Shown in pieces: positions 1-64,000 of a stretch of 64,000 nucleotides of DNA (position 1 is its first letter; the number at the start of each line of letters is the position of its first letter). A program made the position numbers and the translations under genes. The notes beneath the pieces were generated by a model. That model worked only from the letters and a program-made list of their open reading frames with translations, did not search any database and was not told the DNA's origin. The stretch comes from Gracilibacillus oryzae (GTDB lineage: Bacteria; Bacillota; Bacilli; Bacillales; Amphibacillaceae): contig NZ_ML762425.1 in NCBI RefSeq assembly GCF_009498735.1, positions 212,011 to 276,010 on the forward strand, in the 5' to 3' direction.

Positions 1-16
1 AAGGTCTCATTCTTAA
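1..16 (+). CDS. 3' tail of an upstream gene, probably cheW (partial)
   Basis: The frame ending in the TAA at 14-16 reads Arg-Ser-His-Ser-stop and abuts the cheC ATG at 17. In B. subtilis the gene before cheC is cheW, so this is probably its last codons. Only four codons are visible, so the identity rests on synteny alone. Confidence 0.3.
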
Positions 17-652
17 ATGGTAAGAATAGACCAGTTAACACAAACTCATTTGGATGTGTTGAAAGAAGTTGGGAATATTGGAGCGGGAAATGCTGCGACA
101 GCATTATCCAGCCTTCTGAACAAGAAGATTGATATGACTATCCCATCAATTAATATAGTAGATTTTAATGAGTTAATGGACTATGTAGGCGGGCCAGAAA
201 CATTAATTGTTTCCGTGTTCTTAAGAATCCAAGGCGAAGCACCTGGCAGCATGTTTTTTGTTTTAACACCAGAAGAAACAAATGCGCTTGTTAAAAGGTT
301 ACTAGGCGACACGGAATTTAAAGCAGAAGAACTGATGGAAAAAGAAATGGCTTATTCCGCAATTTCGGAGATTGGCAATATTCTTTCAGGTTCTTATTTG
401 TCTGCACTATCAGATTTTACTTCTATTAATATGCAGCCGACTGTACCAACATTAGTATTAGATATGGCGGCAGCGATTTTAATGGAGGGCTTAGTCGAAG
501 TCTCTCAAGAAAGTGACCATGCAATTATAATTGATACAATGATAGAAGATGGAGAGGGTTCTACGAGCTCGGTAAAAGGCCACTTTTTCTTATTGCCAGA
601 TCCTGACTCTTTCGACAAAATATTTTCAGCATTAGGAGTTCTGGACAAATGA
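17..652 (+). CDS. cheC: CheY-P phosphatase CheC
   Basis: This 211-residue protein is a CheC-type chemotaxis phosphatase. It dephosphorylates CheY-P and works together with CheD in adaptation of the Bacillus chemotaxis system. Both family active sites are visible: E17/N20 in KEVGNIGAGNA and E118/N121 in SEIGNILSG, so both ExxN sites look intact. The start ATG immediately follows the stop of the upstream frame, and the stop overlaps cheD by four bases (ATGA), indicating translational coupling inside the long fla/che operon. The length is normal for CheC. It is distinguished from FliY and CheX by having two phosphatase motifs and no C-terminal FliN-like domain. Confidence 0.95.
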   Translation: MVRIDQLTQTHLDVLKEVGNIGAGNAATALSSLLNKKIDMTIPSINIVDFNELMDYVGGPETLIVSVFLRIQGEAPGSMFFVLTPEETNALVKRLLGDTEFKAEELMEKEMAYSAISEIGNILSGSYLSALSDFTSINMQPTVPTLVLDMAAAILMEGLVEVSQESDHAIIIDTMIEDGEGSTSSVKGHFFLLPDPDSFDKIFSALGVLDK

Positions 653-1146
653 CCATTACAACAACCATGATAAAAGTGGGAATTGCAGATTTGAAGACAG
701 CGAAAGCACCGAACATGTTAAAAACTTCCGGGCTAGGGTCCTGTGTAGGTGTTGTAGTATACGAAACATCACAAAAAATTGCAGGCCTTGCTCATGTTAT
801 GCTGCCAGATTCCACTGTCTCTAAACGAGAGACAAATAATGCAATGAAATATGCAGATACTGCATTGGATATATTATTAAAAGAATTACAAGAACATGGT
901 GCCAAAAAATATGCACTAAGAGCCAAGATGGCTGGTGGTGCCCATATGTTTTCATTCCGATCCGATAATAAGATGCTGCGAATTGGCGACCGAAATGTGG
1001 AAGCTGTTCGTAATATCTTAGCCAGATACAGTATCCCTATCCTAGCGGAGGATGTTGGCGGCAATAAAGGCAGAACAATAGAATTTAATATCGAAACAAG
1101 TATGTTGGAGATAAGAACAGTTAATGCAGGTACGACGATTATTTAG
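649..1146 (+). CDS. cheD: chemoreceptor glutamine deamidase CheD
   Basis: CheD deamidates specific glutamines on methyl-accepting chemotaxis proteins and also binds CheC to stimulate its phosphatase activity. The 165-residue protein carries the family's cysteine-protease-like site: C32 in SGLGSCVGVVV and H49 in AGLAHVMLP. The glycine-rich stretch KMAGGAHMF is also typical. The start at 649 has AGGAG ten bases upstream within cheC; a second in-frame ATG at 667 lacks a site. It overlaps cheC and is followed by sigD after 33 bases, as in the B. subtilis operon. Confidence 0.94.
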   Translation: MTITTTMIKVGIADLKTAKAPNMLKTSGLGSCVGVVVYETSQKIAGLAHVMLPDSTVSKRETNNAMKYADTALDILLKELQEHGAKKYALRAKMAGGAHMFSFRSDNKMLRIGDRNVEAVRNILARYSIPILAEDVGGNKGRTIEFNIETSMLEIRTVNAGTTII

Positions 1147-1179
1147 TGACATGATATTATGATGGAAAGAGGTGATTCG

Positions 1180-1935
1180 ATGGGAAGAGGTACAACAAGT
1201 GAGCAGTACCTGTGGAATAATTGGGAAAAGAACAAAAATGATGAAAACACAAATCTCTTAATTGAAAACTATATGTATCTAGTCCAATATCATGTCCAGC
1301 GAATCGCATCAAACCTCCCGAAGAGTGTCAATAAAGAAGATATTAAGAGCTTAGGATTATATGGTTTATATGATGCACTGATGAAATTCGATCCATCCAG
1401 AGATTTGAAATTTGATACCTATGCATCCATTAGAATTAAAGGTGCTATCATTGATGGTTTGCGAAAAGAGGACTGGTTACCAAGGACTATTAGAGAAAAA
1501 GTGAAAAAAATAGACCAGGCAACAGAACTGCTTGAGCAGAAATTACAGCGGGTGATAAGCGCTGATGATATTGCAAGTCACCTTGAGATGAAAAAAGACG
1601 AAGTGGAAGAAGTAATTAAAGACAGCTTTTTTTCAAATCTATTATCAATGGAAGAAAAAGGTCAAGGTGATGATTTTAAAGAGGGGATAGGTTACACTAT
1701 TCCCGAAGATAAAGAATTAACACCAGAGGAAAATATTATAAAACAAGAGAATATACAACAAGTATATAAAGCAATGGAACAGCTTAGTGAAAATGAACAA
1801 TATGTGTTAAGTTTATTTTATGATAAGGAATTAACTTTCACAGAAATAGGTAAAGTTTTACAATTAACTACATCACGAATCTCTCAAATCCACAAACAAG
1901 CTATTTTTAAATTGCGGCAAATGATTTCTAATTAA
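1180..1935 (+). CDS. sigD: RNA polymerase sigma factor SigD (flagellar/motility, sigma-28 type)
   Basis: This is the alternative sigma factor for late flagellar, chemotaxis and autolysin genes. The 251-residue protein shows region 2 (FDPSRDLKFDTYAS, then IRIKGAIIDGLRKEDWLPR) and region 4 with a helix-turn-helix ending TSRISQIHKQAIFKLR. I chose the ATG at 1180 because AAAGAGGTGA sits at correct spacing; the in-frame ATG at 1159 has no ribosome binding site. It lies after cheCD at the end of the fla/che operon, where distal position is known in B. subtilis to limit SigD levels. Flagellar anti-sigma FlgM, expected elsewhere, is not in this window. Confidence 0.96.
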   Translation: MGRGTTSEQYLWNNWEKNKNDENTNLLIENYMYLVQYHVQRIASNLPKSVNKEDIKSLGLYGLYDALMKFDPSRDLKFDTYASIRIKGAIIDGLRKEDWLPRTIREKVKKIDQATELLEQKLQRVISADDIASHLEMKKDEVEEVIKDSFFSNLLSMEEKGQGDDFKEGIGYTIPEDKELTPEENIIKQENIQQVYKAMEQLSENEQYVLSLFYDKELTFTEIGKVLQLTTSRISQIHKQAIFKLRQMISN

Positions 1936-1966
1936 TATTATATTAGGATAAATGGGGATTGGTATT

Positions 1967-3328
1967 ATGGGAAACAAAGCGATTACTGTAAAAGTGGCAA
2001 ATAATCGTTTAAAAGCTTGGGTTGAATTGATTGATTCCAAACATCTTGAAGAGATGTCAACAGCGGAACTTATAGAATTGTTGGTCAAAGAAAAAATCCA
2101 ATCAGACCTTATTCATTTTGATGAAGCAAAGTGGAAACAGTTGCTGATTAAACAGCAAGTATTACAAGTGGCGGAGGGAAAACCACCAGAAGATGGGCTG
2201 GATGGCTATCTTGAATGGAAACTTTCATTAAATTCCGAAATAAGTGAACAGGAGAAAGAAACTTTTCGTGATGTGAAAAGGATTCCAAGTGTGTTAACCG
2301 GAACACCTTTGGCTCAAGTGATCCAGCCTACAGAGGGATCGGCAGGGATTGATGTGTATGGCGGCTTAATCAAGCAGCGAAAAGGTAAAAAAGTTATGAC
2401 TAGAGCAGGGCAAAATGTTGAGTTTAACGAGGATAATTTTACATTTATTGCGACAGCAGATGGCAAATTATCCATTACTGATAAACTTCTGCAAGTTTTT
2501 GATATGTATGAACTAAGTGAAGATGTCTCACTTAAGACAGGTAATATTGATTTTGTCGGTTCTGTATATATTCGTGGAAACGTGCCAACAGGGTATACTG
2601 TCAAGGCCCAAGGCGATCTGCATGTGTCAGGAATTGTAGAAGCTGCTTATCTTAAAGCTGGTGGGAACATTTGGATAAATGGTGGCGTTTCTGGAATGGA
2701 CAAAGCAGTAATTCAAGCTGCAGGAGATATAAAAACAAGTTACATAAACCAGGCAAGTGTGGAAGCGGGAAATGACTTGATTGTTTCCAAATCGATTCTG
2801 CACAGCCAATGTGTGGCTCAGGAATCTATTTTATGTGAAAATGGGAGCATCATTGGGGGAACTAGTTCTGCCGGGAAGCAGATTATAGTTAAAAATGTCG
2901 GTAATTTCGCTAACACAAAAACCGAATTAGCTTTAGGGATAAATAAACAGAAGCGGGAACAGTCAGAATATCTCTCCCAGCAATTAGCTGCATTACATGA
3001 TAACAAGAAAAAATTAGAAAATTTAGGAAATCAATTACGGGTGAAACAAGAAAAGCTGGGAAGCTTAAATACGAAAGAGCGTATTATATTGTTAAAACAA
3101 AGAAATATGCTGGAAAAAACAGTGGAAGAAATAAGCGAAATTCAGGAAGAAATGGCTAATCTGCAGGAGAGTATTGGAAATTATTCTGATATGGAAGTAG
3201 TAGTAAATGGAAAGGCATTTGCGAATGTGGAAATTATGTTTGGAAAATATTCGCGCAAATTAGATCGTGAACACCAGTATTTTAAATCTTGTATGAAAGA
3301 TATGGAGATTGTTATCGATACAATTTAA
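1967..3328 (+). CDS. FapA-family (DUF342) polymer-like beta-helix protein
   Basis: The 453-residue product belongs to the DUF342/FapA family. The middle third (about residues 110-300) has the family's repetitive Gly/Asn/Val pattern (for example TGNIDFVGSVYIRGNV, then SGIVEAAYLKAGGNIWING, VEAGNDLIVSKS), expected to form a right-handed beta-helix. The region from about 320 to 410 is Lys/Glu/Gln-rich and heptad-like, probably a coiled coil. The function in Bacillaceae is not established; family members have been linked to cell-surface or signalling roles in other bacteria. Two starts are possible: ATG 1952 (AGGA three bases upstream) and ATG 1967 (GGGG nine bases upstream); I prefer the second. 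It lies between sigD and swrB, a place where B. subtilis has no gene, so a link with motility is an inference. Confidence 0.8.
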   Translation: MGNKAITVKVANNRLKAWVELIDSKHLEEMSTAELIELLVKEKIQSDLIHFDEAKWKQLLIKQQVLQVAEGKPPEDGLDGYLEWKLSLNSEISEQEKETFRDVKRIPSVLTGTPLAQVIQPTEGSAGIDVYGGLIKQRKGKKVMTRAGQNVEFNEDNFTFIATADGKLSITDKLLQVFDMYELSEDVSLKTGNIDFVGSVYIRGNVPTGYTVKAQGDLHVSGIVEAAYLKAGGNIWINGGVSGMDKAVIQAAGDIKTSYINQASVEAGNDLIVSKSILHSQCVAQESILCENGSIIGGTSSAGKQIIVKNVGNFANTKTELALGINKQKREQSEYLSQQLAALHDNKKKLENLGNQLRVKQEKLGSLNTKERIILLKQRNMLEKTVEEISEIQEEMANLQESIGNYSDMEVVVNGKAFANVEIMFGKYSRKLDREHQYFKSCMKDMEIVIDTI

Positions 3329-3353
3329 ATTGTCTCATTGAGGGGGCATCTAT

Positions 3354-3665
3354 ATGAGCTGGAAATCAATAGAAATGCAGGTTGCATTGCCAAGAACCCA
3401 AGATGCTGGAAAACTCCAAGACTTATTACAACAACAAGGCCGTGTTACTCAGGAACAATTAGCCCAAACCTTGACTGCGGAAGAATTACGAAAGCGACAA
3501 ACGGTTCAGGAACAGCAAGCCAGTGGTAAATTAAAAAATGATGAAAAAGAAGATAAAAGCTTATCACACTTATCAAAATCGATGGAGAAGAGTCCAGAGG
3601 AACTAACAGAAAAAGAAGTTATTCAGCATCCATACTTAGGTAAGAAAATCGATTTTTCAGGGTAA
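3354..3665 (+). CDS. small conserved hypothetical protein in the sigD-swrB interval
   Basis: I do not recognise a function. The 103-residue hydrophilic protein begins MSWKSIEMQVALPRTQDAGK and continues as a Gln/Glu/Lys-rich, probably helical chain with no membrane segment and no cysteines. A strong ribosome binding site (GAGGGGG at 3340-3346) is seven bases from the ATG, so the start is well supported. It is 25 bases after the FapA-like gene and 12 bases before swrB, so it is almost certainly cotranscribed with them. Context suggests a role with the motility/surface genes, but the sequence does not show it. Confidence 0.75.
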   Translation: MSWKSIEMQVALPRTQDAGKLQDLLQQQGRVTQEQLAQTLTAEELRKRQTVQEQQASGKLKNDEKEDKSLSHLSKSMEKSPEELTEKEVIQHPYLGKKIDFSG

Positions 3666-3677
3666 AGAAGGTTATTT

Positions 3678-4160
3678 ATGGTCTATTTATTACTACTATT
3701 CAGTTTTATCATTCATATTGTCACATTTGTCATCATACGACAAATGAAAACGGAAAAGCAGAGACTGTTAGAAATCGAACAGAATGTAAATGAACAAATT
3801 GACAAAATGGAGAATACACTAGCTCTTTATTTAGTTGAAATGCGAGAAGAAAATGAAAACTTTACAAAAGAATTAGACTTGATTCAAAAGAAACAGAGAC
3901 AAAGGGAACCTGGGACAGCGGAGAAGAGAATGAATCTGCATGTAGAGCATAAGGAGCAAGCGGAGAGCAGTGAAGACAATTATTCCAAGTTTGTCCCGTT
4001 AACAGAAACAGATCAGCAAGATATTGTCGAACAATCAGAAACAGCAAAAATTCTCCATTTATATAATAATGGTGAGTCTATAGAGGAAATTGCGAAAAAG
4101 CTGGATAAGGGTAAAACAGAAATCGAGCTTTTACTGAAATTTCAACAAAAAAATGAATAA
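3678..4160 (+). CDS. swrB: SwrB-like swarming motility protein
   Basis: The 160-residue protein has one N-terminal membrane segment (residues 2-20, MVYLLLLFSFIIHIV), a long charged coiled-coil-like middle and a C-terminal block AKILHLYNNGESIEEIAKKLDKGKTEIELL. That block resembles a helix-turn-helix and is the part shared with B. subtilis SwrB, which promotes assembly of the flagellar export apparatus and hook. The position at the end of the fla/che operon, directly before rpsB, matches swrB. The middle is poorly conserved across species, so the call rests mainly on the C-terminal block, topology and synteny. Confidence 0.8.
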   Translation: MVYLLLLFSFIIHIVTFVIIRQMKTEKQRLLEIEQNVNEQIDKMENTLALYLVEMREENENFTKELDLIQKKQRQREPGTAEKRMNLHVEHKEQAESSEDNYSKFVPLTETDQQDIVEQSETAKILHLYNNGESIEEIAKKLDKGKTEIELLLKFQQKNE

Positions 4161-4165
4161 ATTGC

Positions 4166-4194
4166 TTGATTGCGTACATGCATTATGTTATATT
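4166..4194 (+). promoter_or_regulatory. sigma-A promoter of rpsB
   Basis: TTGATT (4166-4171), a 17-bp spacer and TATATT (4189-4194), with TGT directly before the -10 (extended -10). Transcription would start near 4201, giving a 5' leader of about 110 nt before rpsB. Confidence 0.6.
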
Positions 4195-4310
4195 TGTTAA
4201 CGGTGTTAAATACACACGTTTACTAAAGATACGAGTGGTGCTATTATTAGTCCTTTTATCTAATGATGTAAATGGAGGATAAAAAAACCATTTTTAGGAG
4301 GAAAAGAAAC

Positions 4311-5060
4311 ATGGCAGTTATTTCAATGAAACAACTACTAGAAGCTGGTGTACATTTCGGACACCAAACACGCCGTTGGAATCCAAAGATGAAGAAATAC
4401 ATCTTTACAGAGCGTAACGGCATTTACATTATTGACTTGCAAAAAACAGTGAAGAAAGTGGAAGAAGCATATAATTTCATTAAAGAAATTGCTCAAAACG
4501 ATGGAACTGTATTATTTGTAGGTACGAAAAAACAAGCACAAGAATCTGTTAAAGAAGAAGCGATCCGTTCAGGAATGTACTTCGTTAACCAACGCTGGTT
4601 AGGTGGTACATTAACAAACTTCGAAACAATTCGCAAACGTATTAACCGTTTGAAAGATATCGAAAGAATGGAAGAAGACGGAACTTTCGAAGTACTTCCT
4701 AAGAAAGAAGTAGTAGGTCTTTTAAAAGAAAAAGAAAGACTTGTTAAATTCTTAGGCGGTATCAAAGAAATGAATAAAATTCCTGATGCTCTATTTATCA
4801 TCGATCCAAGAAAAGAGCGAATTGCAGTGGCGGAAGCACACAAGCTTAACATTCCTATCGTAGGAATTGTTGATACGAACTGTGATCCAGATGAAATTGA
4901 TTATGTAATCCCTGCTAATGACGATGCTATTCGTGCTGTTAAATTGTTGACTGCTAAAATGGCAGATGCTATCTTAGAAGTAAAACAAGGCGAAGTTACG
5001 GAAGAAGCAGCTGAAGAACAAGTTGCTGAAGAAGCAGAAGCTGAAGCGGTAGAAGAGTAA
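4311..5060 (+). CDS. rpsB: 30S ribosomal protein S2
   Basis: S2 binds late in 30S assembly at the platform/head junction and recruits S1 in bacteria that have it. The 249-residue protein begins [19 protein letters not shown] and contains the S2 signatures [17 protein letters not shown] and [12 protein letters not shown], ending in the usual acidic Glu/Ala tail. The start at 4311 has AGGAGGAAAAG at ideal distance; an upstream in-frame ATG at 4272 does not match the family N terminus. It has its own promoter after swrB and a hairpin before tsf. Confidence 0.98.
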
Positions 5061-5070
5061 GAAGGTTTTG

Positions 5071-5105
5071 GGTGATAAGAGGGGGACCTTTTATCACCTT
5101 TTTTT
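5071..5105 (+). terminator. intercistronic terminator/attenuator between rpsB and tsf
   Basis: GGTGATAA (5071-5078) pairs with TTATCACC (5091-5098) around a 12-nt loop and is followed by a run of seven T. It probably lets only part of the rpsB transcripts continue into tsf, since no clear promoter is seen in the short gap. Confidence 0.75.
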
Positions 5106-5138
5106 AAGGAATATATGATAATCAAGGAGGAAATTAAC

Positions 5139-6026
5139 ATGGCAATCTCTGCAAAATTAGTAAAAGAACTAAGAGAAAAAACTGGTGCTGGAATGATGGA
5201 TTGTAAAAAAGCATTACAAGAAACAGATGGTGACATCGATCAAGCAATTGACTACCTTCGTGAAAAAGGTATCGCCAAAGCTGCTAAAAAAGCAGATCGT
5301 ATTGCAGCTGAAGGTTCTGCATATGTAGAAGTAGAAGGGAATACAGCTGTACTTCTTGAAGTAAACTGTGAAACAGACTTTGTAACAAAGAATGAACAAT
5401 TCCAGACATTATTAAAACAATTAGCACAACATATCCTAAGCCAAAAACCTGAAAATGTTGAAGAAGCTTTAAAACAACCTCTTAATGGTGAAGGTGAATC
5501 AGTGGAAGAATTTATCAACAGCAATATTGCTAAAATTGGTGAAAAACTTTCTCTTCGTCGTTTTACAACATTTACAAAATCAGACCAAGGTGCATTTGGT
5601 GCTTACCTTCACATGGGAGGAAGAATCGGTGTAGTGACAGTTCTTGAAGGTACAACTGACGAGCAAGTTGCAAAAGATATTGCGATGCATGCAGCTGCAG
5701 TAAACCCTAGATATCTTTCACGTGATGCGGTATCTGCAGAAGATATAGAAAAAGAACGTGAAGTACTTAAAACTCAGGCATTAAATGAAGGTAAACCAGC
5801 TAATATTGTTGAAAAAATGGTTGAAGGCCGTTTAAATAAGTTCTTTGAAGAGATTTGTTTATTAGAACAAAGCTTTGTTAAAGATCCTGATCAAAAAGTA
5901 AAACAAATTGTTAAAAAGCATAATGCAGAAGTAACAACTTTCGTTCGTTACGAAGTAGGTGAAGGTATCGAGAAACGTGAAGATAACTTTGCAGAAGAAG
6001 TAATGAGCCAAGTAAATCAAAAGTAA
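5139..6026 (+). CDS. tsf: translation elongation factor Ts
   Basis: EF-Ts is the nucleotide exchange factor for EF-Tu. The 295-residue protein starts [20 protein letters not shown] and has the UBA-like N-terminal domain with the signature [16 protein letters not shown], followed by the core motif [11 protein letters not shown] (EF-Ts signature 2) that contains the Asp and Phe which disrupt the EF-Tu Mg site. The start is set by AAGGAGG at 5124-5130. Length is typical for Bacillaceae. It follows rpsB as in almost all Firmicutes and ends in a strong terminator. Confidence 0.98.
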
Positions 6027-6042
6027 TGAAGTTTTTCTGAAA

Positions 6043-6066
6043 GGGACACATTGTGTCCCTTTTCTT
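6043..6066 (+). terminator. terminator after tsf
   Basis: GGGACA (6043-6048) pairs with TGTCCC (6054-6059), extended outward by AA/TT, followed by a T-rich tail TTTTCTTT. Confidence 0.75.
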
Positions 6067-6117
6067 TGAAAAAATATAGTTCTATTTGTCTTTAATAATC
6101 AAAACAGAGGATAAAAA

Positions 6118-6245
6118 GGACCGAGGAGTTCAAGGCACAGGTTTGAGAAGTGGAACGTATGCTTTTCATGCGTAAAAAGCGGAGAACCAAGCCAATGAAA
6201 AAATATGATATGTCATTTTTACCGGACTTTTGAACAACCTCTTAT
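6118..6245 (+). repeat. multi-branched structured intergenic element (possible dispersed repeat or ncRNA)
   Basis: The ends pair: GAGG-A-GTTCAA (6123-6133) with TTGAAC-AA-CCTC (6230-6241). Inside is an arm made of GGC 6134-6136/GCC 6191-6193, GGTT 6140-6143/AACC 6185-6188 and ACGTATG 6155-6161/CATGCGT 6167-6173 (loop CTTTT), with a symmetrical purine-rich internal loop (11 + 11 nt). A second arm is AATGA 6194-6198/TCATT 6213-6217. The element sits after the tsf terminator and before the pyrH promoter, so it belongs to neither transcript. I have an unverified recollection of similar intergenic elements in Oceanobacillus-like genomes; only one copy is seen in this window. Confidence 0.55.
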
Positions 6246-6254
6246 AGTTTTTAA

Positions 6255-6284
6255 TAGACAGATAAAGATAATTTTTATTATAAT
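6255..6284 (+). promoter_or_regulatory. sigma-A promoter of pyrH
   Basis: TAGACA (6255-6260), an 18-bp spacer and a consensus TATAAT (6279-6284). The start would be near 6291, leaving a 5' UTR of about 16 nt that contains the ribosome binding site TTGGAGG. Confidence 0.6.
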
Positions 6285-6306
6285 TAATACATATTTGGAG
6301 GTAATT

Positions 6307-7029
6307 ATGACTACTGCTAACTACAGAAGAATTGTTTTGAAATTAAGTGGTGAAGCTTTGAGTGGTGAACAAGGCTTTGGTATTGAACCATCAATTATTC
6401 AATCAGTCGCCAACCAGGTAAAAGACGTTGTGGAATTAGGTGTAGAAGTTGCTGTTGTTGTTGGTGGTGGCAACATTTGGCGCGGAAAAGTCGGCAGCGA
6501 GATGGGTATGGACCGTGCCAATGCTGATTATATGGGAATGTTAGCTACAGTCATGAACTCTTTAGCACTACAGGATAGTTTAGAGAATCAAGGTATTCCA
6601 ACAAGAGTCCAGACTTCTATTGAGATGCGCCAAGTTGCAGAACCTTATATACGCCGGAAGGCAATCAGACATCTGGAGAAGAAACGTGTGGTCATTTTTG
6701 CTGCCGGAACTGGTAATCCATATTTCTCTACAGATACTACCGCAGCATTAAGAGCAGCTGAAATTGAGGCTGATGTCATTTTAATGGCAAAAAATAATGT
6801 TGATGGTGTTTATACGGCTGATCCGAAAAAAGATAAGACTGCGACAAAGTATGATCAATTATCATACCTGGATATATTAAATGAAGGCTTAGAAGTAATG
6901 GATTCAACTGCTTCCACATTATGTATGGATAATGATATCCCATTATTAGTTTTTTCAATTTCTGAAGAAGGTAACATTAAAAAAGCTGTAACAGGTGAAA
7001 ATATTGGAACAATCATTAGGGGGAAATAA
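6307..7029 (+). CDS. pyrH: UMP kinase (uridylate kinase)
   Basis: PyrH phosphorylates UMP to UDP with ATP in pyrimidine nucleotide synthesis; the bacterial enzyme is a hexamer of the amino-acid-kinase fold, unrelated to eukaryotic UMP/CMP kinase. The 240-residue protein shows the ATP-binding start [11 protein letters not shown], the glycine loop [11 protein letters not shown], and [20 protein letters not shown], which is diagnostic for PyrH. The frame is open further upstream to 6205, but the ATG at 6307 has TTGGAGG at good spacing and matches the family N terminus. frr follows two bases after the stop, so the two are cotranscribed. Confidence 0.98.
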
Positions 7030-7031
7030 TT

Positions 7032-7589
7032 ATGTCACAAGCTATATTAAATGAAGCGAAAGAAAAAATGAATCAAGCTGTAAAAGCGTATTCGAAAAAC
7101 CTGGCAACAGTTAGAGCAGGTAGAGCAAATCCTGCCCTTTTAGACAGTGTACAGGTTGAATATTATGGTGCATTTACACCACTTAACCAACTATCATCCA
7201 TTACTGTTCCTGAAGCAAGATTACTTTTAATAACGCCTTTTGATAAATCATCAGTCGGTGAGATTGAAAAGGCAATTCAAAAAGCGGATCTTGGCCTTTC
7301 TCCTTCAAGTGATGGAAATGTTATCCGTCTTAATATACCTCCTTTAACTGAAGAGAGAAGAAAAGACCTTGTTAAAATTGTCGGTAAATATGCGGAAGAA
7401 TCAAAAGTTCAAATTCGTAATAATCGCAGAGATGCAAATGATCAATTAAAAAAGGCAGAAAAAAATGGTGACATTACAGAAGATGAATTTAGAGGTTTTC
7501 AAGATGATGTTCAGTCATTAACTGATGAGCATATTAAAAAAATTGATCAATTAACTAAAGAAAAAGAACAAGAAATTATGGAAGTTTAA
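7032..7589 (+). CDS. frr: ribosome recycling factor
   Basis: RRF splits post-termination ribosomes together with EF-G. The 185-residue length is standard. Recognisable segments are [15 protein letters not shown] near residue 30, which contains the conserved Arg-Ala-Gly-Arg, the domain II part [15 protein letters not shown], and [15 protein letters not shown] at the start of the long helix. The ribosome binding site AGGGGG overlaps the end of pyrH. A strong terminator follows, closing the pyrH-frr unit. Confidence 0.98.
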
Positions 7590-7624
7590 GCAAAAAACAT
7601 GTAGAATGAAATAGAGTGAAACAG

Positions 7625-7648
7625 ACCCTCTTTAAGAAGAGGGTTTTT
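7625..7648 (+). terminator. terminator after frr
   Basis: ACCCTCTT (7625-7632) pairs with AAGAGGGT (7637-7644) around TAAG, followed by five T. Confidence 0.85.
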
Positions 7649-7763
7649 CCACTTTTTCCATGATTAAAATGGGTTATCTGTAATATATATTATCGCAGAT
7701 TGAATTCCAGGAATAATTATAGGAAAGACTCTCTATATTATAGGGGATATTGGAGGAAATCAT

Positions 7764-8522
7764 ATGTCTTTGTTTAAACTTCCTTTCGCAAAAAAAGAAA
7801 CGAAAACAATACATAATTTGACAGGGAAAGTGCCGGAACATATTGCCATTATTATGGATGGAAATGGACGTTGGGCCCAAAAAAAAGGTTTGCCCAGGAT
7901 TGCTGGTCATCGTGAAGGTATGGATAATATTAAAAAGATTGTCAAAATTGCTAATAAGCGCAGTGTAAAAATATTAACTCTTTATGCATTTTCAACAGAA
8001 AATTGGAAAAGACCTTCTACTGAAATAGATTTTTTAATGAAATTGCCGATTGATTTTCTTCAGCATTATTTACCTGAATTAATTGATGAAAATGTTAGAA
8101 TACAAACAATTGGAGAAGTTAATGATTTACCGGCTAATACGAGAAATGCTATTATGCGGGCAATCGAGCAAACTTCAGATAATACAGGTCTAATCCTTAA
8201 TATCGCAATTAATTATGGCAGTAAATATGAAATCGTACAATCAATGAAGTTAATTTGCCAAGACATTATTCAAGGTAATTACTCTATTGATGATATTTCG
8301 GAAGAAAAAATAACAGAACATCTCTACACATCTGAATTATCAGATCCAGATTTATTAATTAGAACGAGTGGAGAATTACGTTTAAGTAATTTTTTACTTT
8401 GGCAGTCAGCGTATTCAGAATTATGGTTTACAGACACATTGTGGCCAGATTTTGATGAAGAGGAATTTGAGAAAGCTATTAACGATTATCAGGGACGAAA
8501 ACGTCGTTATGGCGGAATTTAA
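7764..8522 (+). CDS. uppS: undecaprenyl diphosphate synthase (cis-isoprenyl transferase)
   Basis: UppS condenses farnesyl diphosphate with eight isopentenyl diphosphates to make the C55 lipid carrier for peptidoglycan and teichoic acid. The 252-residue protein has the five conserved regions of cis-prenyltransferases: HIAIIMDGNGRWA with the catalytic Asp, GHREGMDNI, YAFSTENWKRP, the central NYGS segment, and DLLIRTSGELRLSNFLLWQ followed by WPDF. The start ATG has TTGGAGG upstream. It heads the uppS-cdsA-dxr-rseP run; cdsA starts 14 bases downstream. Confidence 0.97.
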   Translation: MSLFKLPFAKKETKTIHNLTGKVPEHIAIIMDGNGRWAQKKGLPRIAGHREGMDNIKKIVKIANKRSVKILTLYAFSTENWKRPSTEIDFLMKLPIDFLQHYLPELIDENVRIQTIGEVNDLPANTRNAIMRAIEQTSDNTGLILNIAINYGSKYEIVQSMKLICQDIIQGNYSIDDISEEKITEHLYTSELSDPDLLIRTSGELRLSNFLLWQSAYSELWFTDTLWPDFDEEEFEKAINDYQGRKRRYGGI

Positions 8523-8536
8523 GGTTGTGAATAAAT

Positions 8537-9319
8537 TTGAAACTAAGAACAATTACAGCATTTCTTTCCATAATAATTTTCTTTCCGGTTGTATTTATTG
8601 GGGATTGGCCGTTCCAAGTAGTCATGTATCTGATTGCTACGATTGGATTAGTTGAATTATTACATATGCGAGAAACAACGTCTTATCCTATCCCGACAAT
8701 TCTTACGGTCTTTTTGTTATGGGGATTGCTTTATCAAGGCGAGTATATCTTTTTTTCTGAAAGATTAGAGTTTATTATGTTTTTCGTGCTTTTATTATTA
8801 GCATACACAGTATTAGTTAAGAATAAATTCACTTTTGAAGACGCAGGATTTTTAATTTTATCCTCTATTTATGTAGGACTGGGTTTTTATTATTTTATGG
8901 AAACAAGGGCAGTGGACAATGGATTAGTTTATATTTTTTATGCTATTCTTATTATACTTGCTACAGATACAGGAGCATATTTCTTCGGCAGAGCATTTGG
9001 AAAGCATAAATTATGGCCTGAAATCAGTCCTAATAAAACAATTGAAGGGGCAATTGGAGGAATTGTCGTTGCTTGTGCTGTTGCGATCGTTTATCAGTTC
9101 TTTTATCCAGTCCATGAGTCATTGATCCTTGTTGTAATAGTAACAATCATAGCGTCTATTTTTGGGCAAATTGGAGATTTAGTGGAATCAGCTATTAAGA
9201 GATATTACAATATAAAAGATTCTGGTAAAATTCTTCCGGGGCATGGAGGAATTTTAGATCGTTTTGACAGTTGGTTATTTGTTTTTCCATTATTGCATTT
9301 TATACAATTTATCTCATAG
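8537..9319 (+). CDS. cdsA: phosphatidate cytidylyltransferase
   Basis: CdsA makes CDP-diacylglycerol from CTP and phosphatidic acid, the branch point for phosphatidylglycerol and other phospholipids (PgsA, which uses the product, is at 44230). The 260-residue protein is a multispanning membrane protein with about seven to eight hydrophobic segments. The C-terminal CTP-transferase signature SAIKRYYNIKDSGKILPGHG followed by GILDR is intact. The start codon is TTG, as judged by the family N terminus and spacing after uppS. Confidence 0.96.
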   Translation: MKLRTITAFLSIIIFFPVVFIGDWPFQVVMYLIATIGLVELLHMRETTSYPIPTILTVFLLWGLLYQGEYIFFSERLEFIMFFVLLLLAYTVLVKNKFTFEDAGFLILSSIYVGLGFYYFMETRAVDNGLVYIFYAILIILATDTGAYFFGRAFGKHKLWPEISPNKTIEGAIGGIVVACAVAIVYQFFYPVHESLILVVIVTIIASIFGQIGDLVESAIKRYYNIKDSGKILPGHGGILDRFDSWLFVFPLLHFIQFIS

Positions 9320-9344
9320 ACTATTTATATTGGAGCGTTAACGT

Positions 9345-10499
9345 ATGAAGAATATTACTTTATTAGGTGCTACTGGATCTATTGGTTTACAGACCTTAGA
9401 TGTGATAGAAGCACATCCAGACCAATTCCGTTTATTTGCAATCTCATTTGGAGAAAATGTGGAAAAGGCAATACCGATCATCAAAAGATTCAAGCCAGAA
9501 TGGATTGTAGTGAAAAACAATGCAGTAAAGAATAAATTAACTTCCGTTCTGAATGGTAACTATCACATTATTTCCGGCTTGGAAGCATTAGAGGAAATCA
9601 GTGTACATCCTAAAACGGATGTGCTAGTAAATGCCGTGATGGGCAGTGTAGGTTTAGAAGCTACATTAGCAGCAATTGAGCATAGAAAGCAAATCGCAAT
9701 AGCAAATAAAGAAACATTAGTGACAGCAGGACATCTGGTAATGGAGAAAGCAGACAAATATAATGTGAATCTCTTACCAATCGATAGTGAGCATTCTGCA
9801 ATTTTCCAAGCTTTAAATGGTGAATCTTCTAATCAAATCAAGAAAATTATCTTAACAGCATCTGGCGGTAGTTTTCGTGATAAGTCAAGGGACGAGCTTC
9901 AAAATGTTACGGTGAGAGACGCACTGAATCATCCAAACTGGAGTATGGGATCAAAGATTACAATTGACTCAGCGACAATGATGAATAAAGGATTAGAAGT
10001 AATTGAAGCACATTGGCTGTTTCAAGTCCCATACAGTAAAATTGAAGTTATTCAACATCAGGAAAGTATTATTCATTCAATGGTAGAATACATTGATCAC
10101 AGTGTTATTGCCCAGTTAGGCACACCAGATATGCGTGTACCGATTCAATATGCCTTAACCTATCCTGAACGGATTAATCTGCCTAAATCTGAGAGCCTCG
10201 ATTTAGTAAGTATCAGTAAACTTCATTTTAAAGAAATGGATTTTAACAGGTTTCCTTGTTTAAAATTTGCCTTTGATGCAGGCGAGATTGGCGGCACGAT
10301 GCCAACAGTTATGAATGCAGCAAATGAAGTAGCGGTAGATTTATTTTTAAAAGGAAAAATAAAGTTTTTAGAAATTGAGCAAATAATTGAGTCATTAATG
10401 AACAACCATCAAGTAGTGGCAAATCCAGATTTACAAACAATTCAGTCTGTAGACACTGAGACAAGAATAAAAGCTGCTGGTTTTAAGCGTGAATTTTAA
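9345..10499 (+). CDS. dxr: 1-deoxy-D-xylulose 5-phosphate reductoisomerase
   Basis: Dxr converts DXP to 2-C-methyl-erythritol 4-phosphate using NADPH, the committed step of the MEP isoprenoid pathway that feeds UppS. The 384-residue protein has the N-terminal nucleotide motif [16 protein letters not shown], the metal/substrate segment [14 protein letters not shown], the flexible loop with SGGSFRDKS and [20 protein letters not shown]. Length and motifs are normal. It sits in the usual uppS-cdsA-dxr-rseP order, with a ribosome binding site (GGAG) ahead of the ATG. Confidence 0.98.
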
Positions 10500-10532
10500 A
10501 CAATCAAGTAAAATTGTGAGGAGTGTACTTAT

Positions 10533-11789
10533 TTGAATACAATAATTGCATTTATTTTAATGTTTGGCCTGCTTGTTTTTGTCCATGAGTTTGGTCACTA
10601 CATTTTTGCTAAAAGGGCAGGTATGTTAGTTCGGGAGTTCGCAATTGGGTTTGGCCCAAAAATTTTCTCGACAACTAAAAATGAGACACTATATACAATC
10701 AGATTGCTTCCAATGGGAGGTTATGTAAGGGTTGCAGGTGATGATCCAGAAATTATTGACTTAAAACCAGGGCAGCATATTGGTGTCACTTTCAATGAGG
10801 TTGGCAAAGTTAATCAAATCATCGTAAATAACAAAGACAAACATCCGGATTGTCTCGTATTAGAAATAGAAAACATTGATCTCGATCATAAACTGGTAAT
10901 AGAAGGATATGAAGCAGGAGAAGAGCGGTCATATACCTTCCAAGTTGATAATAAAGCACACTTTATTATGGATGAAAGAGCAACGCAAATTGCGCCATAT
11001 GACCGACAGTTTGCATCAAAATCAATTGGTCAGCGCGGTATGCAGTTATTTGCTGGACCAATGATGAACTTTTTATTGTCGATTGTCTTATTTTTAATCT
11101 TAGGATTTATTCAAGGTGTCCCAGCCGATGAGATTAGGATTGGTTCTGTCGTTGAAAACAGTCCTGCAGAAGAAGCTGGTTTTGAGGCGAATGATACGGT
11201 TATAGAAATCAATGGGCAGAGTGTGGACGACTGGAGCGATTTCGAGAGTTTTGTCCAATCAAGTCCCAATCAACCAGTCGAAATGGTAGTATTGAGAGAC
11301 GGGGAAGAAGTACCATTAGAGGTTATCCCGGCATCAATAGAATCAGAACAAGGCGAAATAGGACAAGTCGGGGTAACTTTAGCTTTGGAGAAATCTCTTT
11401 TACGTACAATACCGTACAGCCTGCAAGAGACATATGAATGGTCAACTTTAATTATTTCTAACTTGGTAAAACTGATTACAGGACAATTTTCTATTGATAT
11501 GTTATCAGGACCTGTCGGTATTTATGATGCAACAGATCAGGTTGTTCAGACAGGATTTCTTAACTTCATGATGTGGACAGCAATACTAAGTGTAAACCTG
11601 GGGATCATGAATTTAGTTCCATTACCTGCACTGGATGGTGGAAGATTACTGTTTGTAGGTATTGAAGCTGTTAGAGGCAAACCAATTGATCCACAAAAAG
11701 AAGGTATTGTGCACTTTGTAGGTTTTGCCTTACTATTTTTATTAATGATTGTTGTAACATGGAACGATATACAGCGACTGTTTCTATAA
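10533..11789 (+). CDS. rseP: site-2 membrane zinc metalloprotease RseP/RasP
   Basis: This intramembrane protease (RasP, YluC in B. subtilis) cleaves anti-sigma factors such as RsiW and signal peptide remnants. The 418-residue protein has the zinc site HEFGH in the first transmembrane segment (about residues 18-22), a central PDZ domain (around EEAGFEANDTVIEINGQSV) and the second metal motif NLVPLPALDGGR near the C terminus. The start codon is TTG at 10533, with GTGAGGAG upstream. It lies between dxr and proS as in B. subtilis. Confidence 0.95.
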   Translation: MNTIIAFILMFGLLVFVHEFGHYIFAKRAGMLVREFAIGFGPKIFSTTKNETLYTIRLLPMGGYVRVAGDDPEIIDLKPGQHIGVTFNEVGKVNQIIVNNKDKHPDCLVLEIENIDLDHKLVIEGYEAGEERSYTFQVDNKAHFIMDERATQIAPYDRQFASKSIGQRGMQLFAGPMMNFLLSIVLFLILGFIQGVPADEIRIGSVVENSPAEEAGFEANDTVIEINGQSVDDWSDFESFVQSSPNQPVEMVVLRDGEEVPLEVIPASIESEQGEIGQVGVTLALEKSLLRTIPYSLQETYEWSTLIISNLVKLITGQFSIDMLSGPVGIYDATDQVVQTGFLNFMMWTAILSVNLGIMNLVPLPALDGGRLLFVGIEAVRGKPIDPQKEGIVHFVGFALLFLLMIVVTWNDIQRLFL

Positions 11790-11807
11790 AATCAGAAAGC
11801 TGAAACT

Positions 11808-11841
11808 AGAATAGAAAAAGGCATTTTCTTATTCTAATTTT
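11808..11841 (+). terminator. possible weak terminator between rseP and proS
   Basis: AGAATAGAAAA (11808-11818) pairs with TTTTC-T-TATTCT (11824-11835) with one bulged T, followed by the T-rich AATTTTCT. The tail is weak, so this may be partial termination only. Confidence 0.35.
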
Positions 11842-11872
11842 CTAAATTAAATTCGTAGAGGTGAATGCAGAA

Positions 11873-13573
11873 ATGAAGCATAGTCAAACACTAATCCCAA
11901 CATTAAAAGAAGTACCTGCAGATGCTGAGATTAAAAGTCATCAACTGTTAGTCAGAGCAGGATATATCAGACAGACAGCATCAGGAGTCTACAGTTTCCT
12001 ACCATTAGGAAATAAGGTATTAAAAAATGTAGAAAAAATTGTCCGGGAAGAAATGGAGAAAGCAGGAGCTGTAGAAATGTTAATGCCAGCACTGCAGCCG
12101 GCCGATTTATGGAAAGAGACTGGTCGCTGGTACAGTTACGGTGCAGAGTTGATGCGATTAAATGATCGACATGATCGTGAATTTGCACTAGGTGCTACAC
12201 ATGAAGAAGTAATTACAAGCCTGGTAAGAGATGAAGTCAAAAGTTATAAAAAACTTCCATTAACACTTTACCAGATTCAAAACAAATTCCGTGATGAAAA
12301 ACGGCCAAGATTCGGATTGCTTCGCGGCCGTGAATTTATGATGAAAGATGCTTATTCTTTTCATGATTCACAGGAAAGTCTGAATGAAGTTTACGATAAA
12401 ATGTTTACAGCCTATTCGAATATTTTTGAGAGATGTGGATTGAATTTTCGTGCGGTCATCGCCGATTCTGGTGCAATTGGTGGGAAAGATACGCATGAAT
12501 TTATGGTGCTTTCTGAGATTGGTGAAGATATAATTGCATACTCTGATACATCTAATTTTGCAGCGAACATTGAAATGGCTCCTGTCAATGTACCAATTGA
12601 AAAAAGCGATGAAGCTGTAGCAGAATTAGAAAAAGTAGACACACCAAATGTAAAGACAATGCAAGAAGTTTCTGAATTCCTGCAATTGCCTGTTGAAAAA
12701 GGAATAAAATCCTTGCTTTTTAAAGTTGATGAACAATTTGTTTTAGTCTTATCTCGTGGTGACCACGAAATTAATGATATTAAATTAAAGCATGTACTTG
12801 ACGCTGCTAATATTGAGTTAGCATCAGAAGAAGAAGCTAGAGAAATATTAGGAGCAGAAATCGGCTCATTAGGTCCAATTAATGTTGATTCATTGGAAAT
12901 CATTGCAGATCATGGGGTAGCTGCTGTAGTTAATGGATATTGTGGTGCAAATGAAACTGGTAAACATTTTATGAATGTTAATCCAGAGAGAGACTTCAAG
13001 GTATCTCGCTATGAAGACCTTCGATTTATCCAGGAAGGTGATCCTTCACCTGATGGACATGGAAAAATAAAATTTGCTAAAGGAATTGAAGTTGGACATG
13101 TCTTTAAATTAGGTAACATTTATGCTGAAAAACTAGGTGCTGCTTATTTGAATGAACAGGGTAAGCAGGACATTATGATAATGGGTTGTTACGGTATTGG
13201 AGTTTCCAGAACAATAGCTGCAATTGTTGAACAATTTCATGATGAGAATGGCATTACATGGCCCAAAGAAATTTCTCCTTATCATGTGCACTTAATCGCA
13301 GTTAATCCTAAAAACGAGGAACAGATGAGCCTGTCTGAATCAGTCTATCAGAAACTGCAATCGAACGGTATGTCCGTTTTATTTGATGATCGTAAGGAAA
13401 GACCTGGAGTCAAATTTGCTGATAGTGATTTAATTGGGTTACCAATTAGAATTACGGCAGGTAAACGAGCAAATGAAGGTTATTTAGAATGCAAGCTACG
13501 TGCATCAGGTGAACAATTTGATGTGCATGAATCAGAATTACTTGAAAAAATTAACCAATTATTATCAGAATAG
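11873..13573 (+). CDS. proS: prolyl-tRNA synthetase (bacterial type)
   Basis: ProS charges tRNA-Pro. The 566-residue protein is the long bacterial form, with class II catalytic motifs split by an editing (INS) domain. Motif 2 lies around [22 protein letters not shown], the INS domain covers roughly residues 230-385, motif 3 is [13 protein letters not shown], and the anticodon-binding domain follows ([18 protein letters not shown]). I chose the ATG at 11873; the in-frame GTG at 11861 is part of the ribosome binding site AGAGGTG. No T-box leader is visible upstream. The position between rseP and polC is standard. Confidence 0.97.
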
Positions 13574-13592
13574 TTTATATCACATACAAAAC

Positions 13593-13628
13593 AATTCCCT
13601 TGTCGGCAACAATTACGACAAGGGAATT
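13593..13628 (+). other. strong hairpin without U-tract between proS and polC
   Basis: AATTCCCTTGTCG (13593-13605) pairs perfectly with CGACAAGGGAATT (13616-13628) around a 10-nt loop. No T run follows, so it is not a classical + strand terminator. It could be an mRNA processing or stability element in the proS-polC gap. Confidence 0.6.
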
Positions 13629-13654
13629 ACCGTTTCATAAAGGGGTGAAACCGA

Positions 13655-16600
13655 ATGGATAGTACAAATAGGGAAAGGTTCGATTTGCTTATGCAACAAA
13701 TCGGCATTCCTGATGATATGAAAAATAAATACTTGCAAAATGGTGTGATAGAGAAGCTAGAGGTCTTTCGTCAAACCAAAGTCTGGAAATTCTCCTTTCG
13801 TTTGGAGCAGTTACTTCCCGCTGATATTTATCAGTTATTCGCACTGAAATTGACAGATGCCTTTTCATCCATTGCGAAGGTTTCATGGCAATTCACTGCT
13901 GAAAAAAGGACACTGGATGAAAATGAGTGGACAAAATATTGGTTTATCTTTCTGTCTGAACTAATTAATGAATCGCCAAAATACAAAGCACTAGAAAACA
14001 AAAAACCTTTATTTGACGGTAATCATATTATGTTAACTACAAGCAATGACGTAGAAAGGCAATCATTGCTTCAAGAAATACAAAAAAGGTTTGATCAATT
14101 TTCCCATCATGCAGGTCTGGAAAAAAGGATGATTAAAATTGATGTGCTTGCACAGCAAGATGAAATTGAGAAATTCCAACAAGAAAAAGCATTAGAGGAT
14201 AAGAAACGAGTCGAAGAAGCTTTTAAACAGCAAGAGCAGCGAGCAAAAGAAAATAATGACGAACCGAGCACTGGTCCTGTGATGATTGGATATCCAATTA
14301 AAGATGAGCCTGTTCAGATGAGCGAAATTATCGAAGAAGAGAAAAATGTCATTTTCCAAGGGTATTTATTTGATGCAGAAATTCGAGAATTACGATCTGG
14401 GCGACATCTACTTATGTTAAAGATGACAGATTATACTGATTCTTTTCAAATAAAGATGTTCTCAAAAGGTGATCAGGATGTAGAAAAGTTTAAACAATTA
14501 AAACCAGGAATGTGGCTGAAAACAAAAGGTATGATACAAACAGATACTTTCTCTAATGAGCTGACAATGATGGCAAAGGATATACAGGAAGTTAAGGCGA
14601 AGACTAGAGAGGATCATGGCGTAGATGGGGAAAGACGTGTGGAATTACATGCCCATACATTAATGAGCCAAATGGATTCTGTCGTATCTGCTTCGAAGTT
14701 AGTCGAGCAGGCTGCAAATTGGGGACACAAAGCCATTGCCATAACTGATCATGCTGTTGCCCAAGCCTTTCCGGAAGCTTATAGTGCAGGAAAAAAACAT
14801 GGAGTAAAAGTGATTTACGGGTTAGAAGCTAATATTGTCGATGATGGTGTGCCAATTGCTTACAATGCTGCAGACCGACAATTAATGGATGAAACCTATG
14901 TCGTTTTTGATGTGGAAACAACAGGACTGTCAGCTGTATATGATACGATTATTGAACTTGCTGGAGTAAAAATTAAAAACGGGGAAATTATTGACCGGTT
15001 CGAATCTTTCGCAAATCCACACCAGCCTTTATCAGAAACGATTATCAATTTAACCAATATCACAGATGATATGCTGCAAGATGCTCCAGAAGTGGAAGAA
15101 GTTTTAACAGACTTCCATCAATGGATGGGGAATCATATTCTCGTTGCCCATAATGCAGATTTTGATATGGGATTTATTAATACAGGATTTAAGAAGGTTG
15201 GCTTAGAGGAAGCTTCAAATCCTGTAATTGATACATTGGAACTGGCACGTTTTCTATTTCCAGAAATGAAAAATCACAGGTTAAATACGATGTGTAAAAA
15301 ACTGGATATCGAATTAACACAGCACCATAGAGCGATTTATGATACGGAAGCAACCAGTTATTTATTATGGAAGTTCATTAAATTATCTGATGAAAAGGGA
15401 ATTACAAACCACCAGCAGTTTAATCAGCATATGGGTGAAGGAAATGCCTATCAGCGTTCCCGCCCATTTCATGCAACATTATTAGCAAAAAATGAAGCGG
15501 GATTAAAAAACCTTTTCAAGCTTGTATCCATGGCACATATCGATTACTTTTACCGTGTTCCAAGAATTCCGCGTTCCAAACTTCAGCAATGGAGGGAAGG
15601 AATACTAGTAGGAACCGCTTGTGATAAAGGAGAAGTATTTGAAACAATGATGCAGAAATCTGCTGATCAAGCAGAAAAAGCAGCAAAGTTTTACGATTAT
15701 ATAGAGGTGCAACCACCAGAAAACTATGTTCACTTACTTGATAAAGAGTTAGTACAAAATGAAGCACAGCTCTTAGATATTTTAAGAAAGATAGTCGAAA
15801 TGTCGGACCGGTTAGGTAAAGTATGCGTGGCAACCGGAAATGTACACCATTTAAATGAAAATGACCAGATTTATCGGAAAATACTCATTGCATCCCAAAG
15901 TGGTAACCCGTTAAACCGTCAGACTCTGCCAAATACGTATTTTCGAACAACTGTTGAAATGTTAGATGCTTTTCGCTTTTTAGGTCAAGAAAAAGCAACG
16001 GAAATTGTCATAAACAATCCGAATTTGCTAGCAGATCAAATCGATGAGGTAAAACCGATTAAAGATGATTTATATACACCTAATATTGATGGGGCAGAAC
16101 AGGAAATTCGTGATTTGAGCTATAATTTCGCAAGATCCATTTATGGCGATTCGTTGCCGGAAATTGTCGAGCAAAGGATTGAAAAAGAATTAAAAAGTAT
16201 TATCGGCCACGGTTTTGCCGTTATCTATCTAATTTCTCATAAATTAGTAAAAAAATCGCTTGATGATGGCTATCTTGTTGGGTCACGTGGATCTGTTGGT
16301 TCTTCATTTATTGCAACATTTACGGAAATTACGGAAGTGAATCCACTGCCGCCACATTATGTTTGCCCAAATTGTAAGCATAGCGAATTTTTCAATGATG
16401 GTTCTGTCGGCAGCGGGTTTGATTTGCCTGACAAAGACTGCCCAAACTGTCATACAGCATTTAAAAAAGATGGACAAGACATCCCGTTTGAAACCTTCCT
16501 TGGTTTTAAAGGAGATAAAGTACCTGATATTGACTTGAACTTCTCTGGGGAATATCAGCCAAGAGCCCACAATTATACAAAAGTGCTGTTCGGTGAAGAC

Positions 16601-17944
16601 AATGTATATCGTGCTGGAACAATTGGTACGGTTGCTGAAAAAACGGCATATGGATATGTAAAAGGCTACGCAGGTGACAATGGGATGATTATTAAGAATG
16701 CCGAGGTTGACCGATTAGTAAAAGGATGTACCGGTGCAAAACGAACAACAGGTCAGCACCCTGGTGGTATCATTGTAGTGCCAGATGATATGGAGATCTA
16801 TGACTTTACACCAATTCAATTTCCGGCTGATGACCGAAATTCAGAGTGGAAGACTACCCATTTTGATTTTCATTCCATCCACGATAATTTACTCAAATTA
16901 GACATACTGGGGCACGATGATCCAACGGTTATCAGGATGCTGCAAGATCTTAGTGGTATCGATCCTCAAACGATACCAACTGATGACCAGGAAACAATGA
17001 AAATCTTCTCGGGCCCTGATGTTTTAGGTGTAACTGCTGATCAGATTATGTGCAAGACAGGAACCTTAGGGGTGCCTGAATTCGGAACGCGTTTTGTACG
17101 GCAAATGCTTGAAGATACCAAGCCCAAAACGTTTGCAGAGCTTGTGATCATCTCTGGTTTAAGTCACGGTACTGATGTGTGGCTTGGTAATGCACAGGAA
17201 CTAATTAATAACGGGATTTGTGAATTACCTGATGTAATTGGTTGTCGTGATGATATTATGGTCTATTTAATGCATAAAGGTCTGGATGCATCACTGGCAT
17301 TTAAAATTATGGAATTTGTCCGTAAAGGAAAAGGACTGCAAGATGAATGGATTGAAGAAATGAAAAAACATGATGTGCCAGACTGGTACATTGATTCCTG
17401 TAAGAAAATCAAGTACATGTTCCCAAAAGCGCACGCTGCGGCCTATGTACTGATGGCAATTAGAATCGCCTATTTTAAGGTGCATTATCCAATCTTTTTC
17501 TATGCTGCTTATTTTACTGTAAGAGCAGATGATTTCGAATTGGATACAATGGTGAAAGGTTCCGAATCGATAAGAAATCGAATTAAAGAGATAAATGTAA
17601 AGGGAAATGATGTTTCGCCAAAAGAGAAAAGTTTGCTAACAGTGTTAGAACTAGCATTGGAAATGAATGAAAGAGGATTCCATTTTCAAAAAGTAGATCT
17701 TTACAGGTCTACAGCTACCGAATTCCTTGTTGAGGGAAATTCATTAATACCACCGTTTAATGCTGTTGATGGATTGGGTACAAATGCTGCCATTAATATC
17801 GCAAAATCAAGGGAAGATGGAGAATTCCTGTCAAAAGAAGATTTGCGTGAAAGAAGCAGAATTTCAAAAACTGTTTTGGAATATCTAGACCAGCATGGAT
17901 GTTTGGAAGGTATGGAAGAAAAAAACCAGCTTTCTTTATTCTAG
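13655..17944 (+). CDS. polC: DNA polymerase III alpha subunit PolC (Gram-positive replicase)
   Basis: PolC is the essential leading-strand replicative polymerase of low-GC Gram-positives. The 1429-residue protein has an N-terminal domain, an OB fold (about 225-325), a PHP domain ([29 protein letters not shown]) interrupted by a DEDD proofreading exonuclease ([31 protein letters not shown]), then the palm with [16 protein letters not shown] (catalytic Asp pair), a zinc-binding CPNCKHSEF...CPNCHTAF segment, and the C-terminal region ending QLSLF, a beta-clamp binding motif. It is a PolC, not DnaE, because of the internal exonuclease and the N-terminal OB/PHP arrangement. The length is typical. 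It has a terminator downstream. Confidence 0.98.
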
Positions 17945-18013
17945 ATGAAAATTTCTTGCATCTTTTCCCCATTCATGTTATATTTTATAGAGATTTCATT
18001 TGATTTGTCTTAC

Positions 18014-18041
18014 AAAGAGTGGGAAAACCCCCACTCTTTCT
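18014..18041 (+). terminator. terminator after polC
   Basis: AAAGAGTGGG (18014-18023) pairs with CCCACTCTTT (18030-18039), loop AAAACC, then CTTC. It closes the polC transcript. Confidence 0.7.
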
Positions 18042-18076
18042 TCGTAGGTACAGCTGCACTATAGGGTTTAATACAG

Positions 18077-18100
18077 TCCCTTGCCATTATTGGCAAGGGA
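18077..18100 (+). other. second hairpin in the polC-rimP gap
   Basis: TCCCTTGCCA (18077-18086) pairs perfectly with TGGCAAGGGA (18091-18100) around TTAT. The tail ATTTATGTTTA is only moderately T-rich. It resembles the proS-polC hairpin in its CCCTTG/CAAGGG stem. It could be a second terminator or part of the leader of the nusA operon, whose promoter I could not place with confidence in 18041-18199. Confidence 0.5.
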
Positions 18101-18199
18101 TTTATGTTTAGTCTTGTGTAAACAACTATGTGTAAGCAAGAAACATTCAGGGAAAAATACATACACGATTACCAGTAAGGAAACAAAGGAGGCTTAGCA

Positions 18200-18670
18200 A
18201 TGAGTCAAAATATAGCAAAACAAACAGAAGATATACTGCAACCTATATTACAGGAACTTTCCTTAGATTTAGTAGATGTTGTCTATGAAAAAGAAGGGAA
18301 AAACTGGTTTTTAAGGGTTTATATTGACAAGGATGGCGGAATAGATATCGAAGAGTGTGGAATTGTCTCGGAAAGATTGAGTGCCAGACTAGATGAAGAA
18401 GACCCTATTGAAGGAGCTTACTTTCTTGAAGTATCATCACCGGGTGTTGAACGTCCGTTGAAAAAAGAAGCTGACTTCATTAAATATACAGGGGAAAATG
18501 TTTATGTGAAACTATACGAACCAATTAATGGCGAAAAGGAATTTATTGGTGAATTAGTTGCATTTGATAATAATGTTGCGAAAATTTCCTATAAAGACAA
18601 AACCAGAACGAAAGAGGTAGAAATACCTTTCGAAAAAATAGCTAAAGCCCATTTAGCTGTTATTTTTTAA
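18200..18670 (+). CDS. rimP: ribosome maturation factor RimP
   Basis: RimP (YlxS) binds S12 and assists 30S maturation. The 156-residue protein has the N-terminal alpha/beta domain with [17 protein letters not shown] and the conserved [11 protein letters not shown] that marks the family, then a C-terminal Sm-like domain. A strong AAAGGAGG precedes the ATG. As in B. subtilis it is the first gene of the nusA-infB operon, 17 bases before nusA. Confidence 0.96.
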
Positions 18671-18687
18671 TAAAAGGGGGAGAAATT

Positions 18688-19074
18688 GTGAACAAGGAAT
18701 TGTTTGAAGCGATAAATTTTTTAGAGAAAGAAAAAGGGATAAATAAAACAGTATTAATTGAAGCATTAGAAGCTGCACTTATTTCTGCTTATAAAAAGAA
18801 TTTTAAATCTGCAACAAATGTGAGAGTTGACTTGAATGAAGAGGCTGGTAAAATGGCTGTCTTTGCGCAAAAGGAAATCGTTGATGAGGTATTTGATCCA
18901 CAGCAAGAATTATCCCTGGATGAAGCTCGCCAACTAAGTCCCACGTATGAAGTTGGGGATGTCGTGGAAATTGAAGTAACCCCAAGGGACTTTGGGCGGA
19001 TTGCTGCACAAGCTGCAAAACAAGTTGTCACACAACGTGTTCGGGAAGCTGAGCGTGGTATTATATACAATTAA
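18688..19074 (+). CDS. nusA: NusA N-terminal domain fragment (RNAP-binding)
   Basis: The 128-residue product starting at GTG 18688 (GGGGG upstream) is a complete NusA N-terminal domain, including ALEAALISAYKKNF and the conserved PRDFGRIAAQAAKQVVTQR helix. This part contacts the RNA polymerase flap and exit channel. If translated alone it would lack all RNA-binding domains. Confidence 0.6.
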   Translation: MNKELFEAINFLEKEKGINKTVLIEALEAALISAYKKNFKSATNVRVDLNEEAGKMAVFAQKEIVDEVFDPQQELSLDEARQLSPTYEVGDVVEIEVTPRDFGRIAAQAAKQVVTQRVREAERGIIYN

Positions 19075-19098
19075 TATATCGACAGAGAAGATGATATT

Positions 19099-19836
19099 AT
19101 GAATGGGACTATTCAAAGAATGGATGGTCGTTTCATTTATGTTAACTTAGGGAAAGTGGAGGCAAAATTGCCAGAAGCAGAATGTATACCTTCTGAAACC
19201 TATAATATTCACGATAGGATTAAAGTTTACGTAACAAAGGTTGAGAATACAAGCAAGGGGCCTAATATTTTCGTTTCCAGAACTCATCCTGGATTGCTGA
19301 AACGTTTGTTTGAAATGGAAGTACCAGAAATTTATGATGGTACAGTAGAAGTAAAATCAGTTGCAAGGGAAGCTGGTGACCGTTCGAAAATTTCGGTATA
19401 TGCAAGAGATAAAGAAGTTGATCCAGTCGGTTCTTGTGTCGGTCAAAAAGGGCAACGTGTACAGACAATTGTTGATGAACTGAAAGGTGAAAAAATTGAT
19501 ATTGTAGAATGGTCAGAAGACCCGGTTGTCTACGTTTCCAATGCACTTAGTCCTTCTAAAGTTGAGCGAGTAATAGTGGATGAAGAGAACAAAGCAACGG
19601 TTGTTATTGTCCCTGATTATCAATTATCACTTGCTATTGGTAAGAGAGGCCAAAATGCAAGATTAGCCGCTAAATTAACTGGCTGGAAAATTGATATTAA
19701 AAGTGAATCAGAAGCAAGAGAAGAAGGTTTGTTAACAGAAGAAGATGCCAATGAAGAATTAGATACATTAGAGTATGATGAATCAGTGGACTATGAAGAA
19801 TCCTTTGAAGAAATGGATGAAGATTTGTTTAAATAA
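19099..19836 (+). CDS. nusA: NusA S1-KH1-KH2 fragment
   Basis: From the ATG at 19099, in the same frame and 24 bases after the stop, 245 residues hold the S1 domain (DGRFIYVNLGKVEAKLPEAE), KH1 (GSCVGQKGQRVQ), KH2 (AIGKRGQNARLAAKLTGWKI) and an acidic tail. A weak ribosome-binding-like AGAGAAG (19084-19090) lies eight bases upstream, so reinitiation after the stop is conceivable. Archaeal NusA proteins also lack the N-terminal domain, but bacterial function normally needs it. Confidence 0.55.
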   Translation: MNGTIQRMDGRFIYVNLGKVEAKLPEAECIPSETYNIHDRIKVYVTKVENTSKGPNIFVSRTHPGLLKRLFEMEVPEIYDGTVEVKSVAREAGDRSKISVYARDKEVDPVGSCVGQKGQRVQTIVDELKGEKIDIVEWSEDPVVYVSNALSPSKVERVIVDEENKATVVIVPDYQLSLAIGKRGQNARLAAKLTGWKIDIKSESEAREEGLLTEEDANEELDTLEYDESVDYEESFEEMDEDLFK

Positions 19837-19848
19837 GGAGGGTTACAC

Positions 19849-20118
19849 ATGTCTAAGCAAAGAAAAGTTCCATTAAGAAAATGTGTTGTAACTCAAGAAA
19901 TGGTAGCGAAAAAATCTCTAATTCGAGTAGTGAAAACAAAGGAAGGCGAAGTCTTCGTTGATCCTACTGGAAAGAAAAATGGCCGGGGAGCTTATGTAAC
20001 GAGAGATGTTGATGTCATCAAAAAGGCAGAATTATCTAGAGCTCTAGACAGGCAGTTAGATATTGCTGTTCCCAGTGAGATTTATCAGCAATTAATTGCG
20101 GAAGTTGAAGGAAAATAA
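19849..20118 (+). CDS. ylxR: YlxR family RNA-binding protein (DUF448)
   Basis: The 89-residue YlxR protein shows the family's start KVPLRKCVVTQEMVAKKSLIRVV and the basic patch GKKNGRGAYV. YlxR (RnpM) has been reported to bind RNase P RNA and to affect expression; details are not settled. The ATG has AAGGAGG upstream. It lies 12 bases after nusA and directly abuts ylxQ, so all are cotranscribed. Confidence 0.93.
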   Translation: MSKQRKVPLRKCVVTQEMVAKKSLIRVVKTKEGEVFVDPTGKKNGRGAYVTRDVDVIKKAELSRALDRQLDIAVPSEIYQQLIAEVEGK

Positions 20119-20439
20119 ATGGATAATACAAAAAAATATTTAAATATATTAGGTTTAGCACGAAGAGCAGGTAAATGTACATTTGGAGAAGAGCAAATTA
20201 TTAAAGAAATACAGGCAAAAAGGTCCAAGATTGTTTTAATCGCAAGCGATACAGGTGACCAAACCAAAAAAAAGTTGACAGATAAATGTAAATATTACCA
20301 TGTGCCATTTTATTTTATAGATGACCGTGAAGTATTATCACAAGCAATAGGCAAGATCGGAAGAGTAGCTGTATCGGTAAATGAGCAAGGATTTGCAAAG
20401 AAATTAATCGAGTTACTCTCCAACAATAATCGGGGGTGA
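20119..20439 (+). CDS. ylxQ: L7Ae-family ribosomal protein-like YlxQ
   Basis: The 106-residue protein is an L7Ae/L30e-fold RNA-binding protein of the YlxQ type, likely to recognise kink-turn RNAs. Typical features are [20 protein letters not shown] near the N terminus and [16 protein letters not shown]. The ATG follows the ylxR stop without any gap, indicating coupling. The family is conserved between nusA and infB in Firmicutes; its cellular role is not well defined. Confidence 0.92.
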
Positions 20440-20443
20440 ACGT

Positions 20444-22522
20444 ATGTCAAAAGTACGGGTATACGAATATGCAAAAAAAGTGAATAAATCAAGTAAAGAA
20501 GTAATAGAAAAGCTGAAAGAATTAAATCAGCCAGTTACCAACCATATGTCAACAATTGCTGATGACATTATTGGAAAATTAGATGCAACTTTTCAACCAA
20601 AAAGCCAAGAGAAAAAGCAGAATTCTCAACAGCAAAAACAAGCAAAACAAAACCAGCCAAATTCAAATCAAAAGTCCAATAACAATAAAAAGCCTAAAAA
20701 TAAAAAGCAAACAAATACTAATCAAAATACTAATCAAACTGCTCCTAAGCAAGCAAAAGAACCAGAACCGGTTACAAAGATTACTTATTCAGGAACGTTA
20801 ACGGTAGGAGAGCTAGCTGAGAAGCTGAACAAAGAGACGAATGAGATTATTAAGAAGTTAATGTTCTTAGGCGTTATGGCTACAAAAAATCAGGATTTAG
20901 ATGGAGATACTATCGAATTAATTAGCGGCGAGTATGGTGTCGAGGTTGAACAGGAAATTGAAATAGATCAGACTGACCTTGCAACATACATCGAAGAAGA
21001 CGATGAAGAACAATTAAGCGAACGTCCGCCAGTTGTTACGATTATGGGACATGTTGACCATGGTAAAACTACGTTGCTTGATTCTATCCGAAACACGAAG
21101 GTTACAGCTGGTGAAGCTGGTGGAATTACACAACATATTGGTGCATACCAAATTAAAGCAAACGATAAAAAGATTACGTTCCTGGATACACCAGGTCATG
21201 CTGCTTTCACTAGTATGCGTTCAAGAGGAGCACAAATTACTGACATTGCAATCCTGGTCGTTGCAGCAGATGATGGAGTTATGCCGCAAACGGTTGAAGC
21301 AATCAATCACGCCAAAGCTGCAGAGGTACCAATTATTGTTGCAGTGAATAAGATGGACAAAGAAGGCGCAAATCCAGATCGTGTGATGCAGGAATTAACA
21401 GAATATCAATTAATTCCGGAAGACTGGGGCGGGGAAACTATTTTTGTTCAATTATCTGCCCTGAAAGGTGAGGGAATTGACGACTTACTTGAAATGATTC
21501 TTCTTGTTGCTGAGGTAGAAGAGCTAAAAGCAAATGCTGACCGTCTGGCTAATGGTACGGTAATAGAAGCACAATTAGATAAAGGACGCGGATCTGTTGC
21601 ATCATTACTTGTACAAAATGGAACACTAAAAGTAGGTGATCCTGTAGTTGTAGGGAACACTTATGGCCGTGTTCGTGCAATGGTTAATGATCTTGGCAAA
21701 CGAGTAAAACAGGTTGGACCATCTACTCCTGTTGAAATCACAGGTCTAAATGAAGTTCCTTTAGCTGGTGACCGATTTGTTGTCTTCAAGGATGAAAAAC
21801 AGGCTCGCCAAATTGGTGAGATGAGACAGCAAAGAGAAATTGAAGAAAAACGTGGCGATAAAGCTAAAGTTAGCTTAGATGACTTATTTGAGCGAATCAA
21901 ACAGGGCGAGATTAAAGATATTAATGTAATCCTGAAAGCAGATGTTCAAGGTTCTGTAGAAGCACTTGCAGCATCCTTACAGAAAATAGATGTGGAAGGT
22001 GTGAAAGTTAATATTATTCACACTGGCGTTGGTGCTATAAAAGAAACAGATATTAATTTAGCATCGGCATCGAATGCCATTGTAATTGGGTTTAACGTCC
22101 GCCCAGACAATAATGCCAAAAAAGCGGCTGAATCAGAAAATATCGAAATTCGTCTTCACCGTGTTATTTATAAGGCAATTGAAGAAGTGGAAGCTGCAAT
22201 GAAAGGTATGTTAGATCCTGAGTTTGAAGAAAAAGTTATTGGCCAGGTTGAGGTTCGTGAAATCTTTAAAGTATCAAAAATTGGTACAATTGCCGGTGGT
22301 TATGTTACAGATGGTAAAATTACAAGGGATTCCGGTGTTCGTTTAATCCGCGATGGTGTGGTCATTTATGAAGGTGAAATCGATACATTAAAACGTTTCA
22401 AAGATGATGTGAAAGAAGTTGCCCAAAATTATGAATGTGGGATAACCATCCAGAATTATAACGATATTAAAGAGGGCGATGTTATTGAAGCATACGTCAT
22501 GGAGGAAATCAAAGTTAAATGA
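20444..22522 (+). CDS. infB: translation initiation factor IF-2
   Basis: IF-2 is the GTPase that places initiator tRNA on the ribosome. The 692-residue protein has an N-terminal IF2N domain ([19 protein letters not shown]), a low-complexity Gln/Asn/Lys-rich linker (about residues 50-105), a second IF2N domain, then the GTPase with [14 protein letters not shown] and NKMD, and C-terminal domains II-IV. The linker is species-variable and short for the family. The ATG has GGGGGTGA upstream and the stop overlaps ylxP by four bases. Confidence 0.98.
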
Positions 22523-22797
22523 TCTATTATGCAGAAATAGAATTGTTTCTTTATGATTGTCATTCATTGAAAGATAAGCGATCCATTTTATTAAAAGTGA
22601 AAAATCGTCTTCGTAAAGATTTAAATATAGCTATTTCTGAAGTGGATTTTCAAGATCTGTGGCAAAGAGCAAAACTTGCTGTTGTTACAGTATCTGAATC
22701 TAAAGTTATGAATGAAAAAGTGTTGCAGCAAGCTCTTGCAATCATTGATAGCTTTACTGAATTGGAAAGAACAACAACCGTATTAGAAGAACGGTAA
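22519..22797 (+). CDS. ylxP: YlxP family protein (DUF503)
   Basis: The 92-residue DUF503 protein begins [21 protein letters not shown] and includes the conserved [18 protein letters not shown]. It always lies between infB and rbfA in Firmicutes, suggesting a role in ribosome biogenesis, but the biochemical function is unknown. Translation is coupled to infB through a four-base overlap. Confidence 0.92.
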
Positions 22798-22842
22798 TAT
22801 AGTAAGAATTTTTGTTTCACTTGGTAGAAAGAGGTGACTGAT

Positions 22843-23196
22843 GTGAATGAATTACGTGCAAGTAGAGTAGCGGAACAAATGAAGAAGGAATTAGGGGATA
22901 TTATTTCAAGAAAGATTAAAGATCCTCGAGTTGGTTTCGTAACAATTACAGATGTAGACGTTACAGGTGATTTGCAACAGGCGAAAATTTATATTTCTGT
23001 CTTAGGTGATGAAAAGAAACGCCAGGATACATTAATTGGACTTGCAAAAGCGAAAGGATTTATTCGTTCAGAAATCGGAAAACGAATAAGATTGCGCAAG
23101 ACGCCTGAATTATCTTTCGATTTCGATGATGCAATGGAGCGAGGAAACAGAATCGAAGATCTCTTGCGTCAAATCAATGATACAGATACACCATAA
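22843..23196 (+). CDS. rbfA: ribosome-binding factor A
   Basis: RbfA is a cold-related 30S assembly factor that binds near the 5' end of 16S rRNA. The 117-residue protein has the KH-like fold with the family segment [20 protein letters not shown], then [18 protein letters not shown] and the signature [19 protein letters not shown] chose the GTG at 22843 because AGAGGTGA is at good spacing and the family starts there; the frame is open to a GTG at 22834 that lies within the ribosome binding site. A strong terminator follows. Confidence 0.95.
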
Positions 23197-23208
23197 TGAA
23201 TATATGTG

Positions 23209-23244
23209 AAAACCCTTGTCTGTGTTCAAACAAGGGTTTTCTTT
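23209..23244 (+). terminator. terminator of the rimP-rbfA operon
   Basis: AAAACCCTTGT (23209-23219) pairs perfectly with ACAAGGGTTTT (23230-23240), followed by CTTTC; 11-bp stem and 10-nt loop. Confidence 0.85.
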
Positions 23245-23296
23245 CGATATTTTTACCAATACATTATATACTTATATGGGAAATTAGGGGGTAATT

Positions 23297-24187
23297 ATGA
23301 ACGGAATTTTGCCATTATGGAAACCTAAAGGGATGACATCACATGATTGTGTGATAAAAATCCGCAAACTATTGAAAACAAGAAAGGTTGGTCATACCGG
23401 GACACTGGATCCTGAAGTGGAAGGGATGTTACCAATTTGTGTTGGAGAAGCAACGAAAATTGTACCTTTTCTAACCGACACTAATAAAACATATATCGCA
23501 ACTGCTGCTATCGGGACAGCTACAGATACTGAGGACCAGACAGGCCAAATAACGGAAAATCAAAAAGTTACAAAAAGATTTACAGATCAGGAAATTTTCC
23601 GTGTATTAGCCAATTTTAATGGAGAAATTGTGCAGCAAGTCCCATTATATTCTGCAGTTAAAGTAAATGGAAAAAAATTATACGAATATGCAAGGAGTAA
23701 TGAACCAGTAGAGCGGCCGAAAAGAAAGGTCAGGATTCATCAGTTGAACTTTCTTGAAACAACTTATTCTGAACAGGACGGTACACAGGAAATCTCTTTT
23801 GAAGTAACTTGCTCAAAGGGTACATATGTAAGAACATTATGTGTTGATATAGCCAGGCAACTAGGTTATCCAGGACATATGGCCAGCCTTGTAAGAACAA
23901 GAAGTGGACATTTCTCCACAGATGACAGTATCACGTTCGATCAATTAGAAGAACAATTGGAAAATATTAAATTACTTCCTATACGTGAAGGTGTCGTACA
24001 TTTAGATGTTATTAATGTAAAGGAAGAAGAAAGACAGAAAATACTCAATGGTCAAAAACTGCCTCTTCCTGATAATTTGCCTAAAACGGAATTTTTCCGA
24101 ATGGAATATCATGATGAGCTTTTAGCGGTCTATCATCTTCATGATAACCAACAGCAAATTAAACCTGCACGAGTATTTGTGAAGTAA
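23297..24187 (+). CDS. truB: tRNA pseudouridine-55 synthase
   Basis: TruB makes the universal pseudouridine 55 in the T arm of tRNA and also acts as a tRNA chaperone. The 296-residue protein contains the catalytic Asp in VGHTGTLDPEVEGMLP and the conserved YSAVKVNGKKLYEYAR and CSKGTYVRTLC motifs, then a short PUA-like C-terminal region. The ATG has AGGGGG upstream. It follows the rbfA terminator and precedes ribF by 23 bases. Confidence 0.97.
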   Translation: MNGILPLWKPKGMTSHDCVIKIRKLLKTRKVGHTGTLDPEVEGMLPICVGEATKIVPFLTDTNKTYIATAAIGTATDTEDQTGQITENQKVTKRFTDQEIFRVLANFNGEIVQQVPLYSAVKVNGKKLYEYARSNEPVERPKRKVRIHQLNFLETTYSEQDGTQEISFEVTCSKGTYVRTLCVDIARQLGYPGHMASLVRTRSGHFSTDDSITFDQLEEQLENIKLLPIREGVVHLDVINVKEEERQKILNGQKLPLPDNLPKTEFFRMEYHDELLAVYHLHDNQQQIKPARVFVK

Positions 24188-24210
24188 TATAGAAAAGTAG
24201 GTGAAATCAA

Positions 24211-25149
24211 ATGGAAATAATCCCATTATCATTTCCTCATGAATTAACTAAAGAGAATTTACCATCAACAGTGGCTGCAATTGGTTTTTTTGATGGTATC
24301 CATAAAGGACACCAAAAAGTTATCAATCAAGCGTTAAATATAGCCCAAAACAGCCATAAAGAGACAGCAGTTATAACATTTGATCCACATCCATCTGTTG
24401 TTTTAAAAGGAAAGGAGGATGTCCAATACTTAACACCCTTAGAAGAAAAAACAGCACTGATAGAATCTTTGGGCGTAGATCGCTTGTATATTATAAGATT
24501 TGATCGCAAATTATCACAACTTGCACCAGAAGACTTTTTAACTCATTTTATTACAGGCTTAAATGTTGACCATCTGGTTGCAGGTTTTGATTATACATTT
24601 GGCTTTAAAGGTGCTGGGAATATGAGTAACATTCAGGAATTACTGTCTGCTCCTCTTGAAATTACGGTGATTGATAAATTGAATTATAATGATCAAAAAA
24701 TCAGTTCTTCAAGAATTCGGGAGGCTCTGCATGAAGGAAATGTAGAGGAAGCGGAAACTTTACTTGGCAGACCATTACAGTTAACTGGTGAAGTCATTCA
24801 TGGTGATAAAAGAGGACGAACAATTGGCTTTCCTACAGCAAATCTGATGTTAGATAAACCATATTTCCTGCCTAAAATAGGCGTCTATGCAGTAGAAACA
24901 GTTATTGATGATAATACTTATTTTGGTATGGCTAATTTGGGTTATAAGCCAACATTCTCTGAGCAAAGAATGGATCCGAAGATTGAGGTTCATATTTTTG
25001 ACTTTGATGAAAATTTATATGGTCAGAATATAAAGATTATATGGAAAAAATTTATAAGAGAAGAAGTTAAGTTTGCAGGAATTGATCAACTTATTCATCA
25101 GTTAAAGCAAGATGAACAAAATATTCGTCAATATTTTCATGAAAAATGA
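24211..25149 (+). CDS. ribF: bifunctional riboflavin kinase / FAD synthetase
   Basis: RibF phosphorylates riboflavin to FMN and adenylylates it to FAD. The 312-residue protein has the N-terminal FAD synthetase domain with GFFDGIHKGHQKVI and SSRIREAL, followed by the flavokinase domain with HGDKRGRTIGFPTANL and the GVYAV strand. The length and domain order are standard. No FMN riboswitch is seen upstream, as expected for this genomic position downstream of truB. Confidence 0.97.
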   Translation: MEIIPLSFPHELTKENLPSTVAAIGFFDGIHKGHQKVINQALNIAQNSHKETAVITFDPHPSVVLKGKEDVQYLTPLEEKTALIESLGVDRLYIIRFDRKLSQLAPEDFLTHFITGLNVDHLVAGFDYTFGFKGAGNMSNIQELLSAPLEITVIDKLNYNDQKISSSRIREALHEGNVEEAETLLGRPLQLTGEVIHGDKRGRTIGFPTANLMLDKPYFLPKIGVYAVETVIDDNTYFGMANLGYKPTFSEQRMDPKIEVHIFDFDENLYGQNIKIIWKKFIREEVKFAGIDQLIHQLKQDEQNIRQYFHEK

Positions 25150-25185
25150 TAAAATACTTGCAATCTTAGCGAAAAAGTTGTAATC

Positions 25186-25191
25186 TATAAT
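25186..25191 (+). promoter_or_regulatory. consensus -10 (TATAAT) upstream of rpsO
   Basis: A perfect TATAAT lies just before the S15-type leader. No good -35 sits 16-18 bp upstream (the nearest TTGCAA is 22 bp away), so the promoter is only tentative. Confidence 0.35.
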
Positions 25192-25193
25192 AC

Positions 25194-25249
25194 GGAACCT
25201 TCCACTTGGCAATTCGAGTCTCCGACGATTGCTAGGGGAATGGGGTTTC
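25194..25249 (+). promoter_or_regulatory. rpsO leader structure, likely S15 autoregulatory element
   Basis: A long irregular hairpin precedes rpsO: GGAACC 25194-25199/GGTTTC 25244-25249, TTCC 25200-25203/GGAA 25237-25240, TGGCAAT 25207-25213/ATTGCTA 25228-25234, and TCG 25214-25216/CGA 25223-25225 with a bulged CG and loop AGTCTC. Autoregulation of rpsO by S15 through a 5' leader is known in Bacillaceae (Geobacillus type). I infer the same here from position and shape. Confidence 0.6.
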
Positions 25250-25275
25250 TATTATATTTACAGGAGGTGAATAGG

Positions 25276-25545
25276 ATGGCTATCACACAAGAACGTAAAA
25301 ACGAACTTATCAATGAATATAAGACACATGAGAGTGACACTGGATCACCAGAGGTTCAAATTGCTGTCCTTACTGAGGAAATCAATAATTTGAATAATCA
25401 CTTGCGTATTCATAAGAAAGATCACCACTCACGTCGTGGTCTATTGAAAATGGTAGGGAAACGCCGTAACTTGTTAAACTACCTACGTAACAAAGATGTT
25501 TCACGTTATCGTGATTTAATCAAAAAATTAGGCTTACGTCGATAA
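25276..25545 (+). CDS. rpsO: 30S ribosomal protein S15
   Basis: S15 is a primary 16S rRNA-binding protein that nucleates the platform. The 89-residue protein begins [20 protein letters not shown] and contains the S15 signature [19 protein letters not shown] followed by RRNLLNYL. The ATG at 25276 is preceded by AGGAGGTGA; an upstream in-frame ATG at 25240 does not match the family. The leader just upstream is probably S15's own control site. Confidence 0.98.
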
Positions 25546-25554
25546 GCCACTTGA

Positions 25555-25578
25555 AAAGCGGGAGTCATCCCGCTTTTT
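25555..25578 (+). terminator. terminator after rpsO
   Basis: AAAGCGGGA (25555-25563) pairs with TCCCGCTTT (25568-25576), loop GTCA, followed by TT and CT. Confidence 0.85.
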
Positions 25579-25739
25579 CTGTATGTAAAAAATAAATGAT
25601 AAAAAGACTAAATGTTGTTAATACTATGACATATACCAATGAATTGATAGAATTAGTTACATATGCAAGAACAACATGGTAAAATAGGAAATAGTTTATG
25701 AAAGCCTCAGTTGCTTTTTTGAGAGGAGTAAGATTTGAA

Positions 25740-27845
25740 ATGGCAGATGAAAAAAAAGTATTTTCAACGGAAATAGCAGGACAAACTTTCCGTGTGGAAA
25801 TAGGTGAATTGGCAAAACAGGCAAATGGTGCTTGTATGGTTCATTATGGTGATACTGCTGTGTTAGCAACAGCAACTGCTTCAAAAGAACCAAAAGACTT
25901 ACCTTTCTTCCCGCTAACAGTAAACTACGAAGAGCGTTTATATGCGGTTGGAAAGATTCCAGGTGGATTTATTAAGAGAGAAGGAAGACCTAGTGAAAAA
26001 GCTATTTTGACTTCCCGATTAATTGATCGTCCGATCCGACCATTGTTTCCGGATGGTTTTAGAAATGAAGTACAAGTTATCAGTACGGTTATGAGTGTTG
26101 ATCAAAATTTACCTTCAGAAATTGCTGCAATGATAGGTTCCTCTATTGCTCTTAGTGTTTCTGATATCCCATTCAGTGGACCAATTGCTGGTGTGGTTAT
26201 TGGACGAGTTGATGGTAAGTTTATCATTAACCCTACGTTAGAAGAACGGGAAAAAAGTGATATTGACTTAACAGTTGCTGGTACAAAAGATGCCATTAAT
26301 ATGGTGGAAGCAGGGGCAAATGAAGTACCTGAAGAAGTAATGCTTGAAGCAATTATGTTTGGTCATGAAGAGATTAAACGATTAGTTGCATTCCAGGAAG
26401 AAATTATTGAAGCATTACATGTTGAAAAAATGGAAGTGAAATTGTTTGAACTTGATCAGGCAATTGTGTCAGAAGTAGAAGGAAAAGCAAAACGATCACT
26501 TGTGGAAGCAATCCAGGTTCAGGAAAAGCATGCACGAGAAGCTGCGATAAATGCTGTTAAAGAGCAAGTTATGGCAAGTTATGAAGAAAATGAAGCAGAA
26601 GCAGATGTATTAAAACAAGCAGCCAACGTATTGGACAAGATTGTCAAAGAAGAAGTGCGCCGTCTAATTACGAAAGAAAAAGTACGTCCAGATGGAAGAA
26701 AAATTGACGAAATTCGTCCACTTTCTTCAAGAATCGGTGTATTGCCAAGAACACATGGTTCTGGTTTATTCACACGGGGTCAGACACAGGCTTTAAGTGT
26801 TTGTACATTAGGTGCATTAGGTGATGTGCAAATTCTTGATGGATTAGATGCAGAAGAATCGAAACGATTTATGCATCATTACAATTTCCCATCATTCAGT
26901 GTTGGAGAAACAGGACCAATCCGTGGACCAGGTCGTCGTGAGATTGGACATGGTGCCTTAGGTGAACGTGCATTAGAAGTAGTTATTCCGGAAGAAAAAG
27001 AATTTCCATATACGATCCGTCTTGTTTCCGAAGTCCTTGAATCGAATGGTTCAACATCACAAGCAAGTATTTGTGCAAGTACATTAGCAATGATGGATGC
27101 AGGTGTTCCAATTAAAGCACCAGTAGCCGGGATTGCCATGGGTCTGGTTAAATCAGGTGAAGATTATACGATTTTAACAGATATTCAAGGAATGGAAGAC
27201 TTTTTAGGTGATATGGACTTTAAAGTGGCAGGTACTGAAAATGGTGTAACTGCATTGCAAATGGATATTAAGATTGAAGGATTATCAAGAGAAATTTTGG
27301 AGGAAGCATTGATCCAGGCGAAGAAAGGCCGTATGCACATTCTTTCCCATATGTTAGAAACTATTAGAGAACCGAAAAATGAGCTTTCTAACTATGCACC
27401 GAAAATTTTAACAATGGATATTAATCCAGATAAAATCCGTGATGTAATCGGACCAAGCGGGAAACAAATTAATAAAATTATCGAAGAAACTGGTGTAAAA
27501 ATTGATATTGAGCAAGATGGTCATATTTTCATCTCTTCAACTGATAATGAAATGAATCAAAAAGCGAAGAAGATTATAGAGGATATTGTTCGTGAAGTGG
27601 AAGTCGGACAAATGTACCTTGGGACAGTAAAACGTATCGAGAAATTTGGTGCATTTGTTGAACTGTTTAAAGGAAAAGAAGGACTTGTTCATATTTCTGA
27701 ATTAGCAGAGGAGCGAGTAGGAAAAGTAGAAGATGTTGTGGCAATTGGTGATCAAATTATGGTGAAAGTAAAAGAAATTGATCGACAAGGCCGTGTGAAT
27801 TTATCAAGAAAAGCAGTCTTAGCAGAACAAAAAGAGAAGGAATAA
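25740..27845 (+). CDS. pnp: polyribonucleotide nucleotidyltransferase (PNPase)
   Basis: PNPase is the main 3'-5' phosphorolytic exoribonuclease of Bacillaceae. The 701-residue protein has two RNase PH domains (the second with [14 protein letters not shown] and [17 protein letters not shown]), the helical linker, a KH domain ([17 protein letters not shown]) and an S1 domain ([20 protein letters not shown]). The ATG at 25740 has GAGAGGAG eleven bases upstream; an in-frame ATG at 25698 does not match the family start. In B. subtilis ylxY follows pnp; here mlpA follows after a terminator. Confidence 0.98.
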
Positions 27846-27850
27846 ACCAA

Positions 27851-27881
27851 AAAGAAGCTGGAAAAACCAGTTTCTTTTTTT
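27851..27881 (+). terminator. terminator after pnp
   Basis: AAAGAAGCTGG (27851-27861) pairs with CCAGTTTCTTT (27867-27877) with one G-U pair, then more T. Confidence 0.8.
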
Positions 27882-28038
27882 ACAGGTAAGAATAGTATAA
27901 AATTTCTGCAAGGAAGTATATTCATCGACGCAGTAGAAATTTTGGAGTACAAAGTTTAAGAAAACCCAGCAAAGAAAGTAATAATTTTCTTCACTATACC
28001 AGTGAATCGATAGAAGACATGAAGTAGGAGGAAGTTAG

Positions 28039-29250
28039 TTGATACAAAGAAAAACATTAGGGAATGGTTTAAGGATTGTAATGGAACCAATCACAACGGT
28101 AAGATCTGTAACGATTGGTATATGGATAAAAACAGGATCCAGAGATGAAAATAATCAAATAAATGGTATATCTCATTTTATTGAACATATGTTGTTTAAA
28201 GGAACCAGTAAGTATAGCCCAAAACAAATAGCGGAAGCCTTTGATTCCATCGGTGGTGAAATCAATGCATTTACATCAAAAGAGTATACTTGTCTATATG
28301 CAAAGGTACTGGACAATCATGTGAATTTTGCTTTGGATATATTAACTGATATGCTTCTAAACTCAACTTTCGATCAAAGTGAATTAGAGCGTGAGAAGAA
28401 AGTGATTATTGAGGAAATCAATATGACGGAGGATACTCCTGATGATATTATCCATGACTATTTGGCAGAAGTTGCATACAAATCTCATCCTTTAGCATAT
28501 CCTATACTTGGCAGTAAAGAAAATATACAACTATTATCGCGTGATGATTTACTTCATTATTATCAGAAAAACTATACAGCAGAGAATATAGTTGTATCGA
28601 TTGCGGGAAATATAGCAGACTCGTTTATGGATCACTTAACCGAACGATTCCAAGATATCCGCAAAGGCAATAAGAAAGGCAGCTTACAGAAACCAAAATT
28701 TTACTCAGGCAGCTTAAAAAAATCAAAAGAGACGGAGCAAGGCCACTTATGTCTTGGATTTGAAGGTGTCGGCATAACTGACAAAGATATTTATCCATAT
28801 ATGATTGTTAATAATATTCTTGGCGGAAGTATGAGTTCCCGATTATTCCAGGAGATACGCGAGAACCGAGGGATGGCTTACTCCATTTTCTCCCATCATA
28901 GTTCCTTTAAAGATACAGGAATGTTGACAATCTATGCAGGTACATCTCCAAATCAATTAGAAGAAGTTCAGCATTTAATCAATCAAAGTTTAGATGATAT
29001 GAAAAAGAACGGGATTACCAAGAAAGAATTTCATAATAGCAAGGAACAAATGAAAGGATTGTACTTATTAAGTTTAGAGAGTACAAATAGTAAAATGAGT
29101 CGAAATGCCAGAAATGAACTGATTCTGGAGAGACATCCGACTATTGATGAGATTGTTAAAGAAATCGATCAAATTACAATAAACCAGGCAGGCAATGTTA
29201 TTGAACAATTGTCACTAGATCAAGTCGCAAGTACAGTTATTACATCTTAA
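28039..29250 (+). CDS. mlpA: M16-family zinc protease MlpA (YmxG)
   Basis: The 403-residue protein is a pitrilysin-type (M16) peptidase with the inverted zinc motif HFIEH near residue 48 and the downstream Glu in EREKKVIIEEINM. In B. subtilis MlpA (YmxG) has been linked to aprE regulation. The C-terminal half is the usual inactive M16 repeat with LGGSMSSRLFQEIRE. The start codon is TTG at 28039 with GTAGGAGGAAG upstream. The gap from pnp is about 190 bp and shows no ylxY-type deacetylase gene. Confidence 0.94.
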   Translation: MIQRKTLGNGLRIVMEPITTVRSVTIGIWIKTGSRDENNQINGISHFIEHMLFKGTSKYSPKQIAEAFDSIGGEINAFTSKEYTCLYAKVLDNHVNFALDILTDMLLNSTFDQSELEREKKVIIEEINMTEDTPDDIIHDYLAEVAYKSHPLAYPILGSKENIQLLSRDDLLHYYQKNYTAENIVVSIAGNIADSFMDHLTERFQDIRKGNKKGSLQKPKFYSGSLKKSKETEQGHLCLGFEGVGITDKDIYPYMIVNNILGGSMSSRLFQEIRENRGMAYSIFSHHSSFKDTGMLTIYAGTSPNQLEEVQHLINQSLDDMKKNGITKKEFHNSKEQMKGLYLLSLESTNSKMSRNARNELILERHPTIDEIVKEIDQITINQAGNVIEQLSLDQVASTVITS

Positions 29251-29274
29251 AATAAAAGAATTGAGGTGAATATG

Positions 29275-29511
29275 TTGCGGTTTCATGATCTAAGCAATAA
29301 AGAGTTAATTGATTTATCTACAGGGACTCGTCTTGGCGTTCTTGGTCAGACAGATCTTGAAATTAATGAAAAGACAGGCCAGATCATCAGCTTTACTATT
29401 CCGCAATACCGCATGTTCGGCTTGAAAAAAACAGAAACGTACTCGAGAATTGAATGGAAACAAATAAAAAAAATCGGTGATGATATGATAATTGTGGAAA
29501 CAAATAAATAA
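29275..29511 (+). CDS. ymxH: YlmC/YmxH family PRC-barrel-like protein
   Basis: The 78-residue protein belongs to the YlmC/YmxH family of small beta-barrel proteins conserved in spore formers; the role is unknown. The hallmark is STGTRLGVLGQTDLEINEKTGQ. I prefer the TTG at 29275 because it matches the family N terminus (MR...LS.KE) and sits six bases after GAGGTG; an ATG at 29272, one codon upstream, is only three bases from it. It lies between mlpA and the dpa genes as in B. subtilis. Confidence 0.88.
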   Translation: MRFHDLSNKELIDLSTGTRLGVLGQTDLEINEKTGQIISFTIPQYRMFGLKKTETYSRIEWKQIKKIGDDMIIVETNK

Positions 29512-29522
29512 TAATACAGCCG

Positions 29523-29552
29523 CACCTAATGCCTTCATTAGGTGTTTTCCTT
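29523..29552 (+). terminator. terminator after ymxH
   Basis: CACCTAATG (29523-29531) pairs with CATTAGGTG (29536-29544), loop CCTT, then TTTTCCTT. Confidence 0.8.
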
Positions 29553-29581
29553 ATTGTTCAGCATAAACTATTGAATCAATC

Positions 29582-29608
29582 ACTTTACTAAACAGTGAAC
29601 ATATGATG
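29582..29608 (+). promoter_or_regulatory. candidate sigma-K promoter of dpaA
   Basis: AC (29582-29583), a 16-bp spacer and CATATGATG (29600-29608) fit the sigma-K pattern AC-N16/17-CATAnnnTA except for the last base. The B. subtilis spoVF genes are sigma-K dependent, which supports the reading. Confidence 0.4.
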
Positions 29609-29648
29609 GTTAAGATCATAATTTAATGGTGACTTGTGAGGTGAAAGA

Positions 29649-30527
29649 ATGCAAAAACATAAGAAAATCGCTATTATTGGTGGAGATGCACGTTATTTAC
29701 GATTAATTCATTCTTTGCAGCGAATCAACTGGCTTGATGTTGTATTAATTGGTTTTGATAAAGTGGAACAAAGCTATACTGGAGTAAAACAATCATCCCT
29801 TGAAGAATTAATACCAGAAGAGTTAGATGCCATAATTTTACCAATTACTGGTATCCATGATGACGGTAAAGTGGAAACAGTATTTTCTAATAAAGAATGG
29901 AAAATAACAGAAGACTGGTTTAAGAGATTACCGGGACATTGTGTTATCTTTACAGGGATAACTAGCAGCACATTGGAAAAATGGGTTACACAATATGATT
30001 ATATACTAGAAGAATTAATGGAAAGAGATGACATAGCAATATATAATTCTATCCCAACTGCAGAAGGTGCGATAATGTTAGCAATTCAGCATACTGACAT
30101 TACGATCCATCAGGCAAATATTTTTATCTACGGTTTTGGAAGGGTTGGACAGACAACGGCAAATAAGTTCGCAGGGCTTGGAGCAAACATAACCATTGTA
30201 TCGAAGAGTGAAGTGGATCTTTCCCGGGCATTTGAACAAGGCTATCGTGGCATTCTTTTAAAAGACAGTTCAAAATATATCGATCAATGCGAGATCCTTA
30301 TCAATACAATTCCTGCCATAGTAATAACAGAGTCTGTCTTAAATAATATGGAGAGCAATAAACTTATTATCGATTTAGCATCTAAACCAGGAGGAATAGA
30401 TTTCGATTTTGCGAAAGAACGTGGTATACAAACCATTCATGCTCTTGGCTTGCCTGGATTAGTTGCACCTAAGACGGCTGGAGAAATCCTTGGAAATATT
30501 ATTGTTAACAGATTGCAAGAAGATTAG
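29649..30527 (+). CDS. dpaA: dipicolinate synthase subunit DpaA (SpoVFA)
   Basis: DpaA and DpaB form dipicolinate synthase, which in the mother cell oxidises dihydrodipicolinate to dipicolinic acid for the spore core. The 292-residue protein has an N-terminal domain (KIAIIGGDARYLRLIHSLQ) and a C-terminal Rossmann domain with FIYGFGRVGQTTANKFAGLG, the expected NAD(P)-binding loop. GAGGTGAAAG precedes the ATG. The substrate is supplied by Asd, DapG and DapA encoded just downstream. Confidence 0.95.
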   Translation: MQKHKKIAIIGGDARYLRLIHSLQRINWLDVVLIGFDKVEQSYTGVKQSSLEELIPEELDAIILPITGIHDDGKVETVFSNKEWKITEDWFKRLPGHCVIFTGITSSTLEKWVTQYDYILEELMERDDIAIYNSIPTAEGAIMLAIQHTDITIHQANIFIYGFGRVGQTTANKFAGLGANITIVSKSEVDLSRAFEQGYRGILLKDSSKYIDQCEILINTIPAIVITESVLNNMESNKLIIDLASKPGGIDFDFAKERGIQTIHALGLPGLVAPKTAGEILGNIIVNRLQED

Positions 30528-30565
30528 TTTGACCGTATCGCCATTTAATCCTTCCACAGTGTGTC

Positions 30566-30592
30566 ACAATATCATAAACAACACATATAATG
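30566..30592 (+). promoter_or_regulatory. candidate sigma-K promoter of dpaB
   Basis: AC (30566-30567), a 16-bp spacer and CATATAATG (30584-30592), very like the dpaA site. It would allow dpaB to be transcribed separately as well as by read-through from dpaA. Confidence 0.35.
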
Positions 30593-30637
30593 GGCATTAG
30601 CACAGAACAAATGATTGACATACTGGGAGGTTTTAAG

Positions 30638-31228
30638 ATGGATTTAGAAGGTAAGAAAATAGGTTTTGGTTTAACTGGATCCCACTGTACGTATGCCGCT
30701 GTTTTTCCTCAAATTGAACGATTAATTGAAATGGGTGCAGAAATTGTTCCTGTTGTTTCCTATACTTTTCAATCAACGGATTCAAAATTCGGCACTGCAA
30801 GTGATCATATGGACAAATTAAGAGAGATTACCGGTAGAGAACCGATTACAACAATTGTAGATGCAGAGCCGCTCGGCCCGATCGAACCATTAGATTGTAT
30901 GGTATTAGCACCACTTACCGGGAATTCCATGAGCAGACTGGCGAACGCTATTACTGATTCTCCTGTTCTGATGGCCGCCAAAGCGACGATAAGAAATGGA
31001 AATCCTGTGGTTATAGCAGTCTCCACAAATGACGCACTAGGATTAAATGGTGTCAATTTAATGCGTCTTATGGCAACGAAATTAATGTATTTCGTTCCAT
31101 ATGGTCAAGATGATCCTGTCAAGAAACCAAATTCATTAGTAGCAGATATGACATATATTCCAGATACAATTAAATTAGCAATAGAAAATAAACAAATTCA
31201 ACCAGTTCTTATTGCAAGAAACTCATAA
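30638..31228 (+). CDS. dpaB: dipicolinate synthase subunit DpaB (SpoVFB)
   Basis: This is the flavoprotein-like second subunit of dipicolinate synthase. The 196-residue protein has the flavoprotein fold start KIGFGLTGSHCTYAAVFPQI and the conserved LAPLTGNSMSRLANAITDSP. I chose the ATG at 30638, preceded by GGGAGG; an in-frame ATG at 30590 lacks a ribosome binding site and overlaps the candidate sigma-K -10. It is separated from dpaA by 110 bases, more than expected for a tight operon. Confidence 0.95.
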   Translation: MDLEGKKIGFGLTGSHCTYAAVFPQIERLIEMGAEIVPVVSYTFQSTDSKFGTASDHMDKLREITGREPITTIVDAEPLGPIEPLDCMVLAPLTGNSMSRLANAITDSPVLMAAKATIRNGNPVVIAVSTNDALGLNGVNLMRLMATKLMYFVPYGQDDPVKKPNSLVADMTYIPDTIKLAIENKQIQPVLIARNS

Positions 31229-31242
31229 ATATGATGAAATAA

Positions 31243-31271
31243 TTAAAGTATGCAATAATCTATGTTAATAT
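31243..31271 (+). promoter_or_regulatory. candidate sigma-A promoter of asd
   Basis: TTAAAG (31243-31248), a 17-bp spacer ending TGT and TAATAT (31266-31271). An extended -10 compensates for the weak -35. A vegetative promoter is expected here because asd-dapG-dapA are needed in growth while dpaAB are mother-cell genes. Confidence 0.45.
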
Positions 31272-31326
31272 AGAAGAGATAATCAAATAAAAAATGTATG
31301 GAATAAGGGAAGGGGACAAAATAATA

Positions 31327-32376
31327 ATGACAACACAAGGATATAATGTAGCAGTAGTAGGTGCTACTGGAGCTGTAGGAGAAAAAATGCTAGAGACTTT
31401 AGAAAAAAAGAACTTTCCGATAAATGAATTGCATTTACTGTCATCGAAGCGTTCTGCGGGGAAGGAAATTACATTCAAAGGAACGGCATATACAGTTAAG
31501 GAAGCGACTCCAGAAAGTTTTGAGAATATTCAAATTGCCTTGTTTTCTGCTGGTGGTTCTGTTTCCAAAGCACTTGCTCATGAAGCAGTCAAAAGAGGGG
31601 CAGTTGTAGTTGATAACACAAGTGCTTTTCGAATGGACCCTGAAGTGCCATTAGTTGTACCTGAAGTAAATGAGGAAGATATCGCAAAACATAATGGAAT
31701 CATTGCTAATCCAAACTGTTCAACTATTCAAATGGTTGCAGCACTTAAACCAATTCAAGAACAATTCGGATTATCTCGTGTGATTGTTTCCACCTATCAA
31801 GCAGTTTCAGGAGCGGGAACCAAAGCTGTTAATGAACTACAAGAACAATCCAAAGCATTTTTAGATGGTGAAGAACTTGAACCTGAAATTTTGCCAGTTA
31901 GCGGTGAGAAAAAACATTATCCAATTGCGTTTAATGCATTACCGCAAATTGATGTATTCCAGGAGAATGGTTATACATTTGAAGAAATGAAAATGATTAA
32001 TGAAACGAAGAAAATTATGCATGATTCCTCTATTAAGGTAGCAGCAACATGTGTAAGATTACCTTTCTTTACATCACATGCAGAGAGTGTTTATGTTGAA
32101 GTAAACAATGACAATGTTACAGTGGAGCAAATTCAAGAAGCGATCAAAAATGCTGCTGGTGTAGTTTTAGAAGATGATACTGAGAATCAAGTATATCCTA
32201 CCCCACTTTCAGCAGCAGGCAAGCCAGATGTGTTCGTAGGACGTGTACGCAAGGATTTAGATAACAGCAAAGGATTCCACTTATGGGTTGTTTCAGACAA
32301 CTTATTAAAAGGAGCTGCATGGAATTCTGTTCAAATTGCTGAATCTTTAATTAAAAACAACTGGCTACAAAAATAA
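31327..32376 (+). CDS. asd: aspartate-semialdehyde dehydrogenase
   Basis: Asd reduces aspartyl phosphate to aspartate semialdehyde for lysine, diaminopimelate, threonine and methionine synthesis. The 349-residue protein has the NADP motif [15 protein letters not shown] and the catalytic Cys in NPNCSTIQM, plus the active-site segment [11 protein letters not shown]. The ATG at 31327 has GGAAGGGG upstream at slightly long distance; an ATG at 31294 would add an N-terminal extension without a ribosome binding site. dapG follows 13 bases later. Confidence 0.96.
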
Positions 32377-32389
32377 TTGAGGTGAGCCT

Positions 32390-33607
32390 ATGAAGGTATT
32401 GGTTCAAAAATTTGGTGGAACTTCTGTAAGAGATGAAAAAATACGGCAAAAGGCAATAGAGCATGTGAAAAATGCTTTAAATGAAGGATTTAAAGTGATT
32501 GTTGTTGTTTCTGCAATGGGGCGATACCCTGAACCTTATGCAACAGATTCGCTATTACAGCTTGTCGGAGAGAATACAACAATGCTGTCAGCAAAGGAGA
32601 AAGATTTATTAATATCCTGTGGAGAGACAATTTCTGCAGTAGTATTTTCTAATGAACTCTTGCACCAAAATATTGAATCAATTGCCATTACCGGCGCTCA
32701 AGCGGGAATTATAACAACAAGTGAATTTACCAATGCTCAAATTAAGACAATGGATACAGAACTTGTTTCTTCTTTATTATATGAATATCAAGTAGTGGTA
32801 GTTGCAGGCTTTCAGGGAAGAAATGATCATTATGAAGTAACAACCATTGGCAGAGGCGGCAGCGATACCTCTGCCACTGCTTTGGCTGCCGCAACAGGGG
32901 CAGAATATGTCGATATTTTTACAGATGTAAATGGAATAATGACAGCAGATCCAAGAATGGTATCAACAGCAAGAAAACTTGAACAGATTAGCTATACCGA
33001 AGTGTGTAATCTTGCATACCAGGGAGCGAAAGTCATCCATCCACGAGCAGTGGAAATTGCTATGAAAGCAAATATACCAATAAGAGTTCGTTCCACACAT
33101 GAACAGGACCCAGGAACATTGATTACTTCTCTTGATGGGGATAAACAATCGAACACAGTAATAGACCGTCTCGTCACAGGGATTGCTTATGTTGATCATT
33201 TAACTCAAATAAAAATAGATAATAAAATGGAATCAGAACTAATCCAAGTGGATGTTTTTAAAGCAATGGCAGAAGCCGGAATCTCAGTTGATTTTATTAA
33301 CATATCACCAGGCGGTATGATGTATACCATTTTAGATAAGTATGAAGAAAAAGCACTTCAAGTATTAAACAATCTGAACATTACACCAATTTTAAATCAA
33401 AATTGTGCTAAGATATCTTTAGTTGGTGCGGGAATGTCAGGAATTCCAGGGGCTACATCTAAGATTGTTCAAACATTGTCGAGTCATAATATTCCTATTT
33501 ATCAATCAGCGGACAGTCACCGGACCATCTGGGTATTAATAAAGAGTGAACACTTGCAAACAGCAGTCAACGCATTACACTTAGCATTTCAATTAGAGAA
33601 TAGTTAA
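32390..33607 (+). CDS. dapG: aspartate kinase I (DapG type)
   Basis: This kinase phosphorylates aspartate, the first step to DAP and dipicolinate. The 405-residue protein has the N-terminal kinase signature VQKFGGTSVRD, TTIGRGGSDTSATALAAATG, and two C-terminal ACT domains. In B. subtilis the enzyme at this locus, DapG, is inhibited by meso-DAP and supports cell wall and spore synthesis; the assignment to DapG rather than LysC or ThrD is from synteny with asd and dapA. GAGGTGAG precedes the ATG, and no lysine riboswitch is seen. Confidence 0.95.
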   Translation: MKVLVQKFGGTSVRDEKIRQKAIEHVKNALNEGFKVIVVVSAMGRYPEPYATDSLLQLVGENTTMLSAKEKDLLISCGETISAVVFSNELLHQNIESIAITGAQAGIITTSEFTNAQIKTMDTELVSSLLYEYQVVVVAGFQGRNDHYEVTTIGRGGSDTSATALAAATGAEYVDIFTDVNGIMTADPRMVSTARKLEQISYTEVCNLAYQGAKVIHPRAVEIAMKANIPIRVRSTHEQDPGTLITSLDGDKQSNTVIDRLVTGIAYVDHLTQIKIDNKMESELIQVDVFKAMAEAGISVDFINISPGGMMYTILDKYEEKALQVLNNLNITPILNQNCAKISLVGAGMSGIPGATSKIVQTLSSHNIPIYQSADSHRTIWVLIKSEHLQTAVNALHLAFQLENS

Positions 33608-33664
33608 TAGAATTGGGATAAACAATGATCATCATAAGTTGTTCGGAAAGGAGCTGATTGTAAC

Positions 33665-34543
33665 ATGGATTTTGGCCGTTTGCTTACTGCCATGGTTACA
33701 CCATTTGACCAAAATAATCAAGTGGATTTAGAAAAAACAACAGAGTTAATTGAATATTTACTTAGAAACGGTACAGAAGGGCTCGTAGTAGCGGGAACAA
33801 CCGGGGAATCACCAACATTATCATTAAATGAGAAATTAACCCTATTTGAACATGTAATTAAAATTGTGAATAAGAGGGTTCCCATTATAGCAGGTACTGG
33901 CAGTAATAATACAAGTGCATCAATCGAGCTGACCAAAGAAGCTGAAAAGCTCGGGGCAGATGCAGTTTTGCTCGTTACTCCATATTATAATAAACCGAAC
34001 CAGGATGGCCTCTTTCACCATTATAAAGCAATTGCAGATGAAACAAGTTTACCTGTGATGCTTTATAACATACCGTCTCGCGCGGTTGTGAAATTAAATG
34101 TGGAAACAGTTGTTGCATTGTCACAAATAGAAAATATTGTTTCATTAAAGGACTCTACTGGCGATTTAGATGCGATTGCCAGCATTATTGATCAAACAGA
34201 TAATAGCTTTACTGTTTACAGCGGTGATGACAGTATGACATTACCAATACAGTCAATTGGCGGATCTGGAGTTGTATCAGTCTCTTCCCACGTAATCGGG
34301 AAAGAAATGAAAGAAATGATGAGTCTTTTTGAAGAAGGTAAAGTGAAAGAAGCTGCACAGCTTCATCGCCAATTGTTACCAATTATGAGAACATTGTTCA
34401 TGGCTCCTTCTCCATCACCTGTGAAAGCAGCACTTAAGTACAAACATATAGATACCGGCAATGTAAGATTACCATTAGTTCCATTATCTCCATTCGAAGA
34501 GCAGAATTTATATCGTGTGTTAGAGAATTTTAACCAGGATTGA
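33665..34543 (+). CDS. dapA: 4-hydroxy-tetrahydrodipicolinate synthase
   Basis: DapA condenses pyruvate with aspartate semialdehyde. The 292-residue TIM barrel shows [14 protein letters not shown] (substrate loop), [14 protein letters not shown], the Tyr in LYNIPSR and the Schiff-base Lys in [10 protein letters not shown]. Length and motifs are normal. The product feeds both DAP synthesis and, during sporulation, DpaAB. In B. subtilis rnjB follows dapA; here tepA follows. Confidence 0.97.
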
Positions 34544-34559
34544 TGTGTATGAAACAATT

Positions 34560-34601
34560 CCCCTTGACCATACTAGAAATAGTGAGGTGAAAGGGGTTTT
34601 T
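34560..34601 (+). promoter_or_regulatory. hairpin with U-tract overlapping the tepA ribosome binding site
   Basis: CCCCTT (34560-34565) pairs with AAGGGG (34591-34596) and TTTTT follows. The loop contains a small ACTA-GAAA-TAGT hairpin and GAGGTGA. The AAGGGG strand is also part of the tepA ribosome binding region, so the fold could act as terminator for dapA and reduce tepA translation. Confidence 0.5.
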
Positions 34602-34604
34602 ATT

Positions 34605-35324
34605 ATGAATTCAAATAAACAAGAAACAAAAGAAAAAGATACAACATCCTCTTCTTTAGTGGAAAAAATTCAGCAATTAGGTCAGGCGAATGTCCCTCAG
34701 GCACCAGATTCTAATATTCATGTGCTGTCTATCATTGGACAAGTAGAAGGTCATATTCAACTGCCTCCCCAAAATAAAACAACAAAATATGAACATCTGA
34801 TTCCACAAATTATTGCTGTCGAGCAGAACCCTAAGATAGAAGGGTTGGTCGTTGTCCTTAATACTGTTGGTGGTGATGTGGAAGCAGGTCTGGCCCTTGC
34901 TGAAATGATAGCATCGCTGTCAAAGCCGACAGTGTCGATTGTATTAGGGGGAGGACATTCCATTGGAGTTCCAATTGCTGTGGCAACAGATTATTCATTT
35001 ATTGCACCATCTGCAACAATGACTATCCATCCTGTCAGATTAACTGGCTTGGTTATTGGTGTGCCTCAAACATTTGAATATATTGACAAAATGCAGGAAC
35101 GAGTCATTCATTTTGTGACAAGCCATTCGAATATTAAAGAAGAAAAATTTAAAGAACTTATGTTTGAAAAAGGCAACCTGACAAGAGATATTGGAACAAA
35201 TGTAGTTGGCCAGGATGCAGTACAATATGGACTGATTAATGAAGTTGGCGGTATTAGCGGAGCAATGGCTAAATTAAACGAGTTTATTGATCAGACGAAA
35301 ACATCTGAGGAGCTGATTCAATAA
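34605..35324 (+). CDS. tepA: ClpP-like protease TepA (translocation-enhancing protein)
   Basis: The 239-residue protein is a ClpP/crotonase-fold serine protease. The probable catalytic Ser lies in [13 protein letters not shown] and the His in [10 protein letters not shown], positions equivalent to ClpP Ser and His; the N-terminal part (about 40 residues) is charged and variable. B. subtilis TepA (YmfB) influences protein secretion and SASP degradation during germination. I chose the ATG at 34605 after GAGGTGAAAGGGG; the frame is open to 34545 but overlaps the hairpin. ylzJ starts on the last base of its stop codon. Confidence 0.92.
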
Positions 35325-35530
35325 TGTTTTATACTCCATTATCGAATCATGATATCTTACCGGAAAGTCAAGAAGCTTGGGAGAATTATCAACATGTTAC
35401 CTATAATAATAAGCAAGGCATTGTGGAGAAAACCGAAAATGGTGATTGGCGAATTGCGCAACTGCTTTCAACAAACCCAAATGATTTTCTTATAGATGAT
35501 TATTTACCTGGCACCATTATAAAAATGTAA
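35324..35530 (+). CDS. ylzJ: YlzJ-like small protein
   Basis: The 68-residue protein resembles YlzJ, a small uncharacterised protein that follows tepA in Bacillaceae. Conserved-looking segments are [12 protein letters not shown] and IAQLLSTNPNDFLIDDYLPG. It overlaps the tepA stop codon by one base (TAATG), so it is translated from the same mRNA. No function can be read from the sequence. Confidence 0.82.
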   Translation: MFYTPLSNHDILPESQEAWENYQHVTYNNKQGIVEKTENGDWRIAQLLSTNPNDFLIDDYLPGTIIKM

Positions 35531-35565
35531 CAACACTATTTCTTAGAAATAGAATGTTCGTTCTC

Positions 35566-35662
35566 CGTTCGCTTTATCACAGCGCTAAAGACGCGAAGCA
35601 TCCTGGTAAGTTCGCTAATGATCAGTGGGAGACAGAAAAACCCCCACTGATCAAAGTCTCAC
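35566..35662 (+). repeat. structured, GC-richer intergenic segment with 10-bp hairpin
   Basis: GATCAGTGGG (35620-35629) pairs perfectly with CCCACTGATC (35643-35652); no T run follows. GAGAC (35629-35633) could instead pair with GTCTC (35656-35660), giving two exclusive folds. Upstream TTCGC (35568-35572) can pair with GCGAA (35593-35597). The segment is clearly richer in G+C than its surroundings. It may be a dispersed intergenic repeat; only this copy is in the window. Confidence 0.45.
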
Positions 35663-35671
35663 TTTATGTGG

Positions 35672-35677
35672 TATAAT
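35672..35677 (+). promoter_or_regulatory. extended -10 promoter element upstream of spoIIIE
   Basis: TATAAT at 35672-35677 is directly preceded by TGG (extended -10, TGn). The -35 region is weak (GATCAA/TGATCA at 17-18 bp). A transcript would start near 35684. Confidence 0.45.
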
Positions 35678-35683
35678 AAATTT

Positions 35684-35764
35684 AGTCTAGAAGTTCTGCC
35701 AATTTATTAATAATTGAAAAATTTCAGCTCTCGCCATAAATTTATGGCGATGAGCGAATTTTTT
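35684..35764 (+). ncRNA. possible short RNA or attenuated leader upstream of spoIIIE
   Basis: Between the extended -10 at 35672 and the terminator ending at 35764 a transcript of about 80 nt would be made. It has no open reading frame with a ribosome binding site. It may be a small RNA or a leader whose termination controls spoIIIE. Confidence 0.35.
35726..35764 (+). terminator. strong terminator with an 18-nt palindrome before spoIIIE
   Basis: The centre CGCCATAAATTTATGGCG (35732-35749) is perfectly self-complementary. Outside it GCTC (35727-35730) pairs with GAGC (35752-35755), followed by AATTTTTT. It lies about 110 bases before spoIIIE. Confidence 0.7.
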
Positions 35765-35873
35765 ATTGGACATAAATATTGAATGCTTATGGAAAACAGC
35801 GTAAGATCATAAATCTAAGCATGCAAAAACTACATAAAGACTTTCTATTAATCTTGTTTTAGGAGTGAAGGAA

Positions 35874-38180
35874 TTGGCTCGAAAAAAAAAGTCGAGAAAA
35901 AAGCAAAAATTAAAAAATAATATAAAAATCGAATTGATTGGGCTGCTCTTTATTTTCCTGGCGATTTTTGGGAGTGGTGCTACCATCATTCAAAATGGCG
36001 CTATATCAAAACTATTAGCAAATTTTTTCCGGTTTTTTCTAGGAAACTGGTATTTTGTTGCTTCTGGTCTGCTGCTTTTTACCGGTGTATATCTTATGAT
36101 AAAGCGAAAATGGCCGACAATTACAACAAGACGCTGGTATAGTACTTATATTATTTTTGCTGGATTATTATTAATGACCCATATTCAATTGTTTGAGGGG
36201 GTATACTCATCGCCTGAAAACTACCCATCTATTACCGGGGCAACCTTTACGAGCTTTTTTGATTTCGCCAGTGGTGAAAAAACTGCTTATTATCTAGGTG
36301 GAGGATTAATTGGCAGTTTATTATTTGCCGTTTCGTTCTTTTTATTCTCTAATATCGGGGCCAAAATCGTGGCATTTTTCTTAATCATTATAGGGATTAT
36401 TTTGTTTGTCAATATATCAATTGGTGATTTATTGATTAAGTTATCAAAAAAGATTCGGGCAGGCGGACTAAACAAATGGGAAGACTGGAAAAAGAATATC
36501 CATGCCAAAAAACAAGAGAAACGGGAAAAAGCAAATGTGGAAGAAAATACAGATGCAGAGTTGGAAACATATCCAGCCATTGCTTATGCAAACAGCAGTA
36601 ACTTAGAAGATCAGCCTCAGGAAGAAACCTCTTACGTGATCGAAGAAGAGCAATCTTCGCATGGAGAAGATGTAAAAAAGGAAAAAGAAGTAGTGGCTGA
36701 AGAGGAACCAGCAGTTGAAAAACCTCTTACTATTTCAAACTTTGAAAATGAAGATTACCAATTACCACCGATACAGATATTGGAAGCGCCAAAACATCAG
36801 GGTAAACAACAAGAGAAGTCTTATATTCAAAGGGTTGTGCGGAAATTAGAGAAAACTTTTCAAAGTTTTGGTGTAAAAGCAAGGGTGACAAAAGTCCATG
36901 TTGGTCCTTCTGTAACGAAATATGAAGTATATCCGGAAGCAGGTGTGAAAGTAAGTAAGATTGTCAACTTGCATGACGACCTAGCTTTAGCATTGGCGGC
37001 AAAAGATATCAGGATTGAGGCCCCCATTCCGGGGAAATCAGCTGTAGGTATTGAAGTGCCAAATGAAGAAACAGCAATGGTGACATTACGAGAAGTATTA
37101 GAATCAAAGAAGCAATTATCACAAAATAAACTTGCTTTTGCTCTTGGCAAAGATATTTCCGGAGAAGCTGTAGTGGCCGAGCTTAATAAAATGCCCCATC
37201 TTCTTGTAGCTGGTGCTACAGGAAGCGGAAAAAGTGTATGCATTAATGGAATCATAACAAGTATATTAATGTATGCTAAACCGCACGAAGTCAAAATGAT
37301 GATGATTGATCCGAAAAAAGTGGAGTTAAATGTCTACAATGGAATCCCGCATCTTCTTTCACCAGTTGTTACAGATCCGAAGAAAGCGTCCCGCGCATTA
37401 AAGAAAATTGTTGCGGAAATGGAAAGAAGATATGATTTATTTTCTGATACTGGTACAAGAAATATGGAAGGTTACAATGAATATATTTCCAGACACAATA
37501 AAGAAAATGAGGATCAGCAGCCACTCCTTCCTTATATTGTGGTAATTGTAGACGAATTAGCTGATTTAATGATGGTTGCATCAAATGATGTGGAAGATGC
37601 GATTACTAGATTAGCACAAATGGCAAGGGCAGCAGGAATTCATTTAGTTATTGCCACACAAAGACCTTCAGTGGATGTTATAACAGGGGTCATTAAGGCA
37701 AATATTCCTTCAAGAATAGCCTTTAGTGTGTCTTCACAAACAGATTCCAGAACAATTTTAGATTCAGGCGGTGCTGAGAAGTTGTTAGGTAGAGGGGATA
37801 TGCTGTTTATACCTGTTGGTTTGTCGAAACCATTAAGAATTCAGGGAGCATTTTTATCAGATGATGAAGTAGAGCGTGTTGTCGATCATTGTATAGAACA
37901 ACAAAAAGCGCAATACCAAGAGGAGATGATTCCAGAAGAAGAAAATGAAGTAACAGAGGAAGTGGATGATGAGTTGTATCCTGAAGCTGTGGCACTTGTT
38001 TTAGAAATGCAAAGTGCTAGTGTCTCAATGTTGCAAAGAAGATTTCGTGTGGGATATACACGAGCTGCCAGATTAATTGATGCGATGGAGCAAAGAGGAA
38101 TAGTCGGTCCATATGAAGGTTCCAAACCAAGAACTGTTTTACAAAGTAATACAGAAACTTCTCAACAGTCTGCAGACTAG
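35874..38180 (+). CDS. spoIIIE: DNA translocase SpoIIIE (FtsK family)
   Basis: SpoIIIE pumps the chromosome into the forespore through the septum and clears trapped DNA in growth. The 768-residue protein has four hydrophobic N-terminal segments (within about residues 15-185), an acidic linker, and the motor with Walker [16 protein letters not shown], Walker [15 protein letters not shown] and the C-terminal winged-helix gamma domain ([20 protein letters not shown]) that reads polar DNA sequences. The start is the TTG at 35874 with AGGAGTGA upstream, matching the MA(R/K)KKK family start; a GTG at 35865 is part of the ribosome binding site. SpoIIIE rather than the paralog SftA is indicated by the membrane segments and synteny. 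Confidence 0.96.
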
Positions 38181-38220
38181 TTTTAAATATTAAGAATCAT
38201 GTCGTTTTAACTAGTTTTTT
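38177..38220 (+). terminator. possible terminator after spoIIIE
   Basis: CTAGTT (38177-38182, including part of the stop codon) pairs with AACTAG (38209-38214), followed by TTTTTT. The loop is long, so the hairpin is only moderate. Confidence 0.45.
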
Positions 38221-38226
38221 CTTTAT

Positions 38227-38280
38227 TAATCCAATTAAAAATGTTATATTTGTTTGTAATAATAAAATTTAATTGGATTA
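38227..38280 (+). promoter_or_regulatory. ymfC promoter bracketed by a perfect 13-bp inverted repeat
   Basis: TAATCCAATTAAA (38227-38239) is repeated inverted as TTTAATTGGATTA (38268-38280). Between and overlapping them is a plausible promoter: TTAAAA (38235-38240), 17 bp, AATAAT (38258-38263). The arm centres are 41 bp apart, close to four helical turns. This looks like an operator, probably for the GntR regulator encoded next. Confidence 0.55.
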
Positions 38281-38299
38281 GAAATGGTTGGGGGAAGCT

Positions 38300-39022
38300 A
38301 TGCTGTCTAATACAAATAATGGGTCATCCAGGTTTGTTTTGAATCAAATCAAATCATTAATAGAAGAAGGCTATTACAAAGAAAAAGAAAAATTACCTAC
38401 AGAATATGAATTGGCTCAAACTTTTGGTGTAACCAAAAAAGAAGTACAAGAAGCAATTACCATTTTAGAAAGAGATAATTTCATTGTTCGCCGGCCAGGT
38501 GTTGGAAACTTTGTCAATGCCAAACCAATATTTTCTTCAGGTATTGAACAGCTTGGCAGTGTTACAGAAATGATTAAACAATCAGGTAAAAAACCAGGAG
38601 TCCAATACATTTCAGCAGATTTAACAGAACCAACAGATGAAGACAGAAAAAGATTTGCTCCATTGGAAATTGATAAATTTGCCCAAATAGAAAGAATAAG
38701 AACTGCTGACGGAGATCCAGTTGTCTATTGCATTGACCGGGTTGATCAACGATTATTGCCTATTGAATTAATTCACTCACAGGAATCAATATTTGCAGCT
38801 ATTAAATCATATGCAAAGAAAGAAATTGACTATGCTGTTGCCTATATTGAACCAATTGGTTATCATGAAAGAATTTCTCCTTTACTCCATTGCGAACCAG
38901 ACCAGGCATTATTGCTGCTAAGGCAAATGCATTACACGAAAGACAATGAACCTGTCTTATATTCAGCTAATTTTTTTCGTGCCGATGTTTTTAGCTTTTA
39001 TGTTTTGAGAAAAAGAATGTAA
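38300..39022 (+). CDS. ymfC: GntR-family transcriptional regulator (YmfC-like, HutC subfamily)
   Basis: The 240-residue protein has an N-terminal winged helix (LPTEYELAQTFGVTKKEVQEAITILERDNFIVRRPGVG, within residues 35-75) and a C-terminal UTRA ligand domain (PVVYCIDRV, EPVLYSANFFRADVFSF), the HutC subfamily pattern. The ligand is unknown. I chose the ATG at 38300 after GGGGGAA. In B. subtilis ymfC follows spoIIIE; the transporter genes ymfD and ymfE are missing here. The inverted repeat in its promoter suggests autoregulation. Confidence 0.9.
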   Translation: MLSNTNNGSSRFVLNQIKSLIEEGYYKEKEKLPTEYELAQTFGVTKKEVQEAITILERDNFIVRRPGVGNFVNAKPIFSSGIEQLGSVTEMIKQSGKKPGVQYISADLTEPTDEDRKRFAPLEIDKFAQIERIRTADGDPVVYCIDRVDQRLLPIELIHSQESIFAAIKSYAKKEIDYAVAYIEPIGYHERISPLLHCEPDQALLLLRQMHYTKDNEPVLYSANFFRADVFSFYVLRKRM

Positions 39023-39040
39023 AGATGGTCCCATTATATA

Positions 39041-39086
39041 AAACCCCAAAGGTTTGATGTTTAAACTAACCTTTGGGGTTTTTATT
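39041..39086 (+). terminator. terminator after ymfC
   Basis: AAACCCCAAAGGTT (39041-39054) pairs with AACCTTTGGGGTTT (39068-39081), followed by TTTATTT. The 14-bp stem is one of the strongest in the window. Confidence 0.9.
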
Positions 39087-39124
39087 TGGCAATTTTTAAT
39101 TATAAAACTTTCACCCAATAAATA

Positions 39125-39256
39125 ATGAATGGCGTCACCGCACATTTGTATAACGATCTACTGGGCGATAGCTCCTACTCAGCATATGGCACTCTGTCCT
39201 TTTCTTTTTTTGTAAGTTGTATTCGTCGCTTGAGCATAATATACATGATAAGATGA
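39125..39256 (+). other. GC-richer intergenic patch with a 43-codon open frame
   Basis: Between the ymfC terminator and ymfF the bases from about 39130 to 39200 are distinctly richer in G+C than the rest. An ATG at 39125 opens a 43-residue frame (MNGVTAHLYNDLLGDSSYSA, then a hydrophobic stretch LSFSFFV) ending at TGA 39254-39256. No ribosome binding site is present, so coding is doubtful; it could be a decayed gene, a repeat or a structured RNA. Confidence 0.25.
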
Positions 39257-39305
39257 TACAATAAGATAAGTTATTTTAATAGAACAAGTAAAAAGGAGCA
39301 TGGTG

Positions 39306-40565
39306 ATGGAAAAGCTTATTCAAAAACAAGGTTATGATTTGCATTTGCTGCATACGAAAAAGTTTAAAACAATCAACTTCTCATTTAAGTTTACGACAAA
39401 TCTAAGCAGAGAAACAGTAACAAATAGGGCGCTCTTGCCATATGTCTTACAACAAGGGACAACAAACTATCCGACAGCAACTAAGTTACGACAAAAACTG
39501 GATGAGCTATATGGTGCTATTTTACATATTGATAGCAGTAAGAAGGGTGAAAAAAATATTACAACAATCCGGTTAGAATTAGCAAACGACCGTTATTTAG
39601 CTAACCAGGATTCACTAATTGAAGATGGTCTGGCCTTATTACAAGAGGTTATCTATTCACCAAAAACAGTTGATGGCGGGTTTGATCCGAAAATCTTAGA
39701 ACGAGAAAAGAAAACACTGAAAAATAAAATAGATGCATTAAAAGAAGATAAAATGAATCTTGCCAATACAAGAATGATTGAAGAAATGTGTGCTGATGAA
39801 GCGTATCAATTAAGAGTCCATGGTTATGAAGAAGACATAGCTTCTATTTCAGCCGTTCAGCTGTATGAATATTACCAGCAACTGTTACAAGATGACCATT
39901 TAGATATTTTTGTTGTTGGAGATATCGAAAATACACCGTTGGAAAGTCAAATAGATACTATTATTGCTCGAAATGAGCAAACAGCTATAGAAAAAACGAA
40001 ACATACAACAAAAGAAAAACAAGCAGCAACTTTAATTGAGAAGGATAAAATTCAACAAGCAAAACTTCATTTTGGTTACCGGACTAATATCACTTATGAT
40101 GATAGTGATTATGCCGCACTTCATGTATTTAATGGATTATTTGGAGGTTTCCCAAGTTCCAAATTATTTATGAATGTAAGAGAGAAGCACAGTTTAGCTT
40201 ATTATGCTGCCTCGAGGATTGAGAGCCATAAAGGATTATTGTTTGTGTTTAGCGGAATAGCACCAGAACAATATGAGAAAGCAAGGCAAATTATATTAGA
40301 GCAAATGGAACAGATGGTAGCAGGGGAATTTACAGATCAACAAGTAACGGAAACAAAAGAGATGACAATCAATCAATTAAAAGAAACCCTTGATAACCCG
40401 CAAGGTATGATCGAATTGAATTATCAGCGTATATTAGCTAAATCCGATAAATCACCTGAACAACTGCTAAAAGAAGTGAAACAGGTAGAAAAAGAAGAAA
40501 TAGTGAAAGTAGCACAAAAAATAAAACTGGACATGATTTATTTACTGACAAGTGAGGAGGTATAG
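39306..40565 (+). CDS. ymfF: M16-family peptidase-like protein YmfF (no zinc motif)
   Basis: The 419-residue protein has the M16 fold but lacks HxxEH; the corresponding N-terminal region reads TNRALLPYVLQQGTT. Such subunits pair with an active partner, here YmfH encoded next, like the AlbE/AlbF-type pairs. The recognisable C-terminal segment is LHVFNGLFGGFPSSKLFMNVREKH. I chose the ATG at 39306 because AAAAGGAG is at good distance; an ATG at 39300 is too close. The physiological substrate is unknown. Confidence 0.9.
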   Translation: MEKLIQKQGYDLHLLHTKKFKTINFSFKFTTNLSRETVTNRALLPYVLQQGTTNYPTATKLRQKLDELYGAILHIDSSKKGEKNITTIRLELANDRYLANQDSLIEDGLALLQEVIYSPKTVDGGFDPKILEREKKTLKNKIDALKEDKMNLANTRMIEEMCADEAYQLRVHGYEEDIASISAVQLYEYYQQLLQDDHLDIFVVGDIENTPLESQIDTIIARNEQTAIEKTKHTTKEKQAATLIEKDKIQQAKLHFGYRTNITYDDSDYAALHVFNGLFGGFPSSKLFMNVREKHSLAYYAASRIESHKGLLFVFSGIAPEQYEKARQIILEQMEQMVAGEFTDQQVTETKEMTINQLKETLDNPQGMIELNYQRILAKSDKSPEQLLKEVKQVEKEEIVKVAQKIKLDMIYLLTSEEV

Positions 40566-40569
40566 GAAA

Positions 40570-41856
40570 ATGAAAGAATTATATTATGACCAAATTAATG
40601 AGAAAATATATACAGAAACACTTTCCAATGGATTACGAGTGTTTATCCTGCCGAAACAGGAAATGGCCAAAACATTTGCAATCTTTACAACAAATTATGG
40701 ATCCATTGATCAAAGCTTTGTACCTTTAGGTAAGGAAGATTTCATTACAGTGCCTGATGGAATTGCCCATTTTCTTGAACATAAATTATTCGAGAAGGAA
40801 GATCGAGACGTTTTCCATGATTTCTCGAAGCTTGGTGCTTCAGCAAACGCATTTACTTCTTTTACAAAGACTGCCTATTTATTTTCAGCAACATCCCGGA
40901 TTATGGATAATTTGAAAATCCTGATTGATTTTGTCCAGGACCCATATTTTTCTGAACAATCAGTAGAAAAAGAAAAAGGTATTATCGGGCAGGAAATTAA
41001 AATGTATGATGACCAGCCAGATTGGCGTGCATTTTTTGGTACAATCAAAAGCATGTATCAGCATCATCCCGTCCATATTGATATTGCTGGAACAGTTGAA
41101 TCAATCAGTCATATTACTAAAGATGATTTGTATACATGTTACCACACATTCTATCATCCAAGTAATATGGTGCTATTTGTTGCAGGGAACATAGATGTGA
41201 ATGAAACAATGGAAATGATTAAAACAAATCAAGCTGGAAAAACATTTGAGACCCCGGAACCTATTACAAGGAAGTTCCCTAATGAACCGGCAAATGTAGC
41301 CCAGAAACAATTAAATGTTACCATGCCTGTAAACGTTCCTAAAGCACTGGTTGGTGTAAAAGAAGTTGATATTCCAGAAGATCCTAAAGCTTTTATGGAA
41401 AAAGAATATTTAATGGATATAGTGATGGATGCATTGTTTTCCAGAAGTGGTGCCAGTTATGAAAAACTTTATGAAGAGGGTCTGATAGATCAATCTTTCA
41501 GTGCTGAGACGCACTTGGACAAAGACTTTGGCTTCTCCATTATCGGCGGAAATACAAGTGAGCCAGAGAAATTGGCTGAATCCATCAAACAAGAGTTACT
41601 TCAATTAAATGAGACTAAATTGGATCAATCTACATTTGAGCGAATAAAACGAAAAAAACTTGGTCATTTACTTAGATCATTAAATTCTTTAGAGTTTATC
41701 GCAAATCAGTATACTCATTATCAACTATTAGGAATTGATTTATTTGAAAGCATTCAATGGTTAGAACAGTTAAGTTACAAAGATTTACAAAACTTCCTTT
41801 CCTCATGGATTGATGAAGAAAGAATTTCATTTTGCTTTGTAAAGAATGAAGAATAG
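40570..41856 (+). CDS. ymfH: M16-family zinc peptidase YmfH
   Basis: The 428-residue protein is the active M16 subunit, with the zinc motif HFLEH in DGIAHFLEHKLFEKED near residue 75 and the third ligand region EKEKGIIGQEIKMYDDQP. It is encoded immediately after ymfF (four bases), suggesting a heterodimeric peptidase. The ATG at 40570 follows GAGGAGG; an in-frame ATG at 40552 lies within the end of ymfF. The function in Bacillus is not established. Confidence 0.92.
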   Translation: MKELYYDQINEKIYTETLSNGLRVFILPKQEMAKTFAIFTTNYGSIDQSFVPLGKEDFITVPDGIAHFLEHKLFEKEDRDVFHDFSKLGASANAFTSFTKTAYLFSATSRIMDNLKILIDFVQDPYFSEQSVEKEKGIIGQEIKMYDDQPDWRAFFGTIKSMYQHHPVHIDIAGTVESISHITKDDLYTCYHTFYHPSNMVLFVAGNIDVNETMEMIKTNQAGKTFETPEPITRKFPNEPANVAQKQLNVTMPVNVPKALVGVKEVDIPEDPKAFMEKEYLMDIVMDALFSRSGASYEKLYEEGLIDQSFSAETHLDKDFGFSIIGGNTSEPEKLAESIKQELLQLNETKLDQSTFERIKRKKLGHLLRSLNSLEFIANQYTHYQLLGIDLFESIQWLEQLSYKDLQNFLSSWIDEERISFCFVKNEE

Positions 41857-41870
41857 TAAAGGTGATGGGC

Positions 41871-42590
41871 TTGGGGAATACTTGCTTAATTGTCGGTGCC
41901 AGCGGTGAAATTGGAGCGGCTATTGCCTTAAAACTAGCGGCTGACGGTTATAATTTAATTTTGCATTACAACAAGAATGAAGATGCTGTTCTACAATTGA
42001 AAAATAAAATAGGCAGCAGGCAAATTACTGGAATTATCTGTGCGGATTTGAGTCAACCTGAAGGAACAGAGGACTTTTTATCTCAATTACACCATGATAT
42101 TGATCAGCTTGTTTTCGCGAGCGGGTCTTCACTTTATGGATTAATGCAAGACCTGACAAATGAGGAAATGGACAGTCTGTTCCATTTACATGTAAAGTCA
42201 GTTTGGCAACTGACCCAGCATGTTCTTCCAGCAATGATTTCAAGGAAAAAAGGTCAATTTGTTCTCATTACATCCATATGGGGGGAAGTCGGGGCAAGTT
42301 ATGAAGTGGCGTATTCTACTGTAAAAGGAGCCCAGAATTCGTTTGTAAAAGCATTATCTAAAGAAGTGGGACCAAGCGGGATACGTGTAAATGGTGTAAG
42401 CCCTGGATATATTGAAACGAAAATGAATCAACATTTAACAGATGCAGAGAGAATGGATTTAGTGTCAGAAATTTCCTTGCAAAAAAGCGGTTTTCCAGAA
42501 GATATTGCTGAAGCTGTTTCTTTTTTAATAAGTAAGAGAGCTCAATATATAACAGGTGAAATTTTGCGTGTTAATGGCGGCTGGATATAA
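41871..42590 (+). CDS. ymfI: short-chain dehydrogenase/reductase YmfI
   Basis: The 239-residue protein is a classical SDR of the FabG-like type: NAD(P) motif CLIVGASGEIGAAIAL, the catalytic Ser in VLITSIWGEVG and the YxxxK in VAYSTVKGAQNSF, then GIRVNGVSPGYIETKM. The start is judged to be the TTG at 41871, six bases after AAAGGTGA; the ATG at 41865 touches the ribosome binding site. It lies in the ymfFHI cluster. The substrate cannot be deduced. Confidence 0.9.
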   Translation: MGNTCLIVGASGEIGAAIALKLAADGYNLILHYNKNEDAVLQLKNKIGSRQITGIICADLSQPEGTEDFLSQLHHDIDQLVFASGSSLYGLMQDLTNEEMDSLFHLHVKSVWQLTQHVLPAMISRKKGQFVLITSIWGEVGASYEVAYSTVKGAQNSFVKALSKEVGPSGIRVNGVSPGYIETKMNQHLTDAERMDLVSEISLQKSGFPEDIAEAVSFLISKRAQYITGEILRVNGGWI

Positions 42591-42675
42591 GAATGTAATT
42601 ATTCCTCTTTTTTTGACGAATATTTTCTTTCAATTAACGGAAAATATAGTTGTATCTAAAAAAGGAGGTATGAAG

Positions 42676-42933
42676 ATGTCTGTGATTGATAATTTTGAAT
42701 CATGGAAAGACTTTTTAGGCGACAGATTACACGAAGCTCAGGGTAATGGAATCAGCAACAGAGCAATATCCGAATTAGCATATGATATTGGTAACTATTT
42801 ATCAACAGAAGTTCAGGCTAAAAATGACCAAGAACGAATTCTTCGTGATCTGTGGAACGCTGCTGATGATAAAGAGCAACGTGCTATTGCGAGTATTATG
42901 GTGAAACTTGTTCAGAATGAAGGATCTAAGTAG
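42676..42933 (+). CDS. ymfJ: DUF3243 protein YmfJ
   Basis: The 85-residue protein of the DUF3243 family starts MSVIDNFESWKDFLGDRLHEA and contains AISELAYDIGNYLSTEVQ and REL-like LRDLWNAADDKEQRAIASIM. It is predicted to be all helical; the function is unknown. AAAGGAGG precedes the ATG at 42676. It follows ymfI and ends in a terminator; ymfK, which follows in B. subtilis, is absent. Confidence 0.9.
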   Translation: MSVIDNFESWKDFLGDRLHEAQGNGISNRAISELAYDIGNYLSTEVQAKNDQERILRDLWNAADDKEQRAIASIMVKLVQNEGSK

Positions 42934-42949
42934 GAAGAAGTAAAGGTAT

Positions 42950-42996
42950 AAGCCCTAAATGACACAGCTTTGTTTTTGTGTTTTTAGGGCTTTTTC
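42950..42996 (+). terminator. terminator after ymfJ
   Basis: AAGCCCTAAA (42950-42959) pairs with TTTAGGGCTT (42983-42992), then TTTCT. The 23-nt loop contains ACACA and TGTGT that can pair to extend the stem. Confidence 0.8.
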
Positions 42997-43236
42997 TATA
43001 CCGTGTACATATATAAACAAATATTAAATTTAATTAAATTCTCATAGTATTTCTCTTTTCATGTGAAGCAATTTAAGATATGATTGTCATATGTGATAAA
43101 TTAACAGTAAATTTTGTATAACTGCGTCAAGCATAATTAGATGAATAGTGATAAAGTGTCACATTTAATTTTATAAAATAAGGGATTAAATTCAGAAAAC
43201 GAATTTAAGATAATAGATTGATGGATGGTGTTATTT
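42997..43236 (+). other. ymfJ-rodZ intergenic region (no gene)
   Basis: After the ymfJ terminator about 240 very AT-rich bases hold no supported gene. A possible promoter is TTGTCA (43085-43090) with TAAATT 18 bp later. The last bases carry the GGATGGTG ribosome binding site of rodZ. Confidence 0.4.
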
Positions 43237-44142
43237 ATGGGAATTGGAGAAAGGCTGAAACAAGAACGTGAAGCGAAAAACCTCACACTGAATGATATTC
43301 AGAAACAGACAAAAATTCAAACACGTTATTTAAATGCAATTGAAGAAGAAAATTTTAATGTAATGCCAGGATCTTTCTATGTCCGTGCATTTATAAAAGA
43401 ATATGCAACAGTATTGGATTTGGATGCTGATGCATTAATGAGTGAATATGAAAAGGACTTACCGTTCGATAAAGAAGAGAAAGTGGTTCTTTCACGTGTA
43501 AACAGCAGTAAAAAAAATAAAGCAGTGACAACAACTCCTGCCTTCTTTTCTTTTCTGCCGTCACTTGTTGTCGTTTTACTCGTTATAGGGATCGTTGTTG
43601 TTGTCTGGTTATTCCAACAGAGACCATTTGACGGGAATGATAATTCGGCAGACCAACCAACTGAACAAACAAGTGAAGGTCCTGGTGATGAGGTATCGAT
43701 GCCTCCAGAGAATGCAGGTGAGGACCAGCAAACTCAGGATTCAGAGGAAGAGACAAATAGTAATGGGACTGTAACAGACGGTAATGAAGAAACGGAAACT
43801 GAACCTGAAACAGAAACCACTATTACTTTAGACGAATTTACAGGAAATGACCTAACCTACTCTTTGGAAACGAATGAAGAAACATTAACACTTTCATTTG
43901 AAACAACAGGTCAAAACTGGCTGAATGTAGAAAATGCAAATGGTGAGCGATTCGTATACGAAACATTAACAACAGAAAACATGCCTATTGAAGTAGACAT
44001 TACGGAATTCACCGAAGTTTATGTGAAATTCGGGAATCCACATTCCATTAATATGAAAGTTAATGACAAACCGATTGAATTACCTGCAGAACTCAGCAAT
44101 AGTTCAGATCCTCATGAAATGTGGATTAATATTGTAAAATAA
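43237..44142 (+). CDS. rodZ: RodZ-like helix-turn-helix membrane protein (YmfM)
   Basis: The 301-residue protein has a cytoplasmic HTH domain (IGERLKQEREAKNLTLNDIQ to about residue 75), one transmembrane segment (about residues 105-128, FLPSLVVVLLVIGIVVVVWLF), a long acidic Ser/Thr/Glu-rich linker and a C-terminal DUF4115 domain. RodZ tethers MreB filaments to the membrane in rod-shaped cells. I chose the ATG at 43237 after GGATGGTG; an ATG at 43225 is too close to any site. It precedes pgsA as in B. subtilis. Confidence 0.9.
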   Translation: MGIGERLKQEREAKNLTLNDIQKQTKIQTRYLNAIEEENFNVMPGSFYVRAFIKEYATVLDLDADALMSEYEKDLPFDKEEKVVLSRVNSSKKNKAVTTTPAFFSFLPSLVVVLLVIGIVVVVWLFQQRPFDGNDNSADQPTEQTSEGPGDEVSMPPENAGEDQQTQDSEEETNSNGTVTDGNEETETEPETETTITLDEFTGNDLTYSLETNEETLTLSFETTGQNWLNVENANGERFVYETLTTENMPIEVDITEFTEVYVKFGNPHSINMKVNDKPIELPAELSNSSDPHEMWINIVK

Positions 44143-44151
44143 AGCATGATT

Positions 44152-44187
44152 CACCCTCTTTGTTTAGAGAATAAAGAGGGTGTTTTT
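44152..44187 (+). terminator. terminator after rodZ
   Basis: CACCCTCTTT (44152-44161) pairs with AAAGAGGGTG (44173-44182), then TTTTT. Confidence 0.85.
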
Positions 44188-44229
44188 ATACAAATAATTA
44201 ATATTATTTATTTACGAGGTGATTGACAA

Positions 44230-44808
44230 ATGAATATACCAAATAAAATTACTATCTCTAGAATTATGTTGATACCAATCTTCATAATAGTACTCTCATT
44301 CCCTTTTGATTGGGGAACTATCTCCATTGGAGCAACAGATTTACCATTAGCTCATTTTATTGCTGTAATTATTTTTGCTATTGCTTCAGCTACGGACTGG
44401 TTAGATGGGTATTATGCAAGAAAATACAATCTAGTAACAAATTTAGGGAAATTTCTTGATCCAATGGCTGATAAGTTATTAGTATCGGCTGCTTTTATTT
44501 TGTTGATCGAATTAGGATTGGCACCTGCATGGGTTGTTATTGTTATTATCAGCAGAGAATTTGCCGTAACGGGATTAAGACTTGTCGCCGCTGGGGAAGG
44601 AATTGTACTTGCTGCGGGTCAAATGGGCAAGCTTAAAACCGTCATCCAGATTTTGGCTATCATCATTTTATTGTTACATAATTTTCCGTTTAACAGCATA
44701 GGTATCCCTGCTGGTGATATATTGCTTTATGCAGCCCTCGTCATTACAGTCATTTCAGGTATAGAATATTTTATTAAAAACTGGCATGTAATGGAGGATT
44801 CCAAATGA
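44230..44808 (+). CDS. pgsA: CDP-diacylglycerol-glycerol-3-phosphate 3-phosphatidyltransferase
   Basis: PgsA makes phosphatidylglycerophosphate from CDP-diacylglycerol, whose synthase CdsA is encoded at 8537. The 192-residue integral membrane enzyme has the CDP-alcohol phosphotransferase signature: DWLDGYYARKYN, G, then KFLDPMADK, with all metal-binding Asp present. Length is standard. It begins with GAGGTGATTG before the ATG and overlaps cinA by four bases. Confidence 0.97.
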   Translation: MNIPNKITISRIMLIPIFIIVLSFPFDWGTISIGATDLPLAHFIAVIIFAIASATDWLDGYYARKYNLVTNLGKFLDPMADKLLVSAAFILLIELGLAPAWVVIVIISREFAVTGLRLVAAGEGIVLAAGQMGKLKTVIQILAIIILLLHNFPFNSIGIPAGDILLYAALVITVISGIEYFIKNWHVMEDSK

Positions 44809-46052
44809 AAAAGCAAGTAAAAGCCGAAATAATTTCTGTTGGTACAGAACTTCTATTAGGTCAAATATCTAATACTAATGCAGCCTGGATGTCTGAGAAA
44901 TTAGCAGATAGCGGTATTCCGATTTACTATCACAGTGTTGTGGGAGATAATTTGGAACGGCTGACAGAAGTATTTCAGTTGGCGCATAACCGGTCAGATA
45001 TTATTTTTATTACTGGAGGACTTGGACCTACTGAGGATGACTTAACAAGAGAAGCTTTTCAGGTTATGACAGGACTTGAGATTGTCCAGGATCCAGTCAC
45101 CATCCAAAAGATGGAAAATTATTTCGCAAAAACAAATCGTACCATGACACTAAACAATCTTAAACAGGCTAATGTATTTGAAGGAGCGCATGTTTTTCAA
45201 AATTCTGTTGGCATTGCCCCTGGGATAGCTGTTGAATATGAGGAAACAATTTACTTATTTATGCCAGGTGTGCCGCGTGAAATGAAATCACTAATGCTAG
45301 AGCATATGCTGCCTTTTTTGGCAGATAAATATTCTTTAAGTGATGTAATTTTTTCCCGAATGCTGCGGTTTATCGGGATTGGAGAATCACAACTGGAATA
45401 TGAGCTGCAAGATTTAATCTCCTGTCAGACTAATCCAACGATTGCACCTCTCGCTTCAGAAGGAGAAGTAGCCATAAGGCTGTCAGCCAATGCGGATACA
45501 AAAGCTGCTGCGATTAATCTTATCAACGAGACAGAATCTATGATTGTCAAACGAGCAGGCCAATACCTCTATGGTTATGATAATGACACAATTGAGCAAA
45601 AAGTATTTGCACTGCTTCAAAACCAGCATTTGACAATCTCAAGTGCGGAGAGCTTAACAGGAGGCGCATTCGCTTCATCTATTGTTGACATGGAAGGTAG
45701 CTCTGCAATATTCAAAGGGGCAGCAGTAGTTTATCAAACAGAAACAAAAGCAGATGTATTACATATCCCAGAACATATCATGAAGCATTATGGTACAGTA
45801 AGCAAAGAATGCGCTGAGGCAATGGCTGAGCAAGTAAAAAGCCTGTATAACAGTGATATTGGTATTAGCTTTACAGGCGTAGCTGGACCGGCGAAACAAG
45901 AAGGAAAAGAAGCAGGGACAGTCTTTATTACAATCATTAATCAACAGGCTGTCCATCAATATAAGTTACATTTCAGCGGAGACCGGGATACCATAAGAAG
46001 GAGATCTGTCAAGAAAGCTTATGAATTGCTGTTCCACCTTTTGAAAAAATAA
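44805..46052 (+). CDS. cinA: competence/damage-inducible protein CinA
   Basis: The 415-residue protein combines an N-terminal MoaB/MogA-like COG1058 domain (AEIISVGTELLLGQISNTNA, ITGGLGPTEDD) and a C-terminal nicotinamide-nucleotide amidase-like domain (SSAESLTGGAFASSIVDMEG, GISFTGVAGP). CinA family members act on pyridine nucleotide breakdown products; in B. subtilis cinA lies with recA and is induced in competence. Translation is coupled to pgsA by a four-base overlap. A terminator separates it from recA. Confidence 0.95.
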   Translation: MKKQVKAEIISVGTELLLGQISNTNAAWMSEKLADSGIPIYYHSVVGDNLERLTEVFQLAHNRSDIIFITGGLGPTEDDLTREAFQVMTGLEIVQDPVTIQKMENYFAKTNRTMTLNNLKQANVFEGAHVFQNSVGIAPGIAVEYEETIYLFMPGVPREMKSLMLEHMLPFLADKYSLSDVIFSRMLRFIGIGESQLEYELQDLISCQTNPTIAPLASEGEVAIRLSANADTKAAAINLINETESMIVKRAGQYLYGYDNDTIEQKVFALLQNQHLTISSAESLTGGAFASSIVDMEGSSAIFKGAAVVYQTETKADVLHIPEHIMKHYGTVSKECAEAMAEQVKSLYNSDIGISFTGVAGPAKQEGKEAGTVFITIINQQAVHQYKLHFSGDRDTIRRRSVKKAYELLFHLLKK

Positions 46053-46061
46053 GAAAACAAT

Positions 46062-46108
46062 AAAAAAGTATTTTTAAGCTTTAAATAGGCTGAAAATACT
46101 TTTTTTTC
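46062..46108 (+). terminator. terminator between cinA and recA
   Basis: AAAAAAGTATTTT (46062-46074) pairs with AAAATACTTTTTT (46093-46105), continuing into more T. Confidence 0.8.
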
Positions 46109-46153
46109 ATGAAAGAGCAGCAGATTTTAAAGAAAATCAGCACAGAAAAAAAG

Positions 46154-46167
46154 GGAACATTTATTCG
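46154..46167 (+). promoter_or_regulatory. LexA (DinR) box-like operator of recA
   Basis: GGAACATTTATTCG fits the Bacillus LexA consensus CGAAC-N4-GTTCG with changes at the outer left base and one inner right base. It lies eight bases upstream of the recA -35, a reasonable place for SOS repression. Confidence 0.5.
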
Positions 46168-46175
46168 TTTATTGC

Positions 46176-46204
46176 TTGTTAAATCTATCAAAACATTGTA
46201 AAAT
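46176..46204 (+). promoter_or_regulatory. sigma-A promoter of recA
   Basis: TTGTTA (46176-46181), 17-bp spacer, TAAAAT (46199-46204). The start would be near 46211, giving a 25-nt leader with AAAGGAGG. Confidence 0.6.
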
Positions 46205-46235
46205 AGTATTAGAGTTAAAAAGGAGGAATTTTCGA

Positions 46236-47273
46236 ATGAGTGATAGAAAACAAGCCCTTGATCAGGCGTTAAAACAAATAGAGAAGCAATTTGGTAAAGG
46301 ATCGATCATGAAACTGGGAGAGCAGGCGGAACAGAGAATTGCCACAGTTTCCAGTGGGTCGGTTACGTTGGATGTTGCTTTAGGTGTAGGTGGTTATCCA
46401 CGTGGTCGAGTTGTAGAAATTTATGGTCCAGAGTCTTCTGGTAAAACTACTGTTTCTCTTCACGCGATAGCAGAAGCACAGCGAGCGGGTGGACAGGCTG
46501 CTTTTATTGATGCAGAGCATGCCCTTGATCCTGTATATGCTAGAAAACTAGGTGTTAATGTTGATGAGTTATTATTATCACAGCCAGATACCGGAGAGCA
46601 GGCACTAGAAATAGCAGAAGCATTAGTGCGCAGTGGCGCAATTGATATGATTGTAATTGACTCTGTTGCGGCACTTGTACCGAAAGCGGAAATTGAAGGA
46701 GAAATGGGTGATTCCCATGTGGGTCTTCAAGCTCGACTTATGTCACAAGCATTAAGAAAATTATCTGGAGCTATTAATAAGTCAAAAACTACAGCTATCT
46801 TTATTAACCAGATCCGTGAAAAAGTAGGTGTTATGTTCGGTAATCCTGAAACTACTCCGGGTGGTCGGGCATTGAAATTCTACTCATCTGTCAGACTGGA
46901 AGTGCGAAGAGCTGAAACATTGAAAATTGGCAATGATATGGTAGGAAACAGAACAAGAATCAAAGTGGTAAAGAATAAAGTGGCACCACCATTTAAACAA
47001 GCAGAAGTGGATATTATGTATGGGGAAGGAATTTCACGACAAGGTGAAATACTTGATATTGCCTCAGATTTAGATATTGTCATGAAAAGTGGTGCTTGGT
47101 ATTCCTATAATGAAGAGCGATTGGGACAAGGTCGTGAGAATGCTAAGCAATTCTTAAAAGAAAATTCTCATATTGCGGATGAAATTTATCTTGCTATTCG
47201 TTCACATTATGGTTTGGATGAAGAAGCTCCTGTTGATGAGACGGAAGAACAAGCTTCATTATTGGAGGATTAA
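46236..47273 (+). CDS. recA: recombinase RecA
   Basis: RecA drives strand exchange and stimulates LexA self-cleavage. The 345-residue protein shows Walker [14 protein letters not shown], Walker [12 protein letters not shown], the L1/L2 DNA-binding region ([15 protein letters not shown], then [20 protein letters not shown]) and an acidic C-terminal tail. The ATG at 46236 has AAGGAGG; an in-frame ATG at 46176 would add residues not found in RecA. It carries its own promoter, LexA-like box and terminator. Confidence 0.98.
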
Positions 47274-47291
47274 TACTATTTTATAAGGACC

Positions 47292-47338
47292 AGCTAGGTG
47301 TGGCGAATCTCTTAACTAAGCCGCATCTGGCTTTTTTT
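47292..47338 (+). terminator. terminator after recA
   Basis: AGCTAGGTGTGGC (47292-47304) pairs with GCCGCATCTGGCT (47320-47332) using three G-U pairs, then a run of T to 47338. Confidence 0.8.
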
Positions 47339-47370
47339 ATTAGATGATATGGAATAAAATCCTACAATCC

Positions 47371-47399
47371 TTGACATCCCAAGAATAGAGGATTAAAAT
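47371..47399 (+). promoter_or_regulatory. sigma-A promoter of rny
   Basis: Consensus TTGACA (47371-47376), 17-bp spacer, TAAAAT (47394-47399). The start would be near 47406, with a leader of about 100 nt. Confidence 0.65.
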
Positions 47400-47401
47400 T
47401 A

Positions 47402-47433
47402 TAATGTATAATTTAAAAAATCGTTATACATTA
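47402..47433 (+). promoter_or_regulatory. 10-bp inverted repeat at the start of the rny transcript
   Basis: TAATGTATAA (47402-47411) and TTATACATTA (47424-47433) form a perfect inverted repeat around 12 nt. It covers the predicted start point, so it could be an operator or a 5'-terminal hairpin in the mRNA. Confidence 0.45.
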
Positions 47434-47508
47434 AATTAAAATTAAAGTATTCATTGTACATGCCGACTGAAAATTTTGTACAAGTTTATAGCAAGAGGAG
47501 GTGAAAGT

Positions 47509-49071
47509 ATGGATTCATTGTTTACAATTATCATCTCCATTTTGCTTACATTTGTCGGTATTGTTGTTGGTTATCTGATTCGAAAGAAAATTGCGGAGAA
47601 GAAGATTTCGAGTGCAGAGGAATTAGCAAAACAAATTGTTGAAGAAGGACATAAAAACGCGGAAGTAGCGAAGAAAGAGGCGTTACTCGAAGCGAAAGAT
47701 GAAAACTATAAAATTCGTCAACAAGCTGAACAAGAGCTTCGTGAAAGAAGATTAGAAATTCAGAAGCTTGAAAGTCGTCTCATGCAAAAGGAAGAAAATC
47801 TTAACCGAAAAGATCAAACGTTGGATAAGCGTGAGTTAATGTTAGAGAAGAAAGAAAGTTCGCTAACAGAAAAACAACAACAAATTGAAGAAATGGAAAG
47901 CAAAGTTGGAGCAATGTTAAGCGAGCAACAGACAGAATTAGAACGGATATCTGGCTATACGACTGACCAAGCAAAACAAGTTATTTTACAACGTGTGGAA
48001 GAAGAAGTCACTCATGAAACTGCACTAATTATTAAAGAAGCTGAAAACAGAGCCAAAGAAGAGGCGGATAAGAAAGCGAAAAACATTCTTTCTCTAGCCC
48101 TACAACGTTGTGCTGCAGATCATGTTGCTGAAACAACTGTTTCCGTTGTAAATCTTCCAAATGATGAGATGAAAGGTCGAATAATCGGGCGTGAAGGAAG
48201 AAACATTCGCACGCTTGAGACTTTAACTGGTATTGATCTTATTATTGATGATACTCCGGAAGCTGTTATATTATCAGGTTTCGATCCAATTCGGAGGGAA
48301 ATTGCAAGAATTGCCTTAGAGAAATTAGTACAGGATGGCCGTATCCACCCAGCAAGAATTGAGGAAATGGTAGATAAATCAAGACGGGAAGTGGACGAAT
48401 ATATTCGTGATTACGGTGAACAGACTACTTTTGAAGTGGGAGTCCACGGTCTTCATCCGGATTTAGTGAAAATTCTGGGACGTTTAAAGTACAGAACAAG
48501 CTATGGTCAAAATGTATTAAAGCATTCCATGGAAGTAGCCTATTTATCCGGCCTGTTAGCTGCTGAGCTTGGCGAAGATCAAACCCTTGCAAAACGTGCT
48601 GGCCTTCTGCATGATATCGGGAAAGCAATTGACCATGAAGTAGAAGGAAGCCATGTGGAAATAGGTAAAGAACTTGCAAGTAAATACAAGGAAAATGATG
48701 TTGTCGTTAATGCAATAGCCTCACACCATGGTGATGAGGAGCCAACATCCGTTATTTCTGTTATTGTTGCCGCAGCTGATGCATTATCAGCAGCCAGACC
48801 TGGTGCAAGAAGTGAAACTCTTGAGAACTATATTAAGCGTTTAGAGAAACTCGAGGAAATCTCTGAATCTTATGCAGGTGTAGAGAAGTCATTTGCAATT
48901 CAAGCTGGTCGTGAAATTCGAATTATTGTCAAACCAGACGAGATTGATGATCTTGAAGCAGCAAAAGTTGCTAGAGATATAAGAAAACGAATCGAAGACG
49001 AACTGGATTATCCGGGTCATATAAAAGTAACAGTAATAAGAGAAACAAGATCTGTTGAATATGCTAAATAA
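47509..49071 (+). CDS. rny: ribonuclease Y
   Basis: RNase Y is the membrane-anchored endoribonuclease that starts most mRNA decay in Bacillaceae. The 520-residue protein has an N-terminal transmembrane segment ([20 protein letters not shown]), a long coiled coil (about residues 25-200), a KH domain ([19 protein letters not shown]) and an HD domain with [15 protein letters not shown]. The ATG at 47509 has AGAGGAGGTGAAAG; an in-frame ATG at 47476 lacks a site. RicA, encoded at 52977, is part of the Y-complex that modulates RNase Y. Confidence 0.97.
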
Positions 49072-49097
49072 AGTGGCCATTTTTGGTCACTTTATTT
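49070..49097 (+). terminator. hairpin after rny
   Basis: AAAGTGGCCA (49070-49079) pairs with TGGTCACTTT (49084-49093) around TTTT; the tail ATTTATT is only partly T-rich, so some read-through into ymdB is likely. Confidence 0.55.
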
Positions 49098-49132
49098 ATT
49101 ATCAGATTGTTTATGGAGAAAGGAAGCTATAG

Positions 49133-49930
49133 ATGAGAATTTTATTTATTGGAGATATTGTTGGATCCCCTGGTCGGGATATGGTGCAGGAATATTTACC
49201 GAAGCTGAAAACTAAATATCAGCCGCATATTTCGATCGTTAATGGCGAAAACGCTGCGAGTGGTAAAGGTATTACAGAGAAAATATATAAAAATTTACTC
49301 GAATGGGGCACAAATGCTGTCACAATGGGAAACCATACGTGGGATAAAAAGGATATATTTCAATTTATCGATAACGCGCCTTACATGGTTCGTCCTGGTA
49401 ACTTACCTGCTGGTACACCAGGCACTGAGATTGTTTTCGTAAAATCAAACGGAAAAGAAATAGCAGTCATTAATCTATTAGGCAGAACATTTATGCAGCC
49501 TGTTGATGACCCATTTCAAAGAGTTGATGAATTAATTGAAATAGCAAAAAAGAGAACAAATATAATATTTGTAGACTTTCATGCCGAAGCGACAAGTGAA
49601 AAACAAGCATTTGGATGGTATCTGGATGGAAAAGTCAGTGCAGTAGTCGGTACACATACACATGTTCAAACAGCCGATGACCGTATTTTGCCTAATCATA
49701 CTGCTTACATTAGTGATGTCGGTATGACTGGACCTTATGATGGTATATTAGGCATGGAACGGGAAGCGGTGCTCAAAAAATTCACTACTGCACTGCCTGT
49801 TCGATTTGAAGTTCCTAAAGACGGCAGAACGCAATTAAGTGGGGTTGTTATTGATATTGATTCATCAACAGGGAAGGCAAGTAAAATAGAGCGAATTCAG
49901 ATTAATGATGACCACCCGTTCTTCTCTTAA
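49133..49930 (+). CDS. ymdB: metallophosphoesterase YmdB (2',3'-cAMP phosphodiesterase family)
   Basis: The 265-residue protein is a dinuclear-metal phosphodiesterase. Visible ligands are in MRILFIGDIVGSPGRD (Asp8), NGENAASGKG (Glu39/Asn40), GNHTWD (Asn67/His68), DFHAEATSEK and GTHTHVQTADDRI. B. subtilis YmdB hydrolyses cyclic nucleotides and affects the choice between motility and biofilm and sporulation. All ligand positions are intact. It follows rny as in B. subtilis and may be partly cotranscribed. Confidence 0.95.
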   Translation: MRILFIGDIVGSPGRDMVQEYLPKLKTKYQPHISIVNGENAASGKGITEKIYKNLLEWGTNAVTMGNHTWDKKDIFQFIDNAPYMVRPGNLPAGTPGTEIVFVKSNGKEIAVINLLGRTFMQPVDDPFQRVDELIEIAKKRTNIIFVDFHAEATSEKQAFGWYLDGKVSAVVGTHTHVQTADDRILPNHTAYISDVGMTGPYDGILGMEREAVLKKFTTALPVRFEVPKDGRTQLSGVVIDIDSSTGKASKIERIQINDDHPFFS

Positions 49931-49997
49931 AACCGTTGATAATATTAGGGTCTGTAATGATAAGATTTGAATTTTTGCCTGTAATGAGTCATAATAA

Positions 49998-50024
49998 AAA
50001 GGAATATCTTTCATGTACAAGAAT
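49998..50024 (+). promoter_or_regulatory. candidate sigma-H promoter of spoVS
   Basis: AAAGGAATA (49998-50006) fits the sigma-H -35 RnAGGAwww; after 11 bp CAAGAAT (50018-50024) fits the -10 RnnGAAT apart from the first base. The B. subtilis spoVS gene is sigma-H dependent, which supports the call. Confidence 0.55.
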
Positions 50025-50069
50025 ATAGTAAAAGTGGGATAACAATAGGAATTGAAGGAGGTACCAGGA

Positions 50070-50330
50070 ATGGACATATTAAAGGTTTCAGCAAAATCAA
50101 ATCCGAATAAAGTAGCAGGCGCACTTGCAAATGTCGTACGTGAACGTGGCTCAGCAGAAGTTCAAGCAATTGGTGCAGGTGCACTAAACCAAGCAGTAAA
50201 AGCAGTTGCTATCGCACGTGGTTTTGTGGCTCCGAGTGGAGACGATCTCATTTGTATTCCGGCTTTTACTGATATCATGATCGATAATGAAGAACGTACA
50301 GCTATTAAATTAATCGTAGAACCTAGATAA
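50070..50330 (+). CDS. spoVS: stage V sporulation protein S
   Basis: SpoVS is an Alba-like small protein needed for progression beyond stage V and proper septation control. The 86-residue sequence (MDILKVSAKSNPNKVAGALA... ending KLIVEPR) is almost invariant in the family. The ATG at 50070 is preceded by AAGGAGG; an in-frame TTG/ATG further upstream (50052) is not needed. It has its own candidate sigma-H promoter and a strong terminator, so it is monocistronic. Confidence 0.97.
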   Translation: MDILKVSAKSNPNKVAGALANVVRERGSAEVQAIGAGALNQAVKAVAIARGFVAPSGDDLICIPAFTDIMIDNEERTAIKLIVEPR

Positions 50331-50343
50331 TTCTTATTCAGTT

Positions 50344-50376
50344 AAACCTGTTTGTTTTAGGACAAACAGGTTTTTA
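50344..50376 (+). terminator. terminator after spoVS
   Basis: AAACCTGTTTGT (50344-50355) pairs with ACAAACAGGTTT (50362-50373), continuing into TT. Confidence 0.88.
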
Positions 50377-50401
50377 AATGGAAAGAAAGAGGTGTAATAG
50401 A

Positions 50402-51316
50402 TTGATTGATTGTAATTGTGATGCATTATGGAAGATTTGGGAGCAGCAATTGGATTTTTATGATGATCCCGAACTTGCAGTGAATTATACCAAGTGGATG
50501 AAAAGTAATGTTAAAGTGCAGTGTTTTGCTATTTTTATTCCACCAAGTGTACCTGCTGAAGCGAAATTTATTGCAGGTTTGCAAATGATAGACATCTTTT
50601 ATGAACATGTCATTAAGCCATATTCTAATGTGAAATTAATCTTGAACAAGCAAGATATCTTTTCATTGAAAAGCAATGAAAGAGGAGCAATGTTAACATT
50701 AGAAGGCTTGGATTTAATCGGATATGATATATTTAAGTTGCGGATTTTGTTTCATTTAGGTGTTCGTATGATCGGTTTATCATGGAATGTTCCCAATCTA
50801 GCCATTGACGGTATTATGGAAAAGCGTGGAGCAGGTTTATCAGATTTTGGTCGTGATATCATCCAGTTAGCTAATGACGAGAAAATATGGGTTGATTTAG
50901 CTCATGCTTCTTATAAAGGGTTTTTTGATGCATTGGAAATTGCTGACTACCCTATTGTATCACATGCGAATGTTCAATCTATTGTGCCACATCCGCGCAA
51001 TTTGGATGACAAGCAAATTCAGGCTCTAATAAATAAAAATGGTTTGATAGGAATTAATTTTGTTCGGGAATTTGTTACTAGTTCCAATCAGGCGACTTTT
51101 CAAGATGTATATTTACACATCTATTATCTACTAGCCTCAGGTTTAGAAGAACATATAATTTTTGGATCAGATTTTGATGGAAGTGATAATCTTGTTCATG
51201 GTCTTTCATCCATCTCTGACTATCCGTCTTTTTATAAATACTTAGAAGGAAAGCTGTCTGACTTAATTTTAGAGAAAATTACTTGGGATAACTTTATTAA
51301 AAAAATCCCCGATTAA
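50402..51316 (+). CDS. membrane dipeptidase family (peptidase M19) protein
   Basis: The 304-residue protein belongs to the M19 (renal dipeptidase-like) family of metal-dependent dipeptidases. Motifs seen are AMLTLEGLD (bridging Glu), WVDLAHAS and PIVSHAN (two His), HPRNLDD (Arg) and IIFGSDFDGSD (Asp). The first metal motif, usually DxHxD, reads DCNCD here, so the first His is Asn. The start is the TTG at 50402, eight bases after AAAGAGGTG; an ATG at 50378 lies in the spoVS terminator. B. subtilis has tdh-kbl at this place. Substrate unknown; activity may be reduced. Confidence 0.85.
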   Translation: MIDCNCDALWKIWEQQLDFYDDPELAVNYTKWMKSNVKVQCFAIFIPPSVPAEAKFIAGLQMIDIFYEHVIKPYSNVKLILNKQDIFSLKSNERGAMLTLEGLDLIGYDIFKLRILFHLGVRMIGLSWNVPNLAIDGIMEKRGAGLSDFGRDIIQLANDEKIWVDLAHASYKGFFDALEIADYPIVSHANVQSIVPHPRNLDDKQIQALINKNGLIGINFVREFVTSSNQATFQDVYLHIYYLLASGLEEHIIFGSDFDGSDNLVHGLSSISDYPSFYKYLEGKLSDLILEKITWDNFIKKIPD

Positions 51317-51398
51317 GAATGATTTGCCTTTGTAATTCTAAGGCTTATCCAATATAATAGATGAGGTAGTTGATCAGGGGTAAGAAAGGAGACATAAT

Positions 51399-52976
51399 AT
51401 GAACGAAAAACAGAGATTAGAAAGTCAGCAAATTAAACGAGCAGATTCATCGGACGTAAAATCCGAACCGAATCAAAATTTAGATCGTTTAAAAAAACTG
51501 TCAAGTGATGAACTGATTTCTAAATATTTCGAAACAACTTATGAACCACCAAACCTTAAAAAAGCGAGAAGTCGTCGTAAGAAGGATGTTGATATACATT
51601 ACGACTTCGATATTCCATTAGAGATGAAAGCGGTCGGAAAAGGGAAAAAATTTCTCATTCGCACATATGGATGCCAGATGAATGAACATGATACAGAAAT
51701 TATGGCTGGTATTCTGACAAATATGGGATATGAATCAACAAATGAAACGAACGAAGCAGATATTATTTTATTAAATACATGTGCTATCAGAGAAAATGCA
51801 GAAAATAAGGTGTTTGGTGAAATTGGTCACTTAAAACCTTTGAAACTTGAAAAACCGGACCTGATCATCGGTGTTTGTGGCTGTATGTCACAAGAAGAGT
51901 CTGTCGTTAATCGTATTCTCAAAAAACACCCATTCATTGATTTAATTTTCGGTACCCATAATATTCATCGATTACCGAAACTGATTAACGAAGCGATGTT
52001 CGGTAAAGAAATGGTAGTAGAAGTGTGGTCAAAAGAAGGAGACATCATTGAAAATTTACCAAAAGTACGTAATGGTAAAATCAAAGCATGGGTAAATATT
52101 ATGTACGGTTGTGATAAATTCTGTACGTACTGTATTGTCCCATATACTCGTGGAAAAGAAAGAAGCAGGCGACCAGAGGATATTATTCAGGAGGTACGTC
52201 ATTTAGCAGCTCAAGGGTATAAAGAAATAACATTACTAGGTCAGAATGTTAATGCGTATGGGAAAGATTTAAATATTGATTATGGTTTAGGTGACTTAAT
52301 GAATGAGATTCATGAAATTGACATTCCAAGAGTTCGCTTCACAACTTCCCATCCTCGTGACTTTGATGATCGATTAATTGAAGTCCTTTCTCAGGGTGGT
52401 AATTTACTAGATCATATTCATCTACCAGTACAATCAGGAAGTTCAGATGTCCTGCGTGTTATGGCACGACGTTATACAAGAGAAGATTATCTGAAACTTG
52501 TTGACAAAATTAGAAAAGCAATGCCTAATGCAACTTTAACGACAGATATTATTGTTGGTTTCCCGAACGAAACGGATGAGCAATTCGAAGAAACAATGTC
52601 ACTAGTAGAAGAAGTTGGATTTGAGAGTGCTTATACGTTTATTTATTCACCAAGAGAAGGTACACCTGCAGCAAAATGGGAAGATAATATTCCTATGGAA
52701 GTGAAAAAGGCTCGCTTACAGCGATTAAACGCTCTTGTTAACAAACAATCAGCTGATGCAATGAAAAAATATGAAGGTCAAACGGTTAAGGTATTAGTTG
52801 AAGGTGAAAGTAAAAAAGATCCTGATGTATTATCTGGATATACGGAAAGAAATAAACTAGTCAATTTTAAAGGGCCAAAATCCATTATCGGAGAAATTGT
52901 TGAAGTGAGAATTACAAATACAAAAACTTGGACATTAGATGGTGAGTTGGTTGAGTCTGTAGTTGAGGTGAATTAA
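51399..52976 (+). CDS. miaB: tRNA-2-methylthio-N6-dimethylallyladenosine synthase
   Basis: MiaB adds the methylthio group to i6A37 of tRNAs; the i6A is made by MiaA, encoded at 60350. The 525-residue radical-SAM enzyme has the N-terminal UPF0004 domain with cluster Cys in [22 protein letters not shown] and [10 protein letters not shown], the radical SAM CxxxCxxC in [17 protein letters not shown], and a C-terminal TRAM domain. A charged N-terminal extension of about 60 residues precedes the first domain, as in other Bacillaceae. AAAGGAGA precedes the ATG. Confidence 0.97.
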
Positions 52977-53393
52977 ATGGCAAAGTATACAAGATCTGAA
53001 GTAATGGCTGAAGCACATAATTTAGCAAAAATGATGGCAAACATTGAAGAAATCGACCGTTTTAAGCAGCTAGAAGCGAAATTAAATGAAAATAATAAAA
53101 TACAAGCAACGATTAAGAAGATAAAAGCCCTCCAGAAGCAAGCGGTAAACTTTCAAGCTTATGGCAAAGAAGAGGCTTTACAAAGAGTGGAAAAAGAAAT
53201 CGACCGTCTTCAGGCAGAAATTGATGAGATTCCTGTCGTTCAGGAGTTTAAAGAATCACAAGTTGTTATTAATGATCTTCTGCAATTAGTATCCAATACG
53301 ATTGCAAGAGAAATCACCAACGAAGTGATACGTTCAACAGAAGGCGATGTCCTTGCAGGGAAAACAGGTTCGAGCAAAGGTGACCATTGCTAA
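52977..53393 (+). CDS. ricA: RicA (YmcA), subunit of the RicAFT (Y-complex)
   Basis: RicA joins RicF (YlbF) and RicT (YaaT) in an Fe-S complex that guides RNase Y cleavage of operon mRNAs and promotes sporulation, competence and biofilm. The 138-residue helical protein belongs to the YlbF/YmcA family (SEVMAEAHNLAKMMANIEEIDRF, then long heptad-like helices) and ends KGDHC, with a terminal Cys that fits cluster binding. It starts directly after the miaB stop codon, so the two are coupled. A terminator follows. Confidence 0.92.
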   Translation: MAKYTRSEVMAEAHNLAKMMANIEEIDRFKQLEAKLNENNKIQATIKKIKALQKQAVNFQAYGKEEALQRVEKEIDRLQAEIDEIPVVQEFKESQVVINDLLQLVSNTIAREITNEVIRSTEGDVLAGKTGSSKGDHC

Positions 53394-53405
53394 TATTCAG
53401 ATATC

Positions 53406-53439
53406 AAACGATCATGGTATAAACTATGATCGTTTTTTT
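53406..53439 (+). terminator. terminator after ricA
   Basis: AAACGATCAT (53406-53415) pairs with ATGATCGTTT (53426-53435), continuing to seven T; GATATC/GATAT flanks can extend it. Confidence 0.85.
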
Positions 53440-53760
53440 GATATTTGCTTAAGGAAATTGACTTAAGAATAATCCTATTTGCCTTGTTGTATGTAGCCAT
53501 TATCATTTACATAACTAAAGTCAGAAAATTACTCAAGCAATTGTTCTTGTTAGACTACAATCAATTTCTAAAATAACGGTATTTAAGTATGCTGTTCCTA
53601 TATAACCTTTGATAATGCTTCTCCCTTTATGTACACATCTCTAGGCTTTTGCATAGTATGAATTAGAATCTATGGCCTGTGAACTTTTTAAAAATAAATA
53701 GGCACTATAGGTGAATATCTCGCATAAGATGGATTGAAATGAAAGGGAGGTTAACATTCA
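53440..53760 (+). other. ricA-cotE intergenic region (no gene)
   Basis: About 320 AT-rich bases without a supported gene. The only signals I see are the candidate sigma-K site (53704-53731) and the AAGGGAGGT ribosome binding site of cotE. Confidence 0.5.
53704..53731 (+). promoter_or_regulatory. candidate sigma-K promoter of cotE
   Basis: AC (53704-53705), a 17-bp spacer and CATAAGATG (53723-53731). B. subtilis cotE has a sigma-E and a sigma-K promoter; only the sigma-K-like site is convincing here. Confidence 0.35.
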
Positions 53761-54327
53761 ATGTCTTTTCTTGATCAACAATACAGGGAAATAATTACAA
53801 AGGCAGTTATAGGTAAAGGGAGAAAATTTACTCAAGAAACAAATACTATTACGCCAACTCATAGACCATCAAGTATTTTAGGCTGCTGGATTATCAATCA
53901 TAACTATCATGCAAAATTAGTAAAAAAGGATACAGTGGAAATTTACGGAAGCTACGAGGCAAACGTTTGGTATGCATACAACGATAATACGAAAACAGAA
54001 GTAGTATCTGAGCGAGTTGAGTATTGTGATACTGTATCACTTTCTATTCGTGACAAACAACAATTAGGTGATGATTGCGATGTAGTAGCAAAAGTTATTC
54101 AACAGCCAAACTGTTTAGAATGCACAATTGATACAAGGGGAAACAAAATTAAAGTAGATGTTGAACGGGAATTCCTTGTTGAAGTAATTGGAGATACTAA
54201 AATTTGTGTAAAAGTAGACCCTAAAGGCAAAGTATACGAAGATGAAGATTGGGATTTATCCATTTCTGATGAAGAGCTGGAATCATTAGACCCAGACTTT
54301 TTAGCAGACAATGATGATGAAGAATAA
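53761..54327 (+). CDS. cotE: outer spore coat morphogenetic protein CotE
   Basis: CotE organises the outer coat of the spore. The 188-residue protein has the family's N-terminal part ([18 protein letters not shown]), the central beta-rich segments [15 protein letters not shown] and [23 protein letters not shown], and the strongly acidic C terminus rich in Asp and Glu. AAGGGAGG precedes the ATG. It lies after miaB-ricA as in B. subtilis, where mutS follows; here one extra gene is between them. Confidence 0.96.
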
Positions 54328-54331
54328 TACT

Positions 54332-54366
54332 TACAGTGTGGAGCGTACCACACTGTATTTTTTTTT
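54332..54366 (+). terminator. terminator after cotE
   Basis: TACAGTGTGG (54332-54341) pairs with CCACACTGTA (54348-54357), followed by nine T. It isolates cotE from the DUF2264 gene. Confidence 0.9.
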
Positions 54367-54498
54367 GATAGGTAATATTAGGATGAAGCCACATTTTTTT
54401 AAGTGCAGTACTTTTTGGTTTCTTTACTGATGAAATCATTAATAGAATCAGTTACTATTAAAGAGGATAATAGACATTTACAGAAGGGGAGAATTAGT

Positions 54499-55644
54499 AT
54501 GAGAAGTGAAGATCGTAAATATTGGCTTAATTTGATGCTGAAAATAACGGGTCCTGTAATCCAATCTTTGGAAATGGAGCAGCTGAAAATTAAAATGCCA
54601 GTAGAACAGCAAACAAATAGCTTGAGAGAAGAGTACACTTATTTAGAAGCGTTTTCAAGATCATTAAACGGTATTGCCCCATGGCTTGAACAGAAAGCGG
54701 TAAATAGCGATGAGGAATTGTTGCGCCAAAAGTTTGCCGAAAAAGCAAGAAAATGTATCGATAACGCAACGAATTCAGCATCTAAAGATTACATGAATTT
54801 TACTGAAGGAGGACAGCCTATTGTTGATACAGCTTTCTTCGCTCAGGCAATTTTACGGGCACCTGTGGAACTATGGGACAAGCTGCAACCAGATGTGAAA
54901 GAGAATGTTGTTTCAGCACTAAAGAATACCCGAAATAGAAAACCGATTTTCTCTAATTGGTTATTGTTTTCTGCCATTATAGAAGCCGCTTTGTACAAAA
55001 TGGGTGAAGCTGATTGGGATCAAATGAGGGTAGATTTTGCCATCAAGCAATTTGAACAATGGTATGTTGGTGACGGAATGTACAGTGATGGCGCATCGTT
55101 TCATTTTGATTATTATAATAGTTATGTTATTCAGCCGATGCTTTTGGATTTAATAGATACAGTGGGGCATGTGCATGAAGATTGGATCACTTTGAAGAAG
55201 GTGTTTACTAAACGAGCGGAACAATATGCAAATATTCTTGAAAGAATGATTTCTCCAGAAGGAACATTCCCGCCTGTTGGAAGGTCACTTGCTTACAGGT
55301 TCGGCGCCTTTCATCATTTAGCCAATCAAGCTTTACGAAAAGAGCTTCCTCCCGAGTTGAAACCTTCTCAGGTAAGAGCAGGGCTGACACAAGTAATCAG
55401 AAAAACATGTGAAGAAGATCAGATTTTTGATCAAGATGACTGGCTGACAATTGGATTTAGCGGTTCTCAAAAAGGGATAGGGGAATTCTATATTTCTACA
55501 GGAAGTCTCTATTTATGTACATTTGTATTCTTACCATTAGGCTTAACGGAGAATGAGCAATTTTGGAGTGATTCGCCTGCCGCATGGACAGGTAAAAAAG
55601 CATGGGAATCCGAAGATTTTGCCATTTATCATTCACTTGATTAA
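54499..55644 (+). CDS. DUF2264 domain protein
   Basis: The 381-residue protein matches the DUF2264 family, predicted to be an alpha/alpha-toroid possibly acting on polysaccharides; the function is not established. Recognisable stretches are EYTYLEAFSRSLNGIAPWLE, NWLLFSAIIEAALYKMGEADWD, GDGMYSDGASFHFDYYNSYVIQPMLLD and FPPVGRSLAYRFGAFHHLA. No signal peptide is seen, so it is probably cytoplasmic. I chose the ATG at 54499 after AAGGGGAGA; the frame is open to 54403. It has terminators on both sides and sits between cotE and mutS, where B. subtilis has no gene, which suggests an accessory insertion related to sugar use. Confidence 0.82.
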   Translation: MRSEDRKYWLNLMLKITGPVIQSLEMEQLKIKMPVEQQTNSLREEYTYLEAFSRSLNGIAPWLEQKAVNSDEELLRQKFAEKARKCIDNATNSASKDYMNFTEGGQPIVDTAFFAQAILRAPVELWDKLQPDVKENVVSALKNTRNRKPIFSNWLLFSAIIEAALYKMGEADWDQMRVDFAIKQFEQWYVGDGMYSDGASFHFDYYNSYVIQPMLLDLIDTVGHVHEDWITLKKVFTKRAEQYANILERMISPEGTFPPVGRSLAYRFGAFHHLANQALRKELPPELKPSQVRAGLTQVIRKTCEEDQIFDQDDWLTIGFSGSQKGIGEFYISTGSLYLCTFVFLPLGLTENEQFWSDSPAAWTGKKAWESEDFAIYHSLD

Positions 55645-55687
55645 AAAGGCACAAACGATCGAGTTCTGTTTTACAATAAATACATAA

Positions 55688-55732
55688 CTGCTTGAATTTT
55701 TTCAAAACGATAAAATTCAAGCAGCTTTTTTT
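55688..55732 (+). terminator. terminator after the DUF2264 gene
   Basis: CTGCTTGAATTTT (55688-55700) pairs perfectly with AAAATTCAAGCAG (55712-55724), then C and seven T. Confidence 0.9.
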
Positions 55733-55809
55733 ATAATATTTCTGGAAAAACATATGGCCAAGCCAAGTTTTGTTAATATGACTTCATGAAGTGATTCTCG
55801 CTATTGTTA

Positions 55810-55818
55810 TGTTATAAT
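55810..55818 (+). promoter_or_regulatory. extended -10 promoter element of mutS
   Basis: TGT-TATAAT (55810-55818) is a consensus extended -10; no strong -35 is seen. The start would be near 55825, 29 bases before mutS. Confidence 0.5.
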
Positions 55819-55853
55819 GTTCAAAGAAAAGTACAGATTTTGGGGGATCAATA

Positions 55854-58457
55854 ATGGGTTATACGCCAATGATAAAACAATATTTACAAATAAAAGCAGA
55901 ATATAAAGACAGTTTTCTATTTTTTCGTCTTGGCGATTTTTATGAAATGTTTTTTGATGATGCAAAAAAAGCAGCAGAAGAATTAGAAATTACGTTAACA
56001 AGCAGAGATGGTGGCATGGATGAACGGATACCAATGTGTGGTGTTCCTCATCATTCTGCTGAAAATTATATAAGGTCACTCATTGAAAAAGGATATAAAG
56101 TAGCTATTTGTGAGCAAGTGGAAGATCCAAAAACAGCAAAAGGTGTAGTAAAACGAGAGGTTGTCCAATTGATTACACCAGGTACTGTTATGGAAGGGAA
56201 AATGCTTGAGGATAAAGAAAATAACTATTTAGCAGCATTGCACGTTATGGATGAACAGACATATGGTTTTGCTTATACGGATATGTCCACAGGCGATACT
56301 TCTGTTATGAGAATAGAAAGCAGCTGGTCAGCTGTACTGAGTGAAATATACAATCGTCCAATAAAAGAGATAGTTGTCGATGAAACAATTGATACGGATT
56401 TAAAAAACGATTTAACTGATAAAATGCAATTGACGTTATCTACTGTCAGCGAACATATTCAGTTGCCACATGAAATGACTCCATTACTTGCAGATGTAGA
56501 AGATGTTTTATTGCAACATGTTTGTAAGCAGTTATTTCAGTATGTGTATCATACTCAAAAAAGATCGATTGATCACTTAAAGAAAGCTCAAGTCATTGAA
56601 TTAAAAAAATACATGACATTGGATATGTATTCAAAAAGGAACTTGGAAATTACTCATAGCATGATGCGTAATGAAAAGTTTGGCAGTCTTTTATGGGTAA
56701 TTGATCGAACAGTTACAGCAATGGGGTCAAGGAAATTAAAGAAATGGCTAGAACGTCCTTTATTGTCTCGGCATCATATCGAAAAAAGACTGGATATGGT
56801 AACAGGATTTTATGATCAATTTATGGAGCGGGAAAGTATAAGAGAATCCTTACGTTCGATCTATGATTTAGAGCGTCTGTCTGGAAGAGTATCTTTTGGC
56901 AATGTGAATGCACGTGATTTACTGCAATTACAGAATTCACTCTCGAAGATCCCGCTAATAAAGCAATTATTGAAGGAATTTAATCAACAGAGCTTACAAG
57001 ACATGGCTGATAAGTTAGATCCCCTAGAAGGATTAAAAAAATTACTGGAAAACAGTATTAAAGAAGACCCGCCTATTTCTATTACAGAAGGCAATATTCT
57101 AAAAGACGGGTATAATGAAAAATTAGACGAATACCGTCATATATCCCGAAACGGCAAAGACTGGATTGCAGCGCTTGAAAGAAAAGAAAAAGAAACAACA
57201 AATATTAAGTCACTAAAGATTGGATACAATAAAGTATTTGGTTATTTTATTGAAGTAACCAGAGCTAATTTGCATTTAGTACCAGATGCTCGCTATGAAC
57301 GTAAGCAGACATTAACAAATGCAGAAAGATTTATTACGGATGAATTAAAAGAAAAAGAATCATTGATCTTAGAGGCTGACGAAAAAAGTGTAGACTTGGA
57401 ATACCAGTTATTTCTAATCATTCGAGATAAAGTAAAGGAATATATTCCGGCATTACAGAAACTTGCTGATCTGGTTAGTGAAGTCGATGTATTACAAAGT
57501 TTTGCAACGGTAAGTGAAGAAAATAATTATGTCCGTCCAACTTTTGCAAATAATCATCAAGTAAAATTAGAACAAAGCCGGCACCCTGTTATTGAAAAAG
57601 TAATGAAAGATGAATCTTTTGTTCCTAATGATATACAACTGGATGAAGACAAGTTCATGTTGTTAATTACCGGTCCTAATATGTCAGGTAAAAGTACGTA
57701 TATGCGGCAGCTTGCCTTAACAATTGTGATGGCACAAGTAGGCTGTTTTGTCCCTGCTAAAAAAGCGGAGTTAGCCATTTTTGATCAAATTTTTACTAGA
57801 ATTGGCGCAGCGGATGACCTTGTTTCCGGACAGAGTACGTTTATGGTGGAGATGCTTGAAGCTAACCATGCCATACATCATGCTACTGATAAAAGTTTAA
57901 TATTATTGGATGAAATTGGACGCGGGACAAGCACTTATGACGGAATGGCACTGGCTCAATCGATAATGGAATACATTCATGATCAGATTAAAGCAAAGAC
58001 TCTATTCTCTACTCATTATCATGAGTTAACAAGCCTTGAAGAAAGATTACAAGGATTAAAAAATATTCATGTAAGAGCGGAAGAGATCAATGGGGATGTT
58101 ATTTTCTTACACCAAATTCATCAAGGAGCAGCAGATGAAAGCTATGGTATACATGTCGCTCAATTAGCAGGCCTTCCAAGTGATTTAATCGAGCGTGCAA
58201 ATCAGATACTAACACAACTGGAAACCAAAAATGTTGGCAATTATGAAGCAAAGCAACAATTGGAGCCCGCTAACCAGGCAGAACAAATGACTTTATTTGT
58301 GGAAGAAGAGCGTTCGTTAACTAAACAGCCAAAAGAAGAGGAAAATTTAATTGCAATGATAAATAAATGTGATGTTTTAGAAATGACACCGATGGATGCA
58401 ATGAACAAATTATATGAATTACAGAAAAAAGTGAGAGGAATGAAAGGAAGAAAATAG
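55854..58457 (+). CDS. mutS: DNA mismatch repair protein MutS
   Basis: MutS recognises mismatches and recruits MutL. The 867-residue protein has the mismatch-recognition Phe-x-Glu in LFFRLGDFYEMFFDD near residue 36, the connector, lever and clamp domains, and the ABC-type ATPase with TGPNMSGKSTYMRQ, LDEIGRGTSTYDG and FSTHYHELT. The C-terminal tail contains QMTLF, a likely beta-clamp binding motif. mutL follows with no gap, and the two form the expected operon. Confidence 0.98.
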   Translation: MGYTPMIKQYLQIKAEYKDSFLFFRLGDFYEMFFDDAKKAAEELEITLTSRDGGMDERIPMCGVPHHSAENYIRSLIEKGYKVAICEQVEDPKTAKGVVKREVVQLITPGTVMEGKMLEDKENNYLAALHVMDEQTYGFAYTDMSTGDTSVMRIESSWSAVLSEIYNRPIKEIVVDETIDTDLKNDLTDKMQLTLSTVSEHIQLPHEMTPLLADVEDVLLQHVCKQLFQYVYHTQKRSIDHLKKAQVIELKKYMTLDMYSKRNLEITHSMMRNEKFGSLLWVIDRTVTAMGSRKLKKWLERPLLSRHHIEKRLDMVTGFYDQFMERESIRESLRSIYDLERLSGRVSFGNVNARDLLQLQNSLSKIPLIKQLLKEFNQQSLQDMADKLDPLEGLKKLLENSIKEDPPISITEGNILKDGYNEKLDEYRHISRNGKDWIAALERKEKETTNIKSLKIGYNKVFGYFIEVTRANLHLVPDARYERKQTLTNAERFITDELKEKESLILEADEKSVDLEYQLFLIIRDKVKEYIPALQKLADLVSEVDVLQSFATVSEENNYVRPTFANNHQVKLEQSRHPVIEKVMKDESFVPNDIQLDEDKFMLLITGPNMSGKSTYMRQLALTIVMAQVGCFVPAKKAELAIFDQIFTRIGAADDLVSGQSTFMVEMLEANHAIHHATDKSLILLDEIGRGTSTYDGMALAQSIMEYIHDQIKAKTLFSTHYHELTSLEERLQGLKNIHVRAEEINGDVIFLHQIHQGAADESYGIHVAQLAGLPSDLIERANQILTQLETKNVGNYEAKQQLEPANQAEQMTLFVEEERSLTKQPKEEENLIAMINKCDVLEMTPMDAMNKLYELQKKVRGMKGRK

Positions 58458-60278
58458 ATGAAAATAATCGAACTTCCAGATTATTTAGCGAACAAAATTG
58501 CTGCAGGCGAAGTAGTGGAACGGCCAGCATCTGTAGTAAAGGAACTTGTTGAAAACAGCGTGGATGCACAGAGTGACTGGATTAAAATTGATATTGAAGA
58601 AGCAGGACTTCAATCAATTAAGATAACGGATAATGGAATAGGTATTCCGTATGACCAGTGTAAAAAAGCATTCTTACGTCATGCCACAAGCAAAATTAAA
58701 AATGAAAATGATCTTTTTCATGTGAAAACACTAGGGTTCCGCGGGGAGGCATTAGCGAGTATCGCTGCGGTAAGCAGGTTAAGAATCCAGACATCAACTG
58801 GAGAAACAGCAGGCACTGTGTTGGAAATTGAAGGGGGACATCTCCAATCAGAAAGCAGAAGTGATGCAAGACAGGGAACAGAAATTCTTGTTCGGGATAT
58901 TTTCTTTAACACGCCTGCAAGGTTAAAGTATCTTAAAACAGTCCATACGGAATTAGGGCATATTACCGACATTATTAATCGAATGGCACTTTCCCATCCT
59001 GCGATACGATTTGAACTCACTCATAATGGAAGAAAGATCTTTCAAACAACAGGTAAAGGTGATCTAAGACAAATTGCTGCATCCATTTACGGATTTTCTG
59101 TTGCAAAGAAAATGATTCCCGTTTTCAGAAAAACAACTGACTATACCATCGATGGTTTTATTGTGAAGCCAGAAGTGAACCGTGCCTCCCGTAACTATAT
59201 TACCACTGTGGTAAATGGTAGAATTATTCGCAATAATAGCCTGGCGCGGGCTATCACTGCAGGGTATCATACATTATTGCCAATTGGCAGGCAGCCAATT
59301 GTCATATTGAATATTGAAATGGATCCGATCTTAATTGATGTCAATGTTCATCCTACTAAATTAGAAGTGAGGTTCAGTAAAGAGAAAGAACTTTTTTCTG
59401 CTGTGGAGGAAATGATTAAAGAAGCTTTCCATAAACAGACATTAATTCCATCAGGAAGTAAGCCAAAGCCTGAAAAAGAGAAATCGTTTCAGAATAGTTT
59501 TGCGTTTGATTTTTCTGATAAAAAGAAAGAAACGACCAAAGCTGCAGAAGAAAAAGAGCCGAATGAACATGATGATCTGCAGCCATTACAAGTTTATGAA
59601 CCTTCCACACATAATGTTGCTGATACAATTGATTCAGTTGAACAGCCTCTTGAAGCAGGGGATAATGAACGGTTTGACAGAACAGAGGAGAAAGAACGTA
59701 TCCCTGCATTGTACCCAATTGGTCAACACCATGGAACTTATATCATAGCGCAAAATGAGAATGGGTTATATATTATTGACCAGCATGCGGCACAGGAAAG
59801 AATAAAGTATGAATATTTTCGGGATAAAATCGGTGATGTGGAAAGTGTAGTGCAAGATTTACTAGTTCCCATCACATTTGAGTTTACAGCACAGGAAGCA
59901 TTAATAATTAAACAATATGAACAAGAACTGCAAAAAGTAGGGTTATTCTTTGAAAATTTTGGCCAAAATGCTTATATTGTCAGGTCACATCCGAAATGGT
60001 TTCCAAAAGGTGAAGAGGAAGAAATTATACGCGATATGGTAGAGCAGTTAATTAGAGAACAGAAAATCAATATTCATAAATTGAGAGAAGATGCTGCTAT
60101 CTTAATGTCTTGCAAAAAATCGATCAAAGCAAATCATTACTTAAACCATACGGATATGGAAAGGCTGTTGAATGACTTACGCATGTGTGAGGAACCATTC
60201 ACCTGCCCGCATGGCCGGCCGATTATTATCCAGTTTACTAAGTATGAGATGGAGAAGATGTTCAAGCGAGTTATGTGA
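58458..60278 (+). CDS. mutL: DNA mismatch repair endonuclease MutL
   Basis: MutL is the ATP-controlled nicking endonuclease in organisms without MutH. The 606-residue protein has the GHL ATPase N terminus ([38 protein letters not shown]), a charged linker, and the endonuclease domain with [24 protein letters not shown] and CPHGRP, indicating an active metal site. The ATG directly follows the mutS stop. Confidence 0.98.
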
Positions 60279-60349
60279 TGGATGATTTTATTTTCCAGGT
60301 CGTGTATACTTTAGGGGTAGCGGCTTTTAACACTTGAAAGGATTTATGT

Positions 60350-61276
60350 ATGAGACAAAAGATAATGGTTATCGTAGGACCGACAGCGGTCGGAAAAACT
60401 GCTCTAAGTATAGAAGCAGCAAAACAATTCAATGGGGAAGTAATCAGTGGTGACTCAATGCAGGTTTACCGCGGTTTAGATATCGGTACAGCCAAAGTAA
60501 CGAAGGAAGAGATGCAAGGCATTCCTCATCACTTAATTGATATTTTGGAACCTGGTGAAAGTTTTTCTGTTGCAGACTTTCAAAAGCAAGTCAGGGAATG
60601 TATTACAGATATACACAGCCGCGGTAAATGTGTGATTATAGCTGGTGGAACAGGTTTATATATTCAATCAGTCTTATATGATTATCAGTTTAGCGAAAAG
60701 GCTCGAAGTACGGATTTCCAAAAAAGAATCGAAGCAGAGATTATAGAAAATGGAATAGACTCTGTGTACAATCGATTGAAAAGAGTCGATCCTGAACAAG
60801 CAGATAAGATTCATCCAAATAATGAGAGAAGATTAATTCGTGCTTTAGAGGTATATGACCGAACAGGTATAACGATGACCGAACAGCAAAAACAGCAGGA
60901 CGAATCTCTTTATGATCATTATATTGTTGGTTTAGAAATGGAACGCTCCATTCTTTATCATCGTATTAATGAAAGAGTGGACAATATGATGAAACAAGGC
61001 TTAACTGCAGAGGTACAGCATATGATAGAGCAAGGTTTAGAGAATAGTCAGGCAATGAGAGGGATTGGTTATAAAGAGCTAATACCATACGTAAAGGGTG
61101 AAATGCCGCTAGAAGCAGCGCTTGAATCGTTAAAAAGGAACTCAAGAAGATTTGCCAAGCGACAGTATACCTGGTTTCGTAATAAAATGCCTGTCCACTG
61201 GTACAATATTCTGCCAGAAACAAGAGATGAAGTTTTTCAAAATATTTTGGCAGATTTAGAAGGATTCTTAAAATAA
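60350..61276 (+). CDS. miaA: tRNA dimethylallyltransferase
   Basis: MiaA transfers a dimethylallyl group to A37 of tRNAs reading UNN codons; MiaB then methylthiolates it. The 308-residue protein has the P-loop VGPTAVGKTALSIEAA, the substrate loop SGDSMQVYRGLDIGTAK and GGTGLYIQSVLYDY. Length is normal. It is 45 bases upstream of hfq, the common miaA-hfq pairing. Confidence 0.97.
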   Translation: MRQKIMVIVGPTAVGKTALSIEAAKQFNGEVISGDSMQVYRGLDIGTAKVTKEEMQGIPHHLIDILEPGESFSVADFQKQVRECITDIHSRGKCVIIAGGTGLYIQSVLYDYQFSEKARSTDFQKRIEAEIIENGIDSVYNRLKRVDPEQADKIHPNNERRLIRALEVYDRTGITMTEQQKQQDESLYDHYIVGLEMERSILYHRINERVDNMMKQGLTAEVQHMIEQGLENSQAMRGIGYKELIPYVKGEMPLEAALESLKRNSRRFAKRQYTWFRNKMPVHWYNILPETRDEVFQNILADLEGFLK

Positions 61277-61320
61277 AAATAGAATTAATAGTAATAGAGA
61301 AAAAATGAGGAGGATACATA

Positions 61321-61545
61321 ATGTCTCAATCAGTTAATATTCAAGACCAATATTTAAACCAGCTTAGAAAAGAACGGATTCCCGTTACTGTTTTCCTTGT
61401 AAATGGATTTCAAGTGAGAGGACTTGTTAAAGCATTTGACAACTTTACCGTAATGTTAGAAGTTGAAGGAAAACAACAACTCATTTTTAAACATGCAATT
61501 TCCACTTTTGTACCAGCCAAAAATGTTAATTTAGATAAAGAATAG
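61321..61545 (+). CDS. hfq: RNA chaperone Hfq
   Basis: Hfq is a hexameric Sm-like RNA-binding protein. The 74-residue protein has the Sm1 motif ([20 protein letters not shown]) and Sm2 with [10 protein letters not shown]. The rim is less basic than in E. coli, as in other Bacillaceae, where sRNA roles are limited. TGAGGAGG precedes the ATG and a strong terminator follows. Confidence 0.97.
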
Positions 61546-61548
61546 AAC

Positions 61549-61583
61549 AATGGCGCTATTATAATCTAATAGCGCCATTTCTT
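61549..61583 (+). terminator. terminator after hfq
   Basis: AATGGCGCTATTA (61549-61561) pairs perfectly with TAATAGCGCCATT (61567-61579), then TCTT. Confidence 0.85.
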
Positions 61584-61653
61584 ATAGAATGAAATAAAGG
61601 TTAATAATCAAACCACTTCTTACAAAAACTAACGTTAAACAAAGGAAAAGTAG

Positions 61654-62907
61654 GTGGCCAAAATAGAAAAAGTAATAATTATTGCCGTTTTAAAAGATAA
61701 AACGGAAGAAGAAAGATTCCAATATTCTATCAGTGAATTAAAAGCTTTAACAACTACAGCAGATGGAACAGTTGTGGAGACAATTATCCAAAAAAGATTA
61801 ACACCACATCGTGCAACATACCTAGGGGAAGGAAAGCTGCAGGAAGTTAAAGAAATATGTGAAGTGGAAGAGATAGATGTCGTTATTGCAAATGAAGAAC
61901 TCTCAGGAAGCCAAATAAGAAACTTGCAAGAAGAATTACAAGTCCGTGTTATTGATCGAAGCCAGCTCATTTTGGATATTTTTGCAAACAGAGCAAGAAC
62001 GAAGGAAGGGAAGCTGCAAGTAGAATTAGCACAATATGCTTATATGTTACCAAGGCTTCATGGGCAAGGTGCTGATTTATCCAGATTAGGTGGGGGAATT
62101 GGAACACGGGGACCTGGTGAGACAAAATTAGAAACAGACCGCAGACATATTCAGCGCAGGATGGATGAGATTAAACAAAGGTTAACTACTGTTGTCAACC
62201 AACGCGAGCAGTACAGAGATAAGAGAAGGAAAAATCAGCTGTTTCAGATTGCTGTTGTTGGTTATACGAATGCAGGAAAATCAACGATGTTTAATAATTT
62301 GACGAAAAGTGAATCTCTTCAGGAAGATAAATTATTTGCAACTTTAGATCCTCTTACCCGTAAATTACACTTGCCGAGCGGACTGGAAGTGATTTTAACA
62401 GATACAGTAGGTTTTATTCAAGATTTGCCAACTGCATTAGTTGCTGCCTTCAGATCCACACTGGAAGAAGTAAAAGAAGCTGATCTTATTTTGCATGTAA
62501 TTGATGTAGCAGCACCAGACAGAGATAATCATGAAGCTACCGTGTTACGTTTGCTGGATGAATTGGAAGCAGATAATATTCCTGTTATCACAGTCTATAA
62601 TAAGAAGGATTTGATCGATACTAGCAGCTTTGTTCCTAATTCTCACCCATATATGTTGATCAGTGCTTTAGAACAGAGCGATCTTCAAGAGTTGAAAAAA
62701 CAAATTGAAACGGTTATGAAAGAGCTATGGCAGCCTTATCACTGTATTGTTCCTGAAGGGTATGGCAAAGTGCTTGCTAAACTGAATCAGCATACCATTA
62801 CCGAACAGAAAGAATATCAGGAAGAATTGCTTGGATATGAAGTCAGCGGTTTTGTTGACCCAAACCATCCTATCATGAAGGAAATAAAGGAGTATCACCA
62901 AGAATGA
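61654..62907 (+). CDS. hflX: GTPase HflX (YnbA)
   Basis: HflX is a ribosome-associated GTPase that can split stalled ribosomes after heat stress. The 417-residue protein has the N-terminal HflX domain with the glycine-rich LSRLGGGIGTRGPGETKLE, then the G domain with VGYTNAGKSTMFN, DTVGFI and YNKKD. The start is a GTG at 61654 with AAAGGA seven bases upstream. In B. subtilis spoVK lies before it; spoVK is absent here. It overlaps ynbB by four bases. Confidence 0.95.
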   Translation: MAKIEKVIIIAVLKDKTEEERFQYSISELKALTTTADGTVVETIIQKRLTPHRATYLGEGKLQEVKEICEVEEIDVVIANEELSGSQIRNLQEELQVRVIDRSQLILDIFANRARTKEGKLQVELAQYAYMLPRLHGQGADLSRLGGGIGTRGPGETKLETDRRHIQRRMDEIKQRLTTVVNQREQYRDKRRKNQLFQIAVVGYTNAGKSTMFNNLTKSESLQEDKLFATLDPLTRKLHLPSGLEVILTDTVGFIQDLPTALVAAFRSTLEEVKEADLILHVIDVAAPDRDNHEATVLRLLDELEADNIPVITVYNKKDLIDTSSFVPNSHPYMLISALEQSDLQELKKQIETVMKELWQPYHCIVPEGYGKVLAKLNQHTITEQKEYQEELLGYEVSGFVDPNHPIMKEIKEYHQE

Positions 62908-64000
62908 GTTTAATAAGTAAAGTGCAAGTAACGGAGCAGGAGATTTCTCAAAATTTTGAAGAAATTGCTGTAGTAGAATTATTTAACCAGGAAAAGGTTT
63001 TAGCAGCTTTCCGAAATAATCAAGTGAGCGACAGTGATTTTAATCCTACAACAGGATACGGTTATGATGATTACGGAAGAGATAAATTAGAAGCAGTTTA
63101 TGCTTCTGTTTTTAAAGCGGAAGATGCATTAGTCAGGCCGCAAATAGCTTCAGGAACCCATGCTATTACTACAGCATTGTTTGGTGTATTAAGACCTGGG
63201 GATCAATTATTATATATTACTGGAAAGCCATATGATACGTTAGAAAGTGTAATACGGTCAGACGAAAGGGATATAGGTTCATTAGCGGACTTTGGTGTAG
63301 AATATCAATCGATTCCATTGAAAAATGACCAAGTTGATATGGAAAGAGTGAATGAACAGATAGGCAATAAGACAAAAGTTGTTGCTATCCAGCGTTCGAA
63401 AGGTTATGATAATCGACCTTCGATAACGATAGATGAGATGAAAATTATTATCACAGAAATCCGCAAAATGAAAAGTGATGTCATTATTTTTGTAGACAAT
63501 TGTTACGGGGAATTTGTTGAAAAGGCAGAGCCTATTGAAATCGGAGCAGATTTGATTGCAGGCTCACTAATCAAAAATCCTGGAGGCGGAATAGCAAGAA
63601 CTGGCGGCTATGTTGCCGGTAAAAAGGAGCTTGTTGAAAAAGCGGCCAACAGATTAACAGCTCCAGGAATAGGGAAGGAAATTGGCGCAAGTCTCGGTAT
63701 GCTGCAAGAGATGTATCAAGGGCTTTTTCTTGCACCACATATAGTCAGCGAAGCATTGCGTGGTGCAATATTTACATCAAAATTCTTAACAGAACTAGGG
63801 TATCAGACAGAACCGCATTATCAAGCAAAAAGAACGGATTTGATTCAATCTGTAATTTTTCCAACAGCGGAAGAGATGATCGCATTTTGTCAGGCAATTC
63901 AGGAACAATCACCTGTAAATGCCCATGTAACTCCATATCCAGCTCCAATGCCTGGATACACTGATCATGTCATTATGGCTGCAGGTACTTTTATGCAAGG
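62904..64000 (+). CDS. ynbB: YnbB, PLP-dependent methionine gamma-lyase family protein (3' end missing)
   Basis: The frame starts at ATG 62904, overlapping the hflX stop (ATGA), and stays open for 365 codons to the window end. The sequence belongs to the YnbB/'aluminium resistance' family of PLP-dependent aminotransferase-fold proteins: TGYGYDDYGRDKLE, the Asp in IIFVDNCYGEFVE and the PLP Lys in AGSLIKNPGGGIARTGGYVA. About 50 residues are missing at the C terminus by family length. Its substrate is not established. glnR would be expected next by synteny. Confidence 0.92.
   Translation, partial: MSLISKVQVTEQEISQNFEEIAVVELFNQEKVLAAFRNNQVSDSDFNPTTGYGYDDYGRDKLEAVYASVFKAEDALVRPQIASGTHAITTALFGVLRPGDQLLYITGKPYDTLESVIRSDERDIGSLADFGVEYQSIPLKNDQVDMERVNEQIGNKTKVVAIQRSKGYDNRPSITIDEMKIIITEIRKMKSDVIIFVDNCYGEFVEKAEPIEIGADLIAGSLIKNPGGGIARTGGYVAGKKELVEKAANRLTAPGIGKEIGASLGMLQEMYQGLFLAPHIVSEALRGAIFTSKFLTELGYQTEPHYQAKRTDLIQSVIFPTAEEMIAFCQAIQEQSPVNAHVTPYPAPMPGYTDHVIMAAGTFMQ

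Follow-up and report, generated by a model that had tools for sequence, protein, structure and literature searches.

The question raised by this locus is what kind of element occupies the spacer between tsf and pyrH of Gracilibacillus oryzae, and whether the fold first attributed to it is its own. In the window, by which we mean the whole 64,000-nt stretch of DNA that was analyzed, positions 6118-6245 had been proposed from the letters to form a three-way-junction-like element, lying outside both neighboring transcripts and representing either a dispersed repeat of the bacterial group or an undescribed ncRNA. HMM and covariance model searches together with a promoter scan bore out a distinct, repeat-related sequence between the tsf terminator and the pyrH promoter. 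The terminator (6040-6067, + strand) was recognized by eye and is common to relatives without the element; a terminator scan around the site reported none, this one included. The pyrH promoter (6255-6284, + strand, TAGACA-18-TATAAT) was found by the promoter scan, is kept in relatives and is separated from the end of the element by 13 bp. A position outside both neighboring transcripts agrees with this predicted terminator and promoter.

The folding energy of the segment told against the window copy. The minimum free energy of 6118-6245 was -26.6 kcal/mol, where shuffled sequences averaged -23.7 kcal/mol (z = -0.96) and 30 of 200 shuffles folded as well, and on the opposite strand 20 of 200 shuffles were as good (z = -1.28). 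When the borders were set by the family instead (6099-6241), 42 of 200 shuffles were as good (z = -0.77). Both stretches therefore fold at the level of shuffled sequence, and the idea that the nested complementarity is far more than random is not borne out. The minimum free energy structure of 6118-6245 does contain the closing stem that had been named, but this stem pairs the right end with an inner segment, whereas the family fold joins the right end to the left one; the right end probably finds this inner partner because the left end has decayed. The feature at this site is real while the fold as first described is not, so that the original prediction is partly confirmed.

Homology searches placed the segment in a repeat family. 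With 6090-6270 as BLAST query, 12 places were matched in the 4.63-Mb G. oryzae genome, amounting to nine copies with the window's own counted, and a sister copy used as query matched 24 of 61 genomes, G. oryzae included. The right end CTTTTTGAACAWCCTC, with up to one mismatch, occurred 37 times in the G. oryzae genome as compared to 0 for the pattern read backwards, and a pattern covering both end kinds occurred 74 times versus 6 in the control. The window element is a decayed copy of an ~152-bp MITE with a rod core, spanning 6099-6241 on the + strand (nhmmer E 1.7e-30, HMM positions 9-155 of 155); its nearest sister copies are 84-86% identical. Our full covariance model (R1) placed this copy at 6091-6241 as its sole match in the window (cmsearch E 7e-23).

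The spread of the family is wide. A pattern scan of named genomes gave at least 102 stretches, and among the matches listed 97 were Bacillota by title, including Oceanobacillus, Gracilibacillus, Cytobacillus, Lederbergia, Terrihalobacillus, Pseudalkalibacillus, Priestia, Paenibacillus and other genera; the five listed stretches from other bins (Sulfuritalea, Betaproteobacteria, Nitrospinota) may be chance matches. R1 matched 57 of 299 genomes of the class. Its matches within single genomes numbered 79 for a Lederbergia, 77 for a Paenibacillus, 72 for Evansella, 47 for Priestia abyssalis, 31 for Cytobacillus depressus, 29 for Amphibacillus and 12 for Anaerobacillus. A model of the core (R2) matched 35 of 299 genomes of the phylum, some of them near the threshold, and 31 of these 35 lie outside the class. 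The suggestion of a dispersed repeat was thus right by BLAST, pattern scans and models alike, and its range extends beyond the Bacillaceae. BLAST of plasmids with three queries and of phages with one returned no match; a Paenibacillus copy used as query matched three Paenibacillus plasmid records at 32 places, and a scan of viral contigs found the core pattern in 25 of them. Four G. oryzae contigs (C13, C16, C36 and C39) end within about 100 bp of a copy, and the repeats may therefore break assembly. Lentibacillus sediminis carries a copy with an inner insertion between frr-like and uppS-like genes (L114, 1900-2900), in the gene neighborhood to which pyrH also belongs. In one Lederbergia genome (G359; L256, L257, L258, L260 and L262), smaller hairpin modules with motifs like ACGTCCTGT and CAGGATGT are nested in MITE copies, which thereby reach 214 to 280 bp; these modules are probably a second repeat family.

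The family fold is a rod. Its consensus has no branch point in either R1 or R2, which leaves no place for a three-way junction; Paenibacillus-type forms of about 178 nt have an extra hairpin and hence branched single-sequence folds. In an alignment of 28 diverse copies (A3), compensatory changes were found in 20 of 39 predicted pairs, and 95.5% of cells were paired, as compared to 29.7-48.6% when partners were slid. There were 127 double-change cells, against a mean of 34 after shuffling and at most 18 after sliding, so the covariation expected of a conserved structured RNA exceeds both controls. In a wider alignment of 98 rows, one of them a duplicate, one pair occurs with all four Watson-Crick types (CG 33, GC 23, AT 18, TA 16), and three less decayed copies folded with z scores of -2.3, -4.8 and -6.5. 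A cross-family alignment of 26 core sequences had compensatory changes in 18 of 22 pairs; one of its pairs is mostly G-U (19 GU, 6 AU, 1 GC), the same pair being mostly A-U in A3 (24 of 28). The top of the rod is two-fold: GAGxAxCGGA, read from A3, occurs in either strand, so that a short helix containing an A.A mismatch is bordered at its two ends by GA/GGA loops. Many copies were selected by a pattern in the apical hairpin, and the constancy of that hairpin is therefore overstated. Pairing within the rod is maintained by compensatory change. A chance hairpin is rejected as an explanation of the family; the window copy taken alone has a folding energy at chance level.

To which strand this fold belongs could be read from a tree of 97 copies, from which the duplicate row of the window copy was left out. 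Watson-Crick pairs changed 80 times to G-U and 38 times to A-C, where the rates of unpaired columns, combined by hand, predict about 1:1. This excess of G-U means that one strand folds, and it is the strand written here, either as RNA or as single-stranded DNA. The changes are also unevenly placed on the tree, with 41 compensatory versus 26 breaking changes on inner branches and 33 versus 137 on terminal branches (p = 2e-9). Copies that spread seem to retain the fold while single inserted copies decay, so that the fold appears to matter for spreading; mildly harmful changes that have yet to be removed could add to the terminal excess of breaking changes.

With the family fold in hand, the parts of the window copy could be assigned, all on the + strand. 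Its left inverted end is a remnant at 6099-6109, where the alignments show TCAAAACAGAG for the family's TTCAAAAAGGAG and the outermost 8 bp are unrecognizable. The right inverted end at 6227-6241 is nearly whole, reading CTTTTGAACAACCTC, one T fewer than the family's CTTTTTGAACAACCTC. By the family boundary, the next five bases (6242-6246, TTATA) occupy the slot of the right-hand target duplication, for which no matching left partner was found in the window copy. The apical hairpin lies at 6155-6173 (ACGTATG-CTTTT-CATGCGT), corresponds to helix 8 of the family and is present in the minimum free energy folds. It is flanked by the two strands of the two-fold module, assigned by eye against A3, with GAGAAGTGGA at 6145-6154 on the 5′ side and AAAAAGCGGA at 6174-6183 on the 3′ side, each for the family's GAGxAxCGGA. 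In all, 35 of 46 family pairs are kept. We fetched 30 tsf-pyrH spacers from a search of 41 genomes and found the element in the spacer of G. oryzae and a weak partial match in one other (G018, E 1.5e-7).

The hallmarks of a mobile element are clear in the family and faint in this copy. Less decayed copies have the inverted ends GTGCGTGTTCAAAAAG and CTTTTTGAACAWCCTC, and at about 152 bp the dispersed copies are too short for a transposase gene. Exact 5-bp direct repeats were found at the model boundaries of 37 of 103 copies, against a mean of 5.4 and a maximum of 12 over 200 runs in which flanks were reassigned at random; frames shifted off the boundary gave at most 24. The remaining 66 copies have no exact 5-bp duplication, as expected of old copies, and in the window copy a duplication is likewise invisible. 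Identical copies were left out of this count and of the orientation counts given below. The flank alignment reads as an A+T-rich family target, C|TWWWA|G. Head-to-tail copies 158-159 bp apart occur in four cases in the G. oryzae genome, and another genome (G063) has a run of four copies 185 bp apart, spacings to be expected were a new copy to insert into the duplication left by an earlier one. Rod-less forms with both inverted ends also exist in G. oryzae, at 36, 50 and 67 bp (L263, L264 and L265 on contigs C4, C14 and C35), the 36-bp form with TAATA at both flanks. The family is best read as non-autonomous mobile elements (MITEs) moved in trans.

A candidate partner emerged from a 637-bp Lederbergia element that has family-like ends, flanks that are not exact duplications, and pieces of a reading frame. 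Neither piece had a confident Pfam match. The N-terminal piece matches a 442-amino acid transposase encoded by an Alicyclobacillus plasmid (55% identity, E 5e-11), and on visual comparison the two pieces look like the two termini of a 438-amino acid transposase in genome G155. The Alicyclobacillus protein has DUF772 and DDE_Tnp_1 domains, and its element has the ends GAGCGTGTCCGAAAAGC and GCTTTTCGGACAACCTC with TTTAT on both sides. The best NCBIfam match of the partner transposases is IS1182, at 107.1 and 99.6 bits; these scores fall below the equivalog cut-off of 270, and we therefore use the label IS1182-like only. Related IS end in GAGCCTGTTCAAAAAG or GAGCGTGTCCGAAAAG, with variants, and among seven distinct elements for which both ends were found, four have exact 5-bp duplications (TTTAT, TTAAT, TAATA and TGTTA) and three do not. 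In two genomes, IS and MITEs share the form of their ends, namely TTCAAAAAG in G155 and the CCG form in G246. Autonomous elements with ends similar to those of the family thus exist, and none of them is in the G. oryzae genome, where no such transposase was found at E 1e-30 or 1e-40.

Given the similar ends and the 5-bp duplications, an IS1182-like transposase suggests itself as the mover, and the MITE would be moved by it in trans. The association between the two across genomes is weak. At E 1e-30 the transposase was found in two of 32 genomes that bear the repeat or the core, and relatives at 1e-40 occur in ten of 299 class genomes, several of them broken or partial; the MITE is present in four of these ten as compared to 53 of the 289 others (p = 0.10). 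The partner is like an IS1182-family IS in domain content and best NCBIfam match, and its ends resemble those of the MITE, but its interior differs from that of the MITE: the sequence that they have in common is about 17 bp per end, and a search of 15 loci of related IS and remnants with the core model, at E values up to 1, returned no rod. Other routes to a partner failed. A search for inverted ends with a reading frame between them gave nothing convincing among the 60 listed of 88 candidate pairs, and the end pattern in G. oryzae, inspected by eye, gave short pairs of 36, 50, 67 and about 144-220 bp, together with a single 7.6-kb pair in which both ends are of the left type (L266). A Lederbergia locus with 5.75 kb between ends (L255) was rejected since it holds ordinary-looking genes, as judged by eye, and a MITE.

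The placement of cores relative to genes bears on how the rod might act. In a scan of 48 related loci with Rfam, part of whose rRNA loci had been chosen since rRNA sequence had been seen there, 12 placements of the core, spread over 11 genomes, were within or next to rRNA operons or tRNA genes, and all 12 were in sense orientation. The core precedes 16S in two genomes (G364 and G417) and 23S in four (G248, G217, G155 and G557), stands before or after 5S in three (G276, G135 and G332) and lies by tRNAs in three (G410, G155 and G612). Antisense cores were found beside tmRNA (G587) and upstream of a glmS ribozyme (G415). The G217 copy has its inverted ends, which by eye are lost from the spacer copies of G248 and G155. 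Copies between rRNA genes are expected, from their position, to be transcribed. Beside protein genes, orientation was close to random (63 sense, 46 antisense, p = 0.125). Copies pointed toward the downstream gene in mild excess (94 of 153, p = 0.006) and showed no such excess toward the upstream gene (76 of 153); genes here are ORFs of at least 90 amino acids rather than called genes, and the count leaves out matches of fewer than 90 model positions, 30 copies at locus ends and 10 far from genes.

Several of these loci hold further features. At L245 and L246 (G135) and L247 (G332), a stretch resembling the 3′ half of 5S rRNA (GCGCCGATGGTAGT...) comes after the core, and an Rfam-recognized 5S gene lies upstream. 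At L230 (G248), a Bacillaceae-1 RNA (RF01690, 23-207) lies directly upstream of the 5S gene, followed by the core and the 23S gene. At L288, a T-box leader (T-box match 1358-1781) contains a rod MITE, ends included, in sense orientation, and at L208 the core adjoins a GGTGGTACCGCG motif before a proB-like gene.

Could the element at the window site instead be a functional ncRNA or a leader of pyrH or tsf? Its position between terminator and promoter would suit such a role, as would the 22 of 28 classified G. oryzae copies that point at the downstream gene. Yet the spacers of the nearest relatives have the terminator and promoter without the element, as in the closest of them (G010); the element is outside both predicted transcripts, folds at the shuffled level and has lost 11 of the 46 family pairs. 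We regard this explanation as extremely improbable, and the window copy is most likely without any present role. The reading as an undescribed ncRNA is partly apt for the family, which covaries strongly and has no Rfam entry, and does not describe the window copy, a decayed insertion absent from the spacer of its nearest relative. The compensatory changes might also have arisen by template switching in imperfect palindromes (quasi-palindrome correction) rather than by selection on the fold, since the whole element is a quasi-palindrome and 74 double changes fall on single branches. However, such correction is strand-symmetric, yet G-U exceeds A-C; it removes mismatches, yet similar loops (GA/GGA, A.A) recur across families; and it should act on terminal branches too, where changes are mainly breaking. 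These points make it very unlikely. More weight falls on a rod that serves as a single-stranded DNA hairpin in a step of transposition, with no part for RNA. Selection would then fall on the propagating lineage, G-T is tolerated better than A-C in DNA too, and orientation beside protein genes is near random. Against this stand the related IS and remnants, in which the core model found no rod, the cores that persist without ends in two rRNA spacers, the uniform sense orientation at rRNA and tRNA placements, the purine G/A internal loops and the G-U pair kept across families, although it is mostly A-U in A3. On balance we consider the DNA hairpin unlikely. An RNA role of the rod is favored, as the rod is absent from the IS and its end-less cores in rRNA spacers are in sense orientation; the rod might, for example, be a hairpin that renders the insertion neutral or is excised.

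A different kind of alternative is that the family is already partly described. The bcr1 repeat is about 155 bp long, close to the length found here, and bcr1 and other group A repeats of the Bacillus cereus group were reportedly treated by Okstad in 2004, Klevan in 2007 and Kristoffersen in 2011. By description, these repeats resemble our family in their short, intergenic, MITE-like form, their length, an A+T-rich 5-base motif and their many copies. The passages on bcr1 tie this MITE-like repeat to a TTTAT motif (PMC3446304, PMC6542083), the same five bases that are duplicated around the Alicyclobacillus IS, name no partner transposase and describe bcr1 as specific to the B. cereus group. Our family is present in many other genera, and none of the 299 class genomes sampled had a 16S signature characteristic of the B. 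cereus group. That the element is bcr1 or a direct relative of it is thus possible, if somewhat doubtful. In their 2021 account of 5S expansion segments, Stepanov and Fox remark that motifs resembling the longer hairpin of one 5S rRNA insert turn up in other genomes, mostly between genes, with rRNA operon leaders and spacers among the sites (PMC7812874); as described in the text available to us, these motifs come without a stated link to inverted ends or target duplications, and the expanded 5S are from other orders. A survey of stem-loop repeats (PMC2267715), which includes Bcr1, Bhal-1 and Efa-1, likewise describes intergenic families with conserved folds in Firmicutes, there listed species by species in the part consulted.

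Although it is structured, covarying and RNA-like as Rfam families are, the element matched none of them. Rfam 15 at gathering score returned a single match in the whole window, rliD at 25712-25894 on the - strand (51.9 bits, cut-off 50), antisense to the start of a 715-amino acid pnp-like ORF (25698-27845), and left the element unmatched. When 5900-6500 was scanned permissively, all matches fell far short of their cut-offs, and across the 48 related loci no gathering-level match fell on the element, save the T-box match that spans the copy inserted at L288. A literature search, with subscription papers mostly out of reach, retrieved no recognized description of the family, and queries with end and core strings retrieved no paper on it, the core strings giving unrelated ones. 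The family is therefore without an Rfam description, and the nearest described repeats, set beside it by description, are bcr1 and the 5S-insert-like motifs.

Taken together, the homology, boundary and covariation analyses indicate that the window element is very probably a MITE, inserted in this lineage ahead of the pyrH promoter and decayed since, and from the comparison of sequences we infer that an IS1182-like transposase mobilizes it in trans and that the rod aids its spread as RNA. The rod would form in RNA and help the element to spread: as an insulated or processable hairpin, it would probably allow transcribed places, rRNA and tRNA operons among them, to tolerate insertions, without serving the neighboring gene. 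More tentatively, and with somewhat less than even confidence, we propose that a structured RNA core, with its two-fold GAGxAxCGGA module and CGTA...TACG cap, has become distributed over the Bacillota in two ways, carried inside IS1182-like MITEs and built into the leaders and spacers of rRNA and tRNA operons, where the 12 placements examined are all in sense. It would be a mobile RNA that renders its insertions bearable, or useful, at the RNA level. The window copy is a caution: read by itself, a decayed copy may point to a fold, in this case a three-way junction, that is foreign to its family. MITEs are generally thought to need little beyond their ends, and the preservation of an inside by compensatory change across a phylum calls for an explanation. 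Were the rod to work as RNA, this would explain how such repeats live in rRNA operons and leaders, and the rod would be a ready-made processing hairpin as well as a large family missing from Rfam.
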